Assembly (NCBI GenBank): GCA_902587615.1
Contig: CACILY010000009.1
Span: forward strand, 1-37,283
Direction of reading: 5' to 3'
Source: an uncultured Prochlorococcus sp.
Lineage (GTDB): Bacteria > Cyanobacteriota > Cyanobacteriia > PCC-6307 > Cyanobiaceae
DNA: 37,283 bases
Every line of letters begins with the position of its first letter. Position 1 is the stretch's first letter. Shown piece after piece: positions 1 to 37,283 of this stretch. Below the pieces are notes generated by a model. The model saw only the letters and a list, made by a program, of their open reading frames with translations, ran no database searches and had not been told where the DNA came from. The translations under genes and the position numbers were made by a program.

Positions 1-78
1 CATTGTCTGGATATAAGAAGGCAGCAAAAAGAAAGTGAATTGAGATGGGTGAAACAACACCAATTATTTGATCGCTAA
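1..78 (+). CDS. C-terminal end of an unidentified protein (partial)
   Basis: An open frame enters from the left edge of the window and stops at TAA (76-78), giving 25 residues that end in RWVKQHQLFDR. The tail is basic and polar, like a cytoplasmic protein. It is too short for me to assign a family. It runs towards the minus-strand tRNA-Val gene, with about 60 AT-rich bases between them. It could also be a chance frame, since nothing upstream is visible. Confidence 0.4.
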   Translation, partial: HCLDIRRQQKESELRWVKQHQLFDR

Positions 79-141
79 TTTTGATTTGAAAAGAAAAACA
101 TATAAATTAAAAAAAGTTTGCTTTTAGGAGGTTTTTATATA

Positions 142-213
142 TGGGCGATACTGGAATCGAACCAGTGACTCCTACCGTGTCAAGGTAGTGCTCTACCTCT
201 GAGCTAATCGCCC
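142..213 (-). tRNA. tRNA-Val (anticodon GAC)
   Basis: The reverse complement folds as a complete cloverleaf. The acceptor stem is GGGCGAT/ATCGCCC, followed by discriminator A. The D-arm is GCTCAGAGGTAGAGC. The anticodon stem is CTACC/GGTAG, enclosing a loop with GAC. The T-arm contains GGTTCGATTCC. The length is 72 nt and CCA is not encoded. GAC reads valine codons GUC/GUU. On the 3' side there is a weak AAAAG-CAAA-CTTTT hairpin followed by a T run (about 108-130) that may end the transcript. Its 5' side is about 33 bases from the point where recognisable murD sequence begins. Confidence 0.96.
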
Positions 214-257
214 TTTCGAATCCTTTGGATTCAGTCTTTATATAAATTAATACTGCA

Positions 258-1235
258 ATGGGAGGGAACATTGGCAATTCAGCAGCAGAGATTGCTTTTA
301 GATACAAAAATAAAATTAAAGATATTCCAGAATGGATAATCATGGAGTTAAGTAGCTATCAAATTGAATCATGCCAAGAGATCTCTCCCTCAATAGGTAT
401 TTGGACAACTCTCACACCTGATCATTTAGAAAGACATAAAACCTTAGAAAATTATTCTAATATTAAAAAAAGTTTAATAGATAAATCTTCTTTACGCATA
501 TACAATGCTGACGATAATTATATACTAAGTCAATACGAAACTCTACTACCAGGCATTTGGATAAGCACAAAGGAACGTAAAGGGATGAATGATATTGTTG
601 ATTTTTGGATTAATAAGGAAGGAATTGTAATGGAAAAAGATAAGGAACTTTTTTCGTCATCAATCAATCCGATCCCAGGGATTCACAATCTTAGAAATCT
701 TTTAATGGTGACCGCTGCAGCTAGACGTATTGGTATATCTTCAAGAGGTATTAAGAACGCAGCTTCAAATTTCAAAGGTGTTGAGCATCGTCTAGAAATA
801 CTTAGGGAAATAAAGAATATAAAAATATTCAACGATAGCAAAGCAACTAATTACGATTCATCTGCTGCCGGAATAATTTCTGTGCCAGCTCCAACTATTG
901 TTATTGCAGGCGGGAAATCAAAACTTGGAGACGCAAAAGAATGGCTTAGACAATTAAACAAAAAATGTTGTGGGATAGTTCTATATGGAACCTCTGCAAA
1001 TATTTTAAAAAAAATAATTCTATCGTCTGGATTTAACAAAGATATATTTATTCACCAAGAATTAAAAGAAGCCACTGAAAAAGCCATAAGTATAGGCCTT
1101 AAAGTCAAAGCTTCTAGCATTTTATTTTCACCAGCCTGTGCAAGTTTTGATCAATATAGAAACTTCGAAGAAAGAGGAGATCATTTCAAAAAGCTAATTG
1201 AACTATATTCTTCAAAAGATTACTTATCAAGATAA
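258..1235 (+). pseudogene. murD: murD 3' portion: UDP-N-acetylmuramoylalanine-D-glutamate ligase lacking its N-terminal domain
   Basis: MurD adds D-glutamate to UDP-MurNAc-L-Ala in cytoplasmic peptidoglycan precursor synthesis. The 325 residues align with the part of MurD after the ATP-binding P-loop. They start at the GGNIG motif, followed by ELSSYQIE (about 30-37), LTPDHLERH (about 52-60), PGIHNLRN (about 138), HRLEI and NDSKATN of the C-terminal domain, and SPACASFDQYRNFEERG near the end. Normal MurD is about 450 residues. The UDP-sugar-binding domain and the GTNGKT-type P-loop are absent. The codons just before the ATG read I-N-T-A, which still fits MurD, but an in-frame TAA lies at 243-245 and tRNA-Val lies beyond it. 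As it stands the product cannot be catalytic. Either the gene is truncated and a full copy exists elsewhere, or the junction is a deletion or assembly error. Confidence 0.85.
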
Positions 1236-1345
1236 GAAATAAATTGAAATTTTAAGAATTAGGATTGGTCGGTCATCACCCCAAAAATGGCTCTAGAGAA
1301 AGTCTATCTTCATTGATATATTCAATATGACTCAATAAGAATACC

Positions 1346-1651
1346 TTGAAAGAATTTAACAGAATCCCAACATCTATAAGCTACAAGCAACTTAATTCCT
1401 TATTAATTACGGCTCACAAAGAGATCACACAATACACTGATGAATCAAATGAAGTCTCAGAGGAGCAAGAAAAGTTCAACCAATTAGCTCATTCTTGGTT
1501 CGAATCAAGTAAAAAAATTCTCAACTCTCTTCAAAAAGATAAAGAGCATTTAGGGCAAGGGAAATGTGCTAACTGCCTAATGGCATTAGGTGCAATGGAA
1601 GCTCATATCAATATGGCAATTCAAGCATTTAAGGCATCCGAACTAGATTGA
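1346..1651 (+). CDS. Hypothetical protein, 101 aa, helical, with CANC motif
   Basis: The family is not recognised. It is a soluble, charged and probably all-helical protein. The start is TTG at 1346; no better in-frame ATG is present and the Shine-Dalgarno is weak. The C-terminal third contains GKCANCLMALGAMEAHINMA, a CxxC pair inside a predicted amphipathic helix, which might bind a metal or be redox active. It lies 110 bp after the murD fragment on the same strand and is followed by a 180-bp AT-rich gap. Its codon use is like its neighbours, which supports a real gene. The function is unknown. Confidence 0.6.
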   Translation: MKEFNRIPTSISYKQLNSLLITAHKEITQYTDESNEVSEEQEKFNQLAHSWFESSKKILNSLQKDKEHLGQGKCANCLMALGAMEAHINMAIQAFKASELD

Positions 1652-1832
1652 ATCAAAAAAATGTTTAGGAAGTAATAAATGTCTTAAAGTTAATATCAAA
1701 GTTACGTGCGAATTCTTTTATTTATTCAGAAGTTTTGCCAATTTGCTATATTTATAAAACCTCAAAAGGGTTCATAAAACCTATTTCCACATTAAAAAGG
1801 TGAAATATCTAAATAATCACTCCTTTTGTCTC

Positions 1833-2216
1833 ATGCCCAAAGAACTCATTTCACTAATACCAACTATCAATAAAGCAAAAGAGAACCCTAACCTGAATGA
1901 AGCAATAATTTATGCACATATATTTGGAGTAATTGGTGATTGGTTTATATCTGGACTATCAGAAGATGGCAAAATTGCTTTTGGTTATCAACATGTAGAA
2001 GCAGAAGAAGAATGGGAAATGAGCTCTTGGTTTACTAACTCAAAAGAATGGGGAGAGTTTTCCATTGATAATATGCAAAATCTCGTAAACAACGAATTCC
2101 TAAAAGAAAAAGATATTCGCTTTCTTATAGTAAGAGATATGGCATGGAAACCTAAGAAATTTGCTGATGCTGTTATCAATCAAGCCACTTTAAATTATCC
2201 TGGTAGTGTTATTTAA
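1833..2216 (+). CDS. DUF2958-like protein, about 127 aa
   Basis: The pattern resembles DUF2958: an N-terminal KELISLIP segment, then YAHIFGVIGDWFISGLSEDG, FGYQHVEAEEEWEMSSW, an EWGEFSIDNMQNL segment, and KEKDIRFLIVRDMAWKPKKF near the C-terminus. DUF2958 proteins are small and soluble and often occur on plasmids and mobile elements; their role is unknown. I chose the ATG at 1833 because DUF2958 proteins begin a few residues before the KEL motif. The same frame also opens at a GTG at 1800, which would add 11 residues. The family call is by eye and moderately certain. Confidence 0.6.
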   Translation: MPKELISLIPTINKAKENPNLNEAIIYAHIFGVIGDWFISGLSEDGKIAFGYQHVEAEEEWEMSSWFTNSKEWGEFSIDNMQNLVNNEFLKEKDIRFLIVRDMAWKPKKFADAVINQATLNYPGSVI

Positions 2217-2270
2217 TTATATTGATTTTAAAATTAAAAACTTATCTAATTTACTTACAATATTTCTAGA

Positions 2271-2498
2271 ATGAACTCAGAGCGAATTGATGATTCCCTT
2301 TTTTTAATCTCCAAAGCAGTTGAGAAAGGTGAGCCTGGTATCTCAAAGAAGATAAGGGATATGCTAAATAGCTCCGACAATCCATCTGAAATGAGATATT
2401 TAGAAGGATTGCTTATGCTACTTGGAGAAATGCCAGGAGAGTTAGAAGATAGGCCTGATATTGAGAATGATCCGGAAGAATACTGGGAAGAGTATTAA
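2271..2498 (+). CDS. Hypothetical acidic protein, 75 aa
   Basis: Short, soluble, strongly acidic at its C-terminus (ending NDPEEYWEEY), and mostly helical. It begins with ATG 54 bp after the DUF2958-like gene and may be co-transcribed with it. The internal MRYLEGLLMLLGEMPGEL segment looks like an amphipathic helix pair. I do not recognise the family. Codon use and the clean ATG start suggest a genuine small gene. Confidence 0.55.
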   Translation: MNSERIDDSLFLISKAVEKGEPGISKKIRDMLNSSDNPSEMRYLEGLLMLLGEMPGELEDRPDIENDPEEYWEEY

Positions 2499-2657
2499 AA
2501 AAATTTTCTTAACTAGAAATCAATGCTTTAAATAGTAATTAAACTTTTTTATATTTTCCTCTCCTTAAGGATAAAAATTAAGCTAAAAGTAGAAATACCT
2601 AAGTTTTTTTCCCCATAGACATTTGGCCAGTTTAATACTAGAAAATATGTAAGGTCA

Positions 2658-2663
2658 TATAAT
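2658..2663 (+). promoter_or_regulatory. Candidate -10 element for the 41-aa membrane protein
   Basis: A perfect TATAAT lies about 90 bp before the start codon of the small gene at 2752. No convincing -35 hexamer sits 17 bp upstream, so this is a tentative call. Confidence 0.3.
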
Positions 2664-2751
2664 GGAATCAGGAATCTATTCTCTCCATTATTGATCTATA
2701 AACAAACTCAAACATAAATTAATTCACATTATTCGATCAAGGAGGTTAATT

Positions 2752-2877
2752 ATGTCTCAAATTGAATTATTCATTCCTTCAGTTCTCTTAGGCAGCTTAG
2801 CTTTGTTTGCAGTTTTAGGTCTACGTGAATTCGTAAGAGAAAGCTCTATTGCTTTAAAGAAAAAGTCACATGCCTAG
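2752..2877 (+). CDS. Single-helix small membrane protein, 41 aa
   Basis: A strong Shine-Dalgarno (AAGGAGG, 2739-2745) sits 6 bases before the ATG. The protein begins MSQIELFIPSVLLGSLALFA: a hydrophobic helix over about residues 5-24 after a short polar N-terminus, then a charged stretch ending KKKSHA. The shape is that of a one-helix subunit of a thylakoid complex. I could not match it to PsbM, PsbX, PsbY, Psb30, PetG, PetN or PsaM. The gene has its own candidate -10 and ends before a hairpin terminator shared with the convergent pcb gene. The neighbouring antenna gene makes a thylakoid role plausible but unproven. Confidence 0.75.
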   Translation: MSQIELFIPSVLLGSLALFAVLGLREFVRESSIALKKKSHA

Positions 2878-2937
2878 AAGGCATTCTTAGCTATCTTTAA
2901 ATCAAAAATTACGAACTCGAAGTTTAGTCTTTAAAAT

Positions 2938-2972
2938 AAAAAACCTCGTCACATTTCTGACGAGGTTTTTTA
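2938..2972. terminator. Bidirectional intrinsic terminator
   Basis: Stem CCTCGTCA (2944-2951), loop CATTTC, and stem TGACGAGG (2958-2965). A T run follows on the plus strand and an A run precedes it, so it can end both the 41-aa gene and the convergent pcb transcript. Confidence 0.88.
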
Positions 2973-3022
2973 TATGTACTTAAATTAGGAACTAGAAGTC
3001 AGGTTCTAGCTAATAATAAAAA

Positions 3023-4063
3023 TCAACTTTTATTCTGAAGAGAACTCAATACACTCTTAAAATCAAAACCCATTGAACGTAAAGCATGCCAAAGATGTCC
3101 TTGAATAAAGAAGAATCCAAAATAGTAATGAACATTAGTCAAGGCAGCTCTCGTACTATGGCCAAAGAAAGAGTTGCTGTCAGAGAAATCTCCTGTATCG
3201 ACCCAATATGGAGCGATCGTAAATTTCTGAGCCAGAGGTTCTCCATAAAATTCTGTTGGATAAACTGATGTATTTGAAGCGCACCAAAAAGCCGCAACAA
3301 TCGCCATCCAACCTATTCCTGCAAGAGACCAAGACAAAACAGCCTCAGCAGAAAGTAATCCTGCACCTTTGTATTTAGTGTAAATACCTGTTTTTTGAGC
3401 AATATGAAGTGCTCCACCACTAATCAACAAAAAAGCAAGAAAGGCATGCCCACCCATCACGTCTTCCAAATTACTTATAGATAAGAAGTCAAATTGATGA
3501 TTCCAAATGGCATTCAAATTTAAGTTGTATTCAACTTGGCGAACTACCCCTTGAGAAGCATCATAAATACCATGAATTCTTGCCCATTCAACAAACCATA
3601 TGTTTGCAACACCTAAAAAGATCAAATGATGTCCAAGGATAAAAGTCAGATTTTTAGGATTATCCCACTCCAATTTGAACTTCCTTGCTTGCTTAACTTC
3701 ACTTTCTTGCATATCACCTTCAAAATAAAGGGAATGCAAAAGTCCACCAGCCCCATAAACCATAGAAGCTACAAGATGGACCACTGCTATTGAGACAACA
3801 TTTGCACCAGTCCAAACAGAACCAGCCTCATCAAAGCCAATTCCCATAGATGCTAAATGAGCCAAAAATATTGAGCTCTGATGTCCCATTGACACTGAGG
3901 GATCAAAACGCGCCAGCTCCCAAAGTGTTGCAGCACCAGCTGCAAAAGCCATTAAGCCTGTATGAGCAGCGTGAGCGGCAATAAATTTGCCTGAGCGATT
4001 AGTAACTCCTGCATTGCCTGCCCACCACCCATAGGTGACGGCCGGGTTTCCATATGTCTGCAT
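3023..4063 (-). CDS. pcb: Pcb chlorophyll a/b-binding light-harvesting protein, 346 aa
   Basis: Pcb proteins are six-helix thylakoid antenna proteins of the IsiA/CP43 family. They bind divinyl chlorophylls and pass energy to photosystem I or II. The N-terminus NPAVTYGWWAGNAGVTNRSG and the AAHAAHTGLMAF, GHHLIFLG, HQFDFLSI and VHYYFGFFFIQGHLWHALR segments are diagnostic, with conserved His ligands in successive helices. At 346 residues it lacks the large lumenal loop of CP43, as expected for Pcb. It is clearly paralogous to the gene at 8326-9402 but has diverged: its loop around residue 215 is shorter (KTGIYTKYKGA, without the GSGLLGE insert) and its C-terminus is shorter. Which Pcb letter applies, and which photosystem it serves, cannot be read from the sequence. 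Confidence 0.95.
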   Translation of the reverse strand: MQTYGNPAVTYGWWAGNAGVTNRSGKFIAAHAAHTGLMAFAAGAATLWELARFDPSVSMGHQSSIFLAHLASMGIGFDEAGSVWTGANVVSIAVVHLVASMVYGAGGLLHSLYFEGDMQESEVKQARKFKLEWDNPKNLTFILGHHLIFLGVANIWFVEWARIHGIYDASQGVVRQVEYNLNLNAIWNHQFDFLSISNLEDVMGGHAFLAFLLISGGALHIAQKTGIYTKYKGAGLLSAEAVLSWSLAGIGWMAIVAAFWCASNTSVYPTEFYGEPLAQKFTIAPYWVDTGDFSDSNSFFGHSTRAALTNVHYYFGFFFIQGHLWHALRSMGFDFKSVLSSLQNKS

Positions 4064-4357
4064 AAAAAACCAAAAAGGTTATACGTCACGAAGGATACAC
4101 TCAATTTGATTTATAAAAACAAAGACTTAACATCCTTAAAAAGTTAAAATTATAAAACTGTGTATTTCCTCGTTCCTTCTATGTAGTGTCAGGTCTTAAA
4201 AAAGTGTTCTAGAAAGTAATATAGATCTAAAATAGTTTCAAAATTGCTTTTTTGCATGAAGCTATAAAATTTGGAACAAGCTGATAGAAGATTTGAGTTA
4301 TCAGAAATAAATCCAGAGCGATTTTACAATCTTCCAAAAAGGGAGATGTCAGAAAAA

Positions 4358-5251
4358 TTAGAAAATTGAATTTTGTCTTATCAGATAGATAATTGGCTTT
4401 AATATTTTATACATCTTTGATTTTATTCTACGTTTAAGTAAAACTAAAAAATCATATGATTTAAAGAAATTTTTTAATACATAATATTTAAATCTCGCAT
4501 GTTTTTTCCAAGAAAGACATTCCCAGTCAAAAGAAGAGTAAATATCACCATGCCATTGATAAGGTGATTCCGGATAAATAATATTTGAGGCATTTGAAAG
4601 GAAGGCAGCAAGCCAATTAAACGTTCCCCCAGTTAAAATTAGGTTATTAAAATTCCTCGCGAATAGGATTGTCTCCACTGGTGAAGAATCAATCAACTTT
4701 AAATTATAGTTTTTGATTATTCTTTTAATCAAAGGATGCCTCGGGCTATCAGTTGTAATGAAATTAGTTTTATTCGCAAATTCCGAATCAAGATTTGCGT
4801 TGCTCTGATTACGATTAATAGTTAATTCTATTGCTTCTTGATAATACTCAAAAGGTGGAGTCAAATGAGCAACATCACCTAATCGTACAAAAACAAGGTA
4901 TTGAGAATCTGCAAGAGGTTTTATTTCCTCTAGTTTAAACATATCACGTATTTTCTGTTGATAACTCTTAAGAAACCAACCAACTTGGAAGTTACCCATA
5001 AAGAAGAGCGGTTTATTATTTTCAAATGAAAAATTGAAAATATCATTCAGATCATTATCTGAATATGAATCAGATATTCCATCTAGAGTCCTTCCTTCTT
5101 TCCAAAATTGTATCTTCAACTTATCTATTTGATGATATGTAGAATACTTTTCTACTTTAAGATTTAGCTTCTCTCCAAGTATAGAACATCCAATAGATTG
5201 AATAACTTGGTTGGCGAGCCTAGCATTAGAAGAATAATTGGTCCTTAACAT
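4358..5251 (-). CDS. GT11-like glycosyltransferase (alpha-1,2-fucosyltransferase family), 297 aa
   Basis: It shows the layout of alpha-1,2-fucosyltransferases (GT11). The N-terminus has RLANQVIQSIGCSILGEKL (compare GxGNQLFQxA). The middle has MGNFQVGWFLKSYQQKIRDM (compare GYFQ...IR), then FVRLGDVAH (compare the HxRxGDY nucleotide-sugar motif), then NFITTDSPRHPLIKRII. The closing motif LILTGGTFNWLAAFLSN corresponds to ANSTFSWW. The basic C-terminus may associate with the membrane. The motifs are divergent, so the sugar transferred is uncertain. It starts 17 bp after the ABC exporter gene, so the two are probably co-transcribed, suggesting a surface polysaccharide or glycolipid. A 32-codon open frame on the other strand (4271-4369) overlaps its 3' end and looks incidental. 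Confidence 0.75.
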   Translation of the reverse strand: MLRTNYSSNARLANQVIQSIGCSILGEKLNLKVEKYSTYHQIDKLKIQFWKEGRTLDGISDSYSDNDLNDIFNFSFENNKPLFFMGNFQVGWFLKSYQQKIRDMFKLEEIKPLADSQYLVFVRLGDVAHLTPPFEYYQEAIELTINRNQSNANLDSEFANKTNFITTDSPRHPLIKRIIKNYNLKLIDSSPVETILFARNFNNLILTGGTFNWLAAFLSNASNIIYPESPYQWHGDIYSSFDWECLSWKKHARFKYYVLKNFFKSYDFLVLLKRRIKSKMYKILKPIIYLIRQNSIF

Positions 5252-5268
5252 ATCAATTACCTATTTAA

Positions 5269-7161
5269 TTATTCAATACGATTGTTTGTATTGAGATCTG
5301 TTTGTTGGCTTTTCCATAATTGATAATATAAATTCTGATTTGAAATTAAAGTTTTATGGTCACCCATTTCTATTATTTTTCCTCTATCTAAAACAATTAT
5401 ATTGTCTGCTCTTACAATTGTACTAAGCCTATGTGCGATGGTGAGAATAGTTCTATTAACTTGAAACTTACGTATAGCCTCTTCGACTAAATTCTCGCTA
5501 GTTGAATCTAGAGAACTTGTTGCTTCATCTAAGATAAGTAATTCCGGATCTTTAATTATTGCTCTGGCTAAAGATAGCCTTTGCCGTTGTCCCCCACTTA
5601 ATCGATAGCCTCTTTCACCAATAAGAGTATCAAATCCATCAGGAAGTCTTTCAATGAAATCTATTGCTTGCGCAGCTCTACATGCCTCTTTAATCTCTCT
5701 AATAGTTACATCAGGACAACCAAAACCTACATTTTCTGCAATAGAACAATTAAATAAGAACGTATCTTGACTAACAACTCCTAGTTTTTTTTGCCAGCTA
5801 TTAAGATTAATTTTATTCAAAGGAACATCATCTATAAAGATATTTCCTTTGTTAGGGGAATACAAGCCTACTAATAAGTCAACTATTGAACTCTTACCAG
5901 CACCACTCGGGCCAACAAGTGCAAGCATCTTACCTTTATGTAAATCAAAGCTTATATTATTCAAAGAAGAACTAGTCTCATTAGAATAAGATAAAGTTAC
6001 AGATTTAAAAATAACTTTTTCAGATAATCTTTTAAATTCTAACCCACCTTTTCTCCTGAAACTCTTGTCATTTCGAGATAGTATTTGATTGAGCTTATTC
6101 ATTCTTCCACTATTACTTCCAATTGAATCAATTAGAGTAAAACAACTTCCTAATCGGACATTCAACCTTTGCAGAGCAAGAATGAATGTAACCAAATTAG
6201 GTAAAACCCCTACATCACTTCCTCCAAAAATAAAAACACTGCATAACATCATTAAGACAATTGCAATTATTGAAAGAAAATTAGATAGCGAAGGTAGTAC
6301 CGAAATGATTCTTGTCTGGCCTTTAAGAGATTTTTCTAAAGTAATCAATTTTCTCTTCAGATCATTCTCAGCCATTTCAAGCTGACCAGTAGTATGTAGA
6401 AGTCGAAGTCCCTGAAAATGCTCAGTAATTGTACTGCTAACTTCCGTATCGCTATTGCTTACATCAAATGAGCTAGAACGTAGGCTAGGAATTAATAGTC
6501 TTTGAATTGAGGTTAACAATCCAACAACAAGTAAGGCAGCTAATAGTAACCAAGGAGATAGTTTAATGATTACAATTATATATGTAATAATCATTAATAA
6601 GTGCACTAATAAAGTGCTGTAATGATCTATTTGAAGACTTATACCTGCTTCACCTTGAACTGCAAAATCAGTCAATGTTCCTACTCTATAATTACTAGCT
6701 GACGCAAAATCCAAACTAAGTGCCTGTTTATGAATTCGAGCCATTACCAATGGTCTACATCTTGCAGCAAAATAACCGGCACTTACTAAAGACAAATATT
6801 TAAATAGACTTTGCAATCCCTGTAAGAAGACTGCTAATAATAACAAAATTAAAAATATATCCTTATTCTCAAGGGAATTAATCCAAATAGTTCCATTAGG
6901 CCAAAGTTTAGAAATAGAATTAGCTAAACCAATTGAACTTTCCTTAGGACCTGCAGAGATCCCTTGTACTGCTAGAAAAATAACTCCAAGCGTTGCGCCT
7001 TCAGTAAAAGCTTGGATGATTCCAAAACCAATATTTAAGCCTATTATTCGCCATTGCTTACGTGCCACAGTTTTTAAAAATTCTGCAGCAGGGGTTTTAC
7101 TTATAAAAGGAGAAATTAAATTTAAAAATACTTTTCCAAATAAAGCGTGAATCTTAGTCAT
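5269..7161 (-). CDS. ABC transporter, fused permease and ATPase (MsbA/PglK-like exporter), 630 aa
   Basis: A half-transporter exporter: an N-terminal type-IV membrane domain with about six helices (about residues 30-340) fused to an ATPase domain. The nucleotide-binding motifs are all intact: Walker A GPSGAGKSS (about 415), Q-loop in VSQDTFLF, signature LSGGQRQRLSLARAI (about 518), Walker B LLILDEATSSLD (about 540) and H-loop AHRLSTI (about 575). It should form an inner-membrane homodimer that exports a lipid, lipid-linked glycan or peptide using ATP. The flanking glycosyltransferase and FkbM methyltransferase point to a glycan or glycolipid. A peptidase C39 domain is absent, which argues against a bacteriocin exporter. 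Confidence 0.9.
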   Translation of the reverse strand: MTKIHALFGKVFLNLISPFISKTPAAEFLKTVARKQWRIIGLNIGFGIIQAFTEGATLGVIFLAVQGISAGPKESSIGLANSISKLWPNGTIWINSLENKDIFLILLLLAVFLQGLQSLFKYLSLVSAGYFAARCRPLVMARIHKQALSLDFASASNYRVGTLTDFAVQGEAGISLQIDHYSTLLVHLLMIITYIIVIIKLSPWLLLAALLVVGLLTSIQRLLIPSLRSSSFDVSNSDTEVSSTITEHFQGLRLLHTTGQLEMAENDLKRKLITLEKSLKGQTRIISVLPSLSNFLSIIAIVLMMLCSVFIFGGSDVGVLPNLVTFILALQRLNVRLGSCFTLIDSIGSNSGRMNKLNQILSRNDKSFRRKGGLEFKRLSEKVIFKSVTLSYSNETSSSLNNISFDLHKGKMLALVGPSGAGKSSIVDLLVGLYSPNKGNIFIDDVPLNKINLNSWQKKLGVVSQDTFLFNCSIAENVGFGCPDVTIREIKEACRAAQAIDFIERLPDGFDTLIGERGYRLSGGQRQRLSLARAIIKDPELLILDEATSSLDSTSENLVEEAIRKFQVNRTILTIAHRLSTIVRADNIIVLDRGKIIEMGDHKTLISNQNLYYQLWKSQQTDLNTNNRIE

Positions 7162-7300
7162 ATTTTTGATTCATTAAATAGTTTTAGAGAATTCACGAAA
7201 ACCTTTAGTATTTTAGGATATAAAAGGAGCAATATCGAATAATTAAAAATTGAAATTATGATATCGAGCTTGTACAAAATGATAATTGATCATTCCTTTT

Positions 7301-8041
7301 CTAATTGAGCAATTCATTGTTAATATATATACTATTTAAATACGTCCCTGCTATATAAGCATAATCAGGAAATAGAACGTTATCAAATATCTCTTTGCAA
7401 GAACTAGACCCTTCTGAAATATCTAATGTCTCAACACATATTAAAAAAGGTTTTATATTTCGATTCTTAGTCAATTCTTTCAAAATAGAAACTTGTAGTT
7501 CAATGCTTTCGATATCCAGTATTAAGACTCCTATCCTAGATGGAAATAAATTCTCAATATCTTGTGTCTTTATAGTTTTTGAATTAATTTCTTGAAATCT
7601 ATGGCCTAGTTGCTCTAACCGTTTATAAGATTCGTAATCGACAGTGGAAAGCATTCCATTGTCTTGGCATTGATAAAACCTAACAAAATCCTCTTTATAT
7701 GTAGCTTCAACATATGCTGATTGAATAAAAGTAGTTTTCTTCCTGAAAAGTCTAAACTCAGACTCCAATTCACTCATAGGATCTATTGAAAAGCCGCTAA
7801 AACCTAATTTCTGTTCTAAATACCAACTATTAGACAAATGATAAAAATAACATGCGCCTATTTCCAAGAAGTTATTAGGAATGTTATATCCTTTACTCGC
7901 GAAAGAATCAATTATAAATTCAATAATCCTTGATTCACCCAACTGAGAAGAATCAGTAGCCTTGATTTTCTTGCTTGTATAAAATCTTTTTTTCTTAAAA
8001 CTAAAATAATGTTGAAGAAGCCAGCGTTTTATGAATTTCAT
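7301..8041 (-). CDS. FkbM-family methyltransferase, 246 aa
   Basis: It resembles the FkbM SAM-dependent methyltransferase fold. After a basic N-terminal helix (residues 1-20) comes NNFLEIGACYFYHLSNSWYL, the glycine-containing SAM motif I. Then come GFSGFSIDPMSELE (acidic end of strand 2), FRKKTTFIQSAYVE, STVDYES, and VLILDIESIELQVSILKEL, the characteristic D-x-E-x-x-E-L segment. FkbM enzymes O-methylate sugars in polysaccharides and polyketides. It is the first gene of the minus-strand cassette, 139 bp before the ABC exporter. A target on an exported glycan is inferred from context. Confidence 0.8.
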   Translation of the reverse strand: MKFIKRWLLQHYFSFKKKRFYTSKKIKATDSSQLGESRIIEFIIDSFASKGYNIPNNFLEIGACYFYHLSNSWYLEQKLGFSGFSIDPMSELESEFRLFRKKTTFIQSAYVEATYKEDFVRFYQCQDNGMLSTVDYESYKRLEQLGHRFQEINSKTIKTQDIENLFPSRIGVLILDIESIELQVSILKELTKNRNIKPFLICVETLDISEGSSSCKEIFDNVLFPDYAYIAGTYLNSIYINNELLN

Positions 8042-8252
8042 TTTTAAAGCTTTTTATAAATATATATTAGCAATTGGTTTTTTAAGATCAAAGATCATAT
8101 TTCTAAATCAATGATCTCATAACAATAAAAATATTAACGAAGTATTTCTTTAGAGATAAACTATAGCCTTCAAATTCAAAACAACCAAAATTAAACAATA
8201 AAAATTTTAAAAGCATGCCTATTTCAAGTATTAATGTTTTCTCAAACAAAGT

Positions 8253-8279
8253 AAAAAACCCCGCCTAAATGGCAGGGTT
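8253..8279 (-). terminator. Intrinsic terminator of the second pcb gene
   Basis: Read on the minus strand, AACCCTGCC, loop ATTTA, GGCGGGGTT and then TTTT. There is one mismatch in the stem. It lies 46 bp beyond the pcb stop and separates pcb from the FkbM gene. Confidence 0.85.
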
Positions 8280-8325
8280 AGAAGATTTCCACCTATTTTA
8301 GGTAGGAATAAATTTACAAAAAGAA

Positions 8326-9402
8326 CTAGCCTTCAAGAGTAACTCTTGTGTTATCTAAATTGCTAATTGCTCTAGTAATACTCTTAAAATCGAAGCCTAA
8401 AGCTCTAATCGCATGCCATAAATGACCTTGGATAAAGAAGAATCCAAAGTAATAATGAACATTGGTTAAAGCAGCACGAGTTGTATGTCCCAAGAAAGAT
8501 GTGCAGTCTGAGACGTCACCTGTATCCACCCAATAAGGGGAAATTCCAAACTTCAATGCGAGTGGCTCTCCATACCAAGCTTCTGGATAAACAGTTGTAT
8601 TTGAAGCACACCAAAAAGCTGCCACAATAGCCATCCAGCCAATCCCTGCTAGAGAGAAAGAAAGAATACCTTCTGCAGACAATACTTTTGAACCTTTAAA
8701 AGTGGTGTATTCACCAAGCAAACCAGAACCCATTTTTGTTGCAATGTGGTGAGCTCCACCGGCAATCTGGGCAAATGCCAAGAATGCATGACCGCCCATC
8801 ACATCTTCAAGGCTATCGATTGCAAGAAAATCAAACTGGTGGTTCCAGATTGCACCTAAATTCAAGTTGTATTCAACTTGACGAACAGCTTCTATGGCTG
8901 GGTCATAAATTCCATGAATTCTGGCCCATTCAACAAACCAAATGTTTGCTATACCAAAAAATAGTAAGTGGTGACCAAGAATAAAAGTTTGGTTGTCAGG
9001 ATTGTTCCACTCTAATTTGAACTTTTTAGTTGTAGGAACAGGACCATCAGCAAGATCGCCATCAAATAGCAAGGAATGAGCTAATGCTCCTCCCGCATAA
9101 ACCATTGAAGCAATCAAATGCACTACTGCGACTGAAATTACATTTTCTCCAGTCCATGCACCAGCCTGATCGAAGCCTACTCCGATAGAAGCTAAATGAG
9201 CTAGAAAAATAGAACTTTGATGACCCATTGCGATGGATGGATCAAAGCGTGTCATCTCCCAAATGGTGCTTGCACCGCAAGCAAAAGCAATCAAGCCAGT
9301 ATGCGCTGCATGAGCGGCAATGAACTTGCCAGCCCGATTAGTTACTCCAGCGTTACCAGCCCACCATCCATAGGTGATGTCTGGATTTCCGTAGGTTTGC
9401 AT
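8326..9402 (-). CDS. pcb: Pcb chlorophyll a/b-binding light-harvesting protein, 358 aa
   Basis: A second member of the six-helix Pcb antenna family, homologous over its whole length to the gene at 3023-4063. The start NPDITYGWWAGNAGVTNRAG, the GHHLLFFGIANIWFVEWARI segment, WNHQFDFLAI and VHYYFGFFFIQGHLWHAIR are all present, with the helix His residues conserved. Compared with its neighbour it carries a longer loop around residue 222 (MGSGLLGEYTTFKGS) and a 12-residue longer C-terminus. It is followed by a good terminator and so is its own transcription unit. The upstream 430 bp probably hold its promoter. Which photosystem it serves is not visible. Confidence 0.96.
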   Translation of the reverse strand: MQTYGNPDITYGWWAGNAGVTNRAGKFIAAHAAHTGLIAFACGASTIWEMTRFDPSIAMGHQSSIFLAHLASIGVGFDQAGAWTGENVISVAVVHLIASMVYAGGALAHSLLFDGDLADGPVPTTKKFKLEWNNPDNQTFILGHHLLFFGIANIWFVEWARIHGIYDPAIEAVRQVEYNLNLGAIWNHQFDFLAIDSLEDVMGGHAFLAFAQIAGGAHHIATKMGSGLLGEYTTFKGSKVLSAEGILSFSLAGIGWMAIVAAFWCASNTTVYPEAWYGEPLALKFGISPYWVDTGDVSDCTSFLGHTTRAALTNVHYYFGFFFIQGHLWHAIRALGFDFKSITRAISNLDNTRVTLEG

Positions 9403-9831
9403 AAGTTAAAAGTACACTCGCATATAACCGTTATGAGATTACATTGATTTTGGGCTTGGGAAGCAAACAGTTCAGCAACCGTTAAATGCTGCTATATCCA
9501 ATGTTTTTACTTTTAGAGAAGTTCACAAGTATTTATGATTTGAATATCGCTCAAAATTGAGGCCTGATAATAGTCACAATAAGAGTTTCTAGGGATTGAT
9601 CAAAGTTGATCAAGTATTCTTAGCGACTGACCATTAAGCCTGTAGGACAAAATCAGAAGTGCATATCAAACGTAATTATTTCAAATTTCAGACAGTGAAA
9701 AAGCAATTCGAAATTATTTATTAGTCAAAGCTAATTTTTTTATTTAATATCTTCAGCCTTTTATCACACATCTTTGAACTGAAAAATCTATAAATAATTT
9801 TGCCCATTTATCTCTCTAGAAATAAATGTCT
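9403..9831. other. Intergenic region upstream of pcb, with tandem TTGATCAA palindromes
   Basis: There is no convincing coding sequence in these 429 bases. It should contain the minus-strand pcb promoter and the end of the transporter gene. The notable feature is TTGATCAA at 9596-9603 repeated at 9606-9613, two 8-bp palindromes one helical turn apart, about 200 bp before the pcb start. Confidence 0.5.
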
Positions 9832-11160
9832 CTAGCCAAACCATTGCTGGAAAAGATCTAGAGAACTAATTAATAAGCCAATTGCAATGACTGGAGGTGA
9901 CACCCATCGGAGCATAAACTTGAGATATCTACGAACACCCTCATTTGAATTTGCATCTGCTAAATCCTGATCGTATTTGCGGGGAACGACCCAACCAAGC
10001 AATATTGAGATAAGAAAGCCTCCTAAAATCAATAAGAAATTAAATATTGCATCCATATTTCCAAGAAAATCTAATGAAATCGCCGAGGGTATACCAATAA
10101 GAAATACTAGAAAGGTTGAAAAGAATACCGCCTTAGATCTTGTAAACCCAAGTTTGTCCATCATCGAAGAAACAGGAACTTCTAAAAGAGAAATAGAGGA
10201 AGTAATTGCAGCAATAAAAGCAAGTCCAAAGAAAATTGCGGCTAATAACCGACCAAATGTTCCTAAATTCGCAAATCCGGTAGGTAAAGCAATGAAGAGT
10301 GCGCCAACTGTTGATTCATTAACTACTTCTTTCAAACCAAAAGTCATGACAATTGGGAAAGTGATCATTCCGGCTAAAAGACCGACTGCTGTATCAAAAC
10401 TTGCAACTCCGAGGGCCTCCTTAGGCAAAGGATTACTTTTATCTAAATAAGATGAATAAGCAACCATAATCCCAATTCCTAAACTCAAAGAAAAGAATGC
10501 TTGAGTGAAGGCATTGCGAATTGTAGTTTTATCAAGCAATTGAGATGGATCCCATCTCATCAAAAACGATGAATATCCTTCCCAAGCGCCCGAAAGAGTA
10601 GAGGCCCAAACAGCTAAGAATAAAAGTAAAATGAAGAGCGCAGGCATAGCCCAACTAGTCAATCGCTCTATACCACCTCTAACACCAGCTGCGACAACAC
10701 AAGCAGTAAGGATCAAGCTAAAAACCTGACCTATAAAGACACTCTTTCCACTACTAATTCGACCAAAAAATTCTCCAGCCTCAGAAATATCTCCAGGAAG
10801 TCCTACGAATAGCGCATGAAAAAAAGTATCAACAGTCCAACCCATTATCACTGCATAGAAGGAAAGAATCCCGCAAGACGCAATAGCAAAAAGCCAACCT
10901 AGTGGTTCCCATTTACCACCTGCGGCTTTTTCTGGTGCAGTGAAGGGACTACTTTTTGTACTTCGTCCAAGAACCATCTCCCCAACAAGTACAGGAAGAC
11001 AAACAACCAAGACAACTAATATATAGAGAAGTAAAAAAGCTAAGCCTCCTCCTTGCGATGATCTATATGCGAAGCCCCAAAGATTACCTAGTCCAACGGC
11101 ACTCCCTGCCGCTGCAAGTACAAAGCCCCATCCAGAACGCCATTGCTCCCTTTGCTCCAT
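9832..11160 (-). CDS. Sodium-dependent transporter, NSS/SNF family, 442 aa
   Basis: A polytopic inner-membrane symporter of the neurotransmitter:sodium symporter family, which takes up amino acids or related solutes with Na+ (LeuT fold). The first helix carries the family motif GSAVGLGNLWGFAYRSSQGG, the unwound substrate and Na+ site, followed by LPVLVGEMVLGR. The later TTIRNAFTQAFFSLSLGIGI matches the TM6 binding region and AAITSSISLLEVPVSSMMDK matches TM8. It has about 11 helices and the bacterial-type length of about 440. The start ATG precedes MEQREQWRSGWGF, a typical N-terminus. The substrate cannot be told from the sequence. Confidence 0.93.
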   Translation of the reverse strand: MEQREQWRSGWGFVLAAAGSAVGLGNLWGFAYRSSQGGGLAFLLLYILVVLVVCLPVLVGEMVLGRSTKSSPFTAPEKAAGGKWEPLGWLFAIASCGILSFYAVIMGWTVDTFFHALFVGLPGDISEAGEFFGRISSGKSVFIGQVFSLILTACVVAAGVRGGIERLTSWAMPALFILLLFLAVWASTLSGAWEGYSSFLMRWDPSQLLDKTTIRNAFTQAFFSLSLGIGIMVAYSSYLDKSNPLPKEALGVASFDTAVGLLAGMITFPIVMTFGLKEVVNESTVGALFIALPTGFANLGTFGRLLAAIFFGLAFIAAITSSISLLEVPVSSMMDKLGFTRSKAVFFSTFLVFLIGIPSAISLDFLGNMDAIFNFLLILGGFLISILLGWVVPRKYDQDLADANSNEGVRRYLKFMLRWVSPPVIAIGLLISSLDLFQQWFG

Positions 11161-11422
11161 CTAATTACCTCTGTGAATGAACTGATAATTAATAATTATG
11201 AAAAGGCTAAGAGAAAGAGGCAAAAAGATTTAGTTGCTGTAGGAATTCGGAACAAGAAATTACTCAACATTGTTCTAAAATGACTACTTGGTCATAGAAA
11301 CTAATGTCTAAAATAAATTTCAAAATGAATTTGAGTGCAAGAGGCAGGGAATTGAGTTTTCTATAAACTGAAAGAGAAAATCATTTATGGTATATGTACC
11401 TATCTAATCTATTGGCAGAAAA

Positions 11423-13402
11423 TTGACATATTTACTATGTTATTTAGGGGTTTGGCTTAGCCTTTCCGGACTGTGGTACAAATATTTAACAAAGATCACT
11501 TTAGGATTAAATTGGAAAGAGATAAAATCAATAACTTTCCTTTGCTTCTCAATCGGTTTTATATCAATATTTACATTATTAGGTCTAATTAACATTGTAT
11601 CGCACTTAATAGGTCATGAGATAAGAGAGTCATATTATTTGTTAATATTCTCTATTTATATATTTACCAGCCAAATAAAGAATACAAAAGTAATTATAAT
11701 TGAAGCCTTAAAATCTACTGGCAATATCTTAATAACAAAAAACAATATAATAAAGGATTTTAATATTTTAGATTATAGCCTCTTATTAATAATAGTAGTC
11801 CAAATTATAGCACTTTTATTAAGACTATCCTTACCAGTCACGCATGATGATCAACTAAATCAGTATTTCTATGATTCGCTACAAATCTCTCGGTTAGAAA
11901 ACCTATCTCTAATAAGTTTCTACAAAATTGGACAGGCATTTAGGACGGATTCATTAGGGTCATTTTTTGATGCTTTTACTCTTCAGCTAACAAATTCGTG
12001 GTCTATTGCTAGATCAACAAGGCTACTTGCTCTAATACTAACGATTGGAACAAGTTTGGAAATCTTGAGGAATATGTCGATATTAAATATCAGAAAATTA
12101 TTATTAATTACTGCAATCATTACTACATTACCTGATATATGGGATATTGGACTCTCAGGGAAACAAGATATATATATTTGTTTATTTGAGTTAACTGGAT
12201 TTGGATTGATTTCATTGTCAGTTAAGTCGAAAGAAATCCCTGGAAAAATAATTTTACTTTGTATATCCTTATCAATAGGCTTGATAAGCATCTTTTCCAG
12301 ATTATCTTCTATTGCATTCTTTGGAAGTAATCTGATAATAATTGCATACTATTTATACAAATACTTTAGAGCACGCAATAGATTGAGGATAAGGATTGGA
12401 TGGAGTGGGAGATTCCTTATTAGTTTTATCATTCTGATATCAGTGATTTTAGTTTTAACATCGATAGGTATACTAAATTATATTTACCTAGATAATCCAT
12501 TCTATAGACTATCACCTCCTGGCTCACTGGAAAACGCTTTTCCTTATGCAATTTATAAAAGCAATTATGAGAGTTTCAAGGATCTTTATAATATGAATAT
12601 TCAGGTACCGTTTATTAAAAATTTTACATCAGTAATTTATGCTGCTTTAGGATTAGAGCCGATAAGATATATTAGCAACCTCCTAATAGATCTATTTCCT
12701 TTAAATTTATTAGCCCTTTTACTGAACAATATTGGTCCAAAATCATTAATGGTGTCGTATTTGTCTTTAAGTCCAATCTTATTACTACCTTTAATACAAT
12801 TTCGAAGGGTTTGGAAGTCAGACAACCATTTAAATATAAATTTCTTAATTATATGGTTATCTTTATGGAGTCTTGGAATAACGTATACACGAATAATCAT
12901 TTCTTGTTGCATTTGTCTTTGCATAGTGGCTCTTTCTGACGATGCATTTTCAGAAGAAAGAGCTGCCTTGGAAATTAGAAAAGGGTATATCTATAAAGTT
13001 ATATATGTATATGGGTTAATTACTATTTTTTGTTTTACAATCTGGAGTATTACTAACTTAGCTGATCTCCCCATAAGGAAGTTAGGTGATCCAGTTAATT
13101 ATGAAAGAGGGATTCTATCAAGAGAGTATCTTATTTTAAAAAATAGTATGGGCCGGGGTGATTACGCAGTACCTACAAATAATTTCGAAGAGGAATGGAG
13201 ATCTATTACTAATTCAAGAACAAATAAAATCAAACTCTTAGTAGAGGCTCCACCTCAATTTGCCTATTTTATGAATAAAGGAATTATAATAAATAAGCTT
13301 AATCCAAGTTTACTAAAAGGGTTAAATAATGAAAGGTTTGAATGTTTTGAAGTCAATGAGAAACAAATAATTAATAAAATCTCATGCAAAATCCTTAATT
13401 AA
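11423..13402 (+). CDS. Polytopic membrane protein, possible GT-C glycosyltransferase, 659 aa
   Basis: It has about 11-12 hydrophobic helices and a hydrophilic C-terminal region of about 110 residues. Between helices 4 and 5 lies LPVTHDDQLNQYFYDSLQIS, an acidic Asp-Asp motif on the outer side of the membrane, as in GT-C enzymes that use lipid-linked sugars. The downstream RTDSLGSFFDAFTLQLTNSW also fits a large periplasmic loop. I do not recognise a named family. The start is TTG at 11423; the nearby ATG at 11435 is out of frame. It converges on a GtrA-like gene 16 bp away, and GtrA proteins often accompany lipid-linked glycosyl transfer. The DNA is very AT-rich. The GT-C call is inference. Confidence 0.6.
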   Translation: MTYLLCYLGVWLSLSGLWYKYLTKITLGLNWKEIKSITFLCFSIGFISIFTLLGLINIVSHLIGHEIRESYYLLIFSIYIFTSQIKNTKVIIIEALKSTGNILITKNNIIKDFNILDYSLLLIIVVQIIALLLRLSLPVTHDDQLNQYFYDSLQISRLENLSLISFYKIGQAFRTDSLGSFFDAFTLQLTNSWSIARSTRLLALILTIGTSLEILRNMSILNIRKLLLITAIITTLPDIWDIGLSGKQDIYICLFELTGFGLISLSVKSKEIPGKIILLCISLSIGLISIFSRLSSIAFFGSNLIIIAYYLYKYFRARNRLRIRIGWSGRFLISFIILISVILVLTSIGILNYIYLDNPFYRLSPPGSLENAFPYAIYKSNYESFKDLYNMNIQVPFIKNFTSVIYAALGLEPIRYISNLLIDLFPLNLLALLLNNIGPKSLMVSYLSLSPILLLPLIQFRRVWKSDNHLNINFLIIWLSLWSLGITYTRIIISCCICLCIVALSDDAFSEERAALEIRKGYIYKVIYVYGLITIFCFTIWSITNLADLPIRKLGDPVNYERGILSREYLILKNSMGRGDYAVPTNNFEEEWRSITNSRTNKIKLLVEAPPQFAYFMNKGIIINKLNPSLLKGLNNERFECFEVNEKQIINKISCKILN

Positions 13403-13418
13403 AAGAGTTTAATCGCAA

Positions 13419-13808
13419 TCAAGATCTTATATTAAATATAAAATTCTTCTGGGTAAAGTATGAAATCGAGGCCAATATAGGAATCATTATGGCAGCCGAA
13501 AGATTTTTAGAGATGCTAATATTACTGGCAAATGCAATGCAGAAAGCATTCAATAGCCATAAAGAAACCATCAAGAAAGAATATTTTAAAGATGTATTTA
13601 TTTTCCTTATTTCTTTTACTTTAAATACTATTTTACCATAAATTAAATATCCAAATACTCCATTAAAAAGTTGTGATATTAAGGTAGAGATATAAACGCT
13701 AAAGAAATCTATAGAAAGCAGATACTGCAATATAAGGTTGGTAAAAATAACATTGATAATTCCAGCCGAACCAAACCTTCGTTTCATTCCAAAATGTAAC
13801 AGCTTCAT
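13419..13808 (-). CDS. GtrA-like membrane protein, 129 aa
   Basis: Four predicted membrane helices and GtrA-family features: RRFGSAGIINVIFTNLILQY at the start, SQLFNGVFGYLIYGKIVFK in the middle, and PILASISYFTQKNFIF at the C-terminus, the typical SYxxxKxFVF ending. GtrA-family proteins are thought to help flip or hold polyprenyl-linked sugars during O-antigen or cell-wall glycosylation. The gene is tail-to-tail with the polytopic membrane protein, 16 bp apart. Its length is in the normal range of 120-150. Confidence 0.8.
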   Translation of the reverse strand: MKLLHFGMKRRFGSAGIINVIFTNLILQYLLSIDFFSVYISTLISQLFNGVFGYLIYGKIVFKVKEIRKINTSLKYSFLMVSLWLLNAFCIAFASNISISKNLSAAIMIPILASISYFTQKNFIFNIRS

Positions 13809-13933
13809 AATCTATTGAACTACTAACTAGTGAAAGCACATAAACAACTATAGTGAATGAAAAAGACAATCAAAAAAAATTAAATACTGCTTAATACAAA
13901 ATAGTTTCATGAGAACATTGGCGAGGAACCTAA

Positions 13934-14662
13934 GTGATTTATAAATACAAGCAATCCTCACCGCAAAATATAGATGATTTTGAAGATTCAATATTTAAAC
14001 ATCTAACCAGAAATTTATATAGAATTAGAGAAGGAATTTTCAGTCAATCTTCCTCTAAAAAACAATTTTTCATCTATTCTCTCAATAGTGGAAATCATGA
14101 AGATTGGATCCTAAATAATCTTTTACCTAATACAAAATTAATTATCCAGCCTAAAATAATTGGCTCATGTATTACCTTATTTTACAGAGATGGTATCTTA
14201 TTCAAAGGATTTAACAAAAATCTTAAGGATATAACAGAAAAAATTTATTTAATTAAATTCATTCCTAAAGCACTCCAAATTAAAAAGGATATACTCATTA
14301 GAGTTATGTTATTCAACCAAGATGGTGATAGAATAATTAATCAGAAAGATTCTATGAATAAGAAGCTAGATACAATTAATCAATTAGACTTTTGTGCATT
14401 TCAAATCATAAACTCTAACCTAAATGAATTCTCTCAGATACACCAGCTGAGATTACTGGGATTTAAGACCCCTAAAACAGAAGCAACTAAATCCCATACA
14501 TCTGAAGTGGGAATATACAAAGATCTCTGGATGAGAAAGAAAATATTTAGCAACTATCCTAATGAAGGAATGATCTTAAAAGTCAATTCTATAAAACTAC
14601 AAAAACAATTAGGGGAAAGCAATGGTGTCTTAAATTGGGCTTTCGTTATAAAATCGAACTAA
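13934..14662 (+). CDS. Degenerate NAD+-dependent DNA-ligase adenylation-domain protein, 242 aa
   Basis: The sequence tracks the nucleotidyltransferase domain of bacterial LigA. IQPKIIGSCITLFYRDGILF (71-90) corresponds to EPKIDGLAISLxYxxGxL. DILIRVMLFNQDG corresponds to the RGE motif III region, LRLLGFKTPKTEAT to the lLGF segment, NEGMILKVNSIKLQKQLGES to DGVVIKVN, and NWAFVIK (about 234-240) to motif V. The nucleotidyl lysine (K74) and both motif IV/V lysines are present. However, KxDG reads K-I-I-G, the motif III Glu is missing, and D in motif IV is E. There is no zinc finger, HhH or BRCT domain. Strand joining looks unlikely; nucleotide or nicked-DNA binding is possible. The start is GTG at 13934. 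The next tiny gene begins at the base after its stop. Confidence 0.75.
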   Translation: MIYKYKQSSPQNIDDFEDSIFKHLTRNLYRIREGIFSQSSSKKQFFIYSLNSGNHEDWILNNLLPNTKLIIQPKIIGSCITLFYRDGILFKGFNKNLKDITEKIYLIKFIPKALQIKKDILIRVMLFNQDGDRIINQKDSMNKKLDTINQLDFCAFQIINSNLNEFSQIHQLRLLGFKTPKTEATKSHTSEVGIYKDLWMRKKIFSNYPNEGMILKVNSIKLQKQLGESNGVLNWAFVIKSN

Positions 14663-14833
14663 ATGGAATTGTTACTTCTTATAATTGGATTAATAATAAT
14701 TTTAATCAGCAGTCTTTTCTGGAAAGATTGGGCATCAGGAGTAGTTGGATTTATTTTTGTTGGTATATTATATTGGACATCTTTACTAACTATTAGAATT
14801 GTCAAATCTATCATATTATTACTATTTGGCTAG
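14663..14833 (+). CDS. Small two-helix membrane protein, 56 aa
   Basis: It begins with ATG immediately after the TAA of the ligase-like gene, which suggests translational coupling. It has two hydrophobic segments, MELLLLIIGLIIILISSLFW (1-20) and a second from about 28 to 55, separated by KDWASG. It is not recognised. Its position suggests it is expressed with the ligase-like protein. Confidence 0.6.
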   Translation: MELLLLIIGLIIILISSLFWKDWASGVVGFIFVGILYWTSLLTIRIVKSIILLLFG

Positions 14834-14868
14834 TGTTCCATGTATTATACTAATAATTTGAGCTGAAC

Positions 14869-15342
14869 ATGAAGAAGATAATCATATCGTCTAATCGTAT
14901 ATTGAAAAATATTAAACAAACAATAGTTTTGAAAATCAACTTAATCTTTGTAATCAATTTATCCTTATTCTTTCTAGTCTTAAACAAGCCTATCTTGGCG
15001 GAGATAAATAGCAATGAGCTGCCAACATGTATAGTTGTTACTCACTGTGTGAATGAAAAGTGGCAAGTAGAGGATTTAGATAATGCCTTTCAAAAAGCTG
15101 AGAATTTCATTTCAGAAAGTCCTCGTACAAAAATAATAGAAAGAAGCAATAATTATATTCATGCAGAAGCAACTACTAGATGGATGCACTACATTGATGA
15201 TTTGGAAGTAAAAGCCTTAAAAGAAAGTAGTTCCATACAAATTCGCTCTGAGTCCAGAGTAGGTATTGGAGATAATGGTGTAAATAAAAAACGTGTTAAT
15301 AATTTAGTCAAGAAGATGAATCTTAAATCAATTAATAGATAA
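14869..15342 (+). CDS. DUF1499 secreted protein, 157 aa
   Basis: A basic N-terminus and a hydrophobic segment (about 22-43, ending in PILAE) look like a signal peptide or anchor. The mature part matches DUF1499: LPTCIVVTHCVNEKW with two cysteines, then SESPRTKIIERSNNYIHAEA, TRWMHYIDDLEVKAL, and IQIRSESRVGIGDNGVNKKR, the RSxSRVGxxDxGVNRxR signature. The family is widespread in cyanobacteria and proteobacteria and its function is unknown. It lies 35 bp after the tiny membrane protein and may share its transcript. Its length is typical. Confidence 0.9.
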   Translation: MKKIIISSNRILKNIKQTIVLKINLIFVINLSLFFLVLNKPILAEINSNELPTCIVVTHCVNEKWQVEDLDNAFQKAENFISESPRTKIIERSNNYIHAEATTRWMHYIDDLEVKALKESSSIQIRSESRVGIGDNGVNKKRVNNLVKKMNLKSINR

Positions 15343-15377
15343 TTAGCTTTTTATTTAAATTAATTTCAACTAAAATA

Positions 15378-16169
15378 CTATATTATTGATTTAATTTCAC
15401 TCATAAGAGTCTCAACCAAATTCCATGATATTTTTGAATATTCCTGTAAAAATTCACTAAAAGTTTGCGCAGCAGATTCATCTGCTGAATCTGAAATAAC
15501 CCTTAAAATCAACCAAGGGATACCTTCTTGATGAGAAACCTGGGCTACAGCAGCTCCTTCCATCTCTACAGCACATAAATCAATTATTTCATCAGAAAGC
15601 ATATTAATTAAACCCTTTTCTGTGATAAATCTATCTCCTGTAGCTATTACCCCTCTACTAATTTGTCCAAACTTTTGTAATTTCCCACGAGAGATTGCCT
15701 CGCTTAAAATGGCTACGGACCAATCTGAATATTTCTCGATTGAGTTAAGCTTGTCTGTACGAAGAGTCGGAACAACAAATTTTGGGAAAAGTGGTCGCGC
15801 ATCCATATCGTGTTGAACTAATGCACTAGGAACAACAAGATCCCATTGTTTTAATGATGAGTTAGCAGCACCAGCTACTCCAGTGAATATAAGTAAATCA
15901 ATTTTTTTCTTTTTGAAGGAAGTACCTATAAGCCTCGTTGCAGCTCTTGCTGCACTTACCTTTCCCCAACCACTCCAAGCAACGCTTATATATATAGTTA
16001 GATTATCAAATTCATCCCCCAACCATTCTCCTGAAAAAATTTTCAAATCACCATAATTAGTTTCGGACAAATCATTCAAATTATCAATTGTGGCTCCTAT
16101 CTCTTCGGGCATTGCACCCAAAATCCCACAATGAAAACAAGTCTTTTTATCAGATTCCAATATAATCAA
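15378..16169 (-). CDS. mtnN: 5'-methylthioadenosine/S-adenosylhomocysteine nucleosidase, 263 aa
   Basis: This enzyme hydrolyses MTA and SAH to adenine plus the thioribose product, in the cytoplasmic methionine salvage and methyl cycle. The phosphorylase/nucleosidase fold is evident: CGILGAMPEEIGATI at the start, WSGWGKVSAARAATRLI, IFTGVAGAANSSLKQWDLVV, the ATGDRFI segment, CAVEMEGAAVAQVSHQEGIP with the substrate-binding M-E-G, and RVISDSADE with the catalytic Asp. It is about 30 residues longer than E. coli MtnN. The start is TTG at 16169. It is divergent from apt with a 27-bp gap; apt recycles the adenine this enzyme releases, so the pairing makes metabolic sense. Confidence 0.9.
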   Translation of the reverse strand: MIILESDKKTCFHCGILGAMPEEIGATIDNLNDLSETNYGDLKIFSGEWLGDEFDNLTIYISVAWSGWGKVSAARAATRLIGTSFKKKKIDLLIFTGVAGAANSSLKQWDLVVPSALVQHDMDARPLFPKFVVPTLRTDKLNSIEKYSDWSVAILSEAISRGKLQKFGQISRGVIATGDRFITEKGLINMLSDEIIDLCAVEMEGAAVAQVSHQEGIPWLILRVISDSADESAAQTFSEFLQEYSKISWNLVETLMSEIKSII

Positions 16170-16196
16170 AGTCTTTATAATAAATATATCTAAAAA

Positions 16197-16715
16197 ATGG
16201 ATTTATCACACATAGAACAATTCATAAAATCTTACAATGACTTTCCAAAGAAAGATATTCTATTCAGAGATGTATTTCCTGTACTAACCAAGCCAAAAAT
16301 ATTCTCCGAACTAATTAATAAGATGGCGTCTTGCAAAATTTGCCAGGATTCAGAGGCAATAATTGCTGTTGATGCAAGAGGTTTTATCTTCGGTACGGCC
16401 ATTGCACTAAAATTATCTAAACCTCTTATTCCAGCGAGGAAGCCAGGAAAACTGCCAGGAGATTTAATTTCAAAGTCATATGAACTTGAATATGGTGAAA
16501 ATTCTTTATCTATACAAAAAGAAGCTTTAAAAGATTATCAGAATTATTTAATTGTCGACGATTTACTTGCGACCGGCGGAACAGTTAATTGTATTGGTAA
16601 TATTCTACATGAGGCAAATAAAAATATTTGTGGTTTATCAGTTGTAGTTGAATTAAAAGATCTAAATGCAAGATCAAAGCTTGAGTTCCCTGTTGAATCG
16701 CAAATTATTTATTAA
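16197..16715 (+). CDS. apt: Adenine phosphoribosyltransferase, 172 aa
   Basis: It converts adenine and PRPP to [23 protein letters not shown] matches the Apt N-terminal FPKxGIxFxDITPLL motif. [27 protein letters not shown] and [13 protein letters not shown] follow in order. The PRPP-binding loop is [20 protein letters not shown]. The length of 172 is typical. It is divergent from mtnN with only 27 bp between the starts, so the promoters must overlap or face into each other. sdhA follows on the same strand after 41 bp. Confidence 0.96.
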
Positions 16716-16756
16716 ATATACATGAATTTCACTTAATCCTAAAGATCTGTATAGAT

Positions 16757-18508
16757 ATGAAAATTCCAGATTACTCTACGCAAGTATCAAATGTATTAGT
16801 AATAGGTAGCGGAGGGGCAGGATTAAGATCAGCTATAGAGGCAAAGATGTTAGGCCTAGATGTGAGAGTTTTAGGGAAGAGGTCAAAATTAGATGTTCAT
16901 ACTGTTCTTGCTGCGGGAGGAATAAATGCCGCCTTAGGGAATCTCGATAAGAATGATTCATGGCAACAACATTTTGCTGATACATATATAGAGGGCTATG
17001 GAATAGGAGATTCACAGCAAATAGAAATAATGGTGAAAGAATCACCAAAAGCTGTTAAAGAAATAGATGAATGGGGAGCTAATTTTGAAAAACTAGATGA
17101 TGGGAGACTAGACCAAAGATTTTTTGGGGCACATACATATAGAAGAACATGCTATTCAGGCGATTACACAGGTCAATCAATTTTGAATGCCTTATTAAAG
17201 AAGGCAACTCAACTAAATATTCCAATTCATGATTCTGAATATATAACTGACCTCTTAATCCATGATGGAATATGCTTTGGAGCTATATCCTTTAATCTTA
17301 ATGATGCTAATAAAACAATTCATCTATCAGATGCAGTTATTCTATGTACTGGAGGTCATACAAGAATTTGGAAGAAAAGTTCTTCTAGGAAGTATGAGAA
17401 TAATGGTGATGGTTATTACCTTGGACTAAAAGCAGGATGTACATTAACAGATATGGAAATGGTTCAATTTCATCCAACGGGTATGGTTCTGCCAGAAGAA
17501 ATCGCTGGGACATTGGTAACAGAAGCAGTAAGAGGTGAAGGAGGAAAATTGTTCAATTCAAATGGTGAAAGGTTTATGGGAAAATACGATAATAAGAGAA
17601 TGGAGTTATCAACTAGAGATATTGTAGCAATGGCTAATTACAAGGAGATAATTGAAGGTCGAGGAACAAATAATGGTGGTATTTATTTAGACATAAGTCA
17701 TAAGGATAAAGATTATATTGTTGAAAAATTACCGAGAATTTACAGGCAGTTTATTGAAACTCAAATGATTGATATTTCAAAGCAGCCAATGGAAGTTGCT
17801 CCTACTGCTCATTACTCTATGGGTGGTATTGTTGCTACAGCAGAAGAGCATTGGACAGGAGTAGAAGGATTATTTTCGGCCGGTGAGGTGACTGGTGGAC
17901 TACATGGTGCTAATAGATTGGGAGGCAATTCACTAGCCGAAATATTAGTTTTTGGTAAATGTGCGGGCAAGGCCGCAGGAGATTATTCAAAAAAACTGAA
18001 ATCTCAAATGAGAAATAAAAACTCTATACTTGATGGCTTGGATAATATAAATAGTAGAATAAGGAAAGGAGATATTCTTCCCTCAGAAATACAATATGAG
18101 TTAAGTAATATTATGTGGAAAGATTGTGGTGTCATTAAGAATGAAGAGTCACTAAAAAATGGTTTAGAAAAAATCAAAGGACTAAAGGAATCCTTAAAAG
18201 AATTAGATATTAGAATTGAATATAATAACAATAAAGATCTTGCTAATTCTTTTGACATCGAGGCCTCAATTATATGTGCAGAAGCAACAATTATTTCAGC
18301 TATTGAAAGGAAGGAGAGTAGAGGCGCCCATCAAAGAAGTGACTATCTTACAACTAATATTAATGAAGAAGTAAATTATAGAGTAAAGTTAAATCAAGGT
18401 ACTCTGGAGATAGATAAAGTAAAGATAAGCCCACTTCGCAAAGAACTCAGTTTAATCATTGCTGACTCAAGTCAAATAACAAATTTCAAAAATAAATTAA
18501 TTGAATAA
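16757..18508 (+). CDS. sdhA: Succinate dehydrogenase/fumarate reductase flavoprotein subunit, 583 aa
   Basis: A flavoprotein that interconverts succinate and fumarate. The FAD-binding motif IGSGGAGLRSAIEAK is at 16-30. H48 in VHTVLAAGGINAALGN sits where SdhA/FrdA attaches FAD covalently. The substrate-site segments are present: RRTCYSGDYTG, HPTGM, LVTEAVRGEGGKLFNSNGERFM with the key Arg, HYSMGGIVATAEEHW and GANRLGGNSLAEILVFG. The length fits cyanobacterial SdhA (about 575). L-aspartate oxidase is a less likely reading because of the HYSMGGI context. No gene for the iron-sulfur subunit SdhB or for a membrane anchor lies next to it; only a 30-codon frame of no clear meaning follows its stop. 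Confidence 0.9.
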   Translation: MKIPDYSTQVSNVLVIGSGGAGLRSAIEAKMLGLDVRVLGKRSKLDVHTVLAAGGINAALGNLDKNDSWQQHFADTYIEGYGIGDSQQIEIMVKESPKAVKEIDEWGANFEKLDDGRLDQRFFGAHTYRRTCYSGDYTGQSILNALLKKATQLNIPIHDSEYITDLLIHDGICFGAISFNLNDANKTIHLSDAVILCTGGHTRIWKKSSSRKYENNGDGYYLGLKAGCTLTDMEMVQFHPTGMVLPEEIAGTLVTEAVRGEGGKLFNSNGERFMGKYDNKRMELSTRDIVAMANYKEIIEGRGTNNGGIYLDISHKDKDYIVEKLPRIYRQFIETQMIDISKQPMEVAPTAHYSMGGIVATAEEHWTGVEGLFSAGEVTGGLHGANRLGGNSLAEILVFGKCAGKAAGDYSKKLKSQMRNKNSILDGLDNINSRIRKGDILPSEIQYELSNIMWKDCGVIKNEESLKNGLEKIKGLKESLKELDIRIEYNNNKDLANSFDIEASIICAEATIISAIERKESRGAHQRSDYLTTNINEEVNYRVKLNQGTLEIDKVKISPLRKELSLIIADSSQITNFKNKLIE

Positions 18509-18735
18509 AATCGAAACAATATTCGAAAACTACTCAAAAGGATTAAATGGAGAGCCTTATAATTCGTGCGATTTAAAAAAGTCAATAAGCTAGAAGATAT
18601 TTAACCAGCGAAGGAAAAGATGAACAACCACTTCTCAGATCGACCACAGCGAATGTTCGGTTAGCCGTAATATCCCTGACCACGATTACAAGAGTTATCA
18701 ATTAGTTTTTCTACACCTGTGAGTACAAGGTTCAA
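18509..18735. other. Intergenic region after sdhA
   Basis: There is no clear gene in these 227 bases. A 30-codon frame overlaps the sdhA stop (18503-18595) and a 14-codon frame opens at ATG 18619; neither is convincing. GTAAT and ATTAC arms flank an ATCCCTGACCACG core near 18668-18690, a small inverted repeat that could belong to a regulatory RNA or promoter. Confidence 0.3.
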
Positions 18736-18852
18736 ATGGCTCAACGAATTTACGTTGTCTTAAATAGAATCCCATCAGGCAATAGGGATTTATTAGAATT
18801 TGTTTTTTTCTGCGGAGTAGGTTTTACGGCAGGATCACTGGGATTGATTTAA
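18736..18852 (+). CDS. Tiny membrane-type protein, 38 aa
   Basis: It runs from ATG at 18736 to TAA at 18850-18852. The N-terminus MAQRIYVVLNRIPSGNRDLL is soluble and basic. The rest (EFVFFCGVGFTAGSLGLI) is one hydrophobic helix ending at the stop codon. That is a sensible small-protein layout and the codon use is in keeping with neighbours. It is not recognised. Confidence 0.5.
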   Translation: MAQRIYVVLNRIPSGNRDLLEFVFFCGVGFTAGSLGLI

Positions 18853-18896
18853 ATAATATATAGAAAATTCATAAATAAAAAATAGATTGAATCCTC

Positions 18897-19643
18897 TTAC
18901 TTCCTAAGAGGGCTAGCAAACTCTATAGATAAAATTTTATCTACCAATTGTGTTTTATTTAGTTTTGAAGTTTTGGGTATGCCTCTCAACAAATTCCTTA
19001 GCTCAAGATTCTTTTTCTTGTTTAAATCATCTTTCCTATCAAGAAAATCAATATGATTAAATTTTTCACTACCAGAGACTAATATATCAGAAGATTTAGG
19101 CAATTTACTTGTATCATGATATTTTAATAAAGAAGGGAAGTATGATATTAATCCTCTTGAAAAAATAATAAAAACCTCTCCAAATAGAAGTGCAATCAAT
19201 AGTAGATGCTCAATTACAGAATCAATGTTAACTGAAGTTTCTTTAAATACAGCAATGAATTCCCTCGGATTAATTTCTCTTTTTAAAGGTTTTACGGATA
19301 AAGCTCGTAGATCTTTATGTGATATTTTCAAGTCTTGAGTATTACTGACTTTCTTAATATGGCTTTCATCTAGATTTGGAAAGATATCTTTACTAGCTTT
19401 TGAATCTTTTTTTACCACTGAAGATTTGTTTAAATCTTTACTCTTCCAATTACTAATTAAAATAAAAAGTATCAAGCAAACTAAACAAAAGATTATTGAA
19501 AACGTAATGATTAGAACCTGGTTTGGCCATTGCTCATTAAACCCAGCTTGATCGAAAAGATTTTGGGCATATCTTGTTGCACCATCATCTGACCATCCGA
19601 GCAATTTCAACTCTTCTATTCTCTGAGATAAATCTTGTCTCAA
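18897..19643 (-). CDS. Membrane-anchored protein with C-terminal SAP-like motif, 248 aa
   Basis: The N-terminus is soluble (QRIEELKLLGWSDDGATRYA). Hydrophobic helices lie at about 41-64 and 143-168, separated by a charged loop rich in Lys and Ser. The C-terminal 40 residues, LELRNLLRGIPKTSKLNKTQ followed by LVDKILSIEF, resemble the SAP / Rho-N helix-extended-helix that binds nucleic acid. A nucleic-acid-binding tail tethered to a membrane is an odd combination. The family is not recognised. It is 62 bp from the NRAMP-like gene on the same strand and may be co-transcribed with it. Confidence 0.65.
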   Translation of the reverse strand: MRQDLSQRIEELKLLGWSDDGATRYAQNLFDQAGFNEQWPNQVLIITFSIIFCLVCLILFILISNWKSKDLNKSSVVKKDSKASKDIFPNLDESHIKKVSNTQDLKISHKDLRALSVKPLKREINPREFIAVFKETSVNIDSVIEHLLLIALLFGEVFIIFSRGLISYFPSLLKYHDTSKLPKSSDILVSGSEKFNHIDFLDRKDDLNKKKNLELRNLLRGIPKTSKLNKTQLVDKILSIEFASPLRK

Positions 19644-19705
19644 GGTAATAATTCACATTACATCTATTCTCCTTAAAAATCATTTAATGTCTAATTTATT
19701 TAGTT

Positions 19706-21010
19706 TCAAACACCTAGTCCAAAAAATGCATTAGCCACAAAAAGCAAGCTAAATCCACCTAAAAAAATCAATCCCATCCAACATAAAAATCTCATAAAAA
19801 GACCATATTGGTGTTTTGCAGGAACTAATGAACTGTTAATAGTATCCATTGCCATCCATGCAAACAAAGGGGCCGTAAGAAAACTACCGGTCATCGCAGC
19901 AAAAACAAAATCTTTAACACCGATACCTCCTGATCTAGCGATAAGAAGAGCAGCTAAGGCAACAAATACATGTACAACAATCCATTTTTGTAACAGACTT
20001 TGTTCTGAAGCTGAAGAGAAATTAATTTTCTCTCTTTTTTTTCTTAAAAGTACTTGAATGGCAGAAATACTTCTAGGGTAGGCATCTAAGCAAGTTAAAG
20101 TTGTACTAAACATTGCAGCAAAGGAAGCTGGAACAATAATCCATCTAGCCCAATTACCCATAGACTCTGTATAAATACGAATAAGGTTTTGAGCAAAAGA
20201 AACTCCACTTCCCGATAGCATTGCATCCCCACTTTCATACATAGTGAATGCACCAAGAGTTACAAAAAATATCGCCGTGATAACAGTAATTAAATACCCT
20301 AAATTGAAATCCATTTCAGATTCAGCAAGAGTTGGTATGTAATTATTGTTTTTGGAGCTAGAAAACATCCATAAAGATGGCCAAACACATAATTCGACAG
20401 GGCCAGGCATCCATCCCATTAAAGGGATCAAGAATGATAAATTAGAAAGCTTCCAGGGACTAGGATTAGAATCAATCCAACTAGAATATAATCTTTCTTC
20501 CGCTCCTCCATTAATCAATGAAAGTACTGCAAAAAAGGTTAGTAAGGTAAGTAAACTAACAAGAATTTTCGATATGCGGTCTAAGGCTTTGTATTGACCT
20601 ACTAGTAGGATTAGTCCACTAACTACTAAAACTCCAATAGATAAATCCATTGGAGGGTATCCAGAAAAAATAGGAATGTTGGTTAAAAGTAATCCTGATA
20701 CGAAGCTGACTGCTGCAATAGTAAAAGTACCAGTAATCAAGCTAACAATTAAATAAAGAGGCAAGTACAAATTGTTTCGAGCCTGAAAGCCCTCTAACAA
20801 AGAAATGCCTGTTGATGCTGTAAATCGCGTCCCTACTAAGAGAAATGGGTATTTCATAAGGTTAGTAAGCAAAATCAAGCCAACCAATGCAAATCCAAAC
20901 TTGGCTCCTGCGGTTGTTGACGACATCAAATGAGAGCCACCGATACAAGCACCTGCAAATAAAATTCCTGGTCCTATGGTTTTTCGAAAGCCTCGTATTG
21001 AGATCTTCAT
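19706..21010 (-). CDS. NRAMP-fold transporter lacking DPGN, 434 aa
   Basis: It has about 11 membrane helices with NRAMP-family layout: TIGPGILFAGACIGGSHLMS in helix 1, TAGAKFGFALVGLILLTNLM in helices 1-2, the VGTRFTASTGISLLEGF segment, and a final FAAMTGSFLTAPLFAWMAMD. The helix-1 DPGN motif that binds Mn/Fe in NRAMPs is replaced by the GGSH region, and the helix-6 MPH motif reads MYESGDAM. The substrate is therefore probably not the usual Mn2+ or Fe2+. I chose the ATG at 21010, which gives MKISIRGF; the frame also extends to a TTG at 21073 (455 aa), but without helical content or a clear Shine-Dalgarno. Confidence 0.8.
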   Translation of the reverse strand: MKISIRGFRKTIGPGILFAGACIGGSHLMSSTTAGAKFGFALVGLILLTNLMKYPFLLVGTRFTASTGISLLEGFQARNNLYLPLYLIVSLITGTFTIAAVSFVSGLLLTNIPIFSGYPPMDLSIGVLVVSGLILLVGQYKALDRISKILVSLLTLLTFFAVLSLINGGAEERLYSSWIDSNPSPWKLSNLSFLIPLMGWMPGPVELCVWPSLWMFSSSKNNNYIPTLAESEMDFNLGYLITVITAIFFVTLGAFTMYESGDAMLSGSGVSFAQNLIRIYTESMGNWARWIIVPASFAAMFSTTLTCLDAYPRSISAIQVLLRKKREKINFSSASEQSLLQKWIVVHVFVALAALLIARSGGIGVKDFVFAAMTGSFLTAPLFAWMAMDTINSSLVPAKHQYGLFMRFLCWMGLIFLGGFSLLFVANAFFGLGV

Positions 21011-21170
21011 CGTTATATAAGCGTTAAAAGCATATTGGTCGATAGAGTCTTCTTTGAATAACTCACATAACAAAATTAGATAATTAATATTAAAAGGGTA
21101 ATAAAAAGACAGTATTTACCTGGTGTAATTGTTGACTACTAAGATAATATTTAGTTAATGCTCTTGTTGT

Positions 21171-21533
21171 TCAATATGTTTCTTCAGGCAAATGGCAAGA
21201 GGATTCTGCAACTTTACCATTAGGTAAAAGTTTTGCTAATCGAGGAGAATTTTGATGCAACCCATTCTCTAGGTCTTTATAACTCCATAACCATTTTTTA
21301 TCAGTGAAACTTATTTCGCCTGCATTAAATGAAATTGGCAGCATAATATTTTCATCCTTCCACTTAATAACAACAAATGCTCCCTGATCTATTTGATCAA
21401 GATCATTTATAACCAAAAAATCGCCATTCAAATTATTTCTTATAGTTGCATTTAAATATTCTCCATCACAAACAAAAATAGTATGGGGAATAATTGAGAA
21501 GAAAAAACTTAAAAATAAAGTGAGAATGTACAA
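21171..21533 (-). CDS. Small secreted protein, 120 aa
   Basis: A hydrophobic N-terminus, MYILTLFLSFFFSIIPHTIF, looks like a signal peptide, with cleavage possible near VCDG. The mature part is about 98 residues and predicted beta-rich (GAFVVIKWKDENIMLPISFN; EISFTDKKWLWSYKD). It has two cysteines, just after the signal and in ESSCHLPEE, which could form a disulfide in the periplasm. Not recognised; similar short exported proteins are common in marine cyanobacteria. Confidence 0.65.
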   Translation of the reverse strand: MYILTLFLSFFFSIIPHTIFVCDGEYLNATIRNNLNGDFLVINDLDQIDQGAFVVIKWKDENIMLPISFNAGEISFTDKKWLWSYKDLENGLHQNSPRLAKLLPNGKVAESSCHLPEETY

Positions 21534-21623
21534 AATTAATTTCGATTGGATTATTCTAAGAAATCATTCTTATGAATTAATAATATAGTTTTTAAGCAGA
21601 AACAAAAGGAATGTTTAAGATAA

Positions 21624-21809
21624 TTAATCATATCCTCCCCACTGACGTCCAATCTCAAAACCCCAAGATCTTGCTAGCTTTACTACTTCATCATGTGAAG
21701 TGCAAGATATTAAGAGCTCTTTACGCTTAGGGAAAGAATTTACAGATGCAAGTAATAAATTAAGTTGTTCTACCTTTTTTACGAATCCTAAGAAATCTTT
21801 CTCGGACAT
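21624..21809 (-). CDS. Nif11-like short protein, 61 aa
   Basis: It begins MSEKDFLGFVKKVEQLNLLL and later has SHDEVVKLARSWGFEIG. This is the Nif11 pattern: S-x-x-x-[LF]-x-x-F-x-x-K-V at the start and a D-E-V-x-x-[LI]-A-x-x-x-G-F-E-[IL] helix. Nif11 domains act as leader peptides of modified peptides (for example prochlorosins) or as stand-alone small proteins. Here the tail after the domain is only RQWGGYD, with no Cys and no GG-type cleavage site followed by a core. A stand-alone regulator or orphan is therefore more likely than a peptide precursor. No lanthipeptide synthetase is in the window. Confidence 0.7.
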   Translation of the reverse strand: MSEKDFLGFVKKVEQLNLLLASVNSFPKRKELLISCTSHDEVVKLARSWGFEIGRQWGGYD

Positions 21810-22035
21810 AATTGAGAGCAGTAAAAAAATAATCTTTCAATATTATTACCTAAGCTAAGATTATTTGACAAAATAAATTTACAGAAGCAATCTTAATGAA
21901 TCAGTCTATTTTACAAGAAAAATCGCATTCAGTTAAATTTTTTGGATCAAGTAATCTAAGAATTCTAAGCTTGTCTATTTCAGTCAACTCCCCATCGGAA
22001 TTCCATTTAAGTGTCGTTTTTCTTTGAGGAAATGA

Positions 22036-22230
22036 CTACTCAAATTTATAAGCATTTAATAGGGGCAATCTAGACTCAAAGGTATCTAATATTTTTTTTG
22101 CAGAATGCAAGTTTCGCGAAAATCGACAAATAGTTTTAGAACAAGATTGGAATAATCTATTGTTTGCTTTACTAAAGCAAACAATAGACCCTCCTATTGG
22201 ACTGATATAAACCGTTTTAGTATTTAACAT
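22036..22230 (-). CDS. Hypothetical basic protein, 64 aa
   Basis: Its ATG (22228-22230) lies inside the last codons of the upstream twin-CX3C gene, overlapping by 7 bases, a typical translational-coupling arrangement. The protein is basic, with three cysteines (IVCFSKANNRLFQSCSKTIC) and no clear membrane helix. Not recognised. It could be a spurious frame, but the overlap favours a real gene. Confidence 0.45.
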   Translation of the reverse strand: MLNTKTVYISPIGGSIVCFSKANNRLFQSCSKTICRFSRNLHSAKKILDTFESRLPLLNAYKFE

Positions 22231-22382
22231 TCATCCACCTCCCCTTTCAAATGAACTGCAACACATTCAGTCAAGCATTCAATCTCTTCATTTCTTAAAG
22301 AACATGCTGTAATACATTCGAAATAAGAGTCAACTGCATCAATTTCCTCAATGAATTCAATCTGATCTTTTCTATCAGACAT
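22224..22382 (-). CDS. Twin-CX3C mini-protein, 52 aa
   Basis: ATG at 22380-22382 is preceded by AAGGAG about 9 bases upstream. The protein is acidic and helical, with two CX3C pairs: C23-I-T-A-C27 in YFECITACSL and C36-L-T-E-C40 in IECLTECVAV, plus C52 as the last residue. Two CX3C motifs in facing helices form the coiled-coil-helix fold of small Tim-like proteins, or could bind a metal. The function is unknown. The stop overlaps the start of the next gene. I place this call above the downstream one because of the Shine-Dalgarno and the regular Cys spacing. Confidence 0.65.
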   Translation of the reverse strand: MSDRKDQIEFIEEIDAVDSYFECITACSLRNEEIECLTECVAVHLKGEVDEC

Positions 22383-22712
22383 AATCAAAATCTCCTTCAA
22401 GGGGAGGCTTTCCTAGCACATTTTCTCTAAATAATCATAAGTTAATAACAAGATATAAACTACTTAGGTAATAATTACTACGCAAAAAACAAGAAGAAAG
22501 GGTTATTCAAGTCGTTAATTATTTCTTCAGATTTTATTCAATAGTTCAATCCGGGCGTAAGAATTGAAAGATTTTCCTCTCAAAAGCTCTCTTCACTATG
22601 GATTGATTGAAGATTCAAGTTTTAAAGTTGAACTCATAAGAGTCGCAAATTAGATCACATCCTGCATAAATTACATTTATAGGTTAAGGTCACCTTCCCT
22701 GCTACTCAAAAT
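22383..22712. other. Intergenic region, no gene seen
   Basis: About 330 AT-rich bases between the twin-CX3C gene (minus strand) and the 59-aa gene (plus strand). They should hold two divergent promoters. I see no convincing RNA gene or long repeat here. Confidence 0.4.
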
Positions 22713-22892
22713 ATGACCAGTACAGGCTTTGATCGCAATGGACTTGATGGCGCAGGCATTCATTGGCTGCAATATCTATCAATGACATCAATGTCATTGA
22801 TGATTTTTCTCATAGCACTTGATAAAGCCATCCCAAGTTTTCATAATTTAATATTGTTTTACCTAGCGAAAGCTGGGATTTTATGCACTTAA
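22713..22892 (+). CDS. Small membrane protein, 59 aa
   Basis: ATG at 22713 to TAA at 22890-22892. It begins MTSTGFDRNGLDGAGIHWLQ, a polar stretch. A methionine-rich hydrophobic helix follows at about 22-37 (YLSMTSMSLMIFLIAL), and then FHNLILFYLAKAGIL. It could be a membrane-associated small protein. No strong Shine-Dalgarno is present. The part coding for SMTSMSL contains a perfect 10-bp inverted repeat. Not recognised. Confidence 0.5.
   Translation: MTSTGFDRNGLDGAGIHWLQYLSMTSMSLMIFLIALDKAIPSFHNLILFYLAKAGILCT
22778..22801. repeat. Perfect 10-bp inverted repeat within the 59-aa gene
   Basis: ATCAATGACA, spacer TCAA, TGTCATTGAT. It would form a stable hairpin in RNA or a dyad operator in DNA. 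There is no T run after it, so it is not a standard terminator. Confidence 0.75.
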
Positions 22893-23081
22893 AATCACCT
22901 GCCATAGGAGGTAAAACAAGTATTGATTTCGATCTTTTCACTTCATAAAGCTAACTGACATACTAACCAAAGCAAAACATCCCTCGTCAAATGAATAAAG
23001 TGAAAATTAAATTTGATTAAAAATAGGTATTTTTAGCTAGAGAGTTGATTAAATTTAAAAATGATTTTTTAACTGATTTTC

Positions 23082-23306
23082 TTGAAAAGTTGTCTTTCAT
23101 TCTTTTATCTCCTGACTTCTTTGTTTTTAGCTGGGTGTTCAGTCAATCCAAGAGAAAATCCCACGCCTGCTCTTTTTGATAGCAAATTGGAAGCTGAAAA
23201 AGCAGCCAAAGATTTCAATTGCACTGGGGCCCATAAAATGGGCAATAAGTGGATGCCTTGCGAAAAGCATAGTGATTCAGATCATCACCACCACCACAAT
23301 CACTAG
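23082..23306 (+). CDS. DUF3721 lipoprotein with histidine-rich tail, 74 aa
   Basis: TTG start. The N-terminus KSCLSFFYLLTSLFLAGCS is a lipoprotein signal with lipobox L-A-G-C, so the mature protein starts at C19 and should be lipid-anchored. DUF3721 follows: KLEAEKAAKDFNCTGAHKMG then NKWMPC, the C-x-G-A/V-H-K-M-G-x-K-W-M-P-C signature. The C-terminus is HSDSDHHHHHNH, a likely metal-binding tail. It is 8 bp from the next gene, which carries a second DUF3721, so the two probably form an operon. DUF3721 is of unknown function; the Cys/His pattern suggests metal binding. Confidence 0.85.
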   Translation: MKSCLSFFYLLTSLFLAGCSVNPRENPTPALFDSKLEAEKAAKDFNCTGAHKMGNKWMPCEKHSDSDHHHHHNH

Positions 23307-23314
23307 ATTCAGTA

Positions 23315-23755
23315 ATGCATGTCAATCTAAAAGCTAGTGATCAAAACCAAGAACAAAACTCTTCTCATTGCGGCAGTAAGCCAAAAAAATTAGCCATAGG
23401 AATAGCTCCTCTTGGGTTGGTATCAATTGGGATTGTGCCTATGGGAATAGTAACTATTGGAATAGTTCCAATGGGTGTAGTCTCTATTGGAGTTGTTGCG
23501 ATGGGCGTAGTTAACGCTTCAATAGTTGGCATGGGAATATTCTCTGCAGGCATAACAACTATGGGCTTAAAAGTATGGAGTCCTGAAGCAATAGTTCCAC
23601 AAGAAAGGATAGATAAAACTTCTAACACTCAAGACAAAAACATTTACGCTTATTCCAGCAGGTCAAGAGCACAGGCAGAAGCTAAAAAGATTGGATGCTT
23701 AGGCGTTCATAAGATGGGAGACAAATGGATGCCATGTGCAATCCACGGTAGATAG
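23315..23755 (+). CDS. Glycine-pentapeptide-repeat protein fused to DUF3721, 146 aa
   Basis: After a polar 25-residue N-terminus comes a repeat with Gly exactly every fifth residue: 29, 34, 39, 44, 49, 54, 59, 64, 74, 79 and 84, with Ser at 69. The unit is G-[IV]-V-[PST]-[MI], and Met alternates with Ile/Ala to give a 10-residue super-period (Met at 43, 53, 63, 73, 83). The repeat is hydrophobic and could form a small beta-helix or a membrane-embedded segment. A linker leads to DUF3721 at about 115-143: RAQAEAKKIGCLGVHKMGDK then WMPCAIHGR. It shares DUF3721 with the lipoprotein 8 bp upstream. A shorter relative of the repeat follows at 23838. Function unknown. Confidence 0.8.
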   Translation: MHVNLKASDQNQEQNSSHCGSKPKKLAIGIAPLGLVSIGIVPMGIVTIGIVPMGVVSIGVVAMGVVNASIVGMGIFSAGITTMGLKVWSPEAIVPQERIDKTSNTQDKNIYAYSSRSRAQAEAKKIGCLGVHKMGDKWMPCAIHGR

Positions 23756-23837
23756 TGAATAATCTATAGCTTTATCTAAATAAATTGCAAACAACCAAAT
23801 CCATACAAAGCAATAAACTTTTGAGAGTATTTCATAA

Positions 23838-23996
23838 TTGATTTCAACTGGGATAGATTCTCGAGAAAATATTTCTATTGGAGTTGCTTCTATGGGTGTT
23901 TTCACTGTCAGTGCTGTTGGAATGGGGTTAATAAATGCGTGCCTAATCAGTTCTCGCATAATTGTTTATGGTATAAAAATCATAGGGCTTAATTAA
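23838..23996 (+). CDS. Short glycine-pentapeptide-repeat protein, 52 aa, possibly a remnant
   Basis: From a TTG start the frame reads ISIGVASMGVFTVSAVGMGL, the same five-residue glycine repeat as in the gene just upstream: G at 15, 20 and 30 and Ser at 25, where the larger protein has Ser at 69 before G-M-G. It then continues into LINACLISSRIIVYGIKIIG and stops. It lacks DUF3721. It is either a small relative or the degraded copy of a duplicated repeat gene. The start codon is uncertain. Confidence 0.45.
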   Translation: MISTGIDSRENISIGVASMGVFTVSAVGMGLINACLISSRIIVYGIKIIGLN

Positions 23997-24081
23997 AACA
24001 TCATTTAATATAAAAATTAAATCAGTAGTTTTTGAAAATTTACTATATTTAGATCATATATCTCATTTCGAATTACTCAAT

Positions 24082-24216
24082 ATGGGAATCGAGGACCCCA
24101 AGCTTCGTTTATTAATACTTGTATTAATAAATTTTTTAATACTCCTTGCTTTGAAATATTGGATAATGAATAGTACTGCTTTTATCTGGTTATTGAATGG
24201 ATTACCCTCTAATTAA
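24082..24216 (+). CDS. Single-helix small membrane protein, 44 aa
   Basis: ATG at 24082 to TAA at 24214-24216. A short charged N-terminus MGIEDPKLR precedes a hydrophobic helix (LLILVLINFLILLALKYWI), with the tail NSTAFIWLLNGLPSN. A short, AT-rich frame of the kind often found in this genus; not recognised. Confidence 0.5.
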   Translation: MGIEDPKLRLLILVLINFLILLALKYWIMNSTAFIWLLNGLPSN

Positions 24217-24365
24217 AAGGCTGAATTAACATCAGTGATGTTATAAGAAACTTTTTACTTTGAGTCCTAGAGTGAAATAATTTTTTATAGGTAAGAATCA
24301 ATTGCATTTAAATTTTGCACTATAGGTATTCTCTGTTAGAGAATATCTATAGATAATTTTTTCTT

Positions 24366-25745
24366 TTGCCTCTACAGAACTTTCTAATAGATGAACTTAA
24401 GGCGTCTGTGATCTTGGGACAGACCAAAAGCGAGCGATGGCGCAAACAACAACTTAACGCGATCACAAAAATATTGGACAATCATGAGAATGAAATACTT
24501 AATGCTTTAGATAAAGATCTAAGAAAACCTCCTACAGAAGCTTTCTTTGAAATTTTTGCACTCCGTCAAGAACTTAGCCTTGCAAAGAAAAATCTAAGGC
24601 TATGGATGCAACCTCAAAAGGTAGAAGTACCAATATTCTTAAAACCTGGATCAGCTATGACATTGTCTGAACCCTTAGGTTGTGTATTAATAATCGGACC
24701 ATGGAATTATCCTTTTTCTCTGACTCTTCAGCCTTTAATAAGTGCATTAGCTGCTGGCAATACTGCTGTTTTAAAACCTTCTGAACATGCTCCTGCAACA
24801 TCTGAATTAATCGAATATCTTATCTCTAAATATTTTCCTGAAAATATTGTCAAAGTCATTCAAGGTGATGGTGATACAGCAGAGAAGCTTTTAGTCAATT
24901 CATTTGATCATATTTTTTTTACAGGTGGTACTTCGACAGGAAAAAAAGTTATGCATTCGGCAGCAAGAAACCTCACACCAGTCACATTAGAGCTGGGAGG
25001 GAAAAGCCCAGCAATAGTTATGGATGGAGCAGATTTAGAGATTACCGCTAAAAGAATTATTTGGGGTAAAGGACTAAATGCAGGACAAACATGTATCTGC
25101 CCAGATTATCTTCTTGTCGAAGAAAAGTTAAAAGCACCTCTTATCAAAGAAATGAAAAATACAATAGAAGGTTTCTATGGTAAGTCCCCAATAAATTCAG
25201 AATGTATAGCCAAGATAATTAATACATATCATTTCAAGAGGCTGGCTGAACTTTTAAAAAACGCGATCGCCAATGATCAAATTATTTTTGGAGGGAATAT
25301 GGATGAGGACAAGTTAAAAATAGACATAACTCTTATCGATGTTTCTAACGAAAATGATCCTTTAATGAAAGATGAAATATTTGGTCCATTATTGCCTGTT
25401 TTAGAAATAAAAGATTTTAATTCTGCTATCAAAAAAATTAAATCTCAAAATAAACCACTTGCCATATATATGTTCGGGGGAACATTCAATGAGCAGGAAC
25501 AATTACTTGAAAGAACAAGTTCAGGAACGGTTTGTTTTAATGATGTAGTGATGCAAGCAGGAATTCCTTCACTACCCTTTGGGGGAGTTGGAGATAGTGG
25601 AATAGGCAGGTATCATGGCAAATCTGGTTTTGACACCTTTTCCTCTAAAAAATCAATTTTTAAAAAACCTTTTTGGCTAGATAATAGATTTCGTTATCCT
25701 CCTTATAAGTTAAACCTTTCTTTTATTAAAACATTACTAAAGTAA
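24366..25745 (+). CDS. Aldehyde dehydrogenase (ALDH3-like), 459 aa
   Basis: It oxidises aldehydes to acids with NAD(P)+. The ALDH core is complete: GCVLIIGPWNYPFSLTLQPL with the Asn of the oxyanion hole, NTAVLKPSEHAPATS with the cofactor Lys, FFTGGTSTGKKV, the general-base Glu in LELGGKSPAIV, the nucleophile Cys in NAGQTCICPDYLL, EIFGPLLPV, and LPFGGVGDSGIGRYHG near the end. The length of 459 and the lack of an N-terminal extension fit the class-3 fatty-aldehyde type; in cyanobacteria such enzymes process fatty aldehydes or apocarotenals. The start is TTG at 24366. The exact substrate is not visible. Confidence 0.93.
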   Translation: MPLQNFLIDELKASVILGQTKSERWRKQQLNAITKILDNHENEILNALDKDLRKPPTEAFFEIFALRQELSLAKKNLRLWMQPQKVEVPIFLKPGSAMTLSEPLGCVLIIGPWNYPFSLTLQPLISALAAGNTAVLKPSEHAPATSELIEYLISKYFPENIVKVIQGDGDTAEKLLVNSFDHIFFTGGTSTGKKVMHSAARNLTPVTLELGGKSPAIVMDGADLEITAKRIIWGKGLNAGQTCICPDYLLVEEKLKAPLIKEMKNTIEGFYGKSPINSECIAKIINTYHFKRLAELLKNAIANDQIIFGGNMDEDKLKIDITLIDVSNENDPLMKDEIFGPLLPVLEIKDFNSAIKKIKSQNKPLAIYMFGGTFNEQEQLLERTSSGTVCFNDVVMQAGIPSLPFGGVGDSGIGRYHGKSGFDTFSSKKSIFKKPFWLDNRFRYPPYKLNLSFIKTLLK

Positions 25746-25837
25746 AAATATAATCTAGGAATAAAAATAATTAAATTAAGGAATTTACTGGAAATTTTAC
25801 TTAAAGGGATTATCTTGATATAAGAATACAAAAAAGA

Positions 25838-26743
25838 ATGTATCTACTACTAGTATTTGCAGTAGCACTGATACCAAGCACAGCACAAATCACTTCTGCA
25901 GAAACTCTAACCGTAAAAGAAGGGGAGACCCTAACAACAATTGCTAAAGAAAATAATCTCTCTTTAAGAGCACTAATGGAAATGAATAATATTTACAATC
26001 CTCAAAAATTAAAATCGGGTCAAATCCTTATCCTTCCTGAGGATAATAATTCAAAGATTGATTACAAATATGATATCTACATAGTAAAAGCAGGGGACTC
26101 CATAGAAGGAATATCAAAAGAACATCAAGTATCAAAAAAAGACTTAGTTAATATAAATAATATTGAGAATCCTGACAGACTGGTTTTAGGACAAAAGATT
26201 TATCTACCTAAATCAGATATCAAAAAAAGTGAGATAGTTTCAATCAATCAGGCTGAAAAACATTATCATATAATCGCACAAGGAGATACCTTGACAAGTA
26301 TATCAAACTACTATCAAATACCAGTCAAGAGAATTATTGAAATCAATCAGATTAAAAATCCTAATTCTATAAGTCTTGGAACAAAGATAGCGCTCAAACA
26401 AGAACAAATGATATATAAAAATAAGTCTCAAAATATAGCAATGGAAAAACCTATAATAAAAGATGCGGAGAGTGCAAATAATCGCAATGGAAGTCAAGTA
26501 TATCAATGGAGAGAGTATGGGCCTCTAAAAATAAATTGGACTAACTGGAAATCATATAAAGGTAATAATGTTGCTCCATCTATTCATAAATCTGGAAAAC
26601 CCTTATTTATAGCAGTCAATTGTCAAAAAAGGAAGATCAATAGAACGGGTTCGAATGGGGCTTGGCGTAACTGGATTTCACCATTAAAAGGTTTTGAGCA
26701 TCAATTAATAAATGATTTTTGCCAAACAAAGAGAAATTTATAA
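25838..26743 (+). CDS. Secreted triple-LysM protein, 301 aa
   Basis: The signal peptide is at about 1-21 (YLLLVFAVALIPSTAQITSA). Three LysM modules that bind peptidoglycan follow, at about 23-67 (VKEGETLTTIAKENNLS start, LILPE end), 80-125 (VKAGDSIEGISKEH, IYLPK) and 143-188 (IAQGDTLTSISNYY, IALKQ). The C-terminal 85 residues hold a W-rich domain (WREYGPLKINWTNWKSYKG) and a basic Cys-containing tail. No catalytic NlpC/P60 or M23 motif is seen. A role in cell-wall binding or remodelling is likely. Confidence 0.88.
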   Translation: MYLLLVFAVALIPSTAQITSAETLTVKEGETLTTIAKENNLSLRALMEMNNIYNPQKLKSGQILILPEDNNSKIDYKYDIYIVKAGDSIEGISKEHQVSKKDLVNINNIENPDRLVLGQKIYLPKSDIKKSEIVSINQAEKHYHIIAQGDTLTSISNYYQIPVKRIIEINQIKNPNSISLGTKIALKQEQMIYKNKSQNIAMEKPIIKDAESANNRNGSQVYQWREYGPLKINWTNWKSYKGNNVAPSIHKSGKPLFIAVNCQKRKINRTGSNGAWRNWISPLKGFEHQLINDFCQTKRNL

Positions 26744-26752
26744 GGAGTACAT

Positions 26753-27793
26753 TTAATTTATTCTTGGAGGACTTAACTGATCAAAATTCTCTTCAACTAT
26801 TTGTAACCGCAATTTTTTTCCACCAGATATCTCACCCAAAGACAATTTCATAGTATGTCCACTAAGAGATTGAAGTGCATTTAATACATCTCGCAAATAT
26901 GGCGTACTCGAACCACTCTCAACCCATAACCTCTCTTGTAAACCTGCTAATCGTTTCCATGACAAATAAAGCTTTAAGACTGAAGCTTCAACTGCCTTAG
27001 CTTGCCCTAAGGCATCAGCAAGCAAGCCAAGAGAATCTAGCCTTTGAGCCTCCTGAGTTGCCTTCTCAAGATTTAGATCCTTATCCTCAAGACTTCTTAA
27101 AGAAAGAGAAGCTTCAATTGACTTGCCTATCCATCTAGCTGAACTAGTTAAATCTTTTATACAATCTACATCTGGTTTTTCTTTGAGCGCCTCTTTAAAG
27201 CCCTCCTGCTGCATTTCGGGTAATTTAGACAATTCCTTCACAAAAGGTGCTACGACTTTTGGAGGTAGCAAATTAGCTTGCGTTCGTTCTCTGATCTCCT
27301 CAGGCAACAAAGGACTTGTAACTGATGTGAATTCATCAGAAAGTCTTTTGACTTGCCTTCGAGTAATTTCTTGACCTTCGTTTGCTGCTTCAGAAATTAA
27401 TTGCTGTACTTCTGGCAACGATTGAGCTGTTTCAATAAATGCTTTCCTCGAAAACTTATTAACACTAGATTCATTCAACATTCCACCCCCTACAAGGTCA
27501 TCAGCAGACTCTGCTAGTTGAATTAAGTTATAAGCTCTGGTTTTACTGATCTCCATTTCACGTAGCCACTGAAGAAAACCAGTACCTCTTCCATCCCCTC
27601 CCTTCTTTTCTTTATCTCTGATTGCCCTCAAAATTGTTCCTCTGCATATCTCAGTTTGCAAATCAAATTTCTCACAAAGAGTCCATGCATTTTCAAGACG
27701 ATTCAAAAATTCAATGCCGCTTAAATTATCCTGATCAGGGTCAGGTAAGTCCAACTTTAGGACTAAATTTTCAGGTAAAACTGTTGATGCCAC
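26753..27793 (-). CDS. Conserved-type cytoplasmic protein with HTH-like segment, 346 aa
   Basis: Soluble, charged and almost entirely helical. The GFLQWLREMEISKTRAYNLI segment (about residues 72-91), followed by QLAESADDL, resembles the helix-turn-helix of DUF3102-type phage and plasmid proteins. EITRRQVKRLSDEF looks like a ParB-like element further on. The C-terminal third is a long helical region. I do not recognise a named family. It is divergent from psaE, with about 128 bp between the starts that must hold both promoters. A DNA-binding role is a guess from the HTH-like segment. Confidence 0.6.
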   Translation of the reverse strand: MASTVLPENLVLKLDLPDPDQDNLSGIEFLNRLENAWTLCEKFDLQTEICRGTILRAIRDKEKKGGDGRGTGFLQWLREMEISKTRAYNLIQLAESADDLVGGGMLNESSVNKFSRKAFIETAQSLPEVQQLISEAANEGQEITRRQVKRLSDEFTSVTSPLLPEEIRERTQANLLPPKVVAPFVKELSKLPEMQQEGFKEALKEKPDVDCIKDLTSSARWIGKSIEASLSLRSLEDKDLNLEKATQEAQRLDSLGLLADALGQAKAVEASVLKLYLSWKRLAGLQERLWVESGSSTPYLRDVLNALQSLSGHTMKLSLGEISGGKKLRLQIVEENFDQLSPPRIN

Positions 27794-27921
27794 GAAAAGC
27801 TTAAAGATTTAGCTAGAGATTTAAAGAGTATTTAAATACCAGCGACGACATTCTGTGACGCTAATGGAAAGTATTCCTCTCGGCACGATAATCTAGGAAT
27901 AAGGTATCTTTCAGCAAATCA

Positions 27922-28137
27922 ATGGCACTGACAAGAGGAGACATAGTTCGCATAAAGCGCCCTGAATCCTATTGGTTCAATCAAACAGGCAAAATAGCTT
28001 CTATTGACAAGTCGAATCCTCCTATCAAGTACCCAATCACTGTTAGGTTTGATAAAGTCGACTATAAAGTCTATAGCGGTCAGGAAGGTGGCTTAAATAC
28101 AAATAACTTTGCTGAATATGAACTAGAAAAATCTTAG
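27922..28137 (+). CDS. psaE: Photosystem I subunit IV (PsaE), 71 aa
   Basis: PsaE is a small SH3-like peripheral protein on the stromal side of photosystem I that helps dock ferredoxin. The sequence matches over its full length: [37 protein letters not shown] and [10 protein letters not shown]. The length of 71 is typical. The ATG start is clear. Seven bases separate its stop from the mutM start, so the two may be co-transcribed. Confidence 0.97.
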
Positions 28138-28144
28138 TAAAATT

Positions 28145-29020
28145 TTGCCTGAACTTCCTGAAGTAGAAACTGTAAGAAGGGGATTAGAAGAAAAATTAGT
28201 AAAGTTCCATATAGCAAGAATTGAGGTCTTAAAAGACAGGTCAGTTGCAAGTCCAGGTGGGGTAGAAGAATTTATCTCAAAAATTCAAGGTACTAACTTT
28301 GGAATATGGAATAGGAGAGGTAAGTACTTAATAAATACTCTCCAAGGAGAAGAACAAAGCTATCAAGATAAAACAAATGACTTTAATAAATATGGATCAT
28401 TATGTATTCACTTAAGAATGACCGGACATTTTAAATTTTATAAAAATAAATGTTCACCTTGTCCCTATACAAGAGTTAGATTTTGGGACACAAATGGTAT
28501 AGAGCTGCGCTTCATTGATATGCGCAATTTTGGTCAAATGTGGTGGATACCACCTGGTAAGTCACCTCAAGAAATCATAGGTGGACTGAAAAAGCTAGGT
28601 CCTGAGCCTTTCAGCAAAGAATTCAACACTTTATATTTAAAAACCAAGCTAAGGGATAAGACTTGTGCAATAAAAGTGTCCTTATTAAATCAATCTATTT
28701 TCGCAGGAACGGGTAACATATATGCTGATGAAAGCTTATTTGCAGCGGGAATAATACCGACCAAACGATCAGGCGATTTAAAAGACTCTGAAATAGATAG
28801 ATTGAGAGAAAATTTGATAAAAATATTGAAATCAAGTATTGGTAAAGGTGGTACTACTTTTAAAGATTTTCGTGATCTTGAAGGGAAAGATGGAAATTAT
28901 GGCACCCAAGCGAATGTCTATAAAAGAGAAGGACTACCTTGCAAAAAATGTGGATCTGTCATTCAACGAATGAAGATTTCCGGGAGGAGTAGTCATTGGT
29001 GTCCTCAATGCCAAAAATAA
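28145..29020 (+). CDS. mutM: Formamidopyrimidine-DNA glycosylase, 291 aa
   Basis: It removes 8-oxoguanine and formamidopyrimidines from DNA, with AP-lyase activity. The TTG start gives PELPEVETVRRGLE, with the catalytic Pro and Glu directly after the initiator; this fixes the start. RRGKYL carries the conserved Lys near residue 60, HLRMTGHF and RFIDMRNFG follow, and NIYADESLFAAGI is the helix-two-turn-helix. The C-terminal zinc finger has two CxxC pairs: CKKCGSVIQ and WCPQC. It is 7 bp downstream of psaE, convergent with the rrn operon. Confidence 0.97.
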   Translation: MPELPEVETVRRGLEEKLVKFHIARIEVLKDRSVASPGGVEEFISKIQGTNFGIWNRRGKYLINTLQGEEQSYQDKTNDFNKYGSLCIHLRMTGHFKFYKNKCSPCPYTRVRFWDTNGIELRFIDMRNFGQMWWIPPGKSPQEIIGGLKKLGPEPFSKEFNTLYLKTKLRDKTCAIKVSLLNQSIFAGTGNIYADESLFAAGIIPTKRSGDLKDSEIDRLRENLIKILKSSIGKGGTTFKDFRDLEGKDGNYGTQANVYKREGLPCKKCGSVIQRMKISGRSSHWCPQCQK

Positions 29021-29024
29021 TAAT

Positions 29025-29053
29025 AATAAAAAAAGCCGCATAAATTATGCGGC
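29025..29053 (-). terminator. Terminator of the rRNA operon
   Basis: On the minus strand the sequence reads GCCGCAT, loop AATTT, ATGCGGC, then a run of T. It lies 62 bases beyond the 5S gene and 4 bases from the mutM stop; the U tract is only on the rrn side. Confidence 0.87.
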
Positions 29054-29114
29054 AGATTAAATCATTAATTCAAAAGTAGAGAATTAATTTGAATTATTTA
29101 AAGAAAATGTTTTA

Positions 29115-29231
29115 CCTGGCATTGAGCTATTTTCTCAGGGGGCTGCCCCCCAAATATCGTCGCCGCTGATGCATTTCACAACCGAGTTCGAGATGGGTCG
29201 GAGTGGTTCTACATCGCCATGAACACCAGGA
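29115..29231 (-). rRNA. rrf: 5S ribosomal RNA
   Basis: On the minus strand it opens TCCTGGTGTTCATGGCGATG and closes with CCAGG. The conserved core CCCATCTCGAACTCGG is present. It is about 117 nt and last in the rrn operon; ends may be off by a few bases. Confidence 0.93.
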
Positions 29232-29323
29232 TAGAAACATTCTCAAGGAATGAACCCTGAGAACTGCATAGGTTATTTATTCATCTGAATTAAAAAAGCT
29301 TTTCTGAACTAAGAATCAAAAAA

Positions 29324-32197
<2,874 letters not shown>

Positions 32198-32554
32198 ATA
32201 AACCTCTATAACTTAATAGTTATAGGGTCTCGACTCTTATTCAAAATCAAACATTAATCCTATTAATTCCAAAAAAAACCTGATAGAAACTATCAAATAA
32301 TCTGTGAAATTAAAGAAATATACATCTATGAGATGCTTTATTCTTTCCAGACTCACCTATGCAGTTGTCAAGGTTCTACTGAACTTAACTAAGACATTTT
32401 AATTAGTCTTAGAGAGCCCAGCGTCTTATCAAAATTCTAAAAATTAGTTTTAGAAAGAGTAATGATAGGAAGCTAGGTTCCTTTCAGTAAAACAACTTCT
32501 AAGTCACATCAAAATCAACAAATCTCCTTGATTTGATATCTGGTGGTTGATCAG
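32198..32554 (-). other. Internal transcribed spacer between tRNA-Ala and 23S
   Basis: About 357 AT-rich bases inside the rrn transcript. They would contain RNase III processing stems and a boxB/boxA-type antitermination signal. I see no gene here and cannot place these sites exactly. Confidence 0.6.
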
Positions 32555-32627
32555 TGGAGGTAAGCGGACTCGAACCGCTGACATCCTGCTTGCAAAGCAG
32601 GCGCTCTACCAACTGAGCTATACCCCC
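32555..32627 (-). tRNA. tRNA-Ala (anticodon TGC)
   Basis: A complete 73-nt cloverleaf on the minus strand: acceptor GGGGGTA/TACCTCC, anticodon arm CCTGCTTTGCAAGCAGG with TGC, T-arm GCGGTTCGAGTCCGC. It sits in the 16S-23S spacer. Confidence 0.97.
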
Positions 32628-32636
32628 AACATCGAA

Positions 32637-32710
<74 letters not shown>

Positions 32711-32865
32711 AGGAGAACCATTGATGGGTGTGACCTAGACAAGTTTAGGAACTGAAATTAAAAAAATTATTTTTTTTAATCAGAGGTACCGATCGACCTA
32801 AGGTGACAGGATTGCGGCCTAAGAATATTTAACTAAGACATCACAATCAGTTTTTGTCTCCCTGT

Positions 32866-34347
<1,482 letters not shown>

Positions 34348-34541
34348 GTATATCAAACCCTTTTGTAGAAAAAACTACTCAGTTTGATTTGCTTCATCCG
34401 CTATTTACATAAGTATTGACTTAGTTAACGCAGTTTCTGCCTCCTTCTACTTTGAGAAGGGTACTAAGAGTGCACTACAGAATCTCTTCTTTTGTGTCTT
34501 TCCAGGATCTCAGATCCGGTCGTTGCATCCACTAATAACAC

Positions 34542-34571
34542 CTTATACATGAGCAAAAGTCGTGAGACCAA
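34542..34571 (-). promoter_or_regulatory. Candidate rrn promoter
   Basis: On the minus strand TTGGTC, an 18-base spacer, then TATAAG, which would give a leader of about 190 nt before 16S. The match is fair only, and other AT-rich hexamers upstream could serve instead. Confidence 0.3.
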
Positions 34572-34738
34572 AACTCAATGCATTAAAAGCTTATACAACT
34601 TAATTTCTTTTGACGGGACCTCACACCTTTATCGCATATACATTCCAAAAGAGATTAATCAACTAATTAAAGCTGATTAAATAAGATCGGAACGCGATAA
34701 AAGCGTCAGTTCCTAAACTTTTCAGTTGTCCAGGTTCG

Positions 34739-34772
34739 TCCTTATAACTCTGAATTTCAGAGACTATAAGGA
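34739..34772. repeat. Near-perfect 34-bp inverted repeat upstream of the rrn operon
   Basis: Arms TCCTTATA and TATAAGGA flank an inner pair CTCTGAA / TTCAGAG around a single T, with one unpaired base on the left and two on the right. Fifteen base pairs in total. It lies between the divergent rrn and GH100 transcription units. Confidence 0.75.
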
Positions 34773-35043
34773 TAAGCGATCTTAAAAAAGACCACCATTG
34801 GAACATACAACGAAAGAAGAGCTTACCTCCACTTTTAGTTGCATGTGCCCACAGAAGATCAAGACATTTATCCTAGATTTCTCTGTGAGCTGCACTTCTG
34901 AACTCAGTCAGATGCGCATCGTTCAATGTAGACCATTACCTACCCATATGCAACAAATCGGACATTCAGGAGATCCACAATTACTATCAAACTAAAGGTG
35001 CAAGCCGTAAAAAGCGTTTGCCCAAGCCATCCAAGAGAACTAA

Positions 35044-36507
35044 ATGGCAGGACGCTTCAGCCAAAGAGACCAGAGGGTCAGACCTAATTCAAATGAAGAC
35101 CAGGTCATCAAAAGAGCCAAGGAACATTTTGAACGAACTTTAATAGAAATTTCTGGAAGTCTTACTGGCAGTGTTGCAGCGCTAGAGCATCCAGCAAATA
35201 ATGATGCTTTGAACTATGGAGAAATCTTCCTAAGGGATAATGTCCCAGTAATGATTTACCTGCTTACTCAAAAAAGATACGACATCGTCAAAAAATTCTT
35301 ATCTGTAAGCCTTGGTTTACAAAGTACTACCTACCAAACTAGAGGTGTTTTTCCTACAAGCTTTGTTGAAGAGCAAGGGGAATTAATCGCAGACTACGGC
35401 CAAAGATCCATAGGAAGAATTACTTCGGCAGATGCAAGTTTATGGTGGCCCATTTTGTGCTGGTTATATGTAAGAAAAAGTGGAGATCAAAGTTTTGGTA
35501 CAAGCCAACAAGTCCAAAGAGGTATACAACTTCTTCTGGATTTAGTACTTCATCCCACGTTTGAAGGAACACCAGTTTTATTTGTACCTGACTGTTCATT
35601 CATGATCGATCGTCCAATGGATGTTTGGGGCGCGCCTCTAGAAGTAGAAGTTCTCTTATATGCATGTCTAAAAAGCTGCATAGAGTTAATGGAGTTAAGT
35701 CGAAAAAATCAAGTCAGTCGATTATTAGATCAAAGGCTCGTTCTTACAAGACAATGGGTTCATGATTTACGAGAATTTCTTCTAAAGCATTACTGGGTAA
35801 CTAGCAAAACCATGCAAGTTCTCCGAAGAAGACCTACGGAGCAATATGGAGAAGATCAGCATCAAAATGAATTTAATGTTCAGCCTCAGGTTGTACCTTC
35901 ATGGCTCCAGGATTGGCTCGAAAATCGAGGTGGATACCTAATTGGAAATATTCGTACAGGAAGACCTGATTTTCGTTTTTACAGCTTAGGGAATTCCTTA
36001 GCATGCATGTTTGGTGTTTTAACAGCTTCCCAACAAAGAGCTTTATTTCGACTAGTTCTTCATAATCGAGAGCACTTAATGGCTCAAATGCCTATGAGAA
36101 TATGCCACCCTCCTATGGATATAGATGAATGGCAAAACAAAACAGGATCTGATCCGAAAAATTGGCCCTGGAGTTATCACAATGGTGGACATTGGCCAAG
36201 TCTTCTTTGGTTTTTTGGCGCATCAATTCTTCTTCATGAAAAACGATACCCCAAAGCAGATGTACTTTTAATGGGTCAAATGAGAGCTCTTTTAGAAGAA
36301 TGTTATTGGAGTCAACTCAATCAATTACCTCGCCAAAAATGGGCTGAATATTTCGATGGTCCGACCGGAACTTGGGTTGGCCAACAATCTAGAACTTATC
36401 AAACTTGGACTATTGTAGGTTTTCTCCTATTGCATCACATACTAAGAGATTCTCCTGAGGATGTTCTAATGCTTGATCTAGAGGAAGGTTATAGGGAAGA
36501 AAATTAA
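35044..36507 (+). CDS. GH100 neutral/alkaline invertase-like protein, 487 aa
   Basis: GH100 enzymes hydrolyse sucrose to glucose and fructose in the cytoplasm. The sequence follows the family over its whole length: NYGEIFLRDNVPVMIYLLTQ with the conserved R-D, ITSADASLWWPILCWLYVRK with the catalytic Asp, ASIL-type helices of the (alpha/alpha)6 barrel, YLIGNIRTGRPDFRFYSLGN, the WPWSYHNGGHWPSLLWFF segment with the acid-base region, and RTYQTWTIVGFLLLHHIL at the end. The length of 487 is normal for GH100. There is no signal peptide. The start ATG at 35044 has only a weak Shine-Dalgarno. It probably acts on sucrose used as osmolyte or carbon store. Confidence 0.93.
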   Translation: MAGRFSQRDQRVRPNSNEDQVIKRAKEHFERTLIEISGSLTGSVAALEHPANNDALNYGEIFLRDNVPVMIYLLTQKRYDIVKKFLSVSLGLQSTTYQTRGVFPTSFVEEQGELIADYGQRSIGRITSADASLWWPILCWLYVRKSGDQSFGTSQQVQRGIQLLLDLVLHPTFEGTPVLFVPDCSFMIDRPMDVWGAPLEVEVLLYACLKSCIELMELSRKNQVSRLLDQRLVLTRQWVHDLREFLLKHYWVTSKTMQVLRRRPTEQYGEDQHQNEFNVQPQVVPSWLQDWLENRGGYLIGNIRTGRPDFRFYSLGNSLACMFGVLTASQQRALFRLVLHNREHLMAQMPMRICHPPMDIDEWQNKTGSDPKNWPWSYHNGGHWPSLLWFFGASILLHEKRYPKADVLLMGQMRALLEECYWSQLNQLPRQKWAEYFDGPTGTWVGQQSRTYQTWTIVGFLLLHHILRDSPEDVLMLDLEEGYREEN

Positions 36508-36521
36508 TTTATAATAGTTAT

Positions 36522-37004
36522 TTAAAAGAGTCCAAGAGTTAAAGATTTATCTATTGGTAAGCATGCTCCTATTCCGAGATAAATAGTTAGAACTGTTCCA
36601 AACAAGAAGAATGACATTGCGATAGGTCTTCTAAATGGATTAGCAAATTTATTAACATTTTCTATAAAAGGAATAAGCATTAAACCCAAAGGGATTAATG
36701 TCTGCAAGGCAATTCCAAGCAATTTATTAGGGACAACTCTTAAAATTTGGAAAACTGGATACAAATACCATTCTGGAAGTATTTCTAAAGGGGTAGCAAA
36801 AGGGTTTGCCTTATCTCCAAGAAAGGCGGGATCAAGAACCGCCAAACCGACAACACATGCAATTGTTCCCAATATCACTACTGGAAATATATACAGAAGG
36901 TCATTGGGCCAAGCAGGCTCACCATAATAGTTATGCCCCATACCCTTAGCGAGCTTCGCCCTCAATTTTGGATCAGCTAAATCAGGTTTCTTAAGAGTGG
37001 ACAT
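36522..37004 (-). CDS. petD: Cytochrome b6f complex subunit IV (PetD), 160 aa
   Basis: Subunit IV of the cytochrome b6f complex in thylakoids, with three membrane helices, equivalent to the C-terminal half of cytochrome b. It starts with [20 protein letters not shown], has the [20 protein letters not shown] motif and the Qo-site PEWY in [17 protein letters not shown]. The length of 160 is exactly that of the family. It follows petB by 39 bp on the minus strand, the usual petB-petD operon, and converges on the GH100 gene with 14 bp between the stops. Confidence 0.98.
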
Positions 37005-37043
37005 TTATTTAATGAGATAAGGAAAAATGATTTTTTTTATTTT

Positions 37044-37283
37044 TTATAATGGACCAGAAATTCCCTGTTTGCGAATCATAAGAAAATGCATAAGCATAAA
37101 AACCGCAAGAGTCCAGGGCAAAACAAAAGTGTGAAGGCTATAGAAACGTGTAAGAGTCGATTGACCCACACTCTCTCCACCACGTAATAATTCAACCATA
37201 AAGTCACCCACGACTGGAATTGCGGCAGGTACACCTGAAACGATTTTCACAGCCCAATAACCAACTTGATCCCAAGGGAGTGA
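37044..37283 (-). CDS. petB: Cytochrome b6 (PetB), C-terminal part, runs off the window
   Basis: The frame continues to the right edge with [20 protein letters not shown], then [33 protein letters not shown] with the haem-ligand His, and [14 protein letters not shown] at the C-terminus. These 79 codons are the last third of the 215-residue cytochrome b6. petD follows after 39 bp. Confidence 0.97.

Follow-up and report, generated by a model that had tools for sequence, protein, structure and literature searches.

Two adjacent genes, one encoding a lipoprotein with the domain DUF3721 and a His-rich tail and the other a protein in which a glycine repeat is fused to a second DUF3721 domain, were shown to form a tightly spaced, conserved unit under purifying selection, and the key period of the repeat is ten residues, not five. 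Sequence and gene context point, with slightly better than even confidence, to the pair acting as a module that handles metal in the cell envelope, with copper, as Cu(I), the most likely metal. Cu(I) best fits the candidate ligands and the wider gene neighbourhoods; zinc fits the neighbourhoods within Cyanobiaceae.

Three ORFs on the plus strand, described in an earlier note on this DNA, are indeed present in the window, i.e. the whole stretch of 37,283 nucleotides that was analysed, which belongs to a contig of Prochlorococcus-like (Cyanobiaceae) type. The first (23082..23306, 74 aa, TTG start) encodes a protein ending in the His5 tail noted earlier (DHHHHHNH), with the lipobox Cys that follows the signal peptide of a bacterial lipoprotein (LFLAGC), and a lipobox-like motif was found in 55 of 71 relatives. 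The second (23315..23755, 146 aa, ATG start) encodes the fusion protein, consisting of an HCGSKPKK leader, a 12-unit glycine-pentapeptide repeat of GLTT type, a linker and the C-terminal DUF3721. The assignment of DUF3721 to both proteins was borne out by Pfam profile scores of 67.5 and 59.6 bits, respectively, against a cut-off of 27. An 87-codon antisense ORF (23365-23628, minus strand) mirrors the repeat as T-P-I pentapeptides and is explained by the codon pattern of the repeat. Elsewhere in the window are a gene for a Nif11-domain peptide (33.4 bits; 21624-21809, minus strand), approximately 1.3 kb upstream of the pair, and two ORFs at 3026-4063 and 8329-9402 (minus strand) that resemble Pcb/IsiA-type chlorophyll-binding proteins by N-terminal sequence (compare low-light Prochlorococcus).

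The proposal of a three-gene system held for the two intact genes only, the third ORF (23838..23996, plus strand, 52 aa) being a decayed copy in this genome. It was rejected as a functional gene on the basis of in-frame stops just upstream, a ten-residue deletion and the loss of conserved Gly, Cys and Met residues, and it scores 19.4 bits against the Pfam family GLTT (PF01744), just under the cut-off of 21. Intact repeat-only genes of 78-115 codons occur directly downstream of the fusion gene at ten Prochlorococcus loci, and the third ORF is best read, from its alignment with these intact copies, as a probable relic of such a repeat-only paralogue. The deletion relative to them spans precisely one ten-residue unit, which hints at a structural unit of that same length.

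The repeat region of the fusion (23390..23569) comprises approximately 60 uncharged residues with a GRAVY of 1.9. Glycine occupies 11 of the 12 expected places, as first noted, a count that 100,000 shuffles of the segment never attained. The implication that the repeat was undescribed did not survive, since the fusion repeat scores 63.7 bits against PF01744, while its stated dissimilarity to classical A(D/N)LXX pentapeptide repeats was upheld by a profile search (E up to 1) that returned no PF00805 match. The ten-residue alternation of Met and Ile was also confirmed, Met being conserved in all 45 aligned fusions at each of residues 43, 53, 63, 73 and 83, and the repeat unit can be written G-[IV]-x-[PSAG]-[M/H/C]-G-[IV]-[IV]-[ST]-[I].

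Across 38 diverse, non-redundant repeat proteins, all 192 internal residues of this ladder are Met (159), His (28) or Cys (5), whereas the alternate ladder consists of Ile, Ala, Val, Phe or Leu, with Met at merely 3 of 194 places; these counts are not numbers of independent events, as His clusters in one lineage set and Cys in one paralogue group, and a Fisher p computed from them is not a true probability, since the Met/His ladder itself served to set the register and the sequences are related by descent. The first ladder residue varies among H, L, R and T. In the repeat proteins of other cyanobacteria the ladder often starts with His residues and continues with Met (HHHMMMM). Met usually drifts to Leu or Ile, and the absence of these two residues from the ladder together with the presence of His and Cys suggests that the ladder residues may serve as metal ligands. 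The repeat stretch is under strong constraint, with a dN/dS of approximately 0.033 (approximate, as dS is near saturation).

The lipoprotein gene lies directly upstream of the fusion gene on the same strand in 69 of the 79 relative loci that carry the fusion, the two being a median of 16 nt apart, so the possibility raised in the earlier note, that the genes might never co-occur elsewhere, is not realised. Both genes are under purifying selection, with dN/dS of approximately 0.12 for the fusion and 0.18 for the lipoprotein, values that are approximate given dS near saturation. Among 292 genomes sampled across the phylum, DUF3721 was found in 36 Cyanobiaceae genomes and in no other cyanobacteria, and a match to the fusion was found in 104 of 121 Cyanobiaceae genomes; the unit is present in nearly all Prochlorococcus and marine Synechococcus. 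A search of phages for relatives gave no match, viral contigs contained no relative of the repeat and one short DUF3721-like match, and the plasmid search gave a single Nostoc match to the repeat. In one complete Prochlorococcus genome (G114, locus L192, 4986-5429) an in-frame TGA interrupts the fusion gene inside the repeat. In the literature searched, no paper naming DUF3721, GLTT, PF01744 or PF12518 was found, nor was any description of the pairing of DUF3721 with the repeat and its metal context.

The DUF3721 domains, at 23175..23273 in the lipoprotein and 23651..23746 in the fusion, belong to PF12518, a Pfam domain without an assigned function. In the motif C-x3-H-x-M...WMPC-x2-H, the Cys, His, Met, Trp, Met, Pro and Cys were retained in all 149 domains compared, and the final His in 147. 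AlphaFold models the domain of the fusion as a helix plus a beta-hairpin at a pLDDT of approximately 92-94. Three stand-alone exported DUF3721 proteins at other loci carry a divergent motif, VHENNGRWMPC...ERELH, without the HxMG part.

The fold of the repeat was predicted with far lower confidence. AlphaFold rendered the repeat as beta structure within the whole fusion (pLDDT approximately 50) and as helix when modelled alone (mean pLDDT 58). The earlier idea of a beta-helix is compatible with the five- and ten-residue periodicity, but the two runs contradict each other. The best Z in a VIA-align comparison with the PDB was an uninformative 4.2, and a PDB sequence search found no relative, its sole match being to PsbY at E 0.026. 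Residues spaced ten apart would not fall on a single face of an alpha-helix, but would on that of a solenoid whose turns comprise ten (or twenty) residues. The fusion lacks a signal peptide and has a KPKK flank and a hydrophobic stretch, features which suggest that it is membrane-associated, with its DUF3721 domain predicted to lie in the periplasm.

Within the window, no recognised copper or zinc gene was found near the pair, save for a membrane protein (19706-21073, minus strand) with a weak Nramp match of 28.4 bits, just under the cut-off of 29.8. Among relatives, approximately 27 of 80 Prochlorococcus loci have znuB, a Fur-family gene, znuC and znuA at a distance of a few kb from the pair. 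Of 27 one-contig Cyanobiaceae genomes, 10 have the fusion gene and znuA no more than 10 kb apart, against 0.3 expected, and these represent 5 of 15 genera. In MIT9313-like and marine Synechococcus genomes the pair instead adjoins a Fur-type regulator (four loci); a reading of this gene (33% identity) as Zur was set aside, as it looks more like Fur. A search upstream of the pair for a Zur box, using a generic consensus, found no site better than shuffles. In three MIT9313-like or marine Synechococcus loci (L224-L226, near 9700-11400), a separate DUF3721 gene adjoins a cytochrome c gene, and cytochrome c genes were likewise observed next to or near DUF3721 genes at two further Cyanobiaceae loci (L009, 5878; L179, 8927). 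Nine Prochlorococcus loci have a HupE/UreJ-type gene near the pair and no znuABC within the stretch read.

Outside Cyanobiaceae, many cyanobacteria encode a repeat protein that lacks DUF3721 and ends in a His/Met-rich tail, for example HHMPGMKMP or MDHSGMDHG, and here the repeat family is linked, in apparent operons, to known copper genes, which the window locus is not. Six genomes of one genus share the gene order cytochrome c–repeat–YcnI (PF07987), followed in three of them by a recognised CopC-CopD fusion, and at one locus (L154) the cytochrome c stop overlaps the repeat start. YcnI is reported to contain a copper-binding domain (PMC8424229). At three other loci, the genes downstream of the repeat gene on its strand encode a regulator of BlaI type and an M48/M56 protease that resemble PetR and PetP; PetRP controls the copper-dependent switch between plastocyanin and cytochrome c6 in Synechocystis (PMC7896320). 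A further three have petRP nearby and a PepSY_TM gene, co-directional with the repeat gene, immediately before it; two of these also have a cytochrome c gene nearby. At L253 a shortened repeat ORF lies ahead of the gene for a heavy-metal P-type ATPase that carries a CPC motif and whose N-terminus is rich in His. The majority of non-Cyanobiaceae loci have no recognised copper neighbour, and clustering of the neighbours at these loci yielded little besides copper genes. The linkage of the repeat to copper genes holds in several lineages and is not a universal rule.

Taken with the restriction of the ladder to Met, His and Cys and with the invariant Cys/His/Met set of DUF3721, these neighbourhoods (zur/znuABC and Fur genes in Cyanobiaceae; YcnI, CopCD, PetRP and cytochrome c elsewhere) give good support to the earlier suggestion of a small metal-handling envelope system. 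In the mechanism proposed, the His tail of the lipoprotein and the Cys/His/Met site of its DUF3721 would capture metal in the periplasm, and this DUF3721 would then hand the metal to the matching domain of the fusion, its docking or transfer partner. The repeat would form a narrow solenoid, or a stack associated with the membrane, in which the Met/His/Cys side chains are aligned, and the resulting ladder may bind, store or relay metal at the membrane. In other cyanobacteria, the His/Met-rich tail of the repeat protein itself could take the place of the fused DUF3721. A bolder form of this proposal, held tentatively and thought rather unlikely, is that the repeat is a new metal-binding fold, a narrow solenoid of ten residues per turn whose continuous Met/His/Cys ladder would act as a linear wire or storage rod for Cu(I), with DUF3721 domains coupled to it for metal exchange.

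The choice of copper is opposed by the strongest linkage within Cyanobiaceae, which is to zinc and Fur genes and not to petRP, YcnI or CopCD; Met is a poor zinc ligand. It is possible, though doubtful, that the metal in Cyanobiaceae is zinc, or several divalent metals, such that the C-H-C-H set of DUF3721 and the His tails buffer zinc beside ZnuABC and the repeat is a mere membrane anchor. The synteny with zur-znuABC, the abundance of His in the tails (median 7) and the C-x3-H...C-x2-H spacing in DUF3721 all agree with such a role, but a Met-dominated ladder that never contains Leu or Ile would be unexpected in an inert anchor or at a zinc site, and the relatives of the repeat outside Cyanobiaceae sit with copper genes. 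In addition, the pair is not among the strongly Zur-regulated genes of Synechococcus WH8102, where changes of more than fourfold in a zur mutant were restricted to SYNW0968-0973 and SYNW0359-0360 (PMC9337993), making strong Zur control of the pair unlikely in that strain, presuming that WH8102 carries the pair as its relatives do.

The ladder also argues against an unlikely alternative in which the repeat has a structural role, as a hydrophobic solenoid or an assembly bound to the membrane, Met simply packs, and the metal neighbours reflect genome organisation. The length of the very hydrophobic, uncharged stretch, the good packing of Met and the absence of metal neighbours at many loci are consistent with this, but internal ladder Met is replaced by His or Cys and never by Leu, Ile, Val or Phe, among which other sites vary freely, and the operon-like linkage to copper genes recurs in several families. 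Surface Met can scavenge oxidants, and the linkage to cytochrome c and PetRP genes could accordingly be taken to indicate an oxidant sink or redox element for electron transfer by cytochrome c6 or plastocyanin, or for its assembly. Such a role is considered very improbable, as the substitution of His for Met at three successive ladder positions, the His/Met tails and the CopCD/YcnI and P-type ATPase neighbours all point to metal ligands.

For marine cyanobacteria, copper and zinc are limiting or toxic, and few metal-handling proteins are known in these cells. If the envelope metal-handling reading is correct, this conserved two-gene unit would fill part of that gap, giving a function to two Pfam families and a new partner protein to the copper-sensing petRP operon. 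A metal-stacking solenoid, if real, would be shared by nearly all of the most abundant phototrophs in the ocean.

Compared with known systems, both intact proteins match PF12518 over its cut-off and the repeat matches PF01744 well over its own, but PF01744 is defined as a five-residue repeat without an assigned function, whereas the unit here has ten residues and a Met/His/Cys ladder. Classical pentapeptide-repeat proteins (PF00805), whose fold is a right-handed quadrilateral beta-helix, share the five-residue periodicity and differ in that the present repeat is uncharged, glycine-based and without the A(D/N)LXX signature. The YcnI/YcnJ (CopC-CopD) copper acquisition system has similar His-rich tails, and in one genus the repeat gene lies in the same apparent operon, but there is no sequence relation, the repeat and DUF3721 being separate families. 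By analogy, the use of Met and His side chains as soft-metal ligands recalls the Met-rich copper binders and Cu(I) transporters CusF, CTR1 and SilE, none of which, to our knowledge, has its ligands on a strict ten-residue ladder. The solenoid of the midge antifreeze protein has Gly at every fifth residue and a side-chain ladder at every tenth, as in the repeat here, an analogy only, since its ladder is of Tyr and the protein is disulfide-bonded and binds ice. The combination described here would be a new form of envelope metal-handling protein, and a new kind should the ladder turn out to be a solenoid that stacks metal.
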